From positions 1 through 44,154 of the IMG/VR virus record IMGVR_UViG_3300007735_000738: 44,154 nt of DNA, one strand, 5' to 3'. Shown here one piece after another: positions 1 to 44,154 of the stretch; the stretch's first letter is position 1; the number at the start of each line of letters is the position of its first letter. This stretch comes from a virus. Position numbers and translations under genes: made by a program. The notes below the pieces were generated by a model. That model had not been told where the DNA came from. It made no database searches and saw only the letters and a list, made by a program, of their open reading frames with translations.

Positions 1-270
1 GCTCCTGCCGTTCCCGCTACTCCTGCGGCTCCTGCTCCTACCGAGGTTACTCCCACTCCTGCTCCTGCCGAGGTTACTCCCACTCCTACGGCTCCTGCCG
101 TTACCGCTACTCCTGCGGCTCCTGCTCCTACCGAAGTTACTCCCACTCCTACGGCTCCTGCGGTCGCCGCTACTCCCCCCGCTCCTACCGAGGTTACTCC
201 TGCCCCTAAACCTACCGAGGTAGCTCCCACTCCTACGGCTCCTGCGGTCACCGCCACTGCTCCTGCTCCT
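1..270 (+). repeat. Imperfect tandem Pro/Ala/Thr-coding repeat
   Basis: Words such as GCTCCTACCGAGGTTACTCC and CCCACTCCTACGGCTCCTGC recur many times in the first 270 bases, all in the reading frame of the giant protein. They encode units like TEVTPTPTAPAV. The spacing varies, so this is a degenerate array, probably a flexible linker, and it may continue upstream of the window. Confidence 0.85.
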
Positions 271-3200
271 CTCGCACCCGAACTGCAGGCACCTAATCCG
301 GACGCACAGGCATACGAAGACGAACTGGTCAACGAAGCCCTGAGCGCAGGAACCAAGGTACCACAGCGTACGGTAGAACGGATTCGTAAAGATCTTAAAG
401 GGACTGGATGGTACCCCGGTCAGTATCAAGCAGAGATCCGCAAACTTCGTGAACGCATCAAAGCTCGTCTAGAGACAGCACCTGCACCGTCACCCGCTGC
501 TGCAACGGCACCGACAACGATTGCAGCACTTCCCGCCGAACAGGAAACATTGGTTCAAGAGAGCCTGCAAAAAGGCGGCGTACCGTCTACGGCCACAATC
601 AAAAGCAGACTTAAAGATGCGGGGACAGAACAGCACCAAGCGGTACGTAAGGAAAGTATACGTAGGTTGGCTACAAACTATGGCGTGGAATACTCCGATA
701 CCTTGGACATGGTTAAGGACTTCGAGAAGAAAGATTCTTTGCCAGTGCGTCTTGTGCCGTCTGCTGAAGAAGGCGTAAGCACTGTCGAACCAGTTTTCGT
801 CAATAACCCCGATGTCACGGCACGTCAACTAGACAAGGGATACTCTCTTACTGTACCCGAAAATATGCGTAGTCGTGTGGCTCCGGGTATCACTTTCGAT
901 CAGAATACTGGACAGGTCACTTCGGCCCAGTCTCGCGGGTTCACAGTACAAAAACTGGGAGAACTGGCGAAACAGGTTCGTGATTCAAGGGTTAAGGTGG
1001 AGGGGTACGCCGACATCAACTCGGAAGCGGACATGGCTAAAGTACGGGCGGGGGTGCAGAAACTCAGCGCGAACAAAGATTTTAAGCCAACTTTACTTGG
1101 GGTCGTTAAGCGATTGGCCGAGTTTAATACCGACCTGCCAGTAACTGATAAGAGTATACTGGAGACAAAAGCTTTGTCTATCTGGGTAGACGGGCAACTC
1201 CGGAATAAACCCGTTGACCCAGCAACGGCTTGGAAATTTGCCGAGAGGAAGCTGGCTCCCAAATTAGCGGTGCGTGTACAGGAAGAGTCCATGCAGGCTG
1301 CATATACTGAGGGCGGTAAAACTTTGGAGGATGTACTGCCGTCAGAGGAACCTACGCAAGACGAACTCGATACCGAAGCCGAACAAGAGGCTGCTGTTGC
1401 TGCGGCTGCTGCGGAGACGGGTGAAGTCTACAAGCCAGAAGCCGAAACAGGGAAGGTTACGACAGCGGCACGCGCAAGTCGTATATCGTATGATCGGGCG
1501 AAGGCTCTCGTGGACAACCCGAAACCTCCAGCAAATCTGGGTAAAGCTGCTAAAGCCCAGTTTGCTCAGTTTTTGCAGGAAGCAAAAGATCTCCTTGAAT
1601 TTACCAAGGATATCCGTGCGCAACTCCTTAAGGATGGTATCAGTGCCAAGGAATACGGAACGTGGACATACGATGACTTCGCCAACGTGGATGTCGGCAA
1701 TACTGGCGTGGTTCTAGAATCCAGCACCCGCGACGAAAGCCCTTATATCCGCGAGCAGATTGCGTGGCTTGATAATGTTGCCAGCCAGTTAGGTGTTCCG
1801 GATGCAGGGTTCTTCACACCCGAACAATTTACTGCGATAGCGAAATACTACGCGGATAAGTACCGTTCCTACTTTGATTCGGGTAACGTAATGTTGCCAG
1901 TGGATTCCGTAGTTACGGACACGGAAAATTTACAAAAGTTGTTCGAAGCTGGTGTCGGACAAGCCAGCGTTTACCGAGCCAAGTTGCAGGAACTCCAAGA
2001 AAACTATCCCGGAATACGTAAGATAGTCTACTCCACAAAGAGACTGGCGACAGCTTGGTATGATCCAAAGTATCCCGGCATGGTGTTCTTCAACCCCGTG
2101 CAATTGGAGCGCGAGATTGCTGGGCTAACTGATTCCGAGGCTTTCCCGATCCTGCGTGCTGTGATGGATGAGGAGTACGATCACTATGTTACTATTGGAG
2201 TTATTTCTCCTCAACAAGCTGCCAGCATAGTAGAGGGACTTAGCGATACTACACTGAATAAGGTGTTAGATGAATATGTTCCCGTAGATAATTTTGAAAC
2301 TCCTGCGGATAGACAGGCAGTTATAGATGAGTTGATGCGCAATCCCGACTCTATTGGTTACGAGTATTTACGGATGATTCGTCAGCGCATGAAAAGCGGT
2401 CTCACTACAGAAGATCTTACCAACAATATACCACAAAGCGTTAAAGATAAAATTTTCCAAATGCTGCGTGCATTGATTGCTAAACTAAAAACTAGACTCC
2501 TCGTATATAAAGATCCGGTGCTGGCGCATACAGTTAAGGCCATTCAACACGGGTATAGGGTGATGGAGATCCGCGAGGAGATTCGTAAATTATCTCCGGA
2601 AGATCAAGAGGCCCTTTATGATGATCCAAAATTATATAGGCAATTATTTACAAAACCATCGCAGGGTATCTTTGGACCTAAGAAAGCTGCCGTAGATAAT
2701 GTAAAAGAAGCTCAAAAAATAAAAATTGGGACTAACTATTGGGTAAAATCTGATGGATCGGTAATAGATATCTATGAAGAAGTTATGGGTAGAATATCCC
2801 CGGATGATGAATCTTTTAGTGCTACGCACGGAGGTTATGTAAAACAATGGATAACTGATAGACTAAAAGGATTTTGGCCTGACGCTAACGAAGTTACTAT
2901 TGCTACAGATATGCGCAATACTGTAAGGCGTTTAATGAATGAGGATGTTTCCCTGCAAGAAAGTGTTAGCGATGAAGAAGCGGATATCTTGTATACTGAA
3001 GAAGCAGACCTTGCGGAAGCTATGGGGCAAGAACCTCCAGATAGAGATGCTTTCATAGCTGAACTTAAAAATAAAAATCGTCAAGCATCTCCGATAACTT
3101 ACGTTCAAGCCGCGCAAGAAGCTGGTTGGGCTCGTGTATCTAGCGTTCCACACATGGTAAAAAGGCGTGTGGCTAAGTCTGGTGGCGAAGTATTCAAAAA

Positions 3201-6200
3201 TATAGTGTCTGAATACGTAGAATCTAAACTGGGGACTGGGGCGAGGAAAACTTTGGATGAAGTTGGTAGAGTCAATAAATTACAAAATGTACCTTCTGGT
3301 GCTCTTAGGTTAGAAGTTAAAGAATTTCCAACCAATATTCGCATATTCAGAGATCTACCCGACCAAGACCCATGGACTACTTTTTATGCATTGCCCGGAA
3401 AGCGCACAAGGGGGACGCGCACATCCAATAAAGTTTTCCGTAAAGGCGGTGTATTTTCCTCTGGACTCTTCACTCCGAAGCAGAGGGATATCATTCTTGC
3501 GGGTAAGAGCGAGGTAGCAGCGGCGAACAACGAATTTAAATTTACCCTTGAGGCCTTAGATAGGGCTGTGAAGAAAGCGTATGGCAATAAGCCTCCGACT
3601 GACGTTATTAATAGAGTTCTCGGATCCACGGAGAATCCGCTCACGGATACGCAGGTTCAAGATCTCAGGGACTATGCAAAGACATTAAGAGCAAGCAAGC
3701 TAAGCAATGATGAGATAAACGAGAAAGTTTCCGCTCGTAAAGCAGTATTCCGTAATGACAACCAAAATGCTCAGAGGACACAGATTGCAGCAGACCTAGC
3801 TACCTTGGATCCGAAGGTAGCGCAGACCATCACGGCCATGCGTCAAAAATTGGATGCGCTTTCCACCAAGATGATCGAGGGTGGCTACATCGCCCAAGAA
3901 CTGATTCCGGTATTTGAGGGCAACATGGAGTTGTACCTACATCGTAATTACGCAATCTATAACGACCCCATCTGGAAAGAATACATGACCAACCCGCAGA
4001 CAGCGGAGCATATGAAGATCCGGACGGAATTCGAAAAACTGGCTACCGATCGTGCCGTGGCTGAAAAGATAGCCGACCTTCGTCGTGAGTCGCGCAAGAT
4101 TGATCCGACAAAGGTAATCTCCGTGGCCGATGCCAAGAAAGAAGTTCAAAACAATCATGCGGATTGGGTGGCTCGTCGCGTAGACGAAATCACCACGGAC
4201 TTCCTTAACGTAGCGGACGAGGATAGCTACAAGTTTTTCGTCAACGGTACATCTATACCCGGAAAACGTAGTTTGAATATCCTCAAGGTCAGGGGACAGT
4301 TGCCTAAAGAAGTCAGGGACTTCTGGGGCGAGGAGAAAGACATCAAGCTGAACTTTGCCCACGCCGCAGGGAAGATGGCATCCTTTATTTCGGCTACGGA
4401 TACTGCCAGAAATTTGCTCGATAATGGTATTAGCGAAGGATTTATCTGGAAAAAGAACTACGACAACCGTGTGGTATTCAATGGGAAAACACGGAAGTAC
4501 GATGTGATCCTTGGCGATGTCCGTAAAGAAGGCTTCAATACGGAGGCAGAGGCTGAGACTTGGAGACAGGCTGAGTATCCCGCAGCGGCGTCTAAACTCA
4601 TGTCCTCCGTGCATCCAAAGGGTTGGGTTCCTCTGATCAAGAAAGGAACGAATCCCCAGAGCATCGCACCCTTGGACGGAGCCTACGGACCTCCGGAATT
4701 GAGAGATGCCTTGAATCAGGCGTTCAATCCACAGGCAACGGCTGGCTGGGCCAACTGGTTTAGTGCGCTATCTCTCGCCGCCATGTCGGCTAAAACAATT
4801 GGATATATACCACGCTCCGTGGTCCGCAACTTCTTGGGTAACCCATTGATCGTCCTTTCCAAGGGCATGTTTAATTTGGGCGATCCTATGTCCATGGTCA
4901 AATCCATGGCCGATGGTTTTAAAGTAGCTGGCCTCAATGTTGGGTTGCGCGGAGAGAAGTTGCTTAAGGTACAACCTCTATTGCAGAAATTGGTTCGCCT
5001 AGGAGTAGTTGGGGATACCCTCAGCGGAGGGCTTTTGAAAAAACTCTACGAAGATAACAATGAGATTCCGATCATCAAAGCTCTTTACTCTGACACACCT
5101 TACGACAGCAAACTGAAAAACCTTGGTGCTAGTGTCGCCAAGAAAATTGGAACTGCCTATAGCAAGGCAGCAGATATCTATCAGGGTGTCGATGATATCT
5201 GGAAAGTGTATGCTTGGCAGCAGGAACGCATGAACCAAGCTAAAGCCAACCCCGGCATGACTGATGAACAGCTTGATGAAGCTGCTGCTTATGTGGTGCG
5301 CAATACACTGCCAACATACAGCTTGTCTCCCCAGATAACTAAAGAGCTACGCAGGATTCCGGTTCTGGCACCGTTCATTACTTGGACGAGCGAAGTTCTT
5401 CGCACCACCAGCAATGGTATATCGATAGCCAACTCCGAGATCAAAGAGGGTTTGGCTACCAAAAATAAGGCAATGTATGCCAATGGTATATCTCGTTGGG
5501 CAGGACTGATTGGTGCACTGGGTATTATACCTGTTGCAGCAGCCGTATCGAAGGCTGTTTTTGGTAATACCGATGACGATGACGAGGCTGTACGTAATCT
5601 TGTACGTGACTGGCAGAAGAACTCGGAGATCATGCTTTTGGACAAACCAAAAGACGGGAAGGTGAAGTACGTTGATCTTAGCTATCTTGACCCGTTCCAA
5701 GTATTCAAGGAGCCCGTGATCGCCGCTATGCGAGGATTTAACTCTGGGGATGACCTCATGAAAGTAGCATACGATACTGGGCGCGAGGCTCTTCGTCCCG
5801 TGCTGTCGGAACAGCTTTTATTCGGAGCCGTACTGGATGCAATGCGAAACCAGACAGCGGATGGTATGCGGATCACCAATCCGCAAGATACTATAACCAA
5901 GCAGACTTACGACAAGATCATGCACGTGACATCTATCCTTACCCCCGGAGTACTGGCCGATACCATCCCCAATATTATGAAAGGGGCAGAGGGCAAGATC
6001 TCTAGTTCTGGAAAAGTGTATAGCCTCAGTAATGAAGTATACAGTGCTCTGCTTGGTCAGAAGATCAGCGAGATGGACGCACAGACTAGCCTTCGCCAAA
6101 AGATGGGTGCTTACAAGCGCGGCAATATGGACGCTACCAGTCTATTTACGAATACGCTTCTTAACCGTGGAACTATTGAGCCGGGGGATGTTGTCTATGC

Positions 6201-6498
6201 ATACGAGAATGCAAATAGGGCCAAGCAGGATCTCTTCAATGAAATGAAGAAAGCCTTCGATAGTGCCGTGCAACTGGGTGTGCCCAAGCAACAAGCGGCA
6301 GCGATCCTCATGGGCCAAGGAACTGGGGAAGGACTGAGCAAAGATATCGTTAGAGAAGTTATCAGTGGGCAGTACGTACCGTACATGCCCTCCAATATTA
6401 CCCTAGAACGTGTTGTCACTAGGCCGAATGGCAATGAGCGTATCGCTGAATTACGTAAGTACTTAATTGAAAAGCAGCGTAACAAGGGTGGGCAGTAG
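1..6498 (+). CDS. Giant polyvalent virion-associated protein, 5' end outside the window
   Basis: The frame is open from base 1, so the visible 2,165 residues are the C-terminal part of a larger protein. It opens with a Pro/Ala/Thr repeat (residues 1-90), followed by helical charged segments. Near residues 700-730 there is a stretch resembling the peptidase-like domain of large polyvalent phage proteins, but the expected HExxH reads EEYDH (724-728). Around residues 1765-1810, motifs such as RNTLPTYSLSP and RRIPVLAPF match my memory of the LPD38-type domain of such proteins. A hydrophobic segment follows near 1833-1855. Proteins of this type are thought to be packaged in the head and ejected with the DNA. 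The stretch about 2620-3360 is visibly AT-richer than its flanks. The gene is followed at once by a small membrane peptide and a zinc-ribbon gene. The role is inferred from architecture, not from a catalytic motif. Confidence 0.88.
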   Translation, partial: APAVPATPAAPAPTEVTPTPAPAEVTPTPTAPAVTATPAAPAPTEVTPTPTAPAVAATPPAPTEVTPAPKPTEVAPTPTAPAVTATAPAPLAPELQAPNPDAQAYEDELVNEALSAGTKVPQRTVERIRKDLKGTGWYPGQYQAEIRKLRERIKARLETAPAPSPAAATAPTTIAALPAEQETLVQESLQKGGVPSTATIKSRLKDAGTEQHQAVRKESIRRLATNYGVEYSDTLDMVKDFEKKDSLPVRLVPSAEEGVSTVEPVFVNNPDVTARQLDKGYSLTVPENMRSRVAPGITFDQNTGQVTSAQSRGFTVQKLGELAKQVRDSRVKVEGYADINSEADMAKVRAGVQKLSANKDFKPTLLGVVKRLAEFNTDLPVTDKSILETKALSIWVDGQLRNKPVDPATAWKFAERKLAPKLAVRVQEESMQAAYTEGGKTLEDVLPSEEPTQDELDTEAEQEAAVAAAAAETGEVYKPEAETGKVTTAARASRISYDRAKALVDNPKPPANLGKAAKAQFAQFLQEAKDLLEFTKDIRAQLLKDGISAKEYGTWTYDDFANVDVGNTGVVLESSTRDESPYIREQIAWLDNVASQLGVPDAGFFTPEQFTAIAKYYADKYRSYFDSGNVMLPVDSVVTDTENLQKLFEAGVGQASVYRAKLQELQENYPGIRKIVYSTKRLATAWYDPKYPGMVFFNPVQLEREIAGLTDSEAFPILRAVMDEEYDHYVTIGVISPQQAASIVEGLSDTTLNKVLDEYVPVDNFETPADRQAVIDELMRNPDSIGYEYLRMIRQRMKSGLTTEDLTNNIPQSVKDKIFQMLRALIAKLKTRLLVYKDPVLAHTVKAIQHGYRVMEIREEIRKLSPEDQEALYDDPKLYRQLFTKPSQGIFGPKKAAVDNVKEAQKIKIGTNYWVKSDGSVIDIYEEVMGRISPDDESFSATHGGYVKQWITDRLKGFWPDANEVTIATDMRNTVRRLMNEDVSLQESVSDEEADILYTEEADLAEAMGQEPPDRDAFIAELKNKNRQASPITYVQAAQEAGWARVSSVPHMVKRRVAKSGGEVFKNIVSEYVESKLGTGARKTLDEVGRVNKLQNVPSGALRLEVKEFPTNIRIFRDLPDQDPWTTFYALPGKRTRGTRTSNKVFRKGGVFSSGLFTPKQRDIILAGKSEVAAANNEFKFTLEALDRAVKKAYGNKPPTDVINRVLGSTENPLTDTQVQDLRDYAKTLRASKLSNDEINEKVSARKAVFRNDNQNAQRTQIAADLATLDPKVAQTITAMRQKLDALSTKMIEGGYIAQELIPVFEGNMELYLHRNYAIYNDPIWKEYMTNPQTAEHMKIRTEFEKLATDRAVAEKIADLRRESRKIDPTKVISVADAKKEVQNNHADWVARRVDEITTDFLNVADEDSYKFFVNGTSIPGKRSLNILKVRGQLPKEVRDFWGEEKDIKLNFAHAAGKMASFISATDTARNLLDNGISEGFIWKKNYDNRVVFNGKTRKYDVILGDVRKEGFNTEAEAETWRQAEYPAAASKLMSSVHPKGWVPLIKKGTNPQSIAPLDGAYGPPELRDALNQAFNPQATAGWANWFSALSLAAMSAKTIGYIPRSVVRNFLGNPLIVLSKGMFNLGDPMSMVKSMADGFKVAGLNVGLRGEKLLKVQPLLQKLVRLGVVGDTLSGGLLKKLYEDNNEIPIIKALYSDTPYDSKLKNLGASVAKKIGTAYSKAADIYQGVDDIWKVYAWQQERMNQAKANPGMTDEQLDEAAAYVVRNTLPTYSLSPQITKELRRIPVLAPFITWTSEVLRTTSNGISIANSEIKEGLATKNKAMYANGISRWAGLIGALGIIPVAAAVSKAVFGNTDDDDEAVRNLVRDWQKNSEIMLLDKPKDGKVKYVDLSYLDPFQVFKEPVIAAMRGFNSGDDLMKVAYDTGREALRPVLSEQLLFGAVLDAMRNQTADGMRITNPQDTITKQTYDKIMHVTSILTPGVLADTIPNIMKGAEGKISSSGKVYSLSNEVYSALLGQKISEMDAQTSLRQKMGAYKRGNMDATSLFTNTLLNRGTIEPGDVVYAYENANRAKQDLFNEMKKAFDSAVQLGVPKQQAAAILMGQGTGEGLSKDIVREVISGQYVPYMPSNITLERVVTRPNGNERIAELRKYLIEKQRNKGGQ

Positions 6499-6523
6499 TA
6501 TAAAAGGCAGTAGGAATAGGCCC

Positions 6524-6604
6524 ATGACGAACATGGACGCGGACACGGCCTTGATTGGTATTGTGATGATGTCTACTTTGGTTAGTGTGTTATCCATAAA
6601 ATGA
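6524..6604 (+). CDS. 26-residue membrane micro-protein
   Basis: This tiny ORF starts at ATG 6524, preceded by the purine-rich TAGGAATAGG, a good ribosome binding site. It begins MTNMDADTAL and is then almost wholly hydrophobic (residues 9-24: ALIGIVMMSTLVSVLS), so a single membrane helix is likely. Its TGA stop overlaps the ATG of the next gene as ATGA (6601-6604). The downstream gene has no ribosome binding site of its own, which supports translational coupling. The function is unknown; a holin-like or virion accessory role is possible but unsupported. Confidence 0.6.
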   Translation: MTNMDADTALIGIVMMSTLVSVLSIK

Positions 6605-7194
6605 TCAAGTTAAAGATTGATAATGTGGTTCCCAGCGGAGGCTGGGTTTATGTGCATCCGTACACGGAGTTTAAGATTACAGCCCCGACTTGGAATGATC
6701 TGATTACTCGCATACGAAGCTACCGTCTGGCTAATGGCATGTCTTTAGGACCCAACTTCGAAGAGACCATTGGTAGCGAGGTCTGTCAGCAGCAGGGGTG
6801 GGGTGAACCGCGCTGTCTTCAAGAAGAACCTACGCCTTTGAAACAGAGGGTTCTTGGTATGCATGATGTGGTGAGTTTTCTAAAAGTTCTAAAGCATTGG
6901 CTACTTCAAAATCCAACTCTAGTGGAGCAAGAAGAGGCTGATCGTAGGGCGTATATTTGCACAACATGTCCGTACAACGTAAACGTTCAAGGCTGTGCAG
7001 GCTGTACCAATATTGCGAGTATGATCTTCAACGCCACGGGCGACAGACAGACTCCTCACGATACGCAGTTACGCAACTGCCAAGTATGCGGCTGCGTCAA
7101 TAAAGTGCAGGTCTGGGTGCCCAAGGAAACCTTGGATCAAGGGCTCACTCCGGAGATGAGAGAAAGCCTACCGGATTGGTGCTGGAAGAAGTAG
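6601..7194 (+). CDS. Phage zinc-ribbon protein of unknown function
   Basis: This is a 197-residue protein. Its C-terminal third has a Cys-rich arrangement (CTTCPY, CAGC, then CQVCGC) over residues 119-162, typical of one or two zinc ribbons. The N-terminal half begins MIKLKIDNVVPSGGW and shows no motif I recognise. The start at 6601 overlaps the stop of the preceding 26-residue ORF and lacks a Shine-Dalgarno sequence, so coupled translation is likely. The last 50 bases overlap the convergent gene at 7145-7387. Position after the giant virion protein suggests a virion or assembly accessory, which is only an inference. Confidence 0.82.
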   Translation: MIKLKIDNVVPSGGWVYVHPYTEFKITAPTWNDLITRIRSYRLANGMSLGPNFEETIGSEVCQQQGWGEPRCLQEEPTPLKQRVLGMHDVVSFLKVLKHWLLQNPTLVEQEEADRRAYICTTCPYNVNVQGCAGCTNIASMIFNATGDRQTPHDTQLRNCQVCGCVNKVQVWVPKETLDQGLTPEMRESLPDWCWKK

Positions 7195-7387
7195 TCTCCG
7201 ATGGCGGCGGTCGCTGGCCAGCGGCTACAATATTCTCCTCCAGCTTGCGTACCCGTTGGCGCAGGGCCTGCAGTATATCGGTTATAGATTTTTCGCTAGA
7301 TCTCTGGACCTCGGCCCAGAACGCTAGGTGTTCAAGGCCTCTGATTAGGGCCGCTCGTCTTTGTGGTTCTGTGTGTCTGTAGTTCAT
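7145..7387 (-). CDS. Small coiled-coil protein, last gene of the leftward block
   Basis: This 80-residue product has a central helical, probably coiled-coil segment (about residues 28-52, SEKSITDILQALRQRVRKLEE) and a low-complexity Ser/Thr/Pro tail. It overlaps the end of the lipoprotein gene upstream by 56 bases and the end of the convergent zinc-ribbon gene by 50 bases. No membrane segment is visible. Together with the lipoprotein next to it one may think of a spanin pair, but the lack of a membrane anchor argues against it acting as an inner-membrane spanin. Function unknown. Confidence 0.55.
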   Translation of the reverse strand: MNYRHTEPQRRAALIRGLEHLAFWAEVQRSSEKSITDILQALRQRVRKLEENIVAAGQRPPPSETTSSSTNPVGFLSSPE

Positions 7388-7613
7388 GTATGCTGAAATC
7401 GGGTTGGTAGTTACGCATTAGTGAGTCGTAGATTTTTCCTTTGGGTGCGGTGACCCTACGGACAGTATCTACAAAGTTTACCCAAGACATCTCAAATGGG
7501 GCGTTCCATTCTTCCACGGACGGAAAGTTCCAAGGGTAGGGGCGCGGAGGGTACGAAGATACGCACCCGCATAGTGCTGCCGCTAGGATCGCTCCTTGAA
7601 TTCGTAGAACCAT
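7332..7613 (-). CDS. Putative phage lipoprotein
   Basis: From ATG 7613 the protein begins MVLRIQGAILAAALCGCVSS, a short basic start, a hydrophobic core and an L-C-G-C lipobox, so a type II signal peptide with lipidation on Cys17 is likely. The mature part is Pro- and Trp-rich at its start (YPPRPYPWNF). A longer in-frame start exists at 7640 (MGERKRRRP), also with weak ribosome binding bases. I prefer 7613 because it gives a standard signal peptide length. A Pro-rich lipoprotein near phage accessory genes could be an outer spanin, but no inner spanin is evident. It overlaps both neighbours. Confidence 0.6.
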   Translation of the reverse strand: MVLRIQGAILAAALCGCVSSYPPRPYPWNFPSVEEWNAPFEMSWVNFVDTVRRVTAPKGKIYDSLMRNYQPDFSIHELQTHRTTKTSGPNQRP

Positions 7614-8233
7614 AGGTCTTCTTCGCTTTCGCTCACCCATCTTGATCCGCTGCTTTCACAGGAGAACTCGTGACCGAATACTTTCCAGTCTGGTTTTTTA
7701 TGGAACTTGGTACAGATGAACGATCCACCGTCCATCCAAAGGACTCGGTTGTTGGGTTGGATAAAGTATTGCCCACCCGAACCACGGAATACGTGACCGC
7801 ATTTGTGTCCTGCTGCCATCTCTCCATACCCACTGGAGTACTGGGGACCCATGCACCAGTCAAGGGTGAACATGTACTGCGCTTTGTGAAGCGTCTTGTT
7901 CTTGAGCATGATGTTGGCCGAACGGTTCTTGCAATACTCAAGAATGGTAGCCGAGCAGTAATAGCTCAGTGAATCCCATAGCTGAACCCAGTCGAGTGGG
8001 AACTCCGTGCCGCCCTCCTTCTCTGAGTGGAGGTAGTGGATTGGGACGCGAGCGTGCTGACTGCCGTACTCCGTCATGATGGTGAACAGTCCACATCGCT
8101 GCGGTATGCTGGTAAAGGCCAGCACTTCGACGAGCATACGCTCACGTTTAATGTCCGGTTGCTCGTTAAACATGAACCCATAGTCAAGGTAGGCCATGAA
8201 TGTGGGTATGTTGATATTTAGGTAGTTACTCAT
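7583..8233 (-). CDS. Conserved phage protein of unknown function
   Basis: This 216-residue protein is rich in aromatic and Cys/His residues. It starts MSNYLNINIPTFMAYLDYGF and later contains SAGYGEMAAG-like and GHKCGHVFRG segments. I do not recognise a named family. There is no signal peptide or membrane segment. Its start overlaps the end of the deaminase gene by 8 bases and its end overlaps the lipoprotein gene, so it belongs to one transcription unit with the deaminase, glycosyltransferase and methyltransferase genes upstream. Confidence 0.8.
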   Translation of the reverse strand: MSNYLNINIPTFMAYLDYGFMFNEQPDIKRERMLVEVLAFTSIPQRCGLFTIMTEYGSQHARVPIHYLHSEKEGGTEFPLDWVQLWDSLSYYCSATILEYCKNRSANIMLKNKTLHKAQYMFTLDWCMGPQYSSGYGEMAAGHKCGHVFRGSGGQYFIQPNNRVLWMDGGSFICTKFHKKPDWKVFGHEFSCESSGSRWVSESEEDLWFYEFKERS

Positions 8234-8648
8234 GGATAGTTAAGAGAACATCAGCTTCGGCAAACATTGTTCTCGCGATCTCAAAGGATTCGGACCACCT
8301 AGCCACTGGAAACTCGGGACAATGGACCTCTGTGATTCCAGACTGAATAATTGCGGCAGCGCAATGGCAACAGGGTTGGAAAGGCCACACATAGATAGCG
8401 TAATCTTTAAGCTGTTCGTGCGCTGTAAGTATTGCGTTTGTTTCTGCGTGTACAACGTATTGCAGCTTCTTGTCGCGGTCTAACAATCGTTCGGGACTGT
8501 CCTCGACACCGCGAGGTAGTCCGTTAAAACCAATGCTGGCAATAGTGCGGTCTGGCCTAACGATGACCGCTCCGCATTGGGTACCGGGGTCTTTGCTCCA
8601 TTGGGCTACGTGTTTAGCCAAGTCCAAGAAGCGTTTATCCCATTTCAT
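8226..8648 (-). CDS. dCMP/cytidine deaminase family protein
   Basis: The protein (140 residues from ATG 8648) has the zinc-deaminase signature: HAETNAI supplies the zinc His and catalytic Glu, and QPCCHCA supplies the PCxxC zinc cysteines. The N-terminal half, with AVIVRP and GFNGLPRG, matches dCMP deaminases, which convert dCMP to dUMP for dTTP synthesis. The longer frame reaches 8744, but ATG 8648 overlaps the stop of the upstream glycosyltransferase as ATGA, which decides the start. Editing of host bases is less likely given the dCMP deaminase-like layout. Confidence 0.9.
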   Translation of the reverse strand: MKWDKRFLDLAKHVAQWSKDPGTQCGAVIVRPDRTIASIGFNGLPRGVEDSPERLLDRDKKLQYVVHAETNAILTAHEQLKDYAIYVWPFQPCCHCAAAIIQSGITEVHCPEFPVARWSESFEIARTMFAEADVLLTIHE

Positions 8649-9337
8649 TTGGTGAGTTCTTCTATCTCTTCTAGGTGTTGGTCGAGCCCATCCCACGAAC
8701 GGAACTGGCGAACATACGTAGGATCGGCGAGAGGATCCCGCCATTCAAACTGGTCGTGGTGTTTCTTCCAAGCGTATTCGCCTATGATGTTGAATTCACT
8801 GAAGCTGCGATAGGGACGATTTACCACGTACTGTTCGAAAGACATCGAGTACTTCCCCTCTAGGTAGTCTCTAAGCAGTTTGTATATCCACCTAGGATAT
8901 ACGAAAGGGAACCTACGCATAAACTCGTTCTCTGGTGCCCACCCCAAGACTTCCGAGACTACAGGGTACCAAGGTTCGAGGCCCACTTTTGAGTAGGGCT
9001 CGTGGTAGATGATTGGCTTGCCGTCGATAATAAATGTGTCTGGTGTTACATCCTGCGTGAAAACGGTATCGGAGTCGATGTGCAGGATGAAGTCGGCGTC
9101 AGTGTACGTATCGGCCATCATCTTGGTGATCTGCTGACCAAGGTAGTCATCACCGTAGACTGGGCACTCGTGTATCTCCTCCAACGTCAAGTGTTTGAGA
9201 TGCTCGGCCTGTCCCTGCGGTACTACGATATGTATGTCACGGAATCCCTTGGCTCGTTGATTGATGGATTTTAGGCAGTAATCCAACCATTGAAAATCGC
9301 CAGCATAAGATCGAATAAATATATCTACGGAGTACAT
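8645..9337 (-). CDS. Family A-fold glycosyltransferase-like protein
   Basis: The 230-residue protein begins with a strand typical of nucleotide-sugar binding folds (MYSVDIFIRSYAGD) and carries a DxD-type metal/nucleotide-sugar motif at HIDSDTVF, about residues 87-94. Later segments such as FNIIGEYAWKKHH resemble the C-terminal part of glycosyltransferases with a DUF6492-like layout. The substrate is not predictable. It is coupled by ATGA to the deaminase and overlaps the FkbM methyltransferase by 13 bases, so sugar transfer and methylation of a virion, DNA or host surface target may go together. Confidence 0.78.
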   Translation of the reverse strand: MYSVDIFIRSYAGDFQWLDYCLKSINQRAKGFRDIHIVVPQGQAEHLKHLTLEEIHECPVYGDDYLGQQITKMMADTYTDADFILHIDSDTVFTQDVTPDTFIIDGKPIIYHEPYSKVGLEPWYPVVSEVLGWAPENEFMRRFPFVYPRWIYKLLRDYLEGKYSMSFEQYVVNRPYRSFSEFNIIGEYAWKKHHDQFEWRDPLADPTYVRQFRSWDGLDQHLEEIEELTK

Positions 9338-9972
9338 AGGAGATCGTATTGTGGCCCACGTTCCGGTGGGAATGGGGTTGTAGTATATCCGTATTGTCTT
9401 TCGATTAGCCGTATAAGTTCTTCCGGAGTATTTGATCTACGTGCCAACGCTCCTTCATTAACTTCGACCCACATGGTGGGTCTGCACTTAGCTATTGTAT
9501 CTCTAGCACCAATCAGAGCTTCATGCTCACACCCTTCAATATCTATTTTCAAGAAGTCACAGCGTCGAAGGTTCAAGGAATCAAGGGTTATTAATTTGAT
9601 ATCTCCGCTTTCGAATTCAATATGACCTGCCCCAGCGTTTTCATTTGGGCTGTAATTGACGGCTGTCTCTCTATCGGACAATCCACAGTTGAATGCTACT
9701 GCTTCGGGACAGTTGTAGCAAAGGCAGGAATAAGCTGCTGGGTTGGGCTCGAAAGCAAAGACCTTACCCTCTGGGCCAGCTTTTTTAATATAGGCTGTGG
9801 TATGGTCTCCGATAAATGCTCCCGCATCGACTACCCATGCGCCTTCCTCAATATGTGGCAGGACAATACCAAGGGTGTATTCGTCGTGGTCGAGTCTACG
9901 TGTATCATTAACCCACTGGGATATATGAGTGTCACCCTCTATAACGGCAATGCCGCTGGGTAGTATCTTCAT
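9325..9972 (-). CDS. FkbM-family SAM-dependent methyltransferase
   Basis: This 215-residue protein contains the SAM-binding glycine motif VVDAGAFIGDHT (about residues 47-58), then FAFEPNP, and the FkbM-type motif FLKIDIEGCEHEAL (about 138-151), followed by WVEVNEG. These are hallmarks of FkbM methyltransferases, which mostly O-methylate sugars or small molecules. The length is near the family minimum, so no extra domain is present. It lies directly upstream of the glycosyltransferase, which fits modification of a glycan. Confidence 0.88.
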   Translation of the reverse strand: MKILPSGIAVIEGDTHISQWVNDTRRLDHDEYTLGIVLPHIEEGAWVVDAGAFIGDHTTAYIKKAGPEGKVFAFEPNPAAYSCLCYNCPEAVAFNCGLSDRETAVNYSPNENAGAGHIEFESGDIKLITLDSLNLRRCDFLKIDIEGCEHEALIGARDTIAKCRPTMWVEVNEGALARRSNTPEELIRLIERQYGYTTTPFPPERGPQYDLLCTP

Positions 9973-9978
9973 AGCGGC

Positions 9979-10212
9979 TTAGCGAAAGCGTGAAGCTTTT
10001 TCGGCAATCTTCTTTGGTTGCTTGACGAACTGTTTACCGGAGCGGTTGCCCTCGGCTTTGGCTCGGTTGGTAGCGGCTTTCTCAGCGGGAGATAGCGCAC
10101 TCCAAGCTGCGTCTGGGAGATAGCGTTTCTTACCTCTGGACGGCGTGCTATCGGATGTACGCCATTCTTGAGAAGTCCAGTCTTTCAAGGACTGTTGTGA
10201 TTTTTTTAACAT
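9979..10212 (-). CDS. Small basic phage protein, DUF5872-like
   Basis: The 77-residue Lys/Arg-rich protein contains KDWTSQEWRTSD near its start, KKRYLPDAAW in the middle and GKQFVKQPKKIAEKASRFR at the end. This string of motifs matches my memory of the DUF5872 family found in many phages and giant viruses. The biochemical role is unknown; nucleic-acid binding is plausible from charge. The start is ATG 10212 with the AT-rich, Shine-Dalgarno-poor leader AAATAAAT. It lies just downstream of an apparent endonuclease insertion. Confidence 0.8.
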   Translation of the reverse strand: MLKKSQQSLKDWTSQEWRTSDSTPSRGKKRYLPDAAWSALSPAEKAATNRAKAEGNRSGKQFVKQPKKIAEKASRFR

Positions 10213-10214
10213 AT

Positions 10215-10661
10215 TTATTTGGTGGCGTAACTTCCTTTTGTATCTAAGTAATTAATTGCTTTCGACAGAATATTTTTACTGTCGTGAAACATTCCTAAGG
10301 CACGATTGCACTTCTTACATAAAACTCCACGAAATACTCCTGTCGCATGGTTGTGGTCAATAGCACTATCTACTATTTCTAATTTAATTTCACATATTGG
10401 GCAATGTCCGTTTTGTTTTTCAAATGTTTCAATTAGAATTTGGGGAGTTATTCCGCGCCGTTGACACCTCTTAACAAGCGTCCAGCAATCTCGTTGCCTA
10501 TACTCACCAACTTTCTCGGGGTTTCTTTTTACCCAGTCCTTATGCATTTTATAATGACATGTTCTACACCTACTTTTTAGAAGATGTTTTAACTTCCCAC
10601 CCCGACTACCGAAGTTTAGCAGCGTCTTTTCTTTTTTACAACTGGAGCAAATTTTAGTCAC
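10215..10661 (-). CDS. Endonuclease VII-like HNH/His-Me finger nuclease
   Basis: The protein has an N-terminal zinc finger (ICSSCKKEK with CRTCHYKMH) and the endonuclease VII core HCPICEIKL, then AIDHNHATGVFRGVLCKKC, which carries the catalytic DHNH and structural cysteines. T4 endonuclease VII resolves branched DNA, and many phage relatives are free-standing homing-type nucleases. The frame extends to 10739, but GTG 10661 overlaps the stop of the upstream 59-residue gene and gives a clean VTKICSSC start (148 residues). The coding DNA is much AT-richer than its neighbours and sits between two small genes that usually travel together, which suggests insertion. Confidence 0.82.
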   Translation of the reverse strand: MTKICSSCKKEKTLLNFGSRGGKLKHLLKSRCRTCHYKMHKDWVKRNPEKVGEYRQRDCWTLVKRCQRRGITPQILIETFEKQNGHCPICEIKLEIVDSAIDHNHATGVFRGVLCKKCNRALGMFHDSKNILSKAINYLDTKGSYATK

Positions 10662-10833
10662 GGTATCCGCCACCAGCTTTTTTATATGCTTTTGCCAAAA
10701 GCTGTGATTTTCTTCCACTCCACTCGCCCGGATCGCCACCTTTGGTTCCCGCTTTAATGCGGTTGAACAAACGCTTGCGCATCTCGGGCTTCGTGTAGTT
10801 GCCAGCTTCGTTTACTTTGCTTTTGGGTTCCAT
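10654..10833 (-). CDS. 59-residue conserved basic phage protein
   Basis: This gene begins MEPKSKVNEAGNYTKPEMRK and ends KKAGGGYRD, with KAGTKGGDPGEWSGRKSQL between. This closely resembles a small protein often seen in phages and large viruses (a KPxxRxxxxxxIKAGxKGGxPGxWSARK-type signature), whose role is not known. It starts one base after the stop of the next small gene (10835) and its stop overlaps the GTG start of the endonuclease. It is too short for most gene finders, yet the sequence pattern is clear. Confidence 0.75.
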   Translation of the reverse strand: MEPKSKVNEAGNYTKPEMRKRLFNRIKAGTKGGDPGEWSGRKSQLLAKAYKKAGGGYRD

Positions 10834-10834
10834 G

Positions 10835-10984
10835 TTACTTGGATTTTTTGCTCTTCATGCTCTTCTTAACGTGCTCAGGCATTTGAGCGAACTGCTTCTT
10901 CGAAGTCTTTCCAGCCATTTCTTTGGCGATCTTCGGTTGAGTAGCGAACATGTAGGCTTGTTGGGCTTTGGATTTGAACGGCAT
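10835..10984 (-). CDS. 49-residue conserved phage protein (PFKSKAQ type)
   Basis: The ORF starts at ATG 10984 with the near-perfect ribosome binding site GGAGGTGATTTT in front. It begins MPFKSKAQQAYMFATQPKIA and ends in a Lys-rich tail (KKSMKSKKSK). The PFKSKAQ..YMFA..P.IA pattern is familiar from short proteins in many phages, usually next to the KAGxKGG and DUF5872-like proteins, as here. Function unknown; the charge suggests nucleic-acid or virion packing contact. Confidence 0.78.
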   Translation of the reverse strand: MPFKSKAQQAYMFATQPKIAKEMAGKTSKKQFAQMPEHVKKSMKSKKSK

Positions 10985-10998
10985 AAAATCACCTCCTC

Positions 10999-11082
10999 TT
11001 ATTCGTGGTAGTTCTTGATGGCGTCGACCACGATAGCAACGCCGACAGAAAGTACAACCAAGAATAAGCCGAAAGAAGCCAT
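10999..11082 (-). CDS. 27-residue single-helix membrane micro-protein
   Basis: The ORF encodes a hydrophobic helix (MASFGLFLVVLSVGVAIVVD) followed by a short charged tail (AIKNYHE). The start lies one base after the stop of the next upstream gene, so translation is probably coupled. A longer in-frame start at 11184 would place codons over that gene and is less likely. It belongs to a run of membrane micro-proteins; a holin or superinfection role is possible but not shown. Confidence 0.5.
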   Translation of the reverse strand: MASFGLFLVVLSVGVAIVVDAIKNYHE

Positions 11083-11083
11083 A

Positions 11084-11227
11084 CTACTTGGCGAGCAGGT
11101 AGAGTCCCGCATTTGCAAAAGCGTATCCCGCATACGCGAGACACATGCCGAGATTACCTTTGGTTCCTTGTTCGATGGAAACATATGCGTAGATAAATCC
11201 TACAAGTACTATGAGTGGTCCGGACAT
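11084..11227 (-). CDS. 47-residue two-helix membrane protein
   Basis: The product starts MSGPLIVLVGFIYAYVSIEQ, then has a short polar turn with GTKGN and a second hydrophobic helix (CLAYAGYAFANAGLYLLAK). Two short helices with a polar hairpin are typical of phage small membrane proteins. Its ATG overlaps the TGA of the upstream 62-residue gene (TGATG) and its stop lies one base before the next micro-protein start. Function unknown. Confidence 0.62.
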   Translation of the reverse strand: MSGPLIVLVGFIYAYVSIEQGTKGNLGMCLAYAGYAFANAGLYLLAK

Positions 11228-11415
11228 CAAACAGACGTTTGGCCTTTGAATAGACACGCAAATGCTTTACGGATGAACATACCTGCTAGGATAAAACGCC
11301 CCCAAAAAGTAACGGCTACGTAGCCAATAGGAGGAATACCTTCAAGGACATCTTCGATCTCAGCATTGTGGATGGGTTTACGTTTGCGTTTGGGTGCTGT
11401 TGTTTTTTTCTTCAT
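11227..11415 (-). CDS. 62-residue protein with basic N-terminus and one hydrophobic segment
   Basis: The protein opens with a strongly basic stretch (MKKKTTAPKRKRKP), followed by an acidic patch (AEIEDVLEG) and a hydrophobic segment (IGYVAVTFWGRFILAGMFI, about residues 30-48). It may be a type II membrane protein with the basic part inside the cell. The start is 5 bases after the end of the zincin gene. I recognise no family. Confidence 0.6.
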   Translation of the reverse strand: MKKKTTAPKRKRKPIHNAEIEDVLEGIPPIGYVAVTFWGRFILAGMFIRKAFACLFKGQTSV

Positions 11416-11419
11416 AAAT

Positions 11420-11764
11420 TTATTCTACGGGCTTGTGGTTCCCGATTGATATGGTTCCCTTTGTGTACTTGGCCACGAACTTTGCCACGGTTGAGGAGAT
11501 TCGTTCAAGCTCAAGAATAGGATCTTCAGCGATATCACGCAGGACAGCGTGAGCGACTTCATGGACGATGATCCCGAATCCGTTGCAAGCCACGGCCCTT
11601 GGATCCAAGTAAATGGTACGGGTGTCGTAGCGGACCAGACCCTCAAGGACTTCCCGCTCTGGGGGTCTCTGTATCTTTACTTTCCACCAACTTCCGTCGA
11701 ACTTGAAGCGCATGGTTGGGATGCGCTTGGCAGGTGTTGACTTCTTGGTGGTCCGAGGCTTCAT
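11420..11764 (-). CDS. Small zincin metallopeptidase-like protein
   Basis: The 114-residue protein has a clear HExxH zinc motif (IIVHEVAHAVLRD, about residues 66-78) preceded by a strand ending in DPRAVACNG, the layout of minimal zincins related to SprT and IrrE-type peptidases. There is no signal peptide, so it would act in the cytoplasm. Substrate unknown; in phages such small zincins can sit in accessory loci. The third zinc ligand may be a Glu in EDPILELERI, which is inference. Confidence 0.75.
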   Translation of the reverse strand: MKPRTTKKSTPAKRIPTMRFKFDGSWWKVKIQRPPEREVLEGLVRYDTRTIYLDPRAVACNGFGIIVHEVAHAVLRDIAEDPILELERISSTVAKFVAKYTKGTISIGNHKPVE

Positions 11765-11770
11765 GTGTTG

Positions 11771-11860
11771 CTAGGAAACTAGCAGGACCAACTTATAGAT
11801 CAACCAGAAAAGACTGGTCCAGAATAAGCCGCTGGCCACTATTACGGCTGACGCGACCAT
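11771..11860 (-). CDS. 29-residue membrane micro-protein
   Basis: The ORF starts at ATG 11860, five bases after GGAG, an ideal spacing. It encodes an almost completely hydrophobic peptide (MVASAVIVASGLFWTSLFWL then IYKLVLLVS), which should span the membrane once. The stop lies 6 bases before the zincin start. Nothing else is known; the ribosome binding site and the tight spacing are the main support. Confidence 0.5.
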   Translation of the reverse strand: MVASAVIVASGLFWTSLFWLIYKLVLLVS

Positions 11861-11894
11861 GCTCGCTCCGAGAATATCAGCACACAGTAATATA

Positions 11895-12251
11895 CTATTT
11901 CTTTTTTTTAGGTTGCTCATTGTATCCAATTAAATGCCACGCTGAATTGAACTCATGGTATTTCCTATTTAGATTTAACATCTTGGTTTGCAAGTACTTA
12001 ACAGGAATTATCCACCAAGTACTAAGGGAGATGGCGTATCCAGCGATTATGTCACAATCTTTAATAGTATAGGATTTTGCAACTCTATTGCCGTAGACAG
12101 CTTTGAGACGCAGCCGACCGAGTTTATCTGGACTCAAGGCTTTGATTTGAACCCGAGTTAATCCTTTGGGTGTGTCGACGATGACATCGTAGCGACAGTC
12201 TTCGCCGATCGGTAGGCTGACTTTCCACCCCCGCTTCATGCACTCGACCAT
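11895..12251 (-). CDS. PD-(D/E)XK nuclease-like protein with unclear start
   Basis: Residues around CRYDVIVDT and TRVQIKAL fit the D...QxK active-site pattern of small PD-(D/E)XK nucleases that normally begin with a helix holding a conserved Glu. That helix is present, but upstream of the ATG: in the same frame the DNA before 12251 encodes SSKDSGALYELSF, and the frame stays open to a TGA at 12342-12344 without any ATG, GTG or TTG. The true start may be a rare codon, or the gene may have lost its start. ATG 12251 has no ribosome binding site. The tail is Lys-rich. The stop is followed by the 29-residue gene. Confidence 0.68.
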   Translation of the reverse strand: MVECMKRGWKVSLPIGEDCRYDVIVDTPKGLTRVQIKALSPDKLGRLRLKAVYGNRVAKSYTIKDCDIIAGYAISLSTWWIIPVKYLQTKMLNLNRKYHEFNSAWHLIGYNEQPKKKK

Positions 12252-12341
12252 AAAAGAAAGCTCATAGAGTGCTCCGCTATCTTTCGAAGATATAGGTTTC
12301 TGTTTAATACAGATGCAGATATACCTTAAAATACTCGGATA

Positions 12342-12458
12342 TCAACTCCTTAACGAAACCCTTGGGTAGGCATCCGCTGGCCTGCCGCCATCGAACTCGC
12401 AGCCTTTGGACAGGACTACGAACGCGAAAACGACAGCCAGCGAACACACTACTATCAT
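12342..12458 (-). CDS. 38-residue putative membrane or exported micro-protein
   Basis: From ATG 12458 the ORF encodes a hydrophobic segment (MIVVCSLAVVFAFVVLSKGC) followed by a polar tail (EFDGGRPADAYPRVSLRS). A Cys follows the hydrophobic stretch but no standard lipobox precedes it. A weak GGA lies 9-12 bases upstream. The stop lies in the same frame as, and directly before, the start-less extension of the PD-(D/E)XK gene. The longer frame back to 12596 overlaps the HNH gene and is not preferred. Confidence 0.4.
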   Translation of the reverse strand: MIVVCSLAVVFAFVVLSKGCEFDGGRPADAYPRVSLRS

Positions 12459-12483
12459 CAATCGTAGTCCAGCAGCGGCGAGG

Positions 12484-12696
12484 CTACTTGATACTGCGAT
12501 TGGTTGATTTAGACAGAACACGCAGATTGTTGGCTGCATTGTGGAGACCTTTGATATGGTCGACATCTTTGCCATCACCCTTGCGAACGCGGCCATCGCG
12601 CATCAACATGCGTCTGGCTGCGTTGCGCACGGCACGGCGTTTCTTCTGCTCTTCAGTGCCTTGGTAGTTTTCGTACTCAGCTTTGTAGTTCCTCAT
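12484..12696 (-). CDS. Small HNH-like phage protein
   Basis: The 70-residue protein begins MRNYKAEYENYQGTEEQ, has a basic middle (RNAARRMLMRDGRVRKG) and ends with DVDHIKGLHNAANNLRVLSK, which matches the DxDHxxGxxxxNxxxNLRxxS signature of short HNH-fold phage proteins. Some relatives are nucleases assisting DNA packaging or homing, others are uncharacterised. Only part of a full HNH site is visible. Its start lies within the end of the upstream gene. Confidence 0.78.
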   Translation of the reverse strand: MRNYKAEYENYQGTEEQKKRRAVRNAARRMLMRDGRVRKGDGKDVDHIKGLHNAANNLRVLSKSTNRSIK

Positions 12697-12913
12697 CGTT
12701 CTTGGTCTCCAGATTCAATTCCATTTGGGAATCGTCCGGAGCTTTGAGTTCCGGTAGCTTCTCCAAAGATGCCATACTGATAACGGTATCGGCGATCTTC
12801 AAGGAGACTACCGACAGGGCGTCGATGTTCCAACCCTTATTTTCTGGTTGCGAGGCTAGCAGTCCCGAGAGGGCGTGTCCTGCCAGCATGAGGCGTCTAT
12901 CGTCTGTTTTCAT
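12677..12913 (-). CDS. Small conserved phage protein
   Basis: The 78-residue product starts MKTDDRRLMLAGHALSGLLA and has SLKIADTVI in the middle. This resembles a very common short phage protein with the pattern RxxLAxxALxGLLA...AxxxADxM whose role is unknown. The tail is acidic (MELNLETKNDEELQS). Its ATG overlaps the TGA of a preceding 24-residue ORF, and its end overlaps the HNH gene by 20 bases. Confidence 0.72.
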   Translation of the reverse strand: MKTDDRRLMLAGHALSGLLASQPENKGWNIDALSVVSLKIADTVISMASLEKLPELKAPDDSQMELNLETKNDEELQS

Positions 12914-12984
12914 GGGTATATGTTTCTATTGGTTAAGTCCGCGTTATTACCGAATGCGCGGCCCTCGGGATATGCATTAGTCAT
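12910..12984 (-). CDS. 24-residue possible leader ORF
   Basis: The ORF encodes MTNAYPEGRAFGNNADLTNR plus a short tail. Its stop overlaps the next ATG as ATGA, the same arrangement used by many genes here. There is no clear ribosome binding site, so it could be a chance frame. It may act as a leader peptide that couples translation into the 78-residue gene. Confidence 0.35.
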   Translation of the reverse strand: MTNAYPEGRAFGNNADLTNRNIYP

Positions 12985-13160
12985 CTCGCGTGTTTAGTTA
13001 CCCGGATACGCGACCCCCGGACATCTATCGAGAGCTACTAGAGGTGTAATCGACTGCACCATTATCACGAAGGATATAACCTGTCGTAGACGTGGATGCA
13101 CCGTTATCGGTTGTTGTAGCATGGAAGCATCACCCCCTCTCTGTAGGTTGGTTGTCAAAG

Positions 13161-14048
13161 TTAAGCAGCTTTCTGCACAGCGTTGTTACCACCGAAGCCC
13201 ATGGCGGCGAGGATGTCCTCGGCCTTGGACTTGAGTTCGGCGCGGACATCTGCGTTGTCGCGGACCTCGTCGATATCGTAGACACCGATCTCCTGCATGG
13301 CGCGGACACGCAGAGCTTCAAGCTCCTCGTCCTTGGTGACGTTGAGGCTGGGGATCAACTCGCAGAGTTCCCGCAAGTTGCTGATCAACGAAGCGTGGAG
13401 ACGTGTGCCTTCGCGCTTCTTGTTGGCCTCGGCCATCCGAGCAATGATGTGCTGCAGCCTGTCGGCCAAGCGGTGATACAGATCGTTGCGAGCCTCGTTG
13501 ATTGCATCGGCAACGCGGAGGTCGGTCTCGGCTTTGATCTGTGCGATCGCTTCTTCTGGCATGTCATCCAAGCGGAAGTCGCGGCTGTCGGGCATCGGGT
13601 TGTAAGCCACCCTTACGTAGAACTTGCTACGTATTTCCGACAGCGGCGGGTAATCCGCAGGGTTAGCCAACGCTCCGAGTTGCAGGAGAGCCTTGTCTCG
13701 GTGCTGCTCGTAGCTGTTGCAGAAGTTGTCGAACATGGAGTTCAGCGAAGCGAGACGTGCTCGGAGGTCTTCGGTGAACTTGTCCCACTGCGCGACTGGT
13801 AGCAGACGCACGGCATCGTCACCCCATGGCAGGGTGTTCTGATAGAACCAAGTTCGCAGCGCGGCGGCTTCGGACTGGATGGGTTTGATACTCTCCTCGG
13901 GGAGAATATTCTTCACGAACGCACCAGCGTTATGCGATGCGTTCTTACTGATCAAGACCTCACGTGTAACGTTGCGGTCGGTTTTCTTGGGGTTGAACAG
14001 GCCGATAGACAGACTGGTCAACATTGCTTGATTACGTATTGTGCTCAT
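13161..14048 (-). CDS. DUF3150-like protein of a MoxR-VWA gene set
   Basis: The 295-residue helical protein resembles DUF3150 proteins of phages and mobile elements: it starts MSTIRNQAMLTSLSIGLFNP, carries WGDDAVRLLP and helical repeats ending DILAAMGFGG. DUF3150 genes are commonly found near MoxR AAA+ ATPase and VWA metallopeptidase genes, both of which lie upstream in the same transcript direction (17139-18185 and 15601-16767). The molecular role is unknown. The leader before ATG 14048 lacks a Shine-Dalgarno sequence and is A/C-rich, with a hairpin at 14084-14120. Confidence 0.8.
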   Translation of the reverse strand: MSTIRNQAMLTSLSIGLFNPKKTDRNVTREVLISKNASHNAGAFVKNILPEESIKPIQSEAAALRTWFYQNTLPWGDDAVRLLPVAQWDKFTEDLRARLASLNSMFDNFCNSYEQHRDKALLQLGALANPADYPPLSEIRSKFYVRVAYNPMPDSRDFRLDDMPEEAIAQIKAETDLRVADAINEARNDLYHRLADRLQHIIARMAEANKKREGTRLHASLISNLRELCELIPSLNVTKDEELEALRVRAMQEIGVYDIDEVRDNADVRAELKSKAEDILAAMGFGGNNAVQKAA

Positions 14049-14083
14049 GTGTATTTGTGTTTTTGGGTTCGTGTTGGAGAGAC

Positions 14084-14120
14084 CCCTTGGGCCGCAAGCA
14101 TTGGCTCATCGGCTCAAGGG
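14084..14120 (-). promoter_or_regulatory. Leader hairpin before the DUF3150 gene
   Basis: CCCTTGGGCC (14084-14093) pairs with GGCTCAAGGG (14111-14120) with one mismatch, giving a stem of about 9 pairs in the 85-base gap before ATG 14048. On the transcribed strand it is followed by an unpaired A/C-rich leader, not a U-tract, so a 5'-UTR element or processing site is more likely than a terminator. Confidence 0.4.
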
Positions 14121-14133
14121 ATCAAGGAATTAT

Positions 14134-14424
14134 TTAGTTATTCTTGAAGTTGGTCAGATTGGTTTTCGGTAACGTGTCCAGTGGCAGGTATCTGCACTCT
14201 TGGTCAGATATATCTGATTCGGGAATCGCAAATGCTGGAGTCATGAACAGGTCACCTCCGTCTGGATCCATGGCTGGGAGGAATAGCACATTGCAAGTCT
14301 CCCCAGTTTTGGTGTCTAGACATCTGACTATTTCGCAGTCATCGAAGTTGTTGGCTAGGATGAGGCGAATGACTGACAGGCGAAGCATCGCCGTAGAATC
14401 TACTGGCTCGGTATCTTCTGACAT
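14134..14424 (-). CDS. Hypothetical protein, 96 residues
   Basis: This acidic product begins MSEDTEPVDSTAMLRLSVIR and includes NVLFLPAMDPDGGDLFMTP, a beta-rich stretch with an FMTPAFAI edge. I do not recognise a family. It has no signal peptide or membrane segment. It starts 1 base after the end of the 120-residue gene (TAATATG), so the two are probably co-translated within the DUF3150/VWA gene set. Confidence 0.75.
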   Translation of the reverse strand: MSEDTEPVDSTAMLRLSVIRLILANNFDDCEIVRCLDTKTGETCNVLFLPAMDPDGGDLFMTPAFAIPESDISDQECRYLPLDTLPKTNLTNFKNN

Positions 14425-14425
14425 A

Positions 14426-14788
14426 TTAGGTTTTCATTTTCTGTATTACTTTGGAGGTTAGGACTTTCTTCCAAGACTCCGGTGTTAGCTCGGCTAGCTG
14501 AACTGAATCGGATCCGAGTAACCGGAGCCATTGGTTCAAGGGTCCGTGGTTGGGTGAGAGATCATCATATAGACAATACTCGCGGAGGAAGGATACCAAG
14601 TCATCTATGAATAGGTATACGAACTCCGAATCGTGGACAGCCTCGACATCGTAGTCTGCGGTTCCTTCGCCCAGTTGGGAGGACATCAATAACCACTGGC
14701 GTATAGCCAGAGGGTTGACTCCTTCTGGTAGAGAATAGGTAGCGTCCCTAGCTAGGGACACTACCAGTTGTGTTTCCTCCGTTGTCAT
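14426..14788 (-). CDS. Hypothetical protein, 120 residues
   Basis: This acidic helical protein (MTTEETQLVVSLARDATYSL at the start, WKKVLTSKVIQKMKT at the end) has no recognised motif. It overlaps the 222-residue gene by 4 bases (ATGA) and is tightly followed by the 96-residue gene. The constant linkage suggests it works with the flanking DUF3150 and VWA proteins, but nothing in the sequence proves this. Confidence 0.76.
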   Translation of the reverse strand: MTTEETQLVVSLARDATYSLPEGVNPLAIRQWLLMSSQLGEGTADYDVEAVHDSEFVYLFIDDLVSFLREYCLYDDLSPNHGPLNQWLRLLGSDSVQLAELTPESWKKVLTSKVIQKMKT

Positions 14789-15453
14789 GCGGATGCGAGC
14801 TTCACCATGGTCGCGCTGGTAACAGCGAGGTTGCGGTCGATGTTGGCTAGAGCCTCCTCGGCTTTCTTCCGCTCGGCGGTGCGCTCCGGTTTCGTAGCCA
14901 CACGATCCAAGTATTCCTGCGGGATGAACGCCTTGAGTTCGGGCCAGTTCTTAAGGGCCGAGTTTAGGGACTTGGCTGACTTGAGGTAGGTGATGACATC
15001 CGAGGATATCTTCATCCACTTCGCACAGAGCTCCTCACACTGTGAGTGGAGATCGTTGATATTTTTTAAGTCCCCCGTAAGATCTTCCATCCTAATAGAG
15101 AACTCGCTACCAGATGACATTCGCGGTGGAACTACGAATGATCCTCCATCCTTGATGAATACTTGGAACTTCTTCGACTTGGGTTCCGTTGTAAGTTGAT
15201 CCCATTGAACTCTAAGCCAGATGTGCGGTCTGTAATCTTTGCATAGATCTTTCATCCACTCCGTGGGCATCTGCGACTTCAAGTGCAGATGTTTACCCCA
15301 TACCAGATTGATAAGCTCTGTGCTCGATCCGCTGATGCAGAACAATTTGTCCTGATCCGAAGACCCAAGCTGAAGCTGGAGATCTTTGAGTCTCATGGTA
15401 TTGATATGCGAGCGGACATCGCTCTGCAGTTCGTGTGATATTCTAACGTTCAT
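14785..15453 (-). CDS. Hypothetical phage protein, 222 residues
   Basis: The protein begins MNVRISHELQSDVRSHINTM and ends with a helical segment containing WPELKAFIPQEY and ERTAERKKAEEALANID. The WPE..AF.P string faintly recalls the Nmad5 type of phage protein, but I cannot claim membership. The start codon is preceded by AAAGAAAGGTAATACAT, a usable ribosome binding site, and by an A/C-rich leader and hairpin (15496-15528). It heads the sub-cluster that leads into the DUF3150 gene. Confidence 0.78.
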   Translation of the reverse strand: MNVRISHELQSDVRSHINTMRLKDLQLQLGSSDQDKLFCISGSSTELINLVWGKHLHLKSQMPTEWMKDLCKDYRPHIWLRVQWDQLTTEPKSKKFQVFIKDGGSFVVPPRMSSGSEFSIRMEDLTGDLKNINDLHSQCEELCAKWMKISSDVITYLKSAKSLNSALKNWPELKAFIPQEYLDRVATKPERTAERKKAEEALANIDRNLAVTSATMVKLASA

Positions 15454-15495
15454 ATGTATTACCTTTCTTTGTGTATTTGTTGTTTATGTTAAAAG

Positions 15496-15528
15496 CCCCT
15501 TTACCAAGGTTCGCCAGCAACGAAGGGG
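15496..15528 (-). terminator. Weak intrinsic terminator or leader hairpin
   Basis: In the 147-base gap between the VWA gene and the 222-residue gene, CCCCTT (15496-15501) pairs with AAGGGG (15523-15528). On the leftward transcript the stem is followed by CUUUUAAC, a short U-run. The stem is only 6 pairs, so termination would be partial. It could equally stabilise the 5' end of the downstream message. Confidence 0.35.
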
Positions 15529-15600
15529 TCACGCTGTCAATGAAACCGGAGGGTTAATTTCCAGTAGGCCCGAGACACTCATGGCTTGTCAGATTACTAC

Positions 15601-16767
15601 TTACTTGTCCGAGGTGTTGATGCGGACAACCTCACCGAACGGATAGTCGGTGCCGCCGTAGTCCACCCAGATTACAGGGTAATCGGGAGGGCTGTCGGGG
15701 AAGGCTCCGTAGCCATCGGTGAAGTAGACTACCGCTTCGGGTGAGTCTGCCAGAGACTTAACCCTGTCGAACACAGGGCGGAAGTCTGTGCCACCGCCAC
15801 CCTTGAGAGTGAAGTCGCGGACGTTGTCGCCATAGGCGAACTCACGCTCTTGGTTGATCGCGGCATCGCAGTCGATGACGATGATCTTCTCTGGCTTGAC
15901 GGTGTCCAAGCAGTATTGAACCTCGGCCATGAACTTGTCGAGCAGGTCGGGAGTGACCGAACCGGATGTGTCTACGGCAACGACGAACGTTCCGACACGC
16001 TCGCTATACAACGTTGGCAGGAAGATGTCCTCCTCCATGAAGCGGCGATCGGGCCGTGTCTCGTCGTAGTCATCGTTGGCAGGAGCAGACAATAACTCGC
16101 GGAGAATCTCACGCCAATCTTGTGTGCCCTTGAGGTGACGCTCGATGGCGCGGGTCATGCTGCCAGACTCACGACCACGGAGCTTGGCTGCGTTGACACC
16201 CTCGACTGCACGTTGACGCCAGTCATCCTCGGTGTTGCCCTCGCCGTCGACTGGGTCGGTGAAGTCACCCATGCCGCCGCCGCCGTCACCTTCGGGCGGC
16301 TCGGGCAGGAGATTGTAGACCTCCTCCTCTGCCATGCCGCCATACTTCGGGTCGAGCAAACCACCCTGCGGTAGCTTGAACGGGCCGACCCTACCAGCGG
16401 CGACCTCGTCCTCATTGTATTTCATGAGGTAGTTGTTGATGACGTAGTCCGTGGCGTAGTTCCACTTCTTCATGCTGCGATTACCCTTGCGCCACAGATG
16501 GCCGAACGCCAAATGCAAGACCTCGTGGCCGAGCACAGTGAGTAGTTCGGTATCGTCGAGCGTGGCGCAGAAGTCCGGATTGTATTTCATGTGGACTCCG
16601 TCGACGCAGAACGTGGGGACTTTGTAGTCCTGCACGACCCGCATCTTGAGGGCGAGGGCGGCGAAGAACGGATGGTCGAGGACCATCTTGACTACGGACT
16701 TCTCTACCCGAGAGGCCTCGTCGTTGGCGTTGGCTTTCTTGCGTGGTTTTGTGTTGGTGTTACTCAT
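15601..16767 (-). CDS. VWA-domain metallopeptidase-like protein (DUF2201 type)
   Basis: The 388-residue protein has an N-terminal zinc motif LGHEVLHLAFGH (about residues 80-91) in a peptidase-like domain and a C-terminal VWA domain with the MIDAS start VAVDTSGSVT (about residues 267-276). A linker rich in Gly, Asp and Pro lies between. This two-domain layout is that of the DUF2201 partners of MoxR AAA+ ATPases, which are thought to remodel or activate target proteins. The MoxR partner is encoded just upstream at 17139-18185. The start overlaps the stop of the 60-residue gene (ATGA). Confidence 0.9.
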   Translation of the reverse strand: MSNTNTKPRKKANANDEASRVEKSVVKMVLDHPFFAALALKMRVVQDYKVPTFCVDGVHMKYNPDFCATLDDTELLTVLGHEVLHLAFGHLWRKGNRSMKKWNYATDYVINNYLMKYNEDEVAAGRVGPFKLPQGGLLDPKYGGMAEEEVYNLLPEPPEGDGGGGMGDFTDPVDGEGNTEDDWRQRAVEGVNAAKLRGRESGSMTRAIERHLKGTQDWREILRELLSAPANDDYDETRPDRRFMEEDIFLPTLYSERVGTFVVAVDTSGSVTPDLLDKFMAEVQYCLDTVKPEKIIVIDCDAAINQEREFAYGDNVRDFTLKGGGGTDFRPVFDRVKSLADSPEAVVYFTDGYGAFPDSPPDYPVIWVDYGGTDYPFGEVVRINTSDK

Positions 16768-16946
16768 AGTGTTTTTCCTTTCGATGGTGCTGATGTGACG
16801 GCGGCTCGGGCTGCGGAACGTGCCGCTGCCTCTACCTTGTCGAGAGTAAGTTGACTTACCCTCGTGAACTCGTGTGCTCGGTTCTCCTTGGCGAACTCGA
16901 GGATGTATTTCTTTACTTTGCTTGGACTTGTTATGTTGTTGCTCAT
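16764..16946 (-). CDS. Hypothetical basic protein, 60 residues
   Basis: This small helical protein begins MSNNITSPSKVKKYILEFAK and has an Ala/Arg-rich middle (VEAAARSAARAAVTSA). It is translationally linked on both sides: TAATG with the upstream membrane micro-protein and ATGA with the VWA gene. It may be a small partner of the MoxR-VWA pair. No family recognised. Confidence 0.7.
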   Translation of the reverse strand: MSNNITSPSKVKKYILEFAKENRAHEFTRVSQLTLDKVEAAARSAARAAVTSAPSKGKTL

Positions 16947-17086
16947 TACTTGATATAGTTAAGGATTGATGTGGCTTTGATTACTTCGATGACAACCCAT
17001 ACACGGAGAGCGATCGACACCATAGAGGCGAGGGTCACGACCGAATAGGATGCGAGGAAGCTTATTACTGCGTTTATGGTTTCCAT
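16946..17086 (-). CDS. 46-residue membrane micro-protein in the MoxR-VWA cluster
   Basis: The ORF encodes METINAVISFLASYSVVTLA, then SMVSIALRVWVVIEVIKATS and a short tail, giving one or two hydrophobic helices. Its stop overlaps the next start as TAATG. The ribosome binding site AGGGGAT lies in the 3' arm of a perfect 10-bp hairpin (17096-17129), so translation may be controlled by RNA folding. A membrane peptide between a MoxR ATPase and its VWA partner suggests the complex may act at the membrane. Confidence 0.62.
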   Translation of the reverse strand: METINAVISFLASYSVVTLASMVSIALRVWVVIEVIKATSILNYIK

Positions 17087-17095
17087 GGGTAGGTA

Positions 17096-17129
17096 ATCCC
17101 CTGCAATAGGGTTAGCTACTGCAGGGGAT
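17096..17129 (-). promoter_or_regulatory. Hairpin that masks a ribosome binding site
   Basis: ATCCCCTGCA (17096-17105) and TGCAGGGGAT (17120-17129) form a perfect 10-bp stem with a 14-base loop. On the leftward transcript the second arm contains AGGGGAT, 9 bases before ATG 17086, so folding would hide the Shine-Dalgarno bases. There is no U-tract, which argues against a simple terminator. Confidence 0.6.
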
Positions 17130-17138
17130 CAAGGGTTC

Positions 17139-18185
17139 CTAGGCTCCGAGGATCACGCTGCTGTTGTCAGAAGCCCAGCGTTGGAACGCGGGATTCTTGA
17201 ACGGAGCATCGGGTCCGGTCTTCTGCTGCATGGCGAGCTTGACGCACAAGACCTCGACAGGCTTGGGCAAGCGGGTCACGTAGCGGAGGACGCGATCGAA
17301 GTTCTTGGCCGTCGACTTGTTGGACAAGGCGACAGACAATGCATACTGAACGGACGGCTCGGTCGGAACGTCAGCCGTGTCGGGCGTCATCAAGATGGCG
17401 TTGACATCGGGCAGGTCGTTGTAGACGGAGCAGAACCCAGCGAACAACGCACCTACTGCAGGGCCGACAAGGCCAGCGATGATGGCCGAGCGAACGCTAG
17501 CCGTAGCTTTCTTGCCATTAGACAAGAACTTGGAGACGAACTCCCACGAGCGAGGGGACGCGAACGCACCGCCCTGCCACTCCGCGCCGTTGAAGTCCGA
17601 CAGATGACCGGGGCACATCTGCAAGAATGCGATGACCATGGGATTGATGTTTGCACCCAAAGCCCAGCTAGTCCACTCCTCGGTGTCGACACGCATGGTG
17701 ATGTCGACCAAGCGGTTCTGAGTCGCGCTGGAGATACGCTCGACGTGAGCGCGATCCATGGCGCGGTTGCCAGCGAGGACGATCAGCGTGTCATCGGGGA
17801 CTTGGTAGTCGCCAATGCAGCGGTCGAGCAGCAACTGAAGGCTAGCGTTCTGCGTAGCCTTCGGTGCGCAAGGGAACTCGTCGAGCAGCCAGATGTTGCC
17901 AGCTTCGGTCGGGTAGTCGCTCGGCACACCGAACCGCATGACTGGCGCAGTCCCCGTCCGGTCAAGGTAGGGGAAGCCGCGAACGTCAGTCGGCGCAGCG
18001 TAGGACAAGCGGGTGTCGAAGAACCTGCGGGTGCAGGTGTCCGCGAACTGGCGGGTGACCGTGCTCTTGCCAACACCCGGAGGGGCTTGGATGAAGGGCA
18101 CGAGGTTGGAGATCAAGCAGTGTTCGAGAACCTCAATGAGTTCGGACGGCTTGATGGTGATCTGAGTTGAGTTAGTTTTGCTCAT
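17139..18185 (-). CDS. MoxR-like AAA+ ATPase
   Basis: The 348-residue ATPase carries Walker A APPGVGKST (about residues 38-46), Walker B IWLLDEFP (about 98-105), a sensor-type stretch VLAGNRAMDRAHVE and an arginine-finger region ATQNRLVDI. These fit MoxR-family AAA+ chaperones, which work with VWA-domain proteins to remodel targets. Such a VWA partner is encoded at 15601-16767, with DUF3150 further along. The ATG is preceded by an A/C-rich leader without a Shine-Dalgarno sequence and by a small hairpin with GCTGG/CCAGC arms. Confidence 0.92.
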   Translation of the reverse strand: MSKTNSTQITIKPSELIEVLEHCLISNLVPFIQAPPGVGKSTVTRQFADTCTRRFFDTRLSYAAPTDVRGFPYLDRTGTAPVMRFGVPSDYPTEAGNIWLLDEFPCAPKATQNASLQLLLDRCIGDYQVPDDTLIVLAGNRAMDRAHVERISSATQNRLVDITMRVDTEEWTSWALGANINPMVIAFLQMCPGHLSDFNGAEWQGGAFASPRSWEFVSKFLSNGKKATASVRSAIIAGLVGPAVGALFAGFCSVYNDLPDVNAILMTPDTADVPTEPSVQYALSVALSNKSTAKNFDRVLRYVTRLPKPVEVLCVKLAMQQKTGPDAPFKNPAFQRWASDNSSVILGA

Positions 18186-18233
18186 ATGTTTTGTGTTGTA
18201 TTTTGTTGTTGGTGCTGGGGCATACCAGCGAAA

Positions 18234-18635
18234 TTACTTTTTGAGTAGGTTTATTTTCTTGGTGACTGTGACTTTCTTACTTACTGACTCCTCCGCAATA
18301 TCCTTGTCGGTATCTTGCGGACGATTGTGCATCCACGGCTGCGCGGGGATACCGGACAGCCAGTCCTGCAGCGATGGGATGTGTCCGATATCCTCGGTCA
18401 CATGCTGCTCCCCAATGTATCGTGTGGGTAAGACACGACCGTGGGAGTTGGTGATGGTTGTTCCGAATACCTTCTCGCATTCGTAGATACCCTGCGCATG
18501 GTGGCGTAGGGCGCGGTGGCGGAAGTTCGCGAAGAACTGCTTGGACTCATCGAACCAGTGGTGGATGGCTAGATAATCCTCGGGCTTGCCTCCGAACTTA
18601 CGGACGCTGGACAGGGCATGGTAGTATGGGTGCAT
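18234..18635 (-). CDS. DUF6915-like protein
   Basis: From ATG 18635 (ribosome binding site GAGGAATAAT) the protein starts MHPYYHALSSVRKFGG and continues with GKPEDYLAIHHWFDESK, RHRALRHHAQG and RYIGEQHV. This His-rich pattern is that of the DUF6915 family, seen in phages and mobile elements and of unknown function. The clustered His and Asp residues suggest metal binding or a hydrolase fold. The C-terminal 30 residues are Lys-rich. It lies just upstream of the MoxR gene in the same direction. Confidence 0.82.
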   Translation of the reverse strand: MHPYYHALSSVRKFGGKPEDYLAIHHWFDESKQFFANFRHRALRHHAQGIYECEKVFGTTITNSHGRVLPTRYIGEQHVTEDIGHIPSLQDWLSGIPAQPWMHNRPQDTDKDIAEESVSKKVTVTKKINLLKK

Positions 18636-18636
18636 A

Positions 18637-19110
18637 TTATTCCTCGGCACAGGGGTTCAGATTAACGTTTTTGCTTGGCATCTCATTGGCGACTGTCTCA
18701 TTCCAATAAGATGTTATTCGCATCTTGAGACTAGGTAGTTCGATATGGATGTGGCCTCCACCTCCATCATTGTTCACCCAATCGCAAGTGACGTTGCTCT
18801 CGAATGTATCTAGCAACCAATCGCGGAAGTTGTCCATAAACGGAACTCCTTCGGGTTCGATGGCGTCTTTATACCCGCTCTTCTTTTCGCTTGGGTAGAA
18901 GGATACGTCATACATATCACCGCTGTCTCCGGAACCGGAGAACTCGGCGTCGATGTATCCGATGCCTAGCTTGTATAGGTTGAGCAGAGTGACGAGAGTG
19001 CTTGTGTCATTGTCCTTTAGCTTGGCTTGGACGATGAGCGCAGCAAACTTATCTATCTGCTTCTGCGTTGGTAGTTTTACTTTCTTCGGTTTCTCTTTCT
19101 TCTCTTTCAT
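18637..19110 (-). CDS. Hypothetical protein, DUF6878-like
   Basis: The 157-residue protein has a basic start (MKEKKEKPKKVKLP), then IDAEFSGSGDSGDM and further on WVNNDGGGGHIHIEL. The GSGDSG...NNDGG...GxxxxE layout recalls DUF6878, a family I associate with MoxR-VWA and plasmid/phage loci; I hold this at moderate confidence. Its stop is one base before the DUF6915-like start (18635), so the two are a tight pair. Confidence 0.75.
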   Translation of the reverse strand: MKEKKEKPKKVKLPTQKQIDKFAALIVQAKLKDNDTSTLVTLLNLYKLGIGYIDAEFSGSGDSGDMYDVSFYPSEKKSGYKDAIEPEGVPFMDNFRDWLLDTFESNVTCDWVNNDGGGGHIHIELPSLKMRITSYWNETVANEMPSKNVNLNPCAEE

Positions 19111-19112
19111 TG

Positions 19113-19841
19113 TTATTTCTCCTTGAGTTTAGCCAAGACGCGCTTGGTGTTGATGTGCTTGCGAGCCATCTCGCATTCTTCTTCAAGATCCTTGGGATCC
19201 GGTGATGCGTTTACAAAGGTTCCAAGGTTCATGTATTCACGGGTCAGGGAATCGAGGAACAGGTCGAAATGCCAACCATGCGGATTCACCTTGTATACGT
19301 TCCGTATCTTCTGCTTGTAGAAGCTGAGATACTTGCCCCAGTCGGCTCTGATGACGCGCCACTCGGCAAACCCCATCGAGGGGATGATGGCGAATCGTTT
19401 GGTCAGATCGTGCGGGACATCATGTGAGTGTCCATTGGTGAGTATCTTGTATAGCTCTGTCTTGATCCTAATACACTGCGAGTCGCAGTTGTCGTAGTTG
19501 AGCAGATAGAATGGTTCCGTCTGCGTCCCTATGAACTGCGCTACGTTGTAGCATCCATACGCCACGAGATCGCAGCCATGCGATTCGATCTTGCGGACAT
19601 CGGGCGACCCCAACATATGGAACTCTGTGTATACGATTTCACCGTATGGATATTTACCAGTTACATCATCTTCTCGATGCCATTGGCTACCATAATTCGG
19701 CGACACAGGTGTCGACATGACACGCACGGACGGATCGTTGTCGGGATCCGGTGATGCGATGGTGCGGTTGATCCATTCCTGCAGGCACTTGTAGTTGCCG
19801 AATACCATCTTCTGTTTCTTTGGTTTCTTTGGTTTCTTCAT
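19113..19841 (-). CDS. Hypothetical phage protein, paralogue of 20735-21343
   Basis: From ATG 19841 (GGAG 8 bases upstream) this 242-residue protein begins MKKPKKPKKQKMVFGNYKCL. Its middle has GEIVYTEFHML and LLNYDNCDSQCIRIKTELY, matching in order the YSYRTHHPL and NNDKASQTTSRH segments of the protein encoded at 20735-21343. Both belong to a recurrent phage protein type with an N-D-x-x-S-x-x-T/R pattern. Function unknown. The longer start at 19871 overlaps the neighbour and is less likely. Confidence 0.74.
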   Translation of the reverse strand: MKKPKKPKKQKMVFGNYKCLQEWINRTIASPDPDNDPSVRVMSTPVSPNYGSQWHREDDVTGKYPYGEIVYTEFHMLGSPDVRKIESHGCDLVAYGCYNVAQFIGTQTEPFYLLNYDNCDSQCIRIKTELYKILTNGHSHDVPHDLTKRFAIIPSMGFAEWRVIRADWGKYLSFYKQKIRNVYKVNPHGWHFDLFLDSLTREYMNLGTFVNASPDPKDLEEECEMARKHINTKRVLAKLKEK

Positions 19842-20023
19842 TGTTGTATACTCCGTGGGTCTTTCATCCACTCGATCTCGATACCTAGGGCAACCAGCGC
19901 GTCGAGATCGCGATGGTCAATAGTTTTGCGGCGGGTCAATACCTCAAGGGGTTTGGCCAGATCGCCGACCGGATAGATGGTCTGCCGTCCGTAGACGCTG
20001 CGTTCAAATAGTTGCAGTTTCAT
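19838..20023 (-). CDS. Small conserved phage protein, 61 residues
   Basis: The protein starts MKLQLFERSVYGRQTIYPVG and contains RKTIDHRDLDALVALGIEIE. I recall similar short phage proteins with the pattern YG...YPV.....L..LT..KT......L..LG.EIE, of unknown role. It overlaps the upstream 50-residue gene as ATGA and the downstream gene by 4 bases. Confidence 0.75.
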   Translation of the reverse strand: MKLQLFERSVYGRQTIYPVGDLAKPLEVLTRRKTIDHRDLDALVALGIEIEWMKDPRSIQQ

Positions 20024-20172
20024 GGTTGCTTGGACACGCTATCGAGAACCTTGGCGATAAGTTTCAAAGCTTCATTCATGTGCTTTGATCTTTTCTCTGT
20101 TGGTATCTCTCGGTGAATACGTTCTGTTAATGTGCGTAGTGCTTTGATTAGAGCTTGTTGTAATAGGATCAT
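20020..20172 (-). CDS. 50-residue helical protein, paralogue of its neighbour
   Basis: From ATG 20172, which overlaps the stop of the neighbour as ATGA, the product is MILLQQALIKALRTLTERIH followed by a PTEKRSKHMNEAL segment. It aligns end to end with the first 50 residues of the next upstream protein (IKAL..L.E......P...RS...N..L...........SV...P). This is a tandem gene duplication with loss or gain of the C-terminal part. Function unknown. The longer frame to 20226 is not used. Confidence 0.68.
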   Translation of the reverse strand: MILLQQALIKALRTLTERIHREIPTEKRSKHMNEALKLIAKVLDSVSKQP

Positions 20173-20456
20173 ATGTGTTCTTCTTTCGTTTGCGGTGTAG
20201 CTAGCGGAACTTCGACGAACTCCCACCCCATGCCTTCAGCAAACTCCTGCCACCATTCAGAATCCCTATCTATCGTGTCCTCTGCTGGCTGCACACTGTC
20301 GCGGATCGGACGTTCCTCGACCGACTCGGCGAGTTCCATGGCGTAGGCCAGTGTGTTGTTGAGGCGGCGTGATCTCTCCCGCATAGGGACATCCATCTCT
20401 ATGATGTCGGAGAGTTCGCGCAGCGTGGTCAGCAGTGCTTTGATGTTGTCTTCCAT
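20169..20456 (-). CDS. Hypothetical protein, 95 residues, paralogue of its neighbour
   Basis: The N-terminal half (MEDNIKALLTTLRELSDIIE then PMRERSRRLNNTLAY) is shared with the 50-residue protein downstream. The C-terminal half is acidic and aromatic (SEWWQEFAEGMGWEFVEV). The ribosome binding site is AAGGA, about 9 bases before ATG 20456. Helical, cytoplasmic, no known family. Confidence 0.74.
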   Translation of the reverse strand: MEDNIKALLTTLRELSDIIEMDVPMRERSRRLNNTLAYAMELAESVEERPIRDSVQPAEDTIDRDSEWWQEFAEGMGWEFVEVPLATPQTKEEHI

Positions 20457-20460
20457 GTGT

Positions 20461-20637
20461 TTATTCCTTTGCTATTCGCAAGCATACTTTGTCGAGGTGA
20501 ACCTCTGGGTTATGGGAGTCTAGCTTGCGATAGACCTCCTCAAGAATGATGTCGTGCGTCTCTTCGCACGTGGTATCGTTGGCTATCTCAAGCCGCAGGT
20601 TGATCGGCTTGAGCGTTACGGTGATGTCGTAGGTCAT
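20461..20637 (-). CDS. Hypothetical protein, 58 residues
   Basis: The ORF begins MTYDITVTLKPINLRLEIAN and ends VHLDKVCLRIAKE. Alternating hydrophobic residues at both ends suggest a small beta-rich fold around one helix (THDIILEEVYRKLD). The start overlaps the stop of the upstream membrane micro-protein as ATGA. The spacing to the next gene is 4 bases. No family recognised. Confidence 0.65.
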   Translation of the reverse strand: MTYDITVTLKPINLRLEIANDTTCEETHDIILEEVYRKLDSHNPEVHLDKVCLRIAKE

Positions 20638-20732
20638 GGCGTAGGGATCATCCAGTTCACGAGTTGCATGAATCCAAGGAGCAGGAGTCCAAGGATCGCT
20701 AGTGCTTCGAGTGTGTGTTGGTTTATCTTCAT
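20634..20732 (-). CDS. 32-residue membrane micro-protein
   Basis: The ORF starts MKINQHTLEALAILGLLLLG, preceded by GGAGAAATAACC, a good ribosome binding site. One hydrophobic helix spans about residues 10-28. It lies between two accepted genes, with its stop overlapping the next start (ATGA) and its start 2 bases after the upstream stop. This tight packing supports translation. Function unknown. Confidence 0.6.
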   Translation of the reverse strand: MKINQHTLEALAILGLLLLGFMQLVNWMIPTP

Positions 20733-20734
20733 GG

Positions 20735-21343
20735 TTATTTCTCCATCAGTTTCATCAGAACGAGGGCCGCTTGCACGTCCTCGGGAAGTTGCGGTTGGTC
20801 GGGTATCCCACAGGAGGGGAACAGATGCCCGAATGTCTGGCAGAACAGGTTGCGCTCGGCGATCCACTTGTTCGCCATGCGCGCCTGCATCTCTTTGCCG
20901 AACTCCTTACGAGCGCGGTGGTAGCGGGTCGCACGTTCGCGGATCGTGTCATCGTAATACTTGATGATGTTGGAACACTGGTATTCGGGTAGCCAGCCGT
21001 CCGAAAAACTCAAGTTGAATACCTTGGCCTCGCCGAACTTGTCGCCCATTGCCGCGAATCCCAAGATCGGGGCGTATTGTCTGACCAACGAGGACACGGT
21101 GCCCAAATGCCGCGATGTGGTCTGCGATGCCTTGTCATTGTTGATCGTGAATACCTTGTATTCCGGAATCCATCGGACCAAGGGATGATGGGTTCTATAG
21201 GAATATATGACGTGCCCATTGGCAAATAGCCGCCTCCTTGGTGCGTATGTGTTGAGCGATGGGTGTAGTTCGTTGGGATGTTGAAGGATCGCTTGGATCC
21301 ATGCGTTCACGGCACCCCATGGTGTTGAGTATGCTAGTTTCAT
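20735..21343 (-). CDS. Hypothetical phage protein, paralogue of 19113-19841
   Basis: The 202-residue protein has WIQAILQHP near its start, then a GHVIYSYRTHHPLVRWI strand and NNDKASQTTSRHLGTV, a pattern common in phage proteins of unknown role. The C-terminal half is helical (RYHRARKEFGKEMQARMAN). A related but diverged protein is encoded at 19113-19841. It begins just before the 78-residue gene end and is followed by a micro-protein gene. Confidence 0.74.
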   Translation of the reverse strand: MKLAYSTPWGAVNAWIQAILQHPNELHPSLNTYAPRRRLFANGHVIYSYRTHHPLVRWIPEYKVFTINNDKASQTTSRHLGTVSSLVRQYAPILGFAAMGDKFGEAKVFNLSFSDGWLPEYQCSNIIKYYDDTIRERATRYHRARKEFGKEMQARMANKWIAERNLFCQTFGHLFPSCGIPDQPQLPEDVQAALVLMKLMEK

Positions 21344-21347
21344 TGTG

Positions 21348-21584
21348 TTAGTTGGCTAATGCGATCCGCTTGGCGATGGTTGCCCACACATCAGGCGGTT
21401 GGCACTGGTTTGTGCCATCGTTGGTGCGGATGGTGATGCAGCGGAGGGTATGGTCGCGCTGTCTGCGTTCCAGAATCCAACGCGCATACCCGTCATGCAG
21501 TTCCTCGTTGGTGATGTCGTGATCTCGAATGTAGATGTCATCTGCTGGGTTGGCAGAGTCCTCTTTGATGGCTATATCTGACAT
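21348..21584 (-). CDS. Hypothetical acidic protein, 78 residues
   Basis: The product starts MSDIAIKEDSANPADDIYIR and contains HDGYARWILERRQRDHTLR and VWATIAKRIALAN. It is likely helical and cytoplasmic. It is tightly packed between genes (4 bases on either side). No family recognised. Confidence 0.7.
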   Translation of the reverse strand: MSDIAIKEDSANPADDIYIRDHDITNEELHDGYARWILERRQRDHTLRCITIRTNDGTNQCQPPDVWATIAKRIALAN

Positions 21585-21588
21585 AGTT

Positions 21589-21936
21589 TTAGTGGTATTT
21601 AGGTCCGTTGTATCCGGGCGATCCGACCGGAGGGTTGCAGTTGAAGCACCGCTTGGGCAAGGCGTGGACTTGGGCGATGGCTGCGCCGACCTCGGTGAAG
21701 TTCAAGGATCCGAGGACATCGTTGGTTATGGAGGTATCGTAGACGATCTCTCCTGTATCGGCGCGGAGGACGGCTATCTCGAAGTCTCCGCGTGAACCTC
21801 CGTAACTATACGCATGGGATACGATGGAGACGGCGTAGCCATTTTCGAATTCAATGCGCTGGAAGTAGGCTCCGTGTTTGCCGTAGTAAAATTCGGCATC
21901 TTTATACGGAATACCGTGAGGTGTTTTGGTTTTCAC
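21589..21936 (-). CDS. Conserved phage protein, first gene of the left leftward block
   Basis: The 115-residue protein uses GTG 21936 (no ATG precedes YKDAEFYYG). It contains GYAVSIVSHAYSYGGSRGDFE and AVLRADTGEIVYDTSIT, a pattern I know from many phage proteins (GYG.SVV....SYGG..GL.E.AVL) without a known function. A C-terminal CFNC may bind metal. Its A/C-rich leader has no Shine-Dalgarno sequence. It is the promoter-proximal gene of the long leftward block and faces away from the HTH gene at 22024. Confidence 0.76.
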   Translation of the reverse strand: MKTKTPHGIPYKDAEFYYGKHGAYFQRIEFENGYAVSIVSHAYSYGGSRGDFEIAVLRADTGEIVYDTSITNDVLGSLNFTEVGAAIAQVHALPKRCFNCNPPVGSPGYNGPKYH

Positions 21937-22023
21937 TTGTGTTGTTGGTTTCTATTGTGCGAGGGCAGACTCGCGGGAAAGTTATTGACTCCGTGGGGGA
22001 GTGCTCCTAGGTTCAGGGGTTCA

Positions 22024-22533
22024 ATGGCTCAAAGGACCAAGGTTGCCAAGGAGACTTGGCTGGCAATAAAGACGTGTTATCTGGCTGGAATGTCGACGAA
22101 TGACATTGCTGCAAAGTTCGAGATGAACAGGAACACGATCAGCATAAAGGCGTGGAAAATGGGCTGGAATAAACTTCGCCGCCTTCCAGACAGCGTTCCT
22201 ACTGACAAAGCATTAGTAGAGAAGGTTGCCGACATGCTAGAAACAGATTGGAAAACTAAAGGCTCGGCACACAGGCGATTGGTGTTTGAGAAGGCGAATT
22301 CCGCGCTGCGGGAAGCCAACCTTCCAGCCCCGAGGACGTGGAAAGATGCCCAGATTGCCGACAGCATGGCACGAAAGGCTGCGGGACTCGAAGATGCCGA
22401 GAACACGAAGAGCACGATCGTGAATGTCGGTTGGCTGCAGCAGACTGCAGGAGGTGCCGTGACTAGGTTGGACATTGAATCCGATATCGTCGACGCAGAA
22501 GTGGTCGAGGATGCCGAGATTCTGTCAGACTAG
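22024..22533 (+). CDS. HTH protein, possible small terminase subunit
   Basis: From ATG 22024 (CAGGGG 5 bases upstream) this 169-residue protein has an N-terminal helix-turn-helix (YLAGMSTNDIAAKFEMNRNT, about residues 19-38), a helical middle and an acidic tail (DAEVVEDAEILSD). DNA-binding head, helical core and acidic tail fit small terminase subunits, and its orientation agrees with the large terminase. However, the two genes are 16.5 kb apart, so a transcription regulator is the alternative. It is the only rightward gene among leftward ones here. A TTGACT hexamer at 21985 could be part of its promoter. Confidence 0.6.
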   Translation: MAQRTKVAKETWLAIKTCYLAGMSTNDIAAKFEMNRNTISIKAWKMGWNKLRRLPDSVPTDKALVEKVADMLETDWKTKGSAHRRLVFEKANSALREANLPAPRTWKDAQIADSMARKAAGLEDAENTKSTIVNVGWLQQTAGGAVTRLDIESDIVDAEVVEDAEILSD

Positions 22534-22563
22534 GGCAAAGGGGCTGACAGCGGACTCTGTTTC

Positions 22564-22591
22564 CCCTACGGGTTTCAAATCCGTTAGAGGG
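22564..22591. terminator. Hairpin between convergent genes
   Basis: ACGGG and TCCGT (22568-22584) pair around TTTCAAA, with outer CCC/GGG pairs across an internal loop. It lies where the rightward HTH gene and the leftward gene at 22584-22844 converge, so it could act on both strands. No long U-tract follows, so strength is uncertain. Confidence 0.35.
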
Positions 22592-22844
22592 TGATTGTGA
22601 TACCTCTGCGCCTTAATTCCTCGACAACTTCGTTGTATTTGAGTTTGTGGGATTTGACCTTCGGCCTGCGCTTGCGGGTCTTGGGCTTGCGGAATCCGGG
22701 TGTCCGAAGGGATGGATCGAATGACCAATCCTTATCGTGGAAGGCATCGAAACGCTTGGTGCTCGCGGCCTCGGCCACAGAGCGGAACGCTCCAGAGATC
22801 GGGCGGCGTGAGATACACTGATTGTGTTGGGTTGGTGCTGGCAT
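22584..22844 (-). CDS. Hypothetical basic protein, 86 residues
   Basis: The protein has an N-terminal part with RRPISGAFRSVAEAASTKR and FDAFHDKDWSFDP, then a strongly basic stretch (RKPKTRKRRPKVKSHKLK) and a C-terminal helix-strand (EVVEELRRRGITITL). Charge suggests nucleic-acid binding. Its ribosome binding site GGAGAGGG forms the 3' arm of a UUCG-capped hairpin (22852-22869). No family recognised. Confidence 0.66.
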   Translation of the reverse strand: MPAPTQHNQCISRRPISGAFRSVAEAASTKRFDAFHDKDWSFDPSLRTPGFRKPKTRKRRPKVKSHKLKYNEVVEELRRRGITITL

Positions 22845-22851
22845 AAGTCGA

Positions 22852-22869
22852 CCCTCTCCGAAGAGAGGG
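22852..22869 (-). promoter_or_regulatory. UUCG-capped hairpin over a ribosome binding site
   Basis: CCCTCTC (22852-22858) and GAGAGGG (22863-22869) form a perfect 7-bp stem. On the leftward RNA the loop is UUCG, the most stable tetraloop. The 3' arm GAGAGGG lies 7 bases before ATG 22844 and is the only Shine-Dalgarno candidate, so the hairpin should repress or gate translation. Confidence 0.6.
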
Positions 22870-22891
22870 CCGTGTATATACCCGCTATCCG

Positions 22892-23287
22892 TTAGGCCAA
22901 GGCGAGGGCGGCAGAGGCCACCTGCTGCGCTTGGCGGCGATTGATCTCCGCGATCAGAGCTTCCGTGGTCATCTTCGAGACATCTACGTTCTTGCGCTCG
23001 GCCTTGGTGGGCGCGGCGAGGGTCTGGTGGATGCGACCGCTGGAGGTCATGACCTGCTTCACGATCGTGTAGCCTTGGCGCAAGGCTTCGTTCTGGTTCG
23101 CGATCGCGACACCCTGCATGGCGCGGATCTTGGCGTTCGCGGCCTTGCGGAGTTCGCCCTTGGACATGTTGGGGTTGGCCTTGGCGATTTCGCGCTTAAG
23201 CAGGGCGATGCTGAATCCGTCGATCTTCTCCCCTTGGGAGAGAGGGCTGACGATTGCGGTTTCGTTACGGGTGATGATTTCGTTCAT
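22892..23287 (-). CDS. Hypothetical helical protein, 131 residues
   Basis: From ATG 23287 (AGGA 11 bases upstream) the protein begins MNEIITRNETAIVSPLSQGE and continues with SKGELRKAANAKIRAMQGVA and a Gln/Ala-rich C-terminal helix. Its start is preceded by a 140-base leader full of small palindromes (23377-23413, 23460-23495). It is the first leftward gene left of the origin region, a position where a regulatory or replication-control protein would be natural, but no HTH or other motif is seen. The longer frame to 23419 would include those palindromes and is not preferred. Confidence 0.66.
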   Translation of the reverse strand: MNEIITRNETAIVSPLSQGEKIDGFSIALLKREIAKANPNMSKGELRKAANAKIRAMQGVAIANQNEALRQGYTIVKQVMTSSGRIHQTLAAPTKAERKNVDVSKMTTEALIAEINRRQAQQVASAALALA

Positions 23288-23376
23288 TGTATCTGATTTC
23301 CTAATGTTGTTGAGGTCGGTTTCAACATCCTCGAAGAGGGTGCTGAAGTGACCCCACGCAACCGAGAATCCGTGAA

Positions 23377-23413
23377 CCTTCAACGAAGGCTCATGCGTGA
23401 CCTGCAACGCAGG
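23377..23413. promoter_or_regulatory. Two AAC-centred palindromes, possible operators
   Basis: CCTTC-AAC-GAAGG (23377-23389) and CCTGC-AAC-GCAGG (23401-23413) are perfect 5-bp-arm palindromes with the same AAC centre, 24 bases apart centre to centre. They lie upstream of the gene at 22892-23287. Paired sites with constant spacing suit a dimeric repressor, or paired hairpins in the leader RNA. Confidence 0.42.
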
Positions 23414-23459
23414 GCGCATTGGTTCCCGAGAGCATGGGAATCAGTCCTTTTTTGTGTAG

Positions 23460-23495
23460 GTTACCTGTCGCGTTATCAGAGATAACCTAGGTAAC
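23460..23495. promoter_or_regulatory. Nested 7-bp plus 6-bp inverted repeat
   Basis: GTTACCT (23460-23466) pairs with AGGTAAC (23489-23495), and inside it GTTATC (23472-23477) pairs with GATAAC (23481-23486) with an AGA loop. A T-run precedes it on the plus strand, so no terminator in the leftward direction is implied. Operator or RNA hairpin. Confidence 0.45.
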
Positions 23496-24027
23496 TTTCG
23501 TCCCTTTTTAACTCGGTAGGGATGGAGACATCTTGCTCCGCTGCTAGCGTCCCCTAGTGCTGCGACACTAGGCACTTATGCGCCTTGGCTTCTGGCCTAC
23601 GCAAGCCCCATGACCCACGTTACCACCTTTACACCCGCTTCGGATTTGTCGCCCCGCCAAAGATTCGTGCAATCATAGTGGGCTTTGATTCACCCATGTC
23701 GCATTCACGATATCCCCAGCAAAGGAAGAAACGGATTGAAATGTCAAAGAAGAATCGGTGGGCAACCTGCCGAAGCAGGCCGTTCGGGTTTTCCGTGATC
23801 GCCGCATCATTGCCGAGTCACAACCACCGACATCCTCTAAACCGATTTTCAAGGGCTGGCCTTTCCTGCGCATAATGCACGCGAAGGCCGCGAGCGTGGC
23901 GCGAGCGCGGATTCGGGCGGCTCTGAAGCGCGAGCGCGTGCGCCCCCACCACGCGGGTGGGTAGCGGCCCCGCGTGAAGCGAACAACGTTTATATATAGA
24001 CCCTTTGAGAAAAAATTTTTTGATTTT
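23496..24027. other. GC-rich stretch without a supportable gene
   Basis: It contains a perfect hairpin CCTAGTG/CACTAGG with a 6-base loop (23553-23572) and then about 400 bases of composition unlike the flanks, with runs such as GCGCGAGCGCGG. Open frames exist on both strands (for instance 23758-23964 rightward from GTG and 23673-23873 leftward from ATG, 66 residues), but none has a ribosome binding site or a familiar motif. The last 40 bases hold AAAAAATTTTTT just before the promoter at 24028, a likely bent or UP-type element. Confidence 0.45.
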
Positions 24028-24055
24028 TTGACTTCGGTTCCAGACCCGCTACAAT
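24028..24055 (+). promoter_or_regulatory. Strong sigma70-type promoter, rightward
   Basis: A -35 box TTGACT (24028-24033), 16-base spacer and -10 box TACAAT (24050-24055) each match the consensus at 5 of 6 positions. An A/T tract (AAAAAATTTTTTGATTTTTT) directly upstream would serve as an UP element. The predicted start near 24062 precedes AGGAGGTGAT and ATG 24086. This is the clearest promoter in the window and points against its flanking genes. Confidence 0.72.
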
Positions 24056-24085
24056 CCCGGCCCGATAGAAAGGAGGTGATCTGAT

Positions 24086-24232
24086 ATGTGGTATACACTA
24101 CAGTCGGGTATCGTCTATGGACCCTACGGAGGGGTCGGATTCATACAGAGGGACGATCTGAAGCATGTCGCAGTCACATGCCTCGGACTGTTCCGCTGGA
24201 TCCGGAACCTTTGGTCCAAGGAACCCATGTAA
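24086..24232 (+). CDS. 48-residue orphan protein beside the origin
   Basis: ATG 24086 follows a near-perfect ribosome binding site (AAAGGAGGTGAT). The product is MWYTLQSGIVYGPYGGVGFI, then QRDDLKHVAVTCLGLFRWIR and a short tail NLWSKEPM. It is aromatic and slightly basic with no known motif. It has its own strong promoter (24028-24055) and a terminator-like hairpin after the stop (24244-24274), so it is an independent monocistron on the strand opposite its neighbours. A regulatory role in lysogeny or replication is an inference from position only. A GTG two bases downstream opens another frame that I consider less protein-like. Confidence 0.66.
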   Translation: MWYTLQSGIVYGPYGGVGFIQRDDLKHVAVTCLGLFRWIRNLWSKEPM

Positions 24233-24243
24233 ACACGTTTCAT

Positions 24244-24274
24244 GGGGTCAGGGGTACAACCAACCCCTGATCCC
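24244..24274 (+). terminator. Hairpin after the 48-residue gene
   Basis: GGGGTCAGGGGT (24244-24255) pairs with ACCCCTGATCCC (24263-24274) through 12 pairs with one G-T wobble and a 7-base loop, 11 bases after the stop codon. It is GC-rich and stable but followed by TTGAAAACG, without a proper U-tract. It should end the short transcript or protect its 3' end. Confidence 0.55.
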
Positions 24275-24327
24275 TTGAAAACGCCTCCTAGGGGCCAAGG
24301 AATCAAAAGTAGGCGGGTTGCGGGGGA

Positions 24328-24371
24328 GTATCGTTAAGCGATACATACACTACACTAGGCCAGTGTAGTGT
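24328..24371. repeat. Two adjacent perfect palindromes at the left of the origin region
   Basis: GTATCG (24328-24333) and CGATAC (24339-24344) flank TTAAG. Two bases later ACACTACACT (24347-24356) and AGTGTAGTGT (24362-24371) form a perfect 10-bp inverted repeat around AGGCC. They lie in DNA without genes between the 48-residue gene and the iteron array. Confidence 0.65.
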
Positions 24372-24453
24372 CGCACCAAGAGTACACCTGTCACAAATAG
24401 TGCCGTGTATTCGTTATTCGAGAATGGCGAACGCATACTGATTCGTGAATAGT

Positions 24454-24519
24454 TAAAGTCTGGCTTGAACTATTTGCAATTCAGTACTCAATTCAGCGTT
24501 AATCAAACCCCAGACTTTA
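24454..24519. repeat. 10-bp inverted repeat with a 46-base spacer
   Basis: TAAAGTCTGG (24454-24463) and CCAGACTTTA (24510-24519) are exact reverse complements. The spacer is AT-rich and contains the short direct repeat CAATTCAG (around 24476 and 24489). It borders the iteron array on its left and could be a protein-binding or structural part of the origin. Confidence 0.55.
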
Positions 24520-24563
24520 CATTTGCCCATGGAATCAAGGATCCAAGGGTTCATTATCACATT

Positions 24564-24962
24564 GGGTAGGGGAGGAAAAAGTCACCCCTACCCACCTACA
24601 GAGAAAGGGTAGGGGTGAAAACTCCGAAAAATTCCACCCCTACCCAAGTTAAGTGCTTGATTTTCAACATACTTACAAGGCGTGGGTAGGGGATGTAGGG
24701 CTTTTTTAAATTGATTGAAGAAAAAGTATATATATATGTATCGCCGGAATCCCCTCGGGCCGAAAAACCGCCGCAAAACCCCACGGTTTTGAAAAAAAGC
24801 CCTACATCCCCTACCCAATCGGGGTTAACCCCTTGGGCTACAGAGACTTACGCAAAAAGTTTCACCCCTACCCTCACCCCTACCCACCCCTACCCATTTC
24901 CCATAAACCCTTGATCCTAGGATACTTACAACAATGATTTCACCCCTACCCATCTCCTACCC
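24564..24962. repeat. Iteron array CCCCTACCC, probable replication origin
   Basis: The 9-mer CCCCTACCC or its complement GGGTAGGGG occurs ten times exactly: plus-strand C-form at 24585, 24637, 24808, 24865, 24877, 24887 and 24943, and G-form at 24564, 24607 and 24684. One imperfect copy is at 24954. Most C-form copies extend to CACCCCTACCC. The three at 24865-24895 are 12 and 10 bases apart, about one helical turn. The array surrounds an inverted repeat and a TA tract, and lies 2 kb from the primase-helicase gene. This is the standard layout of an initiator-bound origin, though the initiator itself is not identified. Confidence 0.78.
24683..24817. repeat. Perfect 25-bp inverted repeat around a TA-rich tract
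   Basis: The arms at 24683-24707 and 24793-24817 are exact reverse complements over 25 bases; each holds an iteron core (24684-24692, 24808-24816), ATGTAGGGC or its complement, and six T or A. The 85-base spacer contains TATATATATATG (24727-24738) and a 7-bp hairpin CAAAACC/GGTTTTG (24774-24791). A 12-bp perfect palindrome GGGGTTAACCCC follows at 24821-24832 and a 10-bp one, ATCCTAGGAT, at 24914-24923. I read the spacer as the DNA unwinding element. Confidence 0.8.
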
Positions 24963-25068
24963 TTCGGGCCTCTCGGCTCCGGGATTTTGGGTACAAATAA
25001 TACTAATAACTCACTCTCAATTTTGAAGGCCGCAAATAGCCTTCCGTATAACAAGTTATTTAAGAAGT

Positions 25069-25121
25069 GACGGGGCTGGGCTTACCACATCAGGCCCAAA
25101 CGCTGGTCCGGGCACCCCGTC
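25069..25121. terminator. Branched hairpin at the end of the leftward small-gene cluster
   Basis: GACGGGG (25069-25075) pairs with CCCCGTC (25115-25121), closing a 39-base interior that can form a TGGGC/GCCCA hairpin. A second small hairpin GAAGGC/GCCTTC lies at 25025-25044. On the leftward strand this follows the stop of the gene at 25131, so it could end that transcript before the origin. There is no U-tract. Confidence 0.4.
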
Positions 25122-25130
25122 GAAGTTTAC

Positions 25131-25562
25131 TTAGTAAAGTTTACCGCCGTCATACAAGCCCATTTCGGTGGCAGTCTTGAGCCTCTTGAGGCCCGTCTTG
25201 GAGTCGGTGGTGTACCAGTTGTCCGGTTGGGTATACCCTGCGGAATTTTTAACGCGGCCCTTTTCGTCCACCGTGTATCCGGGTGGCAGCATTTTGGCGG
25301 CACCCCGATCCTTTGATTTACTCTTACCGGATTCTTTTGATTTGGATTTACCTCTGCCCTCTACTTCCGCCATGTACTCTTCTTCGTCCGAAAGAACACT
25401 GCTGCCCGGACCCCAACGCTCGGACTCTCTGTATGCGTCCGTATACGCCCAACCGCTCTGGGGCCTGTCCCCTTCGTAGTTGCTCCACGATCTCTGGGTC
25501 GTGTTGACTCCGGGATTTGCCCTACGCCGCTCGGCACTATCGTTGCTGTAATTCGAAGCCAT
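25131..25562 (-). CDS. Hypothetical polar protein, 143 residues
   Basis: The protein is very polar: the first half is rich in Ser, Asn, Tyr and Arg (MASNYSNDSAERRRANPGVN), the middle is a Lys/Ser low-complexity tract (RGKSKSKESGKSKSKDRG, about residues 70-87), and the end has PPGYTVDEKGRVKNSAGYTQ. It looks partly disordered. It is the last gene of a leftward cluster of five small genes that ends at the origin region. The leader before its ATG contains AGATAGAACTTAACC, related to the leaders of two neighbours. Confidence 0.68.
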   Translation of the reverse strand: MASNYSNDSAERRRANPGVNTTQRSWSNYEGDRPQSGWAYTDAYRESERWGPGSSVLSDEEEYMAEVEGRGKSKSKESGKSKSKDRGAAKMLPPGYTVDEKGRVKNSAGYTQPDNWYTTDSKTGLKRLKTATEMGLYDGGKLY

Positions 25563-25607
25563 GGTTAAGTTCTATCTGGCACCCTGTTACATCGAGTAAC
25601 CGGAGGC

Positions 25608-25811
25608 TTAACGATAAGGATCAACCTGATTTGCCGCGTACGAAGGTTTAAGCAGGCCGCTATCTACGTAACTTCTGAATTTTTTTCTCGCGTCTGCTAG
25701 AGACGTTTGACGATTTATTATGTCCATTTCTTCTTCCTCTTTTTGCTTACGCTTAGCATTCGCTTCCGCTTGAACTTCTTCCGGGTTCTTCAATATTTTT
25801 AGCATTGCCAT
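25608..25811 (-). CDS. 67-residue charged protein with the NRxTSL motif
   Basis: From ATG 25811 the protein starts MAMLKILKNPEEVQAEANAK, then has a Lys/Glu-rich coil and MDIINRQTSLADARKKF, a motif shared with two adjacent genes. The tail is SGLLKPSYAANQVDPYR. I chose this start because the preceding bases are an almost exact copy of the leader of the next upstream gene. The frame continues to 25883, overlapping that gene, but is not needed. Function unknown. Confidence 0.66.
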   Translation of the reverse strand: MAMLKILKNPEEVQAEANAKRKQKEEEEMDIINRQTSLADARKKFRSYVDSGLLKPSYAANQVDPYR

Positions 25812-25834
25812 ATATTTATAGTTCTTTCTAGTTA
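25812..25834 (-). repeat. Duplicated gene leader, copy 1
   Basis: On the leftward strand the bases just before ATG 25811 read TAACTAGAAAGAACTATAAATAT (spelled here in two parts: TAACTAGAAAGAACT and ATAAATAT). The copy at 26236-26258 differs at one base. It lacks a Shine-Dalgarno sequence, so the repeat may be an AT-rich translation start element. Confidence 0.6.
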
Positions 25835-25839
25835 GTAGT

Positions 25840-26235
25840 TTATCTTTGTCTATAGTACGAATTAAGCAGTTTAGCAGAGTCATCAGATCCCATTGACCCC
25901 ATTCTGTTTCTACCCGCGTTTTTCTGCTCGAATTTTATTTTAGTATCGTCAAGTTCCATCCGTGCTTTCAACACATCGGCTTCTTCCCGCATCTTTTGTG
26001 CCGGGGAGATCGTTGGGGCGGTGCCACTACGCATAGCAGCTCTAATTTCAGATGGTATAGTCGGCTTCGGCTGAAATGTTGCCGATGTGGGAGATGGGTT
26101 AAGCGTACTCGCTTCCCCCTGCATTTTCATTAAATTATTCTTGGCCTGCAGTAAAGCGGATTCCCGATTAACGTTGGCGAGTTCTCGTTCCTGCCATAGA
26201 GCCTTCAACGACTTTGATGTTGAGTCTAGTCTCAT
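25840..26235 (-). CDS. 131-residue charged protein with the NRxSAL motif
   Basis: The helical N-terminus (MRLDSTSKSLKALWQERELA) leads into NVNRESALLQAKNNL, the motif shared with both neighbours. A Pro/Thr/Ser-rich linker follows (PSPTSATFQPKPTIPSE), then a second charged helix (MREEADVLKARMELDDTK) and a polar tail. It is probably an elongated, partly disordered protein. Its leader (26236-26258) duplicates that of the next gene. Confidence 0.68.
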   Translation of the reverse strand: MRLDSTSKSLKALWQERELANVNRESALLQAKNNLMKMQGEASTLNPSPTSATFQPKPTIPSEIRAAMRSGTAPTISPAQKMREEADVLKARMELDDTKIKFEQKNAGRNRMGSMGSDDSAKLLNSYYRQR

Positions 26236-26258
26236 ATATTTATAGTTCTCTCTAGTTA
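26236..26258 (-). repeat. Duplicated gene leader, copy 2
   Basis: This leader before ATG 26235 reads TAACTAGAGAGAACT then ATAAATAT on the leftward strand, matching the copy at 25812-25834 at 22 of 23 positions. Its left part overlaps the last codons of the gene at 26256. Confidence 0.6.
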
Positions 26259-26594
26259 AGAAGGTCTCTTACCAACCCCACTATAAACACTGGGGGCTTT
26301 CCCACTATTGACAAGTTCGTACTCTCTCCTGTTCGCTTCTTCCCACGCTTGCTGCGCTTGTTTAAGGGCAGTCTTCCTATTCAGCTTAGCAATTTCTTCC
26401 TCTTCGTCCGCTCGTTTTTTCTCCTCATCCGCCTTAATTTTGGCGTTAATAATATCTCTCCCACTCGATCCGTACGAAATTTTGTTACTCCTCCGTACAA
26501 AACCGTCTTCCTTCGACTGCGGTGTTTTTCTTACCCAGTCATTCTTTTCAGAATCCCAGACATATGTTCCGTAACCTTGACTTCCTATTGGCAT
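26256..26594 (-). CDS. 112-residue charged protein with the NRxTAL motif
   Basis: The protein starts with an aromatic, Gly-rich stretch (MPIGSQGYGTYVWDSEKNDW), then a long charged coil (KADEEKKRADEEEEIAKLNR) that runs into NRKTALKQAQQAWEE, the motif shared by the two downstream genes. The leader is AT-rich (TTAAAAATATT) without a Shine-Dalgarno sequence. No family recognised. Confidence 0.68.
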   Translation of the reverse strand: MPIGSQGYGTYVWDSEKNDWVRKTPQSKEDGFVRRSNKISYGSSGRDIINAKIKADEEKKRADEEEEIAKLNRKTALKQAQQAWEEANRREYELVNSGKAPSVYSGVGKRPS

Positions 26595-26606
26595 AATATT
26601 TTTAAT

Positions 26607-26849
26607 TTAAAAATTCAAATACTGAATTCCTTGCAACAATTCTTCTTTCTTAGCTTTAGCTCTTTGGGACACTGTTTGATTCGGGGAATCTAGTTCTCCC
26701 GATCTCTCCAAAGCATCCAACTCAGCCTGCATCTCAGCGCGTTTCTTACGCCTCTCCGCGTCTGCTTCGGGAGTATCAACTGTGATATCTTTTGCCCCGT
26801 AACCAGCCGGGTCTTTGAACTGTTGTAGCGATTGATTTAGGTAAGACAT
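26607..26849 (-). CDS. 80-residue charged protein, first of the small-gene cluster
   Basis: This product begins MSYLNQSLQQFKDPAGYGAK and has an acidic-basic coil (EADAERRKKRAEMQAELDAL). It resembles its neighbours in composition but lacks the NRxTxL motif. It follows the structured terminator (26881-26968) by about 30 bases, so it would be expressed by read-through or from a separate promoter in that gap. Confidence 0.66.
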   Translation of the reverse strand: MSYLNQSLQQFKDPAGYGAKDITVDTPEADAERRKKRAEMQAELDALERSGELDSPNQTVSQRAKAKKEELLQGIQYLNF

Positions 26850-26880
26850 ATACGCGCACTATACTAAACACCACGTACAC

Positions 26881-26968
26881 GTAAAGAAAAAAAACTCCCG
26901 CCGTAAGAATAAACCCCACACTAACTGACCATGGAAATGTGGGGAGGTCAGCGAGCTTACGGCGGGAG
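26881..26968 (-). terminator. Intrinsic terminator with a pseudoknot-capable loop
   Basis: On the leftward strand the perfect 13-bp stem CTCCCGCCGTAAG (from 26968-26956) and CTTACGGCGGGAG (26907-26895) is followed at once by eight T, a textbook terminator 6 bases after the primase-helicase stop. Unusually, the 48-base loop holds two interleaved helices: CTGACC/GGTCAG (26951-26946 with 26930-26925) and CCCCACA/TGTGGGG (26944-26938 with 26920-26914). These cross each other, the definition of an H-type pseudoknot, with loops of 1, 7 and 4 bases. Confidence 0.85.
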
Positions 26969-26973
26969 CTAAA

Positions 26974-29127
26974 TTATTTTTTCTTGATAAAGGTTTCTTC
27001 GACTGCAATTACATACCAAGTTTTACCATGGTGGGATACATGACGCAAGACCCTACTTGATGGACGGTTTGAGAGCATGCGCAGTTCGCGGCCAAGTCTG
27101 ACGGGTGTGTACCGCGACAGCAACGGCTTGAGCATGCCCTCGTCGATCCCCATGACGCTGGAGAACAGGTCGGTTGCGGTGCCCTTCCACTCCTTCTTGG
27201 CCTTATCGTCCCGGCGCATGCTGCTGGCCCACCGATCTAGGATCTCCTCAAGCTTGGTAGCTGCGGAGTCCTCGTTCGCTGATTCGATCATCCTTGGGTG
27301 GTGGTAGGGACGAACCCCGAACCTTGGATTCTCTGACCACAGGACGTGGGCTTGCGGTGAATAATCGAGCAACCACCGCAAGAAGTGCGGCAATTCCCGC
27401 TTGATGATCTCCTCGTTCTCTTTGTTGGAGGAAAACTTGTGCTGGTACGGTTGGAACTGAAACAACATTATCTTATCGAGGATGTTGTTGTCCAAGGTCG
27501 GCAGCACCGACAACGAGTGCGCGTCAGTGTTCAGAGTCAGACACATGCATCCAGTCCACGGCAACTCTGTAGCATCCTTGAACTTCGGATGGTAGATCAC
27601 CGTGGGGTTGGCCACGTGCGACTTCAGTGACTCCGAGAACTGGCGGTGCTTGTCGGGGTCGATCGCTGACTGCGGATCGTCCACCACCCAGTGCGGGTGT
27701 TCGGCCACCGTCTTGTTGAAGCTGGTCTTACCCTGCAGATATGGTGCTGCGTCAGCCCATCCGCCGAGGCTGTCACCCATTATCTTGCGGTTAAACAGTG
27801 TTTTACCCTGTCCCGCGTCACCAGCGATAACGATCAACTGGCTTTGGACTGGCTCAAATTCTAGGGCAGCTTTGTACTTCCGCTTCCAGTAGGCCAGCCA
27901 ATACGGGAGTTGCTCATCCCCGAAACACGTCCAGATCCATTCGCGAATCCACTTCCAGTTTGCCTCGTCGCCGTTTTCTGCGGGAGCGATGGCCGTCCGG
28001 TAGTTGATATTGAGGATCCTTGTGTTGCCGATGTCAACGATCTCGCGCTTGTCGAACAGGATAGGCGCGGCTGCGTCCACCCTCCGCTGGGTTTCGATCG
28101 CGTGAAGTACTCGATCCATCTGGGACGCGCCCTTCTTGGATTCGGTCTTGATCCCATGAACCCTGAGACTTCGGGCCACGTTCTCCACTTTCGCATCGTA
28201 CCAGCGATTGTGTCCGTTTTTAAACCAGTAGGCCTTGCCATCGTAAAAGTACTCCATGACGGCTTTGCCGATAACCTCTTGCCTGTACTGGTCTACGAAC
28301 TGTTTCCCAAGTAGGTCTCCCCACGTGAGGAACGACTTTCCTGCGCGATCCGTGTAGCAGATGATCCCAGCTTCGGCCACCTGACATCCGATGCGGGTAA
28401 TGCCGTCATTGAGCCAGAATGTCGGGCCACGGGCACCCACCACAAAGTCCCCCGGCCACGCTCCGGGCCAACGTGCCTCGACTTCGGCGGCGATCTTTTC
28501 GATCGGGATCTCAAGGTCGCTTCCCGCGACTTTATTCCAGTCCACCTTGCTGCTGGCCTTGACGATGAGATCCCCCATCACGTTGTCCGACACGCTGGGG
28601 TTGCCCTGTACGACAACCCATCCGTGGCCGAGTTCGAACAGCTGATTCAGTCGGAACGAGCACTCGTCGATCCCCGGAAGGACGCTGCCGAGTTTAAACT
28701 TCTTGGCTATCTCCTTCATCAGGTGCTTCGCCATGTCCGGACAGTCCACGAGCACCGGAGTGTCGAACTGCCAGACCACACGGGCGTTGCCGCTGAACGT
28801 GCGGCTGATCGCCGCTGGCATCGCGTCCACATCGCAACGCGAGAGGATATCCTGCATATTGAAGTTAGCCCCCAGCTTGGCATCGTAGTCGACAACCATG
28901 CCGTGCAGCCACTTCGCGGGGTTATCCAGCGAGATGCGTTTGTGCGGATTGACGCCTTCTGCTGCCGTGTAGAAGCAGTGGTCGGTTGCCTTATCGCGTA
29001 CCCACTTCTCGTAGTCATCCTTTGTGGCGACATTCGCGGGGTACCCCGATGACGTGGCGTTCCAGATGTCTATCGGCGTCTCCGTGACATCCGATACCGT
29101 GAGATTTTTTGCGTAGAATGTTTTCAT
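26974..29127 (-). CDS. Primase-helicase (D5/P4-type)
   Basis: The 717-residue protein has an N-terminal primase-like region with GMVVDYDAKL (about residues 75-84, a DxD-type catalytic pair) and a C-terminal SF3-like helicase with Walker A AGDAGQGKT (about 437-445), a Walker B-like WVVDDPQ, and an Asn sensor in CLTLNTDAHS. This is the layout of D5/P4-type phage replication proteins that unwind and prime at the origin. The iteron origin lies 2 kb downstream. The gene overlaps the upstream 74-residue gene as ATGA and ends at the pseudoknot terminator. Confidence 0.9.
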   Translation of the reverse strand: MKTFYAKNLTVSDVTETPIDIWNATSSGYPANVATKDDYEKWVRDKATDHCFYTAAEGVNPHKRISLDNPAKWLHGMVVDYDAKLGANFNMQDILSRCDVDAMPAAISRTFSGNARVVWQFDTPVLVDCPDMAKHLMKEIAKKFKLGSVLPGIDECSFRLNQLFELGHGWVVVQGNPSVSDNVMGDLIVKASSKVDWNKVAGSDLEIPIEKIAAEVEARWPGAWPGDFVVGARGPTFWLNDGITRIGCQVAEAGIICYTDRAGKSFLTWGDLLGKQFVDQYRQEVIGKAVMEYFYDGKAYWFKNGHNRWYDAKVENVARSLRVHGIKTESKKGASQMDRVLHAIETQRRVDAAAPILFDKREIVDIGNTRILNINYRTAIAPAENGDEANWKWIREWIWTCFGDEQLPYWLAYWKRKYKAALEFEPVQSQLIVIAGDAGQGKTLFNRKIMGDSLGGWADAAPYLQGKTSFNKTVAEHPHWVVDDPQSAIDPDKHRQFSESLKSHVANPTVIYHPKFKDATELPWTGCMCLTLNTDAHSLSVLPTLDNNILDKIMLFQFQPYQHKFSSNKENEEIIKRELPHFLRWLLDYSPQAHVLWSENPRFGVRPYHHPRMIESANEDSAATKLEEILDRWASSMRRDDKAKKEWKGTATDLFSSVMGIDEGMLKPLLSRYTPVRLGRELRMLSNRPSSRVLRHVSHHGKTWYVIAVEETFIKKK

Positions 29128-29348
29128 TGTGGGTCTCTCACGAAGACTTTTCCGTCGATGTCCATGTGTTCGAGGCGTTTGATCTGTTCACCATCATCTT
29201 GATGCGCCCACATCACCCCATCCCCATCAGTTGCCAGTATTACTATGCTGGGGTAGTGGCTCTCTTCATATTTGCGTCTTTCCGTCCAACCGCTGAGTCT
29301 CTCCAGCACGTCCAACGATTCCTGTGTCATTTGTGTGTTAGTTGACAT
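29124..29348 (-). CDS. Hypothetical protein, 74 residues
   Basis: The protein starts MSTNTQMTQESLDVLERLSG and contains SIVILATDGDGVMWAHQD and DIDGKVFVRDPQ, suggesting a small alpha-beta fold. The start follows a GGA-containing gap from the Nmad1-like gene. It is coupled to the primase-helicase (ATGA overlap), so it probably serves replication. No family recognised. Confidence 0.72.
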   Translation of the reverse strand: MSTNTQMTQESLDVLERLSGWTERRKYEESHYPSIVILATDGDGVMWAHQDDGEQIKRLEHMDIDGKVFVRDPQ

Positions 29349-29354
29349 GTCAGT

Positions 29355-29693
29355 TTATTTCCACTCACCCCTGTGGCACAGGAGCCCGATGATTCCGTAG
29401 TTCGTAACGTCTAGCCACGTATCGGAGACTTTCTCGTGCTCCGGTGACTTGTCGTTCCAGACGAGCGTCTTGAGTCGTTCGATCTTGTCGTTGAGCCTGA
29501 CAATCACGCCCTTCTCACCAAAGGCCGAGATGTTTCCGGGACCGTAGTCTTTGTTTTTGCGGTCGAGGAGGATCGCCGCCTCGCAGAGAGACTTGAAGCA
29601 CTCTAGGCCGAGTTTAGTTTCAATACCAAGCTGGCTGGCCATCTGGTCTAGGTTTGGTTTCTCCGGTTTTTTCGATTTGTTGTAGGTATACAT
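29355..29693 (-). CDS. Nmad1-like (DUF1599) nucleotide-metabolism protein
   Basis: The 112-residue protein contains LDRKNKDYGPGNISAFGEKG (split motif: KDYGPGN and FGEKG), VRLNDKIERLKTL and DTWLDVTNYGIIG. These are the hallmarks of the Nmad1/DUF1599 family, which has a MazG-like all-helical fold and is linked to modified or altered nucleotide metabolism in phages. The acidic D/E and Lys residues in these motifs would bind metal and phosphate. It lies between DNA polymerase and primase genes, fitting a role in dNTP supply. Confidence 0.85.
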   Translation of the reverse strand: MYTYNKSKKPEKPNLDQMASQLGIETKLGLECFKSLCEAAILLDRKNKDYGPGNISAFGEKGVIVRLNDKIERLKTLVWNDKSPEHEKVSDTWLDVTNYGIIGLLCHRGEWK

Positions 29694-29694
29694 A

Positions 29695-29895
29695 TTATTC
29701 GTTGGTTGCGTATGGTGTTTCGTAGTTTATGGCCCACTCCACCGAATCAGGGTCGTAGTCCCTCCATTCGAAGTTGTGGAAATTCTCTGTGTTGTACTCC
29801 ATGTTTCGGACTGCCCACATGATGCGTGCGCCCATGCTTCTGTGGAAATGTACGTGGCAATCTGTTGGAGAAATTGAATCGGCTACCGCGATCAC
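29695..29895 (-). CDS. Hypothetical protein, 66 residues
   Basis: The frame starts at GTG 29895, which overlaps the stop of the polymerase gene (GTGA). The product has CHVHFHRSMGARIMWAV and an acidic aromatic tail (FEWRDYDPDSVEWAINYE). An internal ATG at residue 21 is a possible shorter start. It packs tightly before the Nmad1-like gene. No family recognised. Confidence 0.6.
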   Translation of the reverse strand: MIAVADSISPTDCHVHFHRSMGARIMWAVRNMEYNTENFHNFEWRDYDPDSVEWAINYETPYATNE

Positions 29896-31646
29896 TTCTC
29901 GTACCTCCCAGTGATCTTGGTTTCACACGCCAGCGGCAGATTGCTCGCCCACTCTGGCGGCTTCCGCATGATGGCTTCGATTGTGTTCTTGGCCACGTCA
30001 GCCTCGCTGCTCTTGACGCAGCAGACCACTTCGTCGTGGACGCGCATGATAACAGGAATCCCTGCCTCGCGGATACGTTTGACCGCTGCCATAAAACAGT
30101 CTCTGGCCATCGCCTGAGTTAGGTTTTCAGCCAAAGAACCGCCCCACCACTTCATCCGGACGTATTTCCCGCCACGCACAATCTTCCCGCTCAGGTGTCC
30201 TTCGTTGTTATTTGGCTCCAAATAGGACAATTTCCTCCCGCTCGGTAACTCTATCTCGTACTTCTCGTCATTTCGCGTGACCGACATGCGGAGATTGTTC
30301 TCCAGCTTTTTCCACAGGGCCAGAACTTTCGGATTTTTCCTGCGGTACAGCGCGACCAACTCTCCCGCACGTGTTGGTTCTAGTCCTGTCACTTCGCAAA
30401 ACCGCTTGACCCCCATGCCGTAGCCGAGCCCCAAGTTGAGTTGTTTGACCAAGTGTCGGATTCCGGTCTTATCTTCACGCAGCGACTCCGGTTTATCCCA
30501 GAATCCCCAAGCACGGGCCTGCGCCTCGTATAAATCGGTGCTTTTGGCGATGAAATCCAACATATCTTGGTCACCCGCCAGCCATGAAAGACAACGCGGT
30601 TCGATCTGGGATAGGTCGGAAATGACCAGAGAATAGCCTTCTGGGGCTTGAATTAGGCCTCGAATGTCCACTCCGTAGCTCTCGGCACGTTGGAGATTTT
30701 GCATATTGAGCCCAGCATCCCCTGAGTCCCTGCCCGTGGTAGCTCCGAAGTATTTGAGCCCATAAGCCATCCAACCATCAGGACGTAGACGCTTGCGCAT
30801 TGTCTCTAGCTTCTTCAGCAGGATGTTACACTTGCGATACTGACGCATCGCCGCGACCCACGGGTACTTTTCCCCATGCTCTTTCTCCCAAGCCTCGCAC
30901 TCTGGGCTATCTTCAGCCAGAGAAGCTGGTGGAGTAATGCCAACTTTATGACATTCCTCCGCCAAAGCTATGGCCGAAAGGGTGGGGCGGTCATCTTCTA
31001 CCCACGGAAGTTTGATCCGTGCCTCCCACAGGAGCACCTTGAGGTGTTCGATGCGGTCGTTGATCATCGTCTTGTTGAGCGGAACGCCTTGTAGACACAT
31101 GCGCGTGGTCTCACGGGATAGCCAACGCTCCTGTTCAGACCACTTTTCCCCGTACTCTACCCACAGGCGAAGGCACAATTCGGCGTCTTTGATGGCGTAC
31201 TCCTCGACTTCCCTCTGGAATTCGGAGCCCATGTCTGACCACTTCTTACCCTTCATCTTGTTACGGGTATCTTTGGATACATCAACTTTGAGGAGTTCTG
31301 CCGAGGCATTTTTTAGGTTTCGCGGTGCTCCTAAGAAGGCGGCTAGGTCTGCTGTACACTCCCAGATAGCGGGAAAATGGTGGGGAACCCTGTCAGATTC
31401 GACCAAACTTTCGTATACAGGCTGGTCAAATGACCTATTATGGCTGACCCAACGCCAGTTATTGCCAGATATGGTCGACCAATCAAAATCTTCTGGGCGT
31501 CCGCAGTATTTGACCCCAGTTGTCGTGGCTATCGTCACTAGATAAGCCTCGAATTCGGGGTGGCGGCAGTAATGCCACACGCCCAGTGTTTCGACTCCTA
31601 CTTCTTCGTTGTAGAAAGTCTCAAAGTCTACGGCTGCAGTCTCCAT
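29892..31646 (-). CDS. Family A DNA polymerase with 3'-5' exonuclease domain
   Basis: The 584-residue protein has an exonuclease start VDFETFY (about residues 6-12) and the three polymerase motifs: A ISDLSQIEPR (about 342-351), B RHLVKQLNLGLGYG with the R-K-YG spacing (about 394-407), and C RVHDEVVC (about 533-540). This is a phage family A replicative polymerase of ordinary length. The ATG is preceded by a Shine-Dalgarno-poor leader (TTACACACA) directly after a 12-bp structured RNA element (31664-31773). Confidence 0.95.
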   Translation of the reverse strand: METAAVDFETFYNEEVGVETLGVWHYCRHPEFEAYLVTIATTTGVKYCGRPEDFDWSTISGNNWRWVSHNRSFDQPVYESLVESDRVPHHFPAIWECTADLAAFLGAPRNLKNASAELLKVDVSKDTRNKMKGKKWSDMGSEFQREVEEYAIKDAELCLRLWVEYGEKWSEQERWLSRETTRMCLQGVPLNKTMINDRIEHLKVLLWEARIKLPWVEDDRPTLSAIALAEECHKVGITPPASLAEDSPECEAWEKEHGEKYPWVAAMRQYRKCNILLKKLETMRKRLRPDGWMAYGLKYFGATTGRDSGDAGLNMQNLQRAESYGVDIRGLIQAPEGYSLVISDLSQIEPRCLSWLAGDQDMLDFIAKSTDLYEAQARAWGFWDKPESLREDKTGIRHLVKQLNLGLGYGMGVKRFCEVTGLEPTRAGELVALYRRKNPKVLALWKKLENNLRMSVTRNDEKYEIELPSGRKLSYLEPNNNEGHLSGKIVRGGKYVRMKWWGGSLAENLTQAMARDCFMAAVKRIREAGIPVIMRVHDEVVCCVKSSEADVAKNTIEAIMRKPPEWASNLPLACETKITGRYEK

Positions 31647-31663
31647 TGTGTGTAAGAGAAAGT

Positions 31664-31773
31664 GTCCGGACTCGGCTTTGTTTCACACTGGGGAGACACA
31701 TGAGAAGCGTGAACACGCCTACGATACCCCTGTCTTGCGGGATCTCCCCGCACAGCATGCACCGAGTCCGGAC
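31664..31773 (-). ncRNA. Structured leader RNA before the DNA polymerase gene
   Basis: GTCCGGACTCGG (31664-31675) and CCGAGTCCGGAC (31762-31773) form a perfect 12-bp closing stem over an 86-base interior that can fold into TGCGG/CCGCA and GCGTG/CACGC hairpins, or alternatively pair GGGGAGA with TCTCCCC. It fills the 136-base gap between the gene at 31783 and the polymerase ATG. It could be a terminator with weak U-run, a processing site or a translational control element; no known riboswitch is recognised. Confidence 0.5.
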
Positions 31774-31782
31774 TGTTAGTGA

Positions 31783-32541
31783 TTAGGCATTCGCCATGGA
31801 ATCAAAGAACACGGCAGCATCTTTATCATGCATGCCCATGAATGTCACTTCCGGAATAAACCAAGAACCCTTGGTATTCTTCTGAAGTTCGCTGTTCAGA
31901 TTCCATTCGCCGAGCCAGAGACCATCGCGGAGTTGGCTATAGCCTGCCTTGATGACCTTCTTGCCGACCGAGGTAAACGCAGTCGAAGCAACGGTGTACA
32001 CGGCGTTTGTGTACTGTTTGCCGTTGTGCTCGCGGTAGAAGTGACCCGCGTACTGCTCGGAGATGTTCTCCGGTTTGGCAATGGCCAAGAACAGGTGCGC
32101 GATCTCTTGGAAGTAGTTGGGTTCTCCGTAGCGTAGAGAGCCACCGTTATCGATGACCTCCTGCTGTGTGGTGAACACAAGAGGAGTTGCGGGATCACCG
32201 TACTCCAGCTTCTGCTTGTACTGCTTCACGAGACGCAGGACAGTGATCTTGAGCGGGTCTTTGCCGTTGCTCAACGGGACTTCTTTGTCGAAGACAAACG
32301 ATCCCGGAACCATCCCTGAGTCGACGAGCGGCCCAGTCTTTTGCACGAGGTTGATGCGCGGAAGAACAATGTCCTTCATCGTGATCTCGCCTTCGATGCC
32401 CTTGGCACCTCCTTGGATCACTTTGTTTGTTTGGGGAGCGACAGCAGCCACTTTCGATTCAGTATTAACTGGAACGATTTGAGCTTCGATGACTTCCGAC
32501 TCCGTGACGGGAGTCGCATTTTTGAACGATACAGTTGCCAT
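31783..32541 (-). CDS. Replication-module protein, putative ssDNA-binding protein
   Basis: The 252-residue protein has a polar N-terminal 50 residues, then a beta-rich core (DIVLPRINLVQKTGPLVDSG, LKITVLRLVKQYKQKLEYGD) and an acidic-aromatic end (DKDAAVFFDSMANA). Location between an SNF2-nuclease and DNA polymerase and the general shape fit phage ssDNA-binding or recombination accessory proteins, but no OB-fold motif can be proved by eye. The function is an inference from context. Confidence 0.72.
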   Translation of the reverse strand: MATVSFKNATPVTESEVIEAQIVPVNTESKVAAVAPQTNKVIQGGAKGIEGEITMKDIVLPRINLVQKTGPLVDSGMVPGSFVFDKEVPLSNGKDPLKITVLRLVKQYKQKLEYGDPATPLVFTTQQEVIDNGGSLRYGEPNYFQEIAHLFLAIAKPENISEQYAGHFYREHNGKQYTNAVYTVASTAFTSVGKKVIKAGYSQLRDGLWLGEWNLNSELQKNTKGSWFIPEVTFMGMHDKDAAVFFDSMANA

Positions 32542-32565
32542 ATGGTTTATTTGGTTTCTAATGGT

Positions 32566-35010
32566 TTATTGGTTTTTATTCTTTCTGAGTTGATAGGTGA
32601 CACCTTCATCTTGAAGGACACCCAAGTCCCGCAACTTCCCTTCGAGGGCAGCACGGGATTTCGCCTTTGTGCCGCGAGCGGCTTTCTGGGCGAAAACGTC
32701 TTCCAACTTGGTCACTGAGACCTTGTCGACGGCTGTAAGGAAATCGCGCAACTCCACGCTATCCTTAACCGCTTCGTACGCACCGAGCGCACTGGTGATG
32801 GTTCTTGGTTTGGTCATTTCGACCACCTTGAACCCCGGAAGCTCCACTCCCTGATCCACGGCAACTTCAGTAGCCCGTTTCCGGACACCCGAAGCCCATG
32901 ACTCAATGATTGGAACTAAAGTCAGTAGGTCTGCAATTTTGGCTGGATCGTCTTGATCGGACCCACGCACGGACTCGGGAATTGGCAGACCTTCCGTGTC
33001 GTAACGTTTCGCAATGAGAAGAGCTTTCTCGGCCAGCGCGGTGCAGCGAGCTTGGTTTCCGCAGTAGTCACACACACCTGCTTGCGGATTGAACACACCG
33101 CCCGATTCAGCGCGTTCGATAACCGTAGACACACGCAGCTTGATACTACCCATATCACTACGCTTGTACGTGTGCATTGATACCTCGTCCCGCGCTGGCA
33201 CGAGAAAATACATGGTGATTTCGTTCACGTTCGGGAACTTTTGGAACAGTCCCAGAACGTACGCCTGACCTTGAATGTTGATCTCGGCGTCATCGATTGC
33301 ACCAAATCCTGTTTTGTAGTCGACCGCGTCCGCTACGTCATTGGCGTATACCACGAAGCGATCGCACGTACCAAATGTGCTACGTCCCGCCCCCAAGTCG
33401 ATATCGACTTTCACCTCGCGGTAGTCGCGAACAATCTTCTTTCCCTTGGTAATCTGGGCCACGTAGCCGCTGAGAGATTCGTAGATGGCGCGTTCATCAT
33501 CGTTGGCGCACTTGGACGGATCGTCGAACTCCATCGCTTCGTGAATGCGATCGCCTTTTTCCGAGGCCCAGTTTTTCCCTTCACGGTTGCGCCAGCTTGA
33601 GCAGATCTCCTTGTACTTGAGGCTCGATGGCCCGTGCTCTGCGTGAAGTTTTTCGGCGACTGGTTCCACCGTTTTCGTCTCTTGGTCTTTCATGTGTATG
33701 TCCTTTGTATTTGTATTTGAATCGTCGGTCAATGCTTTTTCATGCAGGTCCGAAATATTTTTTAATTTTGCTCGAACGCTCGTTTCAACTTTCTCCTCGA
33801 CCGTGCCAGCCGCGAAGAGAATCCGCTGAACGCTATCGGTCTTCGCACCCGCTCGGTCTACTCGTCCGATGGTTTGGAGCATGTCTTTAGCGTTGTACGT
33901 GGGAGAAATAAGGGCCGTGCGCGGACGAATCCCCCGTACATCGTGGAGCGAGACTCCCAATCCTCCAGCGGCAATGTTGCATAGGATAACGTGTATTCGG
34001 TCTCCGCAAAAATTTTGTACGGCTTTTTCGCGATCTTCCGCTTTTTGCCCACCTTTGATGACTTCGTAGGGGATTTTGAGCCTTTGGCCGATGGCTTCGA
34101 GCGTAGCGTCGAAGTTGAGGAAGACGGCGACTGAGTTTCCAGCGTGTATTTCGTCTTCGATGATCTCGACCGTTGCCGGGACTTTTGCAAGTTCGACTCC
34201 TTGTCTTGCTCTGAGTTGGGCAACGAGTTTTTGCGCTGCTTTGTTTTTGCTGTCTCCCTTGGCTTTTTGCTCAAGGGCCGTGAGTTCGTGGTCCATTTCG
34301 TCATAAATTTTTTGGATCTGACCCCTGTCTCCAAAATCAAGGGGGTCGGTGATGATACGTGTGCTTTTGAAAAAGTCTTTGAGGTCGGCGCGTGTCATAC
34401 GATCGCCCCGTGCTGGATAAAGTTCTTGGTTGATGCTGTCCAGAGCCCAGCGTTCGTTCTGTTTAAATTCTAGGGCTCCCCATGGGTTCACGTAGCACCC
34501 ACGGGCCTTGGCCCAATTGAAGAAGTTAGAGAGGCTATGGAGGCCCAATACGAAGCCGCTAGCCCTCATCTCGGTCGGGTCTTCGCAGGCCGAGGCCGAG
34601 AGCAGTAGATTCATCCATTTTTTCGCCGAGATCAGCATCTTGGCGTTCTTGCTCCACATCCCTTGGCACCGATGAACCTCGTCCCAGATGATCAACGCAT
34701 CGTCGGGTATCGTGAACATGAAGTTCTTCGCCGCCCAGTGGCCAAATCGCGTACGTCCAGTCCTCAGCTTCTCGTAGTTGATCACGCCAATGACGGATGC
34801 GCCTTGCTCCTTGAGGGTCTTCTCCCACGAAGGGATCACGATCTTCGGGCAGATAACAAAGGCTTTCTTACCAAGGGCCTTTGTAGCCTCGACAGCGCAA
34901 ACAGTCTTACCCGTCCCCGTATCGCTGGAGTCCAGCGCGGCGTTACTACGCAGCAAAGCCGTACAGATTTTATGTACGTGGCTTGCTTGGACTGGATAGA
35001 GGGTCTTCAA
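32566..35010 (-). CDS. SNF2-type helicase fused to a DUF2800 PD-(D/E)XK nuclease
   Basis: Residues 1-430 form an SF2/SNF2 helicase: Walker A DSSDTGTGKT, DEVH-type box IIWDEVHRC, SxAxx LLLSASA and motif VI QTIGRVDRAG. Residues 440-814 resemble DUF2800 phage nucleases of the PD-(D/E)XK class, with AVDYKTG and a Cys cluster CDYCGNQARC. In other phages these are usually two genes. At the junction an in-frame ATG (33693) follows AAAGGA at proper spacing, so a separate 375-residue nuclease could also be made. The long ORF starts at TTG 35010, overlapping the previous stop. Confidence 0.87.
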   Translation of the reverse strand: MKTLYPVQASHVHKICTALLRSNAALDSSDTGTGKTVCAVEATKALGKKAFVICPKIVIPSWEKTLKEQGASVIGVINYEKLRTGRTRFGHWAAKNFMFTIPDDALIIWDEVHRCQGMWSKNAKMLISAKKWMNLLLSASACEDPTEMRASGFVLGLHSLSNFFNWAKARGCYVNPWGALEFKQNERWALDSINQELYPARGDRMTRADLKDFFKSTRIITDPLDFGDRGQIQKIYDEMDHELTALEQKAKGDSKNKAAQKLVAQLRARQGVELAKVPATVEIIEDEIHAGNSVAVFLNFDATLEAIGQRLKIPYEVIKGGQKAEDREKAVQNFCGDRIHVILCNIAAGGLGVSLHDVRGIRPRTALISPTYNAKDMLQTIGRVDRAGAKTDSVQRILFAAGTVEEKVETSVRAKLKNISDLHEKALTDDSNTNTKDIHMKDQETKTVEPVAEKLHAEHGPSSLKYKEICSSWRNREGKNWASEKGDRIHEAMEFDDPSKCANDDERAIYESLSGYVAQITKGKKIVRDYREVKVDIDLGAGRSTFGTCDRFVVYANDVADAVDYKTGFGAIDDAEINIQGQAYVLGLFQKFPNVNEITMYFLVPARDEVSMHTYKRSDMGSIKLRVSTVIERAESGGVFNPQAGVCDYCGNQARCTALAEKALLIAKRYDTEGLPIPESVRGSDQDDPAKIADLLTLVPIIESWASGVRKRATEVAVDQGVELPGFKVVEMTKPRTITSALGAYEAVKDSVELRDFLTAVDKVSVTKLEDVFAQKAARGTKAKSRAALEGKLRDLGVLQDEGVTYQLRKNKNQ
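33691..33706 (-). promoter_or_regulatory. Internal ribosome binding site and start for the nuclease half
   Basis: On the leftward strand AAAGGACATACACATG lies inside the fused gene: AAGGA, 7 bases, ATG, in frame with the rest. The protein linker before it is low complexity (TDDSNTNTKDIH), as expected for former intergenic DNA. The arrangement predicts two products from one gene. Confidence 0.65.
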
Positions 35011-35501
35011 TGTTTCTCTAGGGCGGTTCTTGCGATAAACTTAGACCGCCTCATGTCGCAGTCGGCTAGGCGTTGCAACGCTTCCCGCGCCTCGTCGCGC
35101 TCTTGCTTGTATTTTTCCGCAAGCTCAGTGGCATTGTTGCTCAAATCACGCATCGCAAAGTATTTCTCCCGCGCCTCTAACACGCGTTCCCCTTCGCGGA
35201 TTGCGCGCTTCCGTTCTTCGTCCCATGACTCGATAGCCACAATTTCTCTTTCCACAGCTTCATCGCGCTCTCTCCGCAACCGCTCAATCTCGCCCACAGC
35301 AAAGTCGCGCTCTTTCCGCAACCGCTCAATCTCACCCATGGCAAAGTCGCGTTGGTCTTGCAAGTTGTCGCGCTCGCGCAGGATGGTTTTTACTTCTGCC
35401 GACAGCTTTAGCATGGTTTTATCCACCATTGCTAATGTGTCTGATGCCCATCCAAGATTAGCAGACACTTTGCAAATATTGCCATCTGGTATATCGCTCA
35501 T
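35007..35501 (-). CDS. MSD-type coiled-coil paralogue 4
   Basis: The 164-residue protein starts MSDIPDGNICK, then is nearly all coiled coil, with an internal duplication of RDFAVGEIERLRRE-type units (two 42-base DNA repeats at 35264-35347). It is the most diverged and last member of four adjacent genes that share an MSDxP start and a charged ERERD/ERD coil. It overlaps the next paralogue and the helicase start. Function unknown; coiled coils suggest assembly or scaffolding. Confidence 0.72.
   Translation of the reverse strand: MSDIPDGNICKVSANLGWASDTLAMVDKTMLKLSAEVKTILRERDNLQDQRDFAMGEIERLRKERDFAVGEIERLRRERDEAVEREIVAIESWDEERKRAIREGERVLEAREKYFAMRDLSNNATELAEKYKQERDEAREALQRLADCDMRRSKFIARTALEKH
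35264..35347. repeat. Two 42-bp tandem repeats in a coiled-coil gene
   Basis: Units at 35264-35305 and 35306-35347 share CGCAACCGCTCAATCTC and CAAAGTCGCG and differ at a few bases. They encode two 14-residue coil heptad pairs, so the repeat is a recent in-frame duplication. Confidence 0.8.
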
Positions 35502-35884
35502 TCCGTGACCTCCAGTATTGGCCTGATTTTATCTCCCCATGCGTTTATTGCGTCTGCGGCTTCCTCCGTTGTGACTTCCGATTTTGGGCGCATCGCGGTG
35601 ACATTGATCCAGTCATTGATTTCCCTAAGAATATTGATCGCCTCATCGCGTTCTCGTTCTGCCGTCAAAGCGCGACCCTCCCAATGTTCCATGTAGTCGC
35701 GCACGCTGTCGTTGTGTGCCCCAAGCTCACAGACGCTCATGGTCTTTAGGTGTTCAACTTCCTGCTTTAGGTTGTTCCGTTCGCGTTCCAGTTCGCGGGC
35801 AAAACCCGCAGACACCATTTTGTGTTCGTAATTGCAGACGATTTGCTGCTCCAGCCACAAATCTGTTATCGGTGTGTCGCTCAT
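35498..35884 (-). CDS. MSDTP-type coiled-coil paralogue 3
   Basis: The 128-residue protein begins MSDTPITDLWLEQQ, contains GFARELERERNNLKQE and then AERERDEAINILREI. The FAxxLERERx motif and the MSDTP start are shared with the two upstream genes. The C-terminal 45 residues (TTEEAADAINAWGDKIRP) are helical and also echo the ADAIN string of paralogue 1. It overlaps both neighbours by 4 bases. Confidence 0.76.
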   Translation of the reverse strand: MSDTPITDLWLEQQIVCNYEHKMVSAGFARELERERNNLKQEVEHLKTMSVCELGAHNDSVRDYMEHWEGRALTAERERDEAINILREINDWINVTAMRPKSEVTTEEAADAINAWGDKIRPILEVTE

Positions 35885-36174
35885 TTCGCGGCCTCCTCCT
35901 CGCCTAAAACTTTTGCTACGTTTATTGATGCTTCACTGAAAGCATGGTCGGCCTGTATTGCGGCAGGTTTTCCATCACATTCGTCGTAATCGTTGGCATA
36001 GGCGCGGGCAAAGCGTCGAAGCTCATACCCAGCCCAATAGATGTCACGCGCCAGTTCCCGCGCCTCGTTACGCTCGCGCTCCAGTTTTTTGGCAAAGTCA
36101 GCAAAAACAACTTCACCGCCTTGGCCGTCAAAGGCATCGAACGCCGCTGCATTAGTTTCTGGTGTGTCGCTCAT
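35881..36174 (-). CDS. MSDTPET-type paralogue 2
   Basis: The 97-residue protein starts MSDTPETNAAAFDAFDGQGG and has VFADFAKKLERERNEARELA, the central signature of the group. The rest is helical (YWAGYELRRFARAYAND). Many phages, especially from aquatic bacteria, carry MSDTPETD...FAxxLERERD proteins of unknown role. ATGA overlaps on both sides. Confidence 0.8.
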   Translation of the reverse strand: MSDTPETNAAAFDAFDGQGGEVVFADFAKKLERERNEARELARDIYWAGYELRRFARAYANDYDECDGKPAAIQADHAFSEASINVAKVLGEEEAAK

Positions 36175-36752
36175 TTAGTTGCCTCCTCTATGAATTTTAA
36201 AACTTGCTCTGGATGTTGGCCTTGGAATTGAGGAGTCGCTGAAAGCATACCGACTGCAATACGAAGTAGCTTTCCCGTTTCATCTCGCTCTGTCTCTAGT
36301 TTATTAATAGCATCTGCCGCTTCTTTAAGAATGTCGGCAACCTCATATGCACAGAGACAAACATCATTTGTCCTTTCTGCTCTGGATACAAAGAACGCGG
36401 CCATATTTTTAAGGCCAGTAGATGTTCTTGCGGCGATTCGTTCGGGTGCAGGGAACGCGTTTTCATACGCCTCAACAACTGTTGGTATTGGCGGATGTGG
36501 GTAACAATGTTCTGCTTGTTCGTATTTCATTTTGTATCCTCCGTGTTTAGACGTAAATTTCTGAAGAACCCTTTCGGCTTGTTCGTATTGAATCCGCCAC
36601 TGGTCGCGCTCTTTCGTTATAACTTCGACATCGGATTTATAACGGTCGCGCTCACGTTCCAGCTTGCGGGCGAAGTCAGACGAGACAAGTGCTGGTTCGC
36701 CAATCCACAAATCTTCCCCACAGTATTTATCTGTTTCTGGAGTATCGCTCAT
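36171..36752 (-). CDS. MSDTPET-type paralogue 1
   Basis: From ATG 36752, which overlaps the stop of the upstream gene as ATGA, the protein starts MSDTPETDKYCGEDLW and carries SSDFARKLERERDRYKSD followed by a longer coil, a Pro-rich turn (YPHPPIPTVVEAYE) and a helical end. At 193 residues it is the longest paralogue. The in-frame start three codons earlier is possible. Confidence 0.8.
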   Translation of the reverse strand: MSDTPETDKYCGEDLWIGEPALVSSDFARKLERERDRYKSDVEVITKERDQWRIQYEQAERVLQKFTSKHGGYKMKYEQAEHCYPHPPIPTVVEAYENAFPAPERIAARTSTGLKNMAAFFVSRAERTNDVCLCAYEVADILKEAADAINKLETERDETGKLLRIAVGMLSATPQFQGQHPEQVLKFIEEATK

Positions 36753-37024
36753 TTGTCCCACCCCTCCCTAAGATGACCAAAGTCACGCGGTTCAGTAACA
36801 TCTCCGTGCAATCCGCAGATATCGCAGGCATCAAGGTGGTATGTTGCCCCGTAGGGATTACCATCAGGACGTTTTCCGTACAGCGATCCGCAGCTGTTGC
36901 AAATCCAATCTGGATACTTCTTCTTCTTTTTGAAGATAGCTTCGTAGTTTTCGCGATACTTCTCACCTTTAACCGGACGAGGAGAGTCACCTTTGCCTGC
37001 CTGAGTTATGTCGTTGTTAGCCAT
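36749..37024 (-). CDS. Small zinc-binding phage protein
   Basis: The 91-residue protein contains DWICNSCGSLYG and LDACDICGLHG, two CxxC pairs that should bind one zinc, flanked by PDGNPYGATYH and a RDFGHLREGW tail. The N-terminal 40 residues are polar (KGDSPRPVKGEKYRENYEAI). I recall similar short phage proteins without assigned function. It is the start of the unit that reads through the four MSD paralogues into the helicase. Confidence 0.76.
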   Translation of the reverse strand: MANNDITQAGKGDSPRPVKGEKYRENYEAIFKKKKKYPDWICNSCGSLYGKRPDGNPYGATYHLDACDICGLHGDVTEPRDFGHLREGWDK

Positions 37025-37032
37025 AAAGAGGT

Positions 37033-37275
37033 TTAGTGGGGACGAGTATGCATCCTCTTTTCAGCGCACGGGTTGCCAAGGTTATGCTCAACGTATGGGG
37101 ATTGTAGCTCCCCACATGGCTTCAAACGTTGAACTCCCGACCTCGATGTGGCGGGTCGGAGCCCTGCTCCACTGCCGCTCATCCGTCTTATTACACTGCC
37201 CACTAAAAGTTCGACACGCTGACGCAGGGCCACGGCAACGTGTCTCGGATGAATGTCGGCTACATGTTTGCCCAT
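37033..37275 (-). CDS. 80-residue basic protein behind a terminator
   Basis: ATG 37275 is preceded by TAGGAGGAATGGG, a strong ribosome binding site, and lies just after the U-run of the terminator at 37290-37350. The product begins MGKHVADIHPRHVAVALRQR and is Arg/His-rich throughout with a Gly/Ser turn (RMSGSGAGLRP). It has no known motif, and its composition is unusual enough that a non-coding RNA region is the alternative. The frame back to 37458 crosses the terminator and is not credible as a longer gene. Confidence 0.42.
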   Translation of the reverse strand: MGKHVADIHPRHVAVALRQRVELLVGSVIRRMSGSGAGLRPATSRSGVQRLKPCGELQSPYVEHNLGNPCAEKRMHTRPH

Positions 37276-37289
37276 CCCATTCCTCCTAG

Positions 37290-37350
37290 AAAAAATTGCG
37301 ACTCCGCATACAAAGATCCTTAACGGATCCCCCCAAGTATACGGAGTCGC
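37290..37350 (-). terminator. Intrinsic terminator between the integrase/RuvC unit and the replication unit
   Basis: On the leftward strand GCGACTCCGTATAC (37350-37337) pairs with GTATGCGGAGTCGC (37311-37298) through 14 pairs with one G-U, followed by AATTTTTT. The 25-base loop contains a further GATCC/GGATC hairpin. Right after the U-run comes TAGGAGG and ATG 37275, so it may also work as an attenuator of the small gene. Confidence 0.82.
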
Positions 37351-37427
37351 TGCATAGGGCAGACTGTCAACATTGCGCGAGATTCCCCCGAATCCCTTAA
37401 TAATGTCCGTCTGTTGCCCCATATGCA
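37351..37427 (-). other. Long imperfect hairpin in the RuvC 3' untranslated region
   Basis: TGCATA-GGGC-AGAC (37351-37364) pairs with GTCT, GCCC and TATGCA (about 37410-37427) with small bulges, and an inner GATTC/GAATC hairpin caps it. It directly abuts the terminator stem at 37337-37350, so the RuvC 3' end is a two-hairpin structured RNA of about 140 bases. Confidence 0.45.
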
Positions 37428-37432
37428 AAGTC

Positions 37433-37891
37433 TCAGATAAGTTCGCGCTTAGCCGCATGGAAAATCAACAAAGCGTCTGCATTGGCCAGCGTCACTTTGT
37501 AGTTTGGATACAGCATCTGTGCTTTGGATTTAAGGTGATTTTTCCACTCGGTCTTGGATCGCCCATTCGTGGTGCCCAGACCCAAAGCCTTCTGCCATTT
37601 CTGTGGCGTTACGTGACGCACCTCCAAACCCAATGTGCAAGCCACCGCTTCAAGATGCCCGTAGTTTTGTCCGAAGTTGAACATAGCAGATCCCGGAGCA
37701 CCCTTACCCCCCACATATCCACCTACCTTTTCGAGGTACACAACACAGTCTGTAGTTATTGCGATTTTGCGGAAGAGGTCAATTATGTCGCCAAGCGTTT
37801 CTGGCATGTTGAAGCACTTGGGTTCTTCTGCACTTTTCCATCCGGAGACAATGGCTCCAGATTTTCCCGGATCTATGGATATTACGATCAT
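37433..37891 (-). CDS. RuvC-like Holliday junction resolvase
   Basis: The 152-residue protein has the RuvC/RNase H-like first strand ISIDPGKSGAIV (catalytic Asp7), a second acidic site in YLEKVGG (Glu at about 54) and a C-terminal acidic NADALLIFHAA (Asp near 142). These residues cut branched DNA in the RuvC fold. The length fits phage RuvC-like resolvases. It starts 2 bases after the integrase stop, so the two are co-transcribed. Confidence 0.9.
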   Translation of the reverse strand: MIVISIDPGKSGAIVSGWKSAEEPKCFNMPETLGDIIDLFRKIAITTDCVVYLEKVGGYVGGKGAPGSAMFNFGQNYGHLEAVACTLGLEVRHVTPQKWQKALGLGTTNGRSKTEWKNHLKSKAQMLYPNYKVTLANADALLIFHAAKRELI

Positions 37892-37892
37892 A

Positions 37893-39029
37893 TTAAGCTA
37901 GTATGTTGAACCACGTTTCGGCTTCCGACTTGGTTACAAGTCCCTTGTAGTTTTGTTGGATAACTGTCGAAGAGTTACCACATTGTTCGGCCACTTCGGC
38001 TGCGTTTCGTGTCTGCGCAATTCGACACGATATGAAGGTTTTGCGCAACCCATTTTTCTTCCACGACACCCCACTCTTTTTAACCAGTTCAGATATGTGA
38101 TCAGAGCAGGTATCCTGCAGGAATTTGGTGCAATCTCTCAGTCTTGCCACTACCGCCAAGTTGCTGAGTTTCTCTTCGACGCACTGGGGGAAGTAGGCTA
38201 CCCTGCCACGGTTAGTCTTGGTAATCTCAGGCCCAAGCACAAATGCGCGTTCGTCCCAATTGATGTCGCTCCAGCGTAGGCGTTCGATCTCCGACATACG
38301 TATCCCAGCGTACGCAGCCGCGATGAGCATAGGCATGTTCCGCTCACTCGCCGCTTCAGCTAGTTTTTTGAGTTCGTCTGACGAGAAAAGTGCGGGTGTT
38401 TTAGCCTTAAACTTCGGAAGTTCTGTATCCTCGACATTGGACTTATGGACGTAGTTCTGGCTTTTGGCCCATTTGAACAGTCCTTGAAGGCTGGCGCGGT
38501 GGTTGAATCTTGTGCGCAAATCGGCGAAAGCGAGTAGGTAGTTGTTTATGTCTTCAACGGATATGGAACTAATGTTTTGCGACCCGAATTGCCCAGAGAA
38601 TCTATTTAGGTGATGTTGCAATGTCTGACGGTAGCGTGCGCTAATCCCCGAATTGACCTTGACGGACATATACCCCTTACATACCTTCTCAAGCGTGATT
38701 GACGGCAGTAGGTTGTGTGTCTGGGCGTAGTGCTTGACCACTTCCTCCATGGGTACGTCACCAATAACATGACCCCAAGATTTTTTGGATTTCGGTTCGC
38801 GTTTGCGCGGCTCTCTCGGAGGATTGCCATCGCGGTACATAGACAGTATTTCGGAAGCGCGAGCCTGAGCTTGCGTTTGGTCTATGCTCGTCTCACGAAC
38901 ACGCTTTTTACCTACGTACCACGCGAGCGTGTACATGTCGCCATCGATGCGAGATTGCTTGTAGATCGTGACTTTGCCATAGCGCGATTGATGCACGCGA
39001 GGCCACTTAAGTGTTTGAGTTTGTCCCAT
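37893..39029 (-). CDS. int: Tyrosine recombinase / integrase
   Basis: The 378-residue protein has an N-terminal DNA-binding region, a SAM-like core-binding domain (about 130-215) and a catalytic domain with AYAGIRMSEIERLRW (first Arg, about 243), ITKTNRGR (Lys region), KNGLRKTF (second Arg, about 327) and a nucleophile Tyr in QQNYKGL (about 359). The usual His of HxxR is Asn (NGLR) and the later His/Trp position is Asn (CGNSS). I associate this pattern with integrases from Verrucomicrobiota and relatives. It implies lysogeny. The leader is Shine-Dalgarno-poor, and a TTGACA hexamer lies on its strand at 39075-39080. Confidence 0.93.
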   Translation of the reverse strand: MGQTQTLKWPRVHQSRYGKVTIYKQSRIDGDMYTLAWYVGKKRVRETSIDQTQAQARASEILSMYRDGNPPREPRKREPKSKKSWGHVIGDVPMEEVVKHYAQTHNLLPSITLEKVCKGYMSVKVNSGISARYRQTLQHHLNRFSGQFGSQNISSISVEDINNYLLAFADLRTRFNHRASLQGLFKWAKSQNYVHKSNVEDTELPKFKAKTPALFSSDELKKLAEAASERNMPMLIAAAYAGIRMSEIERLRWSDINWDERAFVLGPEITKTNRGRVAYFPQCVEEKLSNLAVVARLRDCTKFLQDTCSDHISELVKKSGVSWKKNGLRKTFISCRIAQTRNAAEVAEQCGNSSTVIQQNYKGLVTKSEAETWFNILA

Positions 39030-39094
39030 GTGTTTCGAGTTGTGTGCGCCGACTTTGAACTACTCGGTCGCGGCTGTCAAAAACTTTTTTGATC

Positions 39095-40843
39095 ATGGCC
39101 ACGAACAAAAAAACAGTCACTGTTTACGGACGGGAATTTCCCGAAGATATTACGCTGGTCACGCTGGAGTTGAGTTGTTTGAACGACCCACCTCCGCAGT
39201 CTCCGGGCAAACTTTTTCATTTCAAACGTGTAGTGGATTTGTTGTGGAACCACCCCGATTCGAAGATGCCAATCGAGTGGACTCCTTGGCTGGAGCGCAT
39301 GATTGAGGCTGCTTTCGAGCACAAGTATCTGGCCGTGGCTGGTTGCGCCAGTAGTGGGAAATCCCAAGCCTACGCTCTGTGGGCCATCGTCAACTTCCTC
39401 ATGAAGCCGTGGGCCACGCTCGTGATCGTCACCTCGACCAGTCTTAAGGAATCCAGAAAGCGTATCTGGGGCGCGATTACCGATCTTTGGCGTGCTGTTC
39501 CGGGGCTTCCGGGCAAGTTGGTCGACTCCGTTGGCATGATCCGCATGGACGATGGCACCGACACCAAATACGGCGATCGTTGCGGCATCGCTCTCGTAGC
39601 TGCAGAGCGTAAGAAAGAACGCGAAGCTGTCGGCAAGCTAGTCGGTATCAAGCAACAGCGTGTCATATTCATCGCTGACGAGTTGCCCGAACTAGGTGAA
39701 TCGATCCTCGAAGCTGCCTACACCAACTTGTCGAACAACCCCTACTTCCAGCTGATTGGCATCGGCAACCCTGCGAGCTACTACGACCCTTTTGGACAAT
39801 TCGCCACGCCCAAAGATGGATGGGGTTCCATCACCGTGGAGGATGAGGAGTGGGAAACGGAACGTGGGCACTGCCTGCACTTCGACGCCCACAAGTCCCC
39901 GAACATTATAGCTGGGCACGTCATGTACCCATGGATGATTACGCCATCTAACCTTGCGGAAAGCGCAAGCAAGCTGGGTGAGAATAGCCCCGGCTACTGG
40001 CGTATGTACCGTGGATTTTGGTGTCCTACGGGATCGGATAGCTCGATCTACAGCGAGTCGGATATCATCAAGTACGGAGCCGACCAGCGTGTGCAATGGA
40101 TCGACAAGCCCACGAAGGTGGCTGCTCTCGATCCTTCATTCAGTGCCAACGGTGACCGCAGTATTCTCTATTTTGGTTTTGTAGGGAAAGATACCACGGG
40201 GAGGCGTGTCATATGCCTAGATCACTACGAGGAGCTTCGGGAGGATGTCACAAATAAGGACGAGCCGAGAGCCTTTCAAATTGCCCGTCAGTTCAAGGAC
40301 AAGTGTGAGGCTTGGGGCGTCACTTCTCAAAACGCTGCGTATGATGCTAGTGGTGGCGGTGCGCCATTCGGAGACGTGGTAGATGCGATGTGGTCGCGGA
40401 ATGTCCTCCGGGTTCAGTTCGGCGGTAAGGCCAGTGAGAGGCCCGTTTCTCTTACAGATCGTATTCCGGGGCATGAGAGGTACGCTAACAGAGTCTCCGA
40501 ACTCTGGTGGACTGGTAAGGAATTAATACGTAATAAACAATTATTTGGTATCTCCAGAGAGTTAGTACGGGAAATGACGGAACGTCAATACACCACGGAA
40601 AAAGGTTTGAGCATGCGTATCCGCGTCGAAACAAAGTCGGACATGAAAGTCCGTATCGGCAAATCGCCAGATATTTCAGACGCAGCATTTATTTTGATTG
40701 AACTCTGCCGCACTCGGCATAACTTGACCGCCATCGACAAGATGCCGATCGACCCGTTCCAACCGGATAGCAGTTATAAAAAATGGTTTAAAAAGGTTGA
40801 TCTGGTTAGAAAGTCGGGTAAAAGAATCAATTACGGACACTAA
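39095..40843 (+). CDS. terL: Terminase large subunit
   Basis: The 583-residue protein has an ATPase domain with Walker A GCASSGKS (about residues 83-90) and Walker B VIFIADELPE (about 190-199), and an RNase H-like nuclease domain with AALDPSFSANGDRS (about 343-356), AAYDASGGG and PDISDAA. It cuts and pumps DNA into the capsid. I start at ATG 39095 (MATNKKTVTVYG); a TTG two codons earlier is also open. It is followed after 6 bases by the glycosyltransferase-like gene and then the portal gene. Confidence 0.95.
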   Translation: MATNKKTVTVYGREFPEDITLVTLELSCLNDPPPQSPGKLFHFKRVVDLLWNHPDSKMPIEWTPWLERMIEAAFEHKYLAVAGCASSGKSQAYALWAIVNFLMKPWATLVIVTSTSLKESRKRIWGAITDLWRAVPGLPGKLVDSVGMIRMDDGTDTKYGDRCGIALVAAERKKEREAVGKLVGIKQQRVIFIADELPELGESILEAAYTNLSNNPYFQLIGIGNPASYYDPFGQFATPKDGWGSITVEDEEWETERGHCLHFDAHKSPNIIAGHVMYPWMITPSNLAESASKLGENSPGYWRMYRGFWCPTGSDSSIYSESDIIKYGADQRVQWIDKPTKVAALDPSFSANGDRSILYFGFVGKDTTGRRVICLDHYEELREDVTNKDEPRAFQIARQFKDKCEAWGVTSQNAAYDASGGGAPFGDVVDAMWSRNVLRVQFGGKASERPVSLTDRIPGHERYANRVSELWWTGKELIRNKQLFGISRELVREMTERQYTTEKGLSMRIRVETKSDMKVRIGKSPDISDAAFILIELCRTRHNLTAIDKMPIDPFQPDSSYKKWFKKVDLVRKSGKRINYGH

Positions 40844-40849
40844 AAACTC

Positions 40850-41734
40850 ATGCTTGTAATCATACCCGTCAGCGAGGCTGACGAGCAAATGATCGATCCC
40901 ATATCGGAGTTGATCACTAAACTTGGCGGTTGCGCCAATCACGACCTACTCGTGGTTGGATCGACCGACTGCGAACCCCTCGTCAACAAACTCCACGCCA
41001 GCCTCAAGAGTCAGTTTCGAAACTCTTCGACGTACGCATTTCAGTGCCTAGCCAAAGGATGGCCCCTAGGCCCAAACGCTTATTTCCGGAATACAGTGAG
41101 TTACTTGTACACCGAGTATAATATTGATCAGCCTTGGTACTGGTTTGAATTAGACAACACTCCGGTCAAACGTGGGTGGTTGGACGCTTTGCAAAAGGAA
41201 TATACAGCAGCACATGCCGTTTTTATGGGGGCAAGGCACCCGACCTATTACACGGATGCTAGTAAAAGATTGATCGAGAAAGGTGCCCATATGGCGGGGA
41301 CTGGAATCTACCCCACCAATTTCACTCAACTCTGCGACCTCTGGAGATTTGAAGAGGGGCAGGCTTTCGATGTCTGGATCCAATGGGAAGTATTACGCGG
41401 GGGTTTGACCGACACACCTTTGATCCAGCACAACTGGAAAACATGTAATTATAGGCGTGAAGACGGCATTATTGTCTCTGACAACTTTGATATGCCGCAC
41501 CCTGATCTACATACAGATAAACCAGTAACAGACGAAGCTGTTGTGGTACATGGATGCAAAGATCTTTCCTTGGCAAGGTTGCTTCTGGCTGAGCTTGATG
41601 GTAAGAAATATAAAACTATTTCTTCCACAAACACCAACGATGTGGTAGAACCCACAAAAAAAGTCGCCAAAAAGCGACCTACTGCAGATAGACGAGTGAA
41701 GAAATTTAAAAATAATTGGAATCCTACTGAATGA
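40850..41734 (+). CDS. Glycosyltransferase-like protein between terminase and portal
   Basis: The 294-residue protein begins with a strand-loop MLVIIPVSEADEQMID and has WYWFELDNTPVKRGWLDAL (about residues 96-114), where LDN takes the place of a DxD motif, then VFMGARHPTYYTD and HMAGTGIYP. The layout is that of a GT-A fold found next to portal genes in some phages. A Lys-rich tail (KKVAKKRPTADRRVKK) follows. The substrate may be a virion protein or host glycan. It overlaps the portal start as ATGA. Confidence 0.75.
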   Translation: MLVIIPVSEADEQMIDPISELITKLGGCANHDLLVVGSTDCEPLVNKLHASLKSQFRNSSTYAFQCLAKGWPLGPNAYFRNTVSYLYTEYNIDQPWYWFELDNTPVKRGWLDALQKEYTAAHAVFMGARHPTYYTDASKRLIEKGAHMAGTGIYPTNFTQLCDLWRFEEGQAFDVWIQWEVLRGGLTDTPLIQHNWKTCNYRREDGIIVSDNFDMPHPDLHTDKPVTDEAVVVHGCKDLSLARLLLAELDGKKYKTISSTNTNDVVEPTKKVAKKRPTADRRVKKFKNNWNPTE

Positions 41735-43968
41735 ACGACACCCTTCTCCAGAACGTATCGGAAAGCGGTGCACCCCGTAGTCGTGTCAAGGATTCCAAGT
41801 CGCTTCACGAAATCTACCGCAAACTGAAGGATGCCGACGATAAGTCCTCCAAGAACCGCGCTGAGATTCAAGCGATGTTCGACGGAGTCCCCCCTTATAG
41901 CGACACCGACCTCATGGCCAGCGGCCAGTCATACCGCTGTAACGTCAACTTTGACGAAGCCTCGAATATTCTGGAGAATGCAATGTCCGGATATGTGGAC
42001 ATCATTCACTCGGTGGAGCATCTGCTCTCTTTGAAAACCGATTTCGGCGATACCAAAACACGTATCGAATATTCTAGCATTATTGCCGAAGAACTTACTC
42101 GCGCCATCCGTTCTTGGCCACAGTTCAACTTTAACTACCTGCTCCTGTGTCAGTACTTCATTGCGCACGGAGTTAGCATTGCGTACTGGGAGGATGACAT
42201 CGATTGGCGTTGGCGTGTTTCGATGTTCGGAGACTTCCTCATCCCGCGAAAGACTCTTGCGTGTGAAGACGAAATCGAAGTGGCCGTGTGCGTCCGTTCG
42301 TATCAGGCCCATCAGTTGTATCGGTTCATTGAAGATGAACAAGCCGCTGCCGAGATGGGGTGGAATGTCGAGGAGGTTCGTAAGGCTCTGATCAAAGCAA
42401 CCAACGGATCTACCGGGACATTCACAGAATGGGAACGGTTACAGGTCGAGTTGAAAAATAATGATTTGTTCACTGGTACTGCTAATGCCTCTGAAGTCAA
42501 AGTAATCCACGCATGGGTTAAAGAGTTCGACGGTACTGTGTCCTACTACCTTACTTTGGAAAACAATCAGGCCGAAGATTTTCTCTGTGTAAAACGCAGC
42601 CTGTACAACCATATCAATAGTGCCTTTGTATTTTTCCCCTTCGGAATTGGTACAAACGGCTACTACCACTCTATCCGTGGATTGGGGTACAAGATTTTCC
42701 CTCAAGTACAACTGAGCAATCGTCTCCGCTGTCAAATGGCTGACGGAGCGATGCTCAGTTCGACCCTGCTTCTCCAGCCCCAGAGTGAGCAAGCTCTGGA
42801 GGATCTCAACTTCACTTACTACGGCCCGTACTCTGTGCTGGCTCCGGACATGATCAACATTGTTCCTAACGCCATGCCCGATGTTAGTAAGTCCGCAATG
42901 CCATTTTTACAGGATCTGGCCGCGCAGATGCAGAATAAGACTGCTGGGTATGACTCCTCCGCAGCAGTTACCGACACACGTGAGAAGACACGCTTAGAGA
43001 CACAGGCTATCCTCTCTCGCCAAGCTCGTCTTTCGGTGGCCTCCCTCAATCTGTTCTACGAACCTTGGGGCCGAGTTCTTAAGGAAATCGTGCGCAGGTT
43101 CGTACGTGGTGGATACATGGCCGACGAGCCGGGAGGTCGCGAAGTCCAAGAATTTTATGCTCGTTGCCAGATGCGCGGCGTTCCGGTCGACGCTATCTTG
43201 GCCATCGATCTCGATTCCGTTCGCCCTGTCCGTGCGATCGGTGCAGGCTCCGAGGCCGCTCGACTTCTGGCTACTGACGAACTTATGCAGCTTATGCCCG
43301 GATTCGATGAGTACGGACGTAAAGCCGCTCAACGTGATCGGGTAGCCGCTCGCTTCGGGTATGATCTGGCCGATCGTTATGCACCCGCTCCTGACGCTGA
43401 AGCCCGTCCCGTTATCGACGTCAAGATCGCCGAGTTGGAGAACGGCGACATGCGCGCTGGTAACCAAGTCCAAGTTCTCCCGAACGAAAATCACTTGGAG
43501 CACGCCAAGGTCCACCTTAACGTCCTCGGCCAAACCGCGCAGGGAGTTGACGAGGGTCAGATTCCGGTAGAGCAAGTTATTGATTTCTTGGTTAATGTGT
43601 ACGGCCACACCACATTGCACGTCGAAGAAGTATCAAAAGATACTACCATCCCCGAAGCCGGGGCTTCTTTGCGTCAATCTCTCCAACAGTTCGGGGAGAT
43701 CGTTAACAACGGTGTCAAACAGGTTCAAAAGATGCGTGAGCAGCAGGCCGCTCAAAGTGCTCCCGGAGCGGAGGCTAACGCTGCCGCTCAACAGGCTGAG
43801 TACGCTGACAAACTCCAGCAAAAGTTACAAGAGCATCAGGCCAAACTTCAGATGATGCAAGAGACTCACCAGATGCGTCTCAATCTTCGACTCGCCGAGG
43901 TTCGTCAAAAATTGGCCTTGCGCGATGCTGAAGTAGCTAGCAAGATTGCTAAACAACCTGCTATCTAA
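41731..43968 (+). CDS. Portal protein
   Basis: The 745-residue protein has the features of podovirus-type portals: an N-terminal helical region with RAEIQAMFDGVPPYSD, a core with VSIAYWEDDIDWRWRVSMF, then FFPFGIGTNGYYHSIRGLG, and a long C-terminal helical tail (QKLQEHQAKLQMMQETHQM) that would form the barrel. The length fits the portals of phages with internal virion proteins such as the giant protein at the left edge. It is the docking site for terminase and the DNA channel. Confidence 0.88.
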   Translation: MNDTLLQNVSESGAPRSRVKDSKSLHEIYRKLKDADDKSSKNRAEIQAMFDGVPPYSDTDLMASGQSYRCNVNFDEASNILENAMSGYVDIIHSVEHLLSLKTDFGDTKTRIEYSSIIAEELTRAIRSWPQFNFNYLLLCQYFIAHGVSIAYWEDDIDWRWRVSMFGDFLIPRKTLACEDEIEVAVCVRSYQAHQLYRFIEDEQAAAEMGWNVEEVRKALIKATNGSTGTFTEWERLQVELKNNDLFTGTANASEVKVIHAWVKEFDGTVSYYLTLENNQAEDFLCVKRSLYNHINSAFVFFPFGIGTNGYYHSIRGLGYKIFPQVQLSNRLRCQMADGAMLSSTLLLQPQSEQALEDLNFTYYGPYSVLAPDMINIVPNAMPDVSKSAMPFLQDLAAQMQNKTAGYDSSAAVTDTREKTRLETQAILSRQARLSVASLNLFYEPWGRVLKEIVRRFVRGGYMADEPGGREVQEFYARCQMRGVPVDAILAIDLDSVRPVRAIGAGSEAARLLATDELMQLMPGFDEYGRKAAQRDRVAARFGYDLADRYAPAPDAEARPVIDVKIAELENGDMRAGNQVQVLPNENHLEHAKVHLNVLGQTAQGVDEGQIPVEQVIDFLVNVYGHTTLHVEEVSKDTTIPEAGASLRQSLQQFGEIVNNGVKQVQKMREQQAAQSAPGAEANAAAQQAEYADKLQQKLQEHQAKLQMMQETHQMRLNLRLAEVRQKLALRDAEVASKIAKQPAI

Positions 43969-43971
43969 AGC

Positions 43972-44154
43972 ATGCAAGTTAACAAACCGCATCGCATTCA
44001 AAAAGGCGAACCCGGATACGGACGTAAGAAGTTTAAAGTTCTTGCTTCTGAAAACGGGAAGACCAAATCTGTTATGTTCGGCGATCCGAACATGACTATT
44101 AAGAAAAACATTCCCGCTCGTAGAAAATCATTTCGCGCTCGCCACGGTTGCGAT
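43972..44154 (+). CDS. Conserved small basic phage protein, 3' end outside the window
   Basis: ATG 43972 begins MQVNKPHRIQKGEPGYGRKK and the frame is open to the window edge, with VMFGDPNMTIKKN and RRKSFRARHGCD. The string FGDPNMxI...RRKSFRARHxCD is one I recall from many short phage proteins encoded after the portal gene; function unknown. The ribosome binding site is weak. At least 61 residues are visible. Confidence 0.82.
   Translation, partial: MQVNKPHRIQKGEPGYGRKKFKVLASENGKTKSVMFGDPNMTIKKNIPARRKSFRARHGCD

Follow-up and report, generated by a model that had tools for sequence, protein, structure and literature searches.

An array of short repeats in the genome of an uncultured marine phage is probably the phage's bidirectional (theta) replication origin, because in known replicons with this architecture such a region serves as the origin. 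The array lies in a gene-free stretch of 400 bases and is a real, conserved element. As judged by comparison with known systems, it combines a PICI-type origin, in which two iteron sets surround an AT core, with a pRN1-like stem-loop. The DNA analyzed (44,154 nucleotides, called the window here) represents part of a phage genome whose full length is 66–71 kb. An earlier note on the window had proposed a phage origin served by the primase-helicase. This proposal is supported by an architecture that is conserved, by iterons and a proposed initiator that diverge together, and by a switch in strand asymmetry at the array, but cumulative GC skew has its maximum there and not its minimum.

Iteron copies and layout of the array

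Ten exact copies of the 9-mer CCCCTACCC, in both orientations, are contained within 388 bp (24564–24951), in agreement with the earlier note. The whole window holds 11 exact copies, the eleventh being distant, at 7534, compared to an expectation of 0.23 (sd 0.49; maximum 2 over 100 shuffles). Short, near-identical noncoding repeats are therefore present far above chance, as in an iteron-type origin. The copies form two sets, and their orientations read - + - + - + + + + + in order of position. Set 1 (24564–24692) consists of five copies on alternating strands (24564-, 24585+, 24607-, 24637+, 24684-), and this order is the same in L009, L011, L012, L014, L017 and L030. Set 2 (24808–24962, + strand) consists of five exact copies, starting at 24808, 24865, 24877, 24887 and 24943, and one copy with a single mismatch, CTCCTACCC, at 24954–24962. 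This last copy explains why the note placed the end of the array at 24962, and it is intact in L030 as an 11th iteron. The claimed spacing of 10–12 bases between three of the copies was also borne out.

The nearest clear genes are at 25131–25562 (-) and, on the other side, a small ORF at 24086–24232 (+). No plausible ORF covers the array, so it was rejected as part of a gene and the claim of gene-free DNA stands. The small ORF encodes 48 aa, and its ribosome-binding site, AAGGAGGTGA, is strong. In a related contig (L013:12379, -), a small protein resembling it (GIVxGPYGxxGxxxR) is encoded antisense to the primase gene, in the interval that separates this gene from the array. An RNA element was rejected since no Rfam family reached the gathering score on the array. 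A G-quadruplex was rejected as the main constraint; tandem G runs could fold in this way, yet isolated copies and inverted pairs appear equally invariant. A text search of the literature for the iteron word returned incidental matches only.

A stem-loop and AT-rich tract at the core

Between the two sets lies a structure absent from the earlier note, a 25-bp perfect inverted repeat (24683–24707 / 24793–24817) enclosing an 85-nt loop. The resulting stem-loop (24683–24817) folds as single-stranded DNA with a z of -7.6 compared to dinucleotide shuffles. The outer end of its stem is formed by the innermost iteron of each set. The loop contains the AT tract TATATATATA at ~24708–24742, which places the nearby AT tract that had been claimed; its richest 30-mer is 26/30 A/T and it is a likely DNA unwinding element. 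An AT-rich unwinding element adjoining the repeats is a further feature of iteron-type origins. The fold also predicts a small hairpin within the loop, CAAAACC GTGG GGTTTTG (24774–24791, -). Six representative loci have stem-loops of similar size, with 25–28 A/T in 30 in the AT-rich part of the loop. In three more distant relatives, L013, L031 and L032, the stem-loops have other stem sequences and z values of -4.4 to -4.9.

Conservation of the array and change of the iteron word

Besides the window, four distinct types carry the same array in identical order (L009 = L017, L011, L012 = L014, and L030). Relatives with the same word have ten copies, with the exception of L030, which has 11. Among the five distinct genomes, the iteron columns are invariant (90/90) compared to 163/309 of the other columns within the array. 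The array is always located 0.4–3 kb 3' of the primase-helicase gene, and each genome has one compact array. Five small non-conserved ORFs intervene between gene and array in the window; none do in L013 and L031.

L013, L031 and L032 encode primases 61–62% identical to that of the window and retain the array architecture, the two iteron sets facing each other across the loop. Their iteron word is different: CCCCACCC(C) in L013 and L031, and ACCCCACC in L032, in essentially every copy per genome. The window word differs from that of L013 by one T inserted between CCCC and ACCC. One concerted word per genome points to a trans-acting reader, and repeat homogenisation could have contributed to the change.

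Most of what a scan of viral contigs for tandem copies returned was simple repeats in head-to-tail order with a 6-base period; among the contigs scanned, only those of this phage family had arrays built like this one. Further queries added no new family members, and no related primases were found in bacterial genome contigs. Cultured phages gave no match, either to the DNA of the region or to the primase-helicase protein. In an array-less relative (G016, the contig of L043), eight copies of CCGGTGCTGAT, mostly in 16-bp tandem, were observed at 57753–58216. They lie within or next to a 970-bp gap with few ORFs, which is close to that genome's own skew maximum and ~24 kb from its primase.

The primase-helicase as proposed initiator

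The proposed initiator is a 717-aa primase-helicase (26974–29127, -) with a region predicted to be a primase of archaeo-eukaryotic type (AEP) with a DYD motif, an SF3-type helicase with a Walker A motif, and a predicted C-terminal winged helix. Its gene lies near the array, with the array on its 3' side, in all array-bearing contigs, as is expected of the initiator gene at an iteron-type origin. Pfam DUF5906 and the DYD motif are each present in 13/13 family members. For the structure model (mean pLDDT 72), the best match is the C-terminal region of the NrS-1 polymerase, followed by AsfvPrimPol, D5/E5 and the SaPI PriRep1 bound to dsDNA. Full-length AEP-helicase proteins are among the structural matches, the N-terminal model being of moderate confidence and the Pfam search giving no AEP match. 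The same search gave no Toprim match. Comparison of the sequence with PDB chains returned spurious matches only.

The predicted winged helix (residues 640–712; 26992–27210, -), with a predicted order of strand-helix-helix-helix-strand-strand, is the candidate iteron reader. This C-terminal domain is 89–92% identical among proteins from genomes with the same word, 51–56% identical where the word is another, and 15–24% identical in relatives that yielded no comparable array. In the array-less group the helicase domain is still 38–46% identical, the C-terminal domain dropping faster. At the level of sequence, the predicted winged helix diverges in step with the iteron word. The primase-helicase as putative iteron reader is somewhat less certain than the origin reading itself.

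Genome context

Genes near the array encode a family A DNA polymerase (29892–31646, -; Pfam DNA_pol_A, E 1e-27), a helicase-nuclease, a RuvC-like resolvase and an integrase. The polymerase is probably the enzyme that elongates primers from the candidate origin, and the phage, judging from its integrase gene, is temperate. A small protein matching DUF1599, a nucleotide modification associated domain, is encoded at 29355–29693 (-). The large terminase is assigned to 39089–40843, with weak but consistent matches. A 1982-aa ORF at 550–6498 (+) matches a virion structural protein, and the largest ORF of the structural region in G006 is 9.6 kb. The 123-base direct repeats at the ends of G006 (66,488 bp) and G009 (70,180 bp) show these to be complete assemblies, either circular or circularly permuted. 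G010 and G012 are similarly long and lack such repeats.

Strand asymmetry around the array

In G006, G009, G010 and G012 the maximum of cumulative GC skew is ~0.6–1.5 kb away from the array; the window, too, has its maximum close to the array. The minimum, which the earlier note had expected here, lies elsewhere, at 0.50–0.52 of the circle, roughly opposite the array, in G006, G009 and G010, and at 0.31 in G012. In all four of these full-length array-bearing genomes the asymmetry switches at the array and fades with distance. At 4-fold sites in genes of both strands, the + strand (defined as the primase strand) is G-richer to the left of the array and C-richer to the right. Gene orientation is not the explanation, because genes on both strands show the same side shift. 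After removal of the gene-strand effect, the side effect has a z of -9.6 (three genomes pooled) and -8.1 (G012), values that overstate independence because the genomes share gene order and that gene-class effects could inflate. Its largest values fall less than ~15 kb from the array, and on the opposite side it is generally close to zero, one high bin in G012 excepted. In an unsupervised change-point scan, the switch at the skew maximum coincided with the array or fell close to it in three genomes, and was 2–5 kb away in G009. A second switch was inconsistent among genomes, and the array is thus the fixed point.

The sign of this switch is opposite to the bacterial convention, in which the maximum of cumulative GC skew marks the terminus, where forks converge. 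Here the strand that runs up to the array carries the excess of G (and T). A skew maximum instead of a minimum is the main evidence against the origin reading. ICP1, whose origin has been mapped by coverage (PMC7145576), served as a sign calibrator and showed the usual sign, weakly and confounded by gene orientation. Skew analysis of phage BPP-1 gave no clear replication effect. The more specific reading of an origin with a reversed strand signature, that is, a composite iteron and stem-loop origin read by an AEP-type primase-helicase, with less G and T on leading than on lagging strands, is put forward tentatively and is rather doubtful as a whole. If true, the reversed signature would imply that the fork or the mutational regime is unusual.

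Alternative binders and functions of the array

Among the window proteins encoded near the array, only two were present throughout the array-bearing genomes checked: the primase-helicase and a 169-aa HTH protein (22024–22533, +). The HTH protein, which has only weak HTH and terminase matches and may be a terminase small subunit or a regulator, is missing from three array-less relatives that keep the primase. Because it is confined to array-bearing genomes, unlike the primase, its distribution makes it a serious alternative candidate for the iteron binder. It holds a highly conserved segment, PAPRTWKDAQIADSMARKAAGL, and the confidence of its predicted structure is low (50). Other proteins near the array, encoded in the range that the earlier note had named for binding tests, were rejected as binders: the small proteins of 25131–26849 are not conserved among array-bearing relatives, and the 175-aa protein of 22892–23419 is absent from three array-bearing genomes.

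The array could instead be an operator (for a repressor or for control of early genes), or a site for silencing or partition, and the HTH protein could be a regulator. Such a function would suit a temperate phage, and the array does lie between gene blocks, adjoining the conserved small ORF with its strong ribosome-binding site. However, operators would be expected to be many and scattered, and each genome has a single compact array; the region contains only one promoter-like site, a number not above that in shuffles. The AT core, stem-loop and skew switch would be left without explanation, and we consider a regulatory or partition function unlikely.

The HTH protein could also be the small terminase and the array its packaging recognition (pac-type) site, with replication starting elsewhere. 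Its presence in all array-bearing and 0/3 array-less genomes checked, its weak match to a terminase small subunit, and the failure to recognise a small terminase beside the large terminase all fit packaging, and a skew maximum would suit a terminal region of canonical sign. The HTH gene, however, is separated from the array by ~2 kb and is distant from the large terminase, whose own match is weak. An AT core and stem-loop are not expected of a packaging site, and linear contigs run across the array with one exception, L016, which breaks within the repeats. Packaging is, on this evidence, quite improbable as the function of the array. Least credible of all is that the array serves as a replication terminus or fork trap, with a distributed or unrecognised origin on the opposite side. 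This would give the skew its canonical sign, with G and T excess towards the array and a minimum roughly opposite in three genomes, but would leave the asymmetry strongest beside the array and near zero opposite, place iterons of both orientations round a melting-type core, and put the start among structural genes where a cluster scan found no such array.

Comparison with known replication origins

PICI origins have an AT-rich region between two iteron sets, 3' of pri/rep (PMC6092414), and the C-terminal domain of SaPI Rep recognises the origin directly downstream of its own gene (PMC7581432). The window resembles these in its proposed initiator helicase (sometimes fused to a primase), a candidate origin 3' of the gene, two iteron sets flanking the AT region and a C-terminal domain as candidate iteron reader, in addition to the model match to PriRep1. 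In contrast to PICI and SaPI origins, it has a G-tract 9-mer in both orientations and an AT core inside a 25-bp stem-loop. A PICI is an island without full virion genes, whereas this is a full tailed phage of 66–71 kb that encodes a large terminase, a virion structural protein and its own family A polymerase; hence it would work like a PICI without being one.

Satellite phage P4 uses bidirectional theta replication. Its alpha protein unites primase, helicase and an iteron-binding winged helix (described in PMC4234260), the combination proposed for the window protein. However, alpha has a Toprim-type primase, whereas the structural neighbours of the window protein are AEP-type primase-helicases. 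The P4 iteron word also differs from the window's, and no counterpart of its separate crr element was found in the window phage.

In pRN1, a stem-loop 3' of the AEP-SF3-winged-helix gene, with a 21-nt stem and a 58-nt loop, is needed for replication (PMC4234260). The systems of the pRN1 protein ORF904 and of phages BIP-1/BPP-1 combine AEP, SF3 helicase and winged helix, as predicted for the window protein, and their origin is a large stem-loop 3' of the gene, where the window has its own stem-loop. pRN1 has no iterons, in contrast to the window, where the stem is partly made of iterons and lies inside an iteron array. In Bordetella phage BPP-1 (L187, 26607–26710), the arms of a stem-loop 3' of the replication gene carry tandem TTGCCTCG, so BPP-1 may also combine iterons and stem-loop.

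The NrS-1 primase-polymerase starts sequence-specifically on an 8-nt site, and its tail fold is called novel, with no mention of a winged helix (PMC7102993). Its C-terminal region is the best structural match of the window protein, and it differs in that its own site has only two copies in the NrS-1 genome, located mid-genome.

Proposed mechanism and implications

With the array as origin, we infer that initiation would begin with binding of the iterons by the winged helix of the 717-aa protein. Two hexamers would assemble on the two iteron sets, and the SF3 motor would then open the AT core, possibly aided by cruciform extrusion of the stem-loop. The first primers would be made by the primase domain and extended both ways by the phage's family A polymerase.

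The same build in full-size marine phages, together with a pRN1-like stem-loop, would link the initiators of satellites, archaeal plasmids and phages. The three iteron words, with matching winged helices 51–92% identical, form a natural series in which the recognition code of the initiator is directly testable. If the array is the origin, its reversed skew warns against skew-based origin calls in phages.

Follow-up and report, generated by a model that had tools for sequence, protein, structure and literature searches.

A conserved iteron array around a perfect inverted repeat, a putative replication origin in an uncultured phage lineage

The iteron block and its inverted repeat

The window, that is, the whole 44,154 bp stretch analysed here, is a virus record of IMG/VR and probably part of a phage genome of about 70 kb. 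Between two gene groups, both on the minus strand, lies a gene-poor stretch of 1.7 kb (positions 23420-25130), and it encloses a noncoding block of 390 bp (24563-24952) with ten GGGTAGGGG/CCCCTACCC iterons and an inverted repeat. A coding reading of the region is ruled out because the indels between relatives are not multiples of three. The motif CCCCTACCCW occurs 11 times in the window versus 0.08 expected, and ten of these instances are inside the block.

Four outer iterons on the left (24563-24646) alternate in orientation, at 24564 (minus), 24585 (plus), 24607 (minus) and 24637 (plus), with spacings of 21, 22 and 30 bp in all close relatives. Each arm of the inverted repeat carries one iteron. 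Three plus-strand iterons follow in tandem at 24865, 24877 and 24887 (24860-24896), the minus strand of which fits the canonical G-quadruplex pattern. The right-most copy is at 24943-24951 on the plus strand. Clustered iterons in both orientations flank an AT-rich stretch.

The arms of the inverted repeat, 24683-24707 and 24793-24817, are 25 bp long, 100% complementary and separated by 85 nt, exactly as the preliminary description had it. On the plus strand the left arm, TGGGTAGGGGATGTAGGGCTTTTTT, contains the iteron GGGTAGGGG (24684-24692), a degenerate second copy, TGTAGGGC, and a run of six T. The right arm on the minus strand, AAAAAAGCCCTACATCCCCTACCCA, is its perfect reverse complement, with the iteron CCCCTACCC at 24808-24816 and six A at the inner end. 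One iteron and a poly-T/A end in each arm had already been noted; the degenerate second iteron copy which ends each arm had been missed, as had the extension of the dyad into the flanks in some relatives (imperfect arms of 46 nt in G003). Of the two halves of the spacer (24708-24792), one is AT-rich and contains TATATATATATG (24727-24738). The other is GC-rich and carries a 7-bp hairpin, CAAAACC/GGTTTTG (24774-24791). Both features agree with the TA tract and small hairpin described before. The AT-rich half is probably the unwinding element. Perfect inverted repeats reached at most 14 bp in 60 sequences of the window's length drawn from a first-order Markov model, and the observed repeat is therefore far beyond chance.

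Some further elements were noticed in the neighbourhood. About 550 bp to the left of the block (23990-24050) there is a conserved element, TATATA..ACCC(T)CTGAGAAAAAATTTTTT, which is present in one copy per sequence in the window, L003, L005, L006, L020, G003 and G004. A possible gene of 48 amino acids (MWYTLQSGIVYGPYGGVGFIQRDD..., 24085-24231) has a strong ribosome-binding site, and a similar reading frame adjoins the block in L005 (about 12243-12385). A second small inverted repeat, AATAGTT...AACTATT (24448-24475), is conserved in clade 1. The sequence CTACAGAG is found in the loop between inverted iterons at 24596 and 24838 and also in L005, L009, L020 and L021.

Conservation of the locus

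Close relatives were recovered from metagenomes with the gene of a 717-aa helicase (see below) and the arm sequence, which gave an alignment of five distinct sequences (the window, L004 = L006, L001 = L009, L003, and G003 = L016/L019). All ten iterons are invariant in the five sequences and have the same order and orientation, with spacing differences of no more than 2 bp, and G003 has one extra copy. The arms are invariant at 49 of 50 bases (left arm 24/25, right arm 25/25) and the tandem iterons at 35 of 37. Only 38 of the 85 spacer positions are invariant, yet the spacer length is held at 85-87. At four-fold degenerate positions in the genes for helicase and polymerase, the identity of the window is 75% with L006 and just 43-47% with L003, L009 and L019. 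As the arms and iterons are nearly invariant despite this divergence, the alignment argues that they are under strong purifying selection, which bears out what had been assumed for the arms. A spacer core of the AATTATAATAWAAGG type recurs in L009, G003, L005, L020 and L077 and nowhere else among the sequences searched.

In more distant relatives the layout is kept and the sequence has changed. Three of them (L005, L020 and L021; helicase 61-62% identical) have, in the corresponding region, facing iterons of the GGGGTGGGG type at a distance of about 93-100 bp. The inner ends are T-rich, and a core resembling AATTATAATAAAAGG and a hairpin rich in GC are present as well. In L066, L068 and L105 (helicase 28% identical) the facing iterons are AGGGTGGGGG and the arms share AACTCGTT. 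The facing layout sits downstream of the same helicase gene in L005, L020, L021, L066 and L105, with differing G-run iterons. L077 (helicase 38%) has the same core, AATTATAATATAAGG, between AGTGGGG repeats of both orientations; from this resemblance the locus may be an origin as well. The L022-L033 group (helicase 35-38% identical) has no such iteron cluster, which counts against the interpretation proposed below.

Concerning the genomes themselves, G001, G011 and G012 have terminal direct repeats of 121-123 bp, which suggest complete circular maps but are maybe assembly overlaps. In L005/L008/L020/L021 and in L024/L025 inserts interrupt the helicase-exonuclease gene (at about residue 525, length about 0.3-1.0 kb) and the polymerase gene (at about 407, length about 0.8 kb). 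These splits are possibly due to an intron, an intein or a homing gene.

The candidate initiator

The gene of a D5/SF3-type helicase (26974-29127, minus strand) is located upstream of the block, which in the window is about 2 kb past the stop codon. The product of 717 aa matches DUF5906, has a Walker A motif and is weakly similar to a PHROG family named DNA primase. Its predicted structure is of moderate confidence (pLDDT 68) and resembles SF3-type helicases, namely the C-terminal region of NrS-1 (Z 15.2), the SaPI5 primase-helicase (7om0, Z 12.3), PriRep1 with dsDNA, AsfvPrimPol, D5 and papilloma E1; among SaPI helicases the fold was matched by 7om0, 7ola and 7pds. For the C-terminal 113 residues a winged-helix topology is predicted. 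Many of the structural matches listed for this tail are winged helices, although the matches are weak (best Z 6.7, Foldseek E at least 0.33).

Among clades 1-3, all with G-run iterons that face each other, the tail can be aligned; the L022-L033 group, in which the iteron cluster is missing, has a different tail. This correlation is imperfect since in L077 a divergent tail goes together with G-run repeats, and common ancestry is a further confounder. We infer that the helicase is the initiator of the locus; another protein could serve.

A search of the PDB by sequence gave no credible match, and no relative of the helicase was found among 50,697 phage records or in genome contigs. Neither was there a DNA match to the phage records. 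The arm sequence gave 9 single hits in genome contigs versus about 7.5 expected by chance (estimated for an 18-mer in 257 Gb, both strands). As this is near the chance level, no host is assigned.

GC skew at the locus

In the window, G001, G003 and G004 the cumulative GC skew peaks at a distance of 0.8-1.4 kb from the block, and the minimum is about 34 kb away in G001 and G003 and about 22 kb in G004. Clade 3 has its global maximum 17 kb from the locus. The third-position GC skew of the majority-strand genes, however, falls across the locus in seven of seven genomes, clade 3 included, which suggests that the replication strand switches here.

Bacterial origins are conventionally placed at minima of the cumulative GC skew and termini at maxima. 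The locus is near a maximum, the reverse of the rule for bacterial origins, and a replication terminus therefore stays a live rival, in which forks converge and are halted by the G-run iterons. BPP-1 and N15 were used as skew controls and did not settle the question of the sign. A skew minimum about 34 kb opposite in two genomes and the presence of G-quadruplex motifs are also compatible with a fork trap. Yet the left-side iterons are in both orientations, and the AT-rich element and the adjacency to a helicase gene are origin-like; we know of no ter system with this layout. We regard a terminus as unlikely.

Proposed mode of initiation

Instead we consider it fairly probable that the block 24563-24952 is the phage origin, at which an SF3 helicase on the facing half-sites of the arms melts the spacer and the repeat is kept perfect for binding and not for pairing. 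The preliminary description had also placed the repeat at an origin, and this is still the best inference from the conserved iterons, the adjacent helicase gene and the position in the GC skew.

The initiation could proceed as follows. The helicase, which is encoded upstream in the same transcriptional direction, would bind the G-run iterons via its C-terminal winged helix. The 25-bp arms would offer two identical half-sites in opposite orientation, each comprising an iteron, a degenerate iteron and a T-tract. Two helicase hexamers would assemble face to face on the arms and open the 85-bp spacer in its AT-rich half, and the outer iterons would aid recruitment. That the arms might hold two initiator oligomers face to face was one of two earlier proposals, and the conserved facing half-sites together with the structural model of the SF3 helicase make it the more likely one. 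The arms would then match perfectly since one and the same protein binds the two half-sites.

The other proposal was a cruciform. The 25-bp arms would extrude and the loops would expose the AT-rich tract, comparable to what has been suggested for the stem-loop origin of pRN1, which requires an intact stem of 21 bp with a 58-nt loop downstream of the primase-helicase gene (PMC4234260). Indeed, four of the five clade-1 sequences have perfect arms of 25-26 bp, and the single strand folds far better than shuffled sequences (z about -7). But the only substitution in the arms, a G to T change in L003 (TAGGGC to TAGGTC), disrupts a base pair without compensation. The suggested covariation check of both arms thus gave no compensatory change in the five sequences, which hold almost no arm variation to test. 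Relatives which keep the layout of the putative origin and have lost the perfect pairing do exist (L005, L020, L021, L066 and L105), and they speak against a role of pairing. In the first three the facing iterons are retained and the arms pair only via repetitive G/C runs, in clade 3 (L066, L068, L105) the AT tract is outside the dyad, and in L077 no long inverted repeat was found at the locus. By a rough estimate melting of the 85-bp spacer costs about 114 kcal/mol, of which the loop hairpins regain about 19, whereas supercoiling provides 47-98 kcal/mol at sigma -0.03 to -0.06. As the cost outweighs or barely meets this energy, extrusion is unfavourable or at best marginal. It is also not what was conserved, and the perfect match needs no pairing because two identical inverted binding sites explain it. 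The cruciform was thus not borne out and we hold it to be improbable.

A role of the region in regulation or packaging only, as an operator array, promoter, terminator or cos/pac site without origin function, is unlikely too. The noncoding stretch of about 1.7 kb and a TATAAT-like sequence in the AT core of several relatives could be adduced for it, but Sigma-70 promoter and terminator matches in the region are not clearly above shuffles, an Rfam scan of it gave no family and the skew switch would be left unexplained. All sequences examined from clades 1-2 have G-quadruplex motifs at the block, and the iterons stay rich in G-runs through sequence turnover. That one strand forms G-quadruplexes for origin opening or helicase loading is nevertheless very unlikely, and no literature joining phage, origin, iteron and G-quadruplex was found.

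The facing half-sites for the phage SF3 initiator on both sides of a melting region are therefore the most likely reading of the inverted repeat. If true, an origin and a candidate initiator would be at hand for an uncultured phage lineage which has no relative by helicase gene among the phage records. The iteron sequence shifts from GGGTAGGGG to GGGGTGGGG and AGGGTGGGGG under a constant layout, and such a comparative series would be useful for studying the co-evolution of SF3 initiators with their sites and the face-to-face loading of two helicases.

Comparison with known replication origins

Phage P4 has repeats in both orientations and the region crr. As for the P4 ori/crr repeats, which are bound by the alpha protein, a primase-helicase with a winged helix (PMC4234260), the iterons here would be bound by a helicase with a predicted winged helix, but the binding is putative and no second distant iteron cluster was found.

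The pRN1/BPP-1 stem-loop origin is likewise an element of about 100 bp with a long stem and a long loop downstream of a primase-helicase-winged-helix gene (PMC4234260). However, pRN1 is without iterons and keeps the stem while the sequence changes. Here ten iterons are present, close relatives keep the sequence, and perfect arms are absent from clades 2-4.

SV40 ori and HSV oriS also have initiator sites of opposite orientation, and those of oriS enclose an AT-rich tract (PMC9894130, PMC12543377). These are eukaryotic viruses with other initiators (HSV OBP is SF2), and their spacers are much shorter than here.

In SaPIs, Rep uses its C-terminal domain to bind iterons situated directly downstream of its own gene (PMC7581432), and oppositely oriented repeats recruit two head-to-head hexamers (PMC9894130). 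The SaPI origins with Rep or PriRep (SaPIbov1, SaPI5), as summarized there, share with our locus the iterons in opposite orientation and the position downstream of a helicase gene; the SaPI helicases are self-loading and have a C-terminal DNA-binding domain, for which the winged helix predicted here would be the counterpart. They differ in that the locus described here belongs to phages of about 70 kb with their own family-A polymerase, G-run iterons and perfect 25-bp arms; the sequences are unrelated and the helicase binding here is putative. By analogy the locus is best read as an origin with an SF3 initiator, akin to those of SaPIs, P4 and SV40.

Follow-up and report, generated by a model that had tools for sequence, protein, structure and literature searches.

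Terminator-promoter junctions lie between the operons of phages. The locus described here, on the minus strand of a 44,154-nt stretch of viral DNA (hereafter, the window), resembles such a junction in that a promoter-like site and a start codon come right after a terminator. It differs in that the promoter-like site, and with it the -10, ends only 8 nt from the ATG, a spacing that would give a nearly leaderless message. As in intrinsic terminators of bacteria and phages, the stem found here is perfect and G+C-rich, is followed immediately by eight U, stands just past a stop codon and works out on one strand only; unlike in these terminators, the 48-nt outer loop holds a second hairpin. PMC12207403 gives a median loop of 4 nt for typical terminators and quotes the TransTermHP bounds as a loop of 3-13 nt and a stem-loop of at most 59 nt. 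With an outer hairpin of 74 nt and a loop of 48 nt, our locus lies outside the bounds as quoted there, but these bounds belong to a prediction program and not to the mechanism, and the nested inner hairpin (S2) shortens the effective loop. The locus also shares with H-type pseudoknots a pair of perfect, interleaved helices whose loops are of feasible length, and differs from them in that the crossing helix (S1) is missing from the only homologue.

The terminator stem-loop occupies positions 26895..26968 of the window (minus strand). Its arms, CTCCCGCCGTAAG (26968-26956) and CTTACGGCGGGAG (26907-26895), form 13 Watson-Crick pairs, 9 of which are G-C, and the U-tract (T8 in DNA; 26887..26894, minus strand) follows directly after the stem, exactly as the initial annotation had stated. 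Scanning both strands for stems of at least 9 bp with loops of up to 60 nt, followed by at least six T in eight, revealed two sites in the window, this one and a 9-bp site at 37350-37298. In Markov-resampled windows (n = 20) the scan returned 0.1 matches on average, and 13-bp stems were seen in none. Folding of the 96-nt region gave an MFE of -39.7 kcal/mol (z = -6.3), a value that none of 200 shuffles reached. The terminator at 26968-26895 is far beyond chance, and the stable G+C-rich stem with a U-tract directly behind it (U8 in the window, U7 in the homologue), 5 nt past the primase stop codon, supports its assignment as an intrinsic terminator. Only on the minus strand is the U-tract a good one; a bidirectional terminator was rejected because the plus-strand tail, CTAAATTATTTTTT, is poor near the stem. 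The second terminator-like site (37298-37350, minus strand) consists of a 9-bp stem with a 35-nt loop and then AATTTTTT, and lies after the ORF at 37433-37891.

Within the outer loop, the core of S2 is formed by CCCCACA (26944-26938) and TGTGGGG (26920-26914) over 7 bp. In the nested fold the helix extends to 9 bp (TT/AG, one G-U), its 5' arm CCCCACA(TT) then covering 26936..26944 and its 3' arm (AG)TGTGGGG covering 26914..26922 on the minus strand. S1 is formed by CTGACC (26946..26951, minus strand) and GGTCAG (26925..26930, minus strand). The 48-nt loop thus contains the two interleaved perfect helices of 6 and 7 bp, with connecting loops of 1, 7 and 4 nt, that had been noticed in the initial annotation. 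A search of the window against Rfam gave no match, the best match for the homologue described below was mir-971 with 28.1 bits, short of the gathering score of 53, and a search for tRNA and tmRNA found none.

The gene upstream of the stem-loop (26974..29127, minus strand) is primase-like (DUF5906, E 1.6e-6; PHROG DNA primase, E 2.3e-5). On the other side, directly after the U-tract, lies the promoter-like site TTTACG-16-TATAGT (26858..26885, minus strand), which is identical in the homologue. It scores 9/12, and shuffled sequence yields matches of this kind no less often (7 found in the region versus 10.3 expected); since agreement with the consensus is by itself not significant, what argues for a promoter is the position of the site and its identity in the homologue. 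The first small ORF after the site (26607..26849, minus strand) encodes 80 aa and belongs to no family according to the family search. The description of the element as lying next to the origin holds only loosely, the candidate iterons being ~2 kb off. Repeats of GGGTAGGGG in both orientations occur at 24562-24817, and also in relatives; their position beside the turn of the cumulative GC skew near 24 kb makes this region a candidate replication origin.

Primase searches of IMG/VR yielded 12 distinct contigs, 11 of them readable past the stop codon; the other one (L007/L030) is cut before the primase end. The element is present in two of the 11, 3300037189_013786 and 3300032318_001123, both with 94% primase identity. 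These two are identical to each other in primase and cassette and thus amount to one distinct homologue. The remaining contigs lack the element. In five with 86-91% primase identity the site is empty, the next ATG coming directly after the primase stop; the four with 61-64% identity have a different structured RNA, located at the primase end or downstream of it. In 3300032318_000963, the next gene (MDKLKQA...) is that of the two element-bearing contigs, with the cassette missing in between. Finding the same next gene with and without the cassette suggests a clean gain or loss (insertion or deletion) of the cassette. Exact and gapped element patterns matched only 3300037189_013786 and 3300032318_001123 among viral contigs, and in genome contigs the element pattern had 0 matches and the primase search retrieved no relative. 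In the phage collection, neither the element nor the primase nor the large protein at 39089-40843 was matched by blastn or tblastn, so that this search revealed no cultured relative and no host; for polA, identity was at most 26% among the matches listed.

A covariance search over related phages had been proposed as a check at the outset. Carried out with a model built from the window and the homologue and comprising the outer stem and S2 only (R2), it recovered 3 of 17 records, i.e. the window and the two homologue contigs. Apart from the known sites and their reverse strand, R2 matched a minus-strand site at 6146-6209 of L027 (22.6 bits, E 2.4e-4; L027 and L040 are one contig) and scored 12.5 bits (E 0.58) in L005/L026/L038. 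The L027 site was considered as a further copy of the element and rejected; it lies on the opposite strand within a block of CCCCACCCC repeats that is found downstream of the primase, and was read as a composition match. The whole-record R2 search did not report it.

Comparison of the window with the homologue showed no difference over 111 nt once the apical loop and one U of the U-tract are set aside, the homologue keeping the outer stem, S2, U7, the S1 5' arm and the promoter-like site. Of 2152 ungapped positions in their primase genes, 200 (9.3%) differ; of the last 600 nt, 25 do. Zero changes in 111 nt have a probability of ~2e-5 at the overall primase rate and of ~0.01 at the local rate, making constraint or recent exchange likely. 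As the outer stem and S2 are identical in both versions and show no compensatory changes, they count as conserved in sequence only. The first gene after the cassette differs between the two (26607-26849 in the window, L029:5797-6213 in the homologue), the sequences breaking apart directly after the ATG; judging from this alignment, the gene appears to have been replaced at the cassette junction.

Besides the one U, the whole difference between the two cassettes lies in the apical loop, which reads TCCATGGTCAGTT in the window and CTTGTTTGGG in the homologue. With the latter, S2 becomes a hairpin of 12 bp that has 4 nt in its loop, and the MFE falls to -41.8 versus -36.6 in the window. The initial annotation had held that homologous sites keeping the outer stem but losing the complementarity of the two inner helices would speak against the pseudoknot. 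In the one distinct homologue, complementarity is lost for S1 and retained for S2: the S1 3' arm is replaced, and of the five lettered cells that a MAFFT alignment places opposite the 5' arm, four could pair (one as G-U) and the fifth is a U-U mismatch, the sixth cell being a gap. Two crossing helices with spanning loops, as required of an H-type pseudoknot, are thus present in the window, and only S2 is kept in the homologue.

We consider it unlikely that this phage carries a real H-type pseudoknot terminator, in which S1 and S2 would together modulate termination or shield the 3' end. Points in its favour are the perfect 6-bp S1, the workable loops, the presence of the S1 5' arm in both versions and the rarity of S1 by chance. 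With the outer stem and S2 fixed and the remaining loop bases shuffled in 200,000 trials, a 6-bp Watson-Crick crossing helix arose in 0.25% of the composition-matched shuffles, or in 0.5% when S2 was set at 7 bp by opening its two innermost pairs; S1 is unlikely by composition alone, this figure being that of one feature picked by the reader among many. Likewise, the flank-loop duplex of the window (-11.9 kcal/mol) was equalled by 0.3% of shuffles, and a rough Dirks-Pierce-style sum gave the pseudoknot -37.8 to -43.2 kcal/mol versus -36.6 kcal/mol for the nested fold, which suggests that a pseudoknot is energetically possible in the window sequence. The homologue, however, does without the S1 3' arm: its corresponding duplex (-5.8 kcal/mol) was equalled by 35% of shuffled loops, and the change strengthens nested S2 instead, with no covariation. 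The proposal that the pseudoknot is a functional feature did not hold up against this comparison, in which the apical loop of the homologue pairs with the S1 5' arm no better than shuffled sequence; as the comparison involves one distinct homologue, the pseudoknot is weakened rather than excluded. S1 in the window is best read as one form of an apical loop that changes quickly and not as a needed part, arisen by coincidence or specific to this lineage. For the other roles suggested in the initial annotation, those of a protein-binding RNA, an exonuclease-resistant 3' end or a stable RNA, the analysis turned up no support.

The same loop could act earlier, during transcription. Before the 3' arm of the terminator is made, S1 together with pairing of the terminator 5' arm and the S2 3' arm would give an antiterminator-like fold, and termination would be conditional. 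The nascent 69-77-nt RNA of the window is predicted to fold in this way at -20.8 to -21.1, as compared with -17.0 when S2 is enforced at 73 nt, but the terminator fold takes over by 81 nt, the complete terminator wins by a wide margin, and the homologue folds straight to S2. Arms rich in G and in C readily pair by chance, and no candidate ligand or protein was seen, so that we regard a kinetic switch as very unlikely. Control by translation, in which a ribosome standing on the stop codon of the primase would cover the 5' arm and let RNA polymerase pass, would fit the 5 nt that separate stop codon and stem in the window, but the spacing varies, reaching 27 nt in the homologue (L029; the stop ends at 5654 and the stem starts at 5682), and we give this explanation hardly any credence.

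By far the most probable reading is that of an ordinary intrinsic terminator and a sigma-70-like promoter placed between the primase operon and the small downstream genes, with nested S2 closing the long loop and S1 unneeded. According to this model, RNA polymerase moving leftward would leave the primase gene, and the S2 hairpin would fold first and draw together the outer-stem arms, which are otherwise 48 nt apart. The 13-bp outer stem would then close behind RNA polymerase during synthesis of the U-tract, ending the transcript. A new transcript, that of the small downstream genes, would start at the adjacent promoter-like site, and the two groups of genes would thereby be separated. The suggested order of folding is based on partial folds of the homologue, in which S2 is complete (-21.2) before the 3' arm exists.

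Two other RNAs emerged from the comparison of the relatives. A structured RNA of ~110 nt occupies the gap before polA (31658-31778 in the window, minus strand) and ends 11 nt before the ATG. A model of this polA-leader RNA built from four sequences (R3) matched 13 of 17 records, i.e. the window and all 12 primase-bearing contigs, and was absent from the four records that had been fetched only via the pattern of the second RNA, R1. Across 10 distinct sequences, 93.8% of cells pair and 19 of 36 pairs show double-sided changes (63 cells). The covariation score, calculated on an alignment fitted to the model, was 0.527 versus 0.058-0.126 for slid versions. In the 9 sites checked the RNA ends 5-11 nt before the polA ATG, and in the closest relatives it contains an invariant GTGTGAAACAAAG stretch. 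It had no match in Rfam, and a literature search listed nothing that was obviously about it. T4 DNA polymerase provides a precedent for a translational operator, and our guess, by analogy, is that the polA-leader RNA may serve polA as a translational operator in the same manner. For RNA biology, it is a better lead than the terminator pseudoknot.

R1 is a second covarying RNA, with a core GACC...AACA, a hairpin with GGGGAGG, and GCGCYAACCAGUC. In distant relatives the R1 model places it at the primase end or downstream of it (plus strand; L026:5648-5729, L027:5648-5725, L028:5800-5877 and L031:6157-6234); in others it occupies the 5' end of a polA-like ORF, within the first codons (L033:2443-2514, plus strand; L035:2052-2123 and L036:3757-3832, minus strand). 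The R1 pattern had 8 matches, of which that in L034 is unsupported by the model. Among 6 distinct sequences, 10 of 22 pairs show double-sided changes. R1 was also considered as the terminator element itself and rejected; in the window its model scores only 15.9 bits (E 0.45), and at another place, and R1 is absent from the window.

The apical loop may also be looked upon as a changeable module, in which a pseudoknot formed in the window phage, or a transient antiterminator formed with the 5' arm, would delay or tune termination, and the sister phages would have a constitutive 12-bp inner hairpin. We hold this view to be unlikely; if true, there would be two versions of one cassette, one regulated and the other unregulated. 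As an ordinary terminator with an adjacent promoter-like site, present or absent at a clean site within a phage lineage, the cassette illustrates how phages may uncouple their replication genes from the genes downstream.
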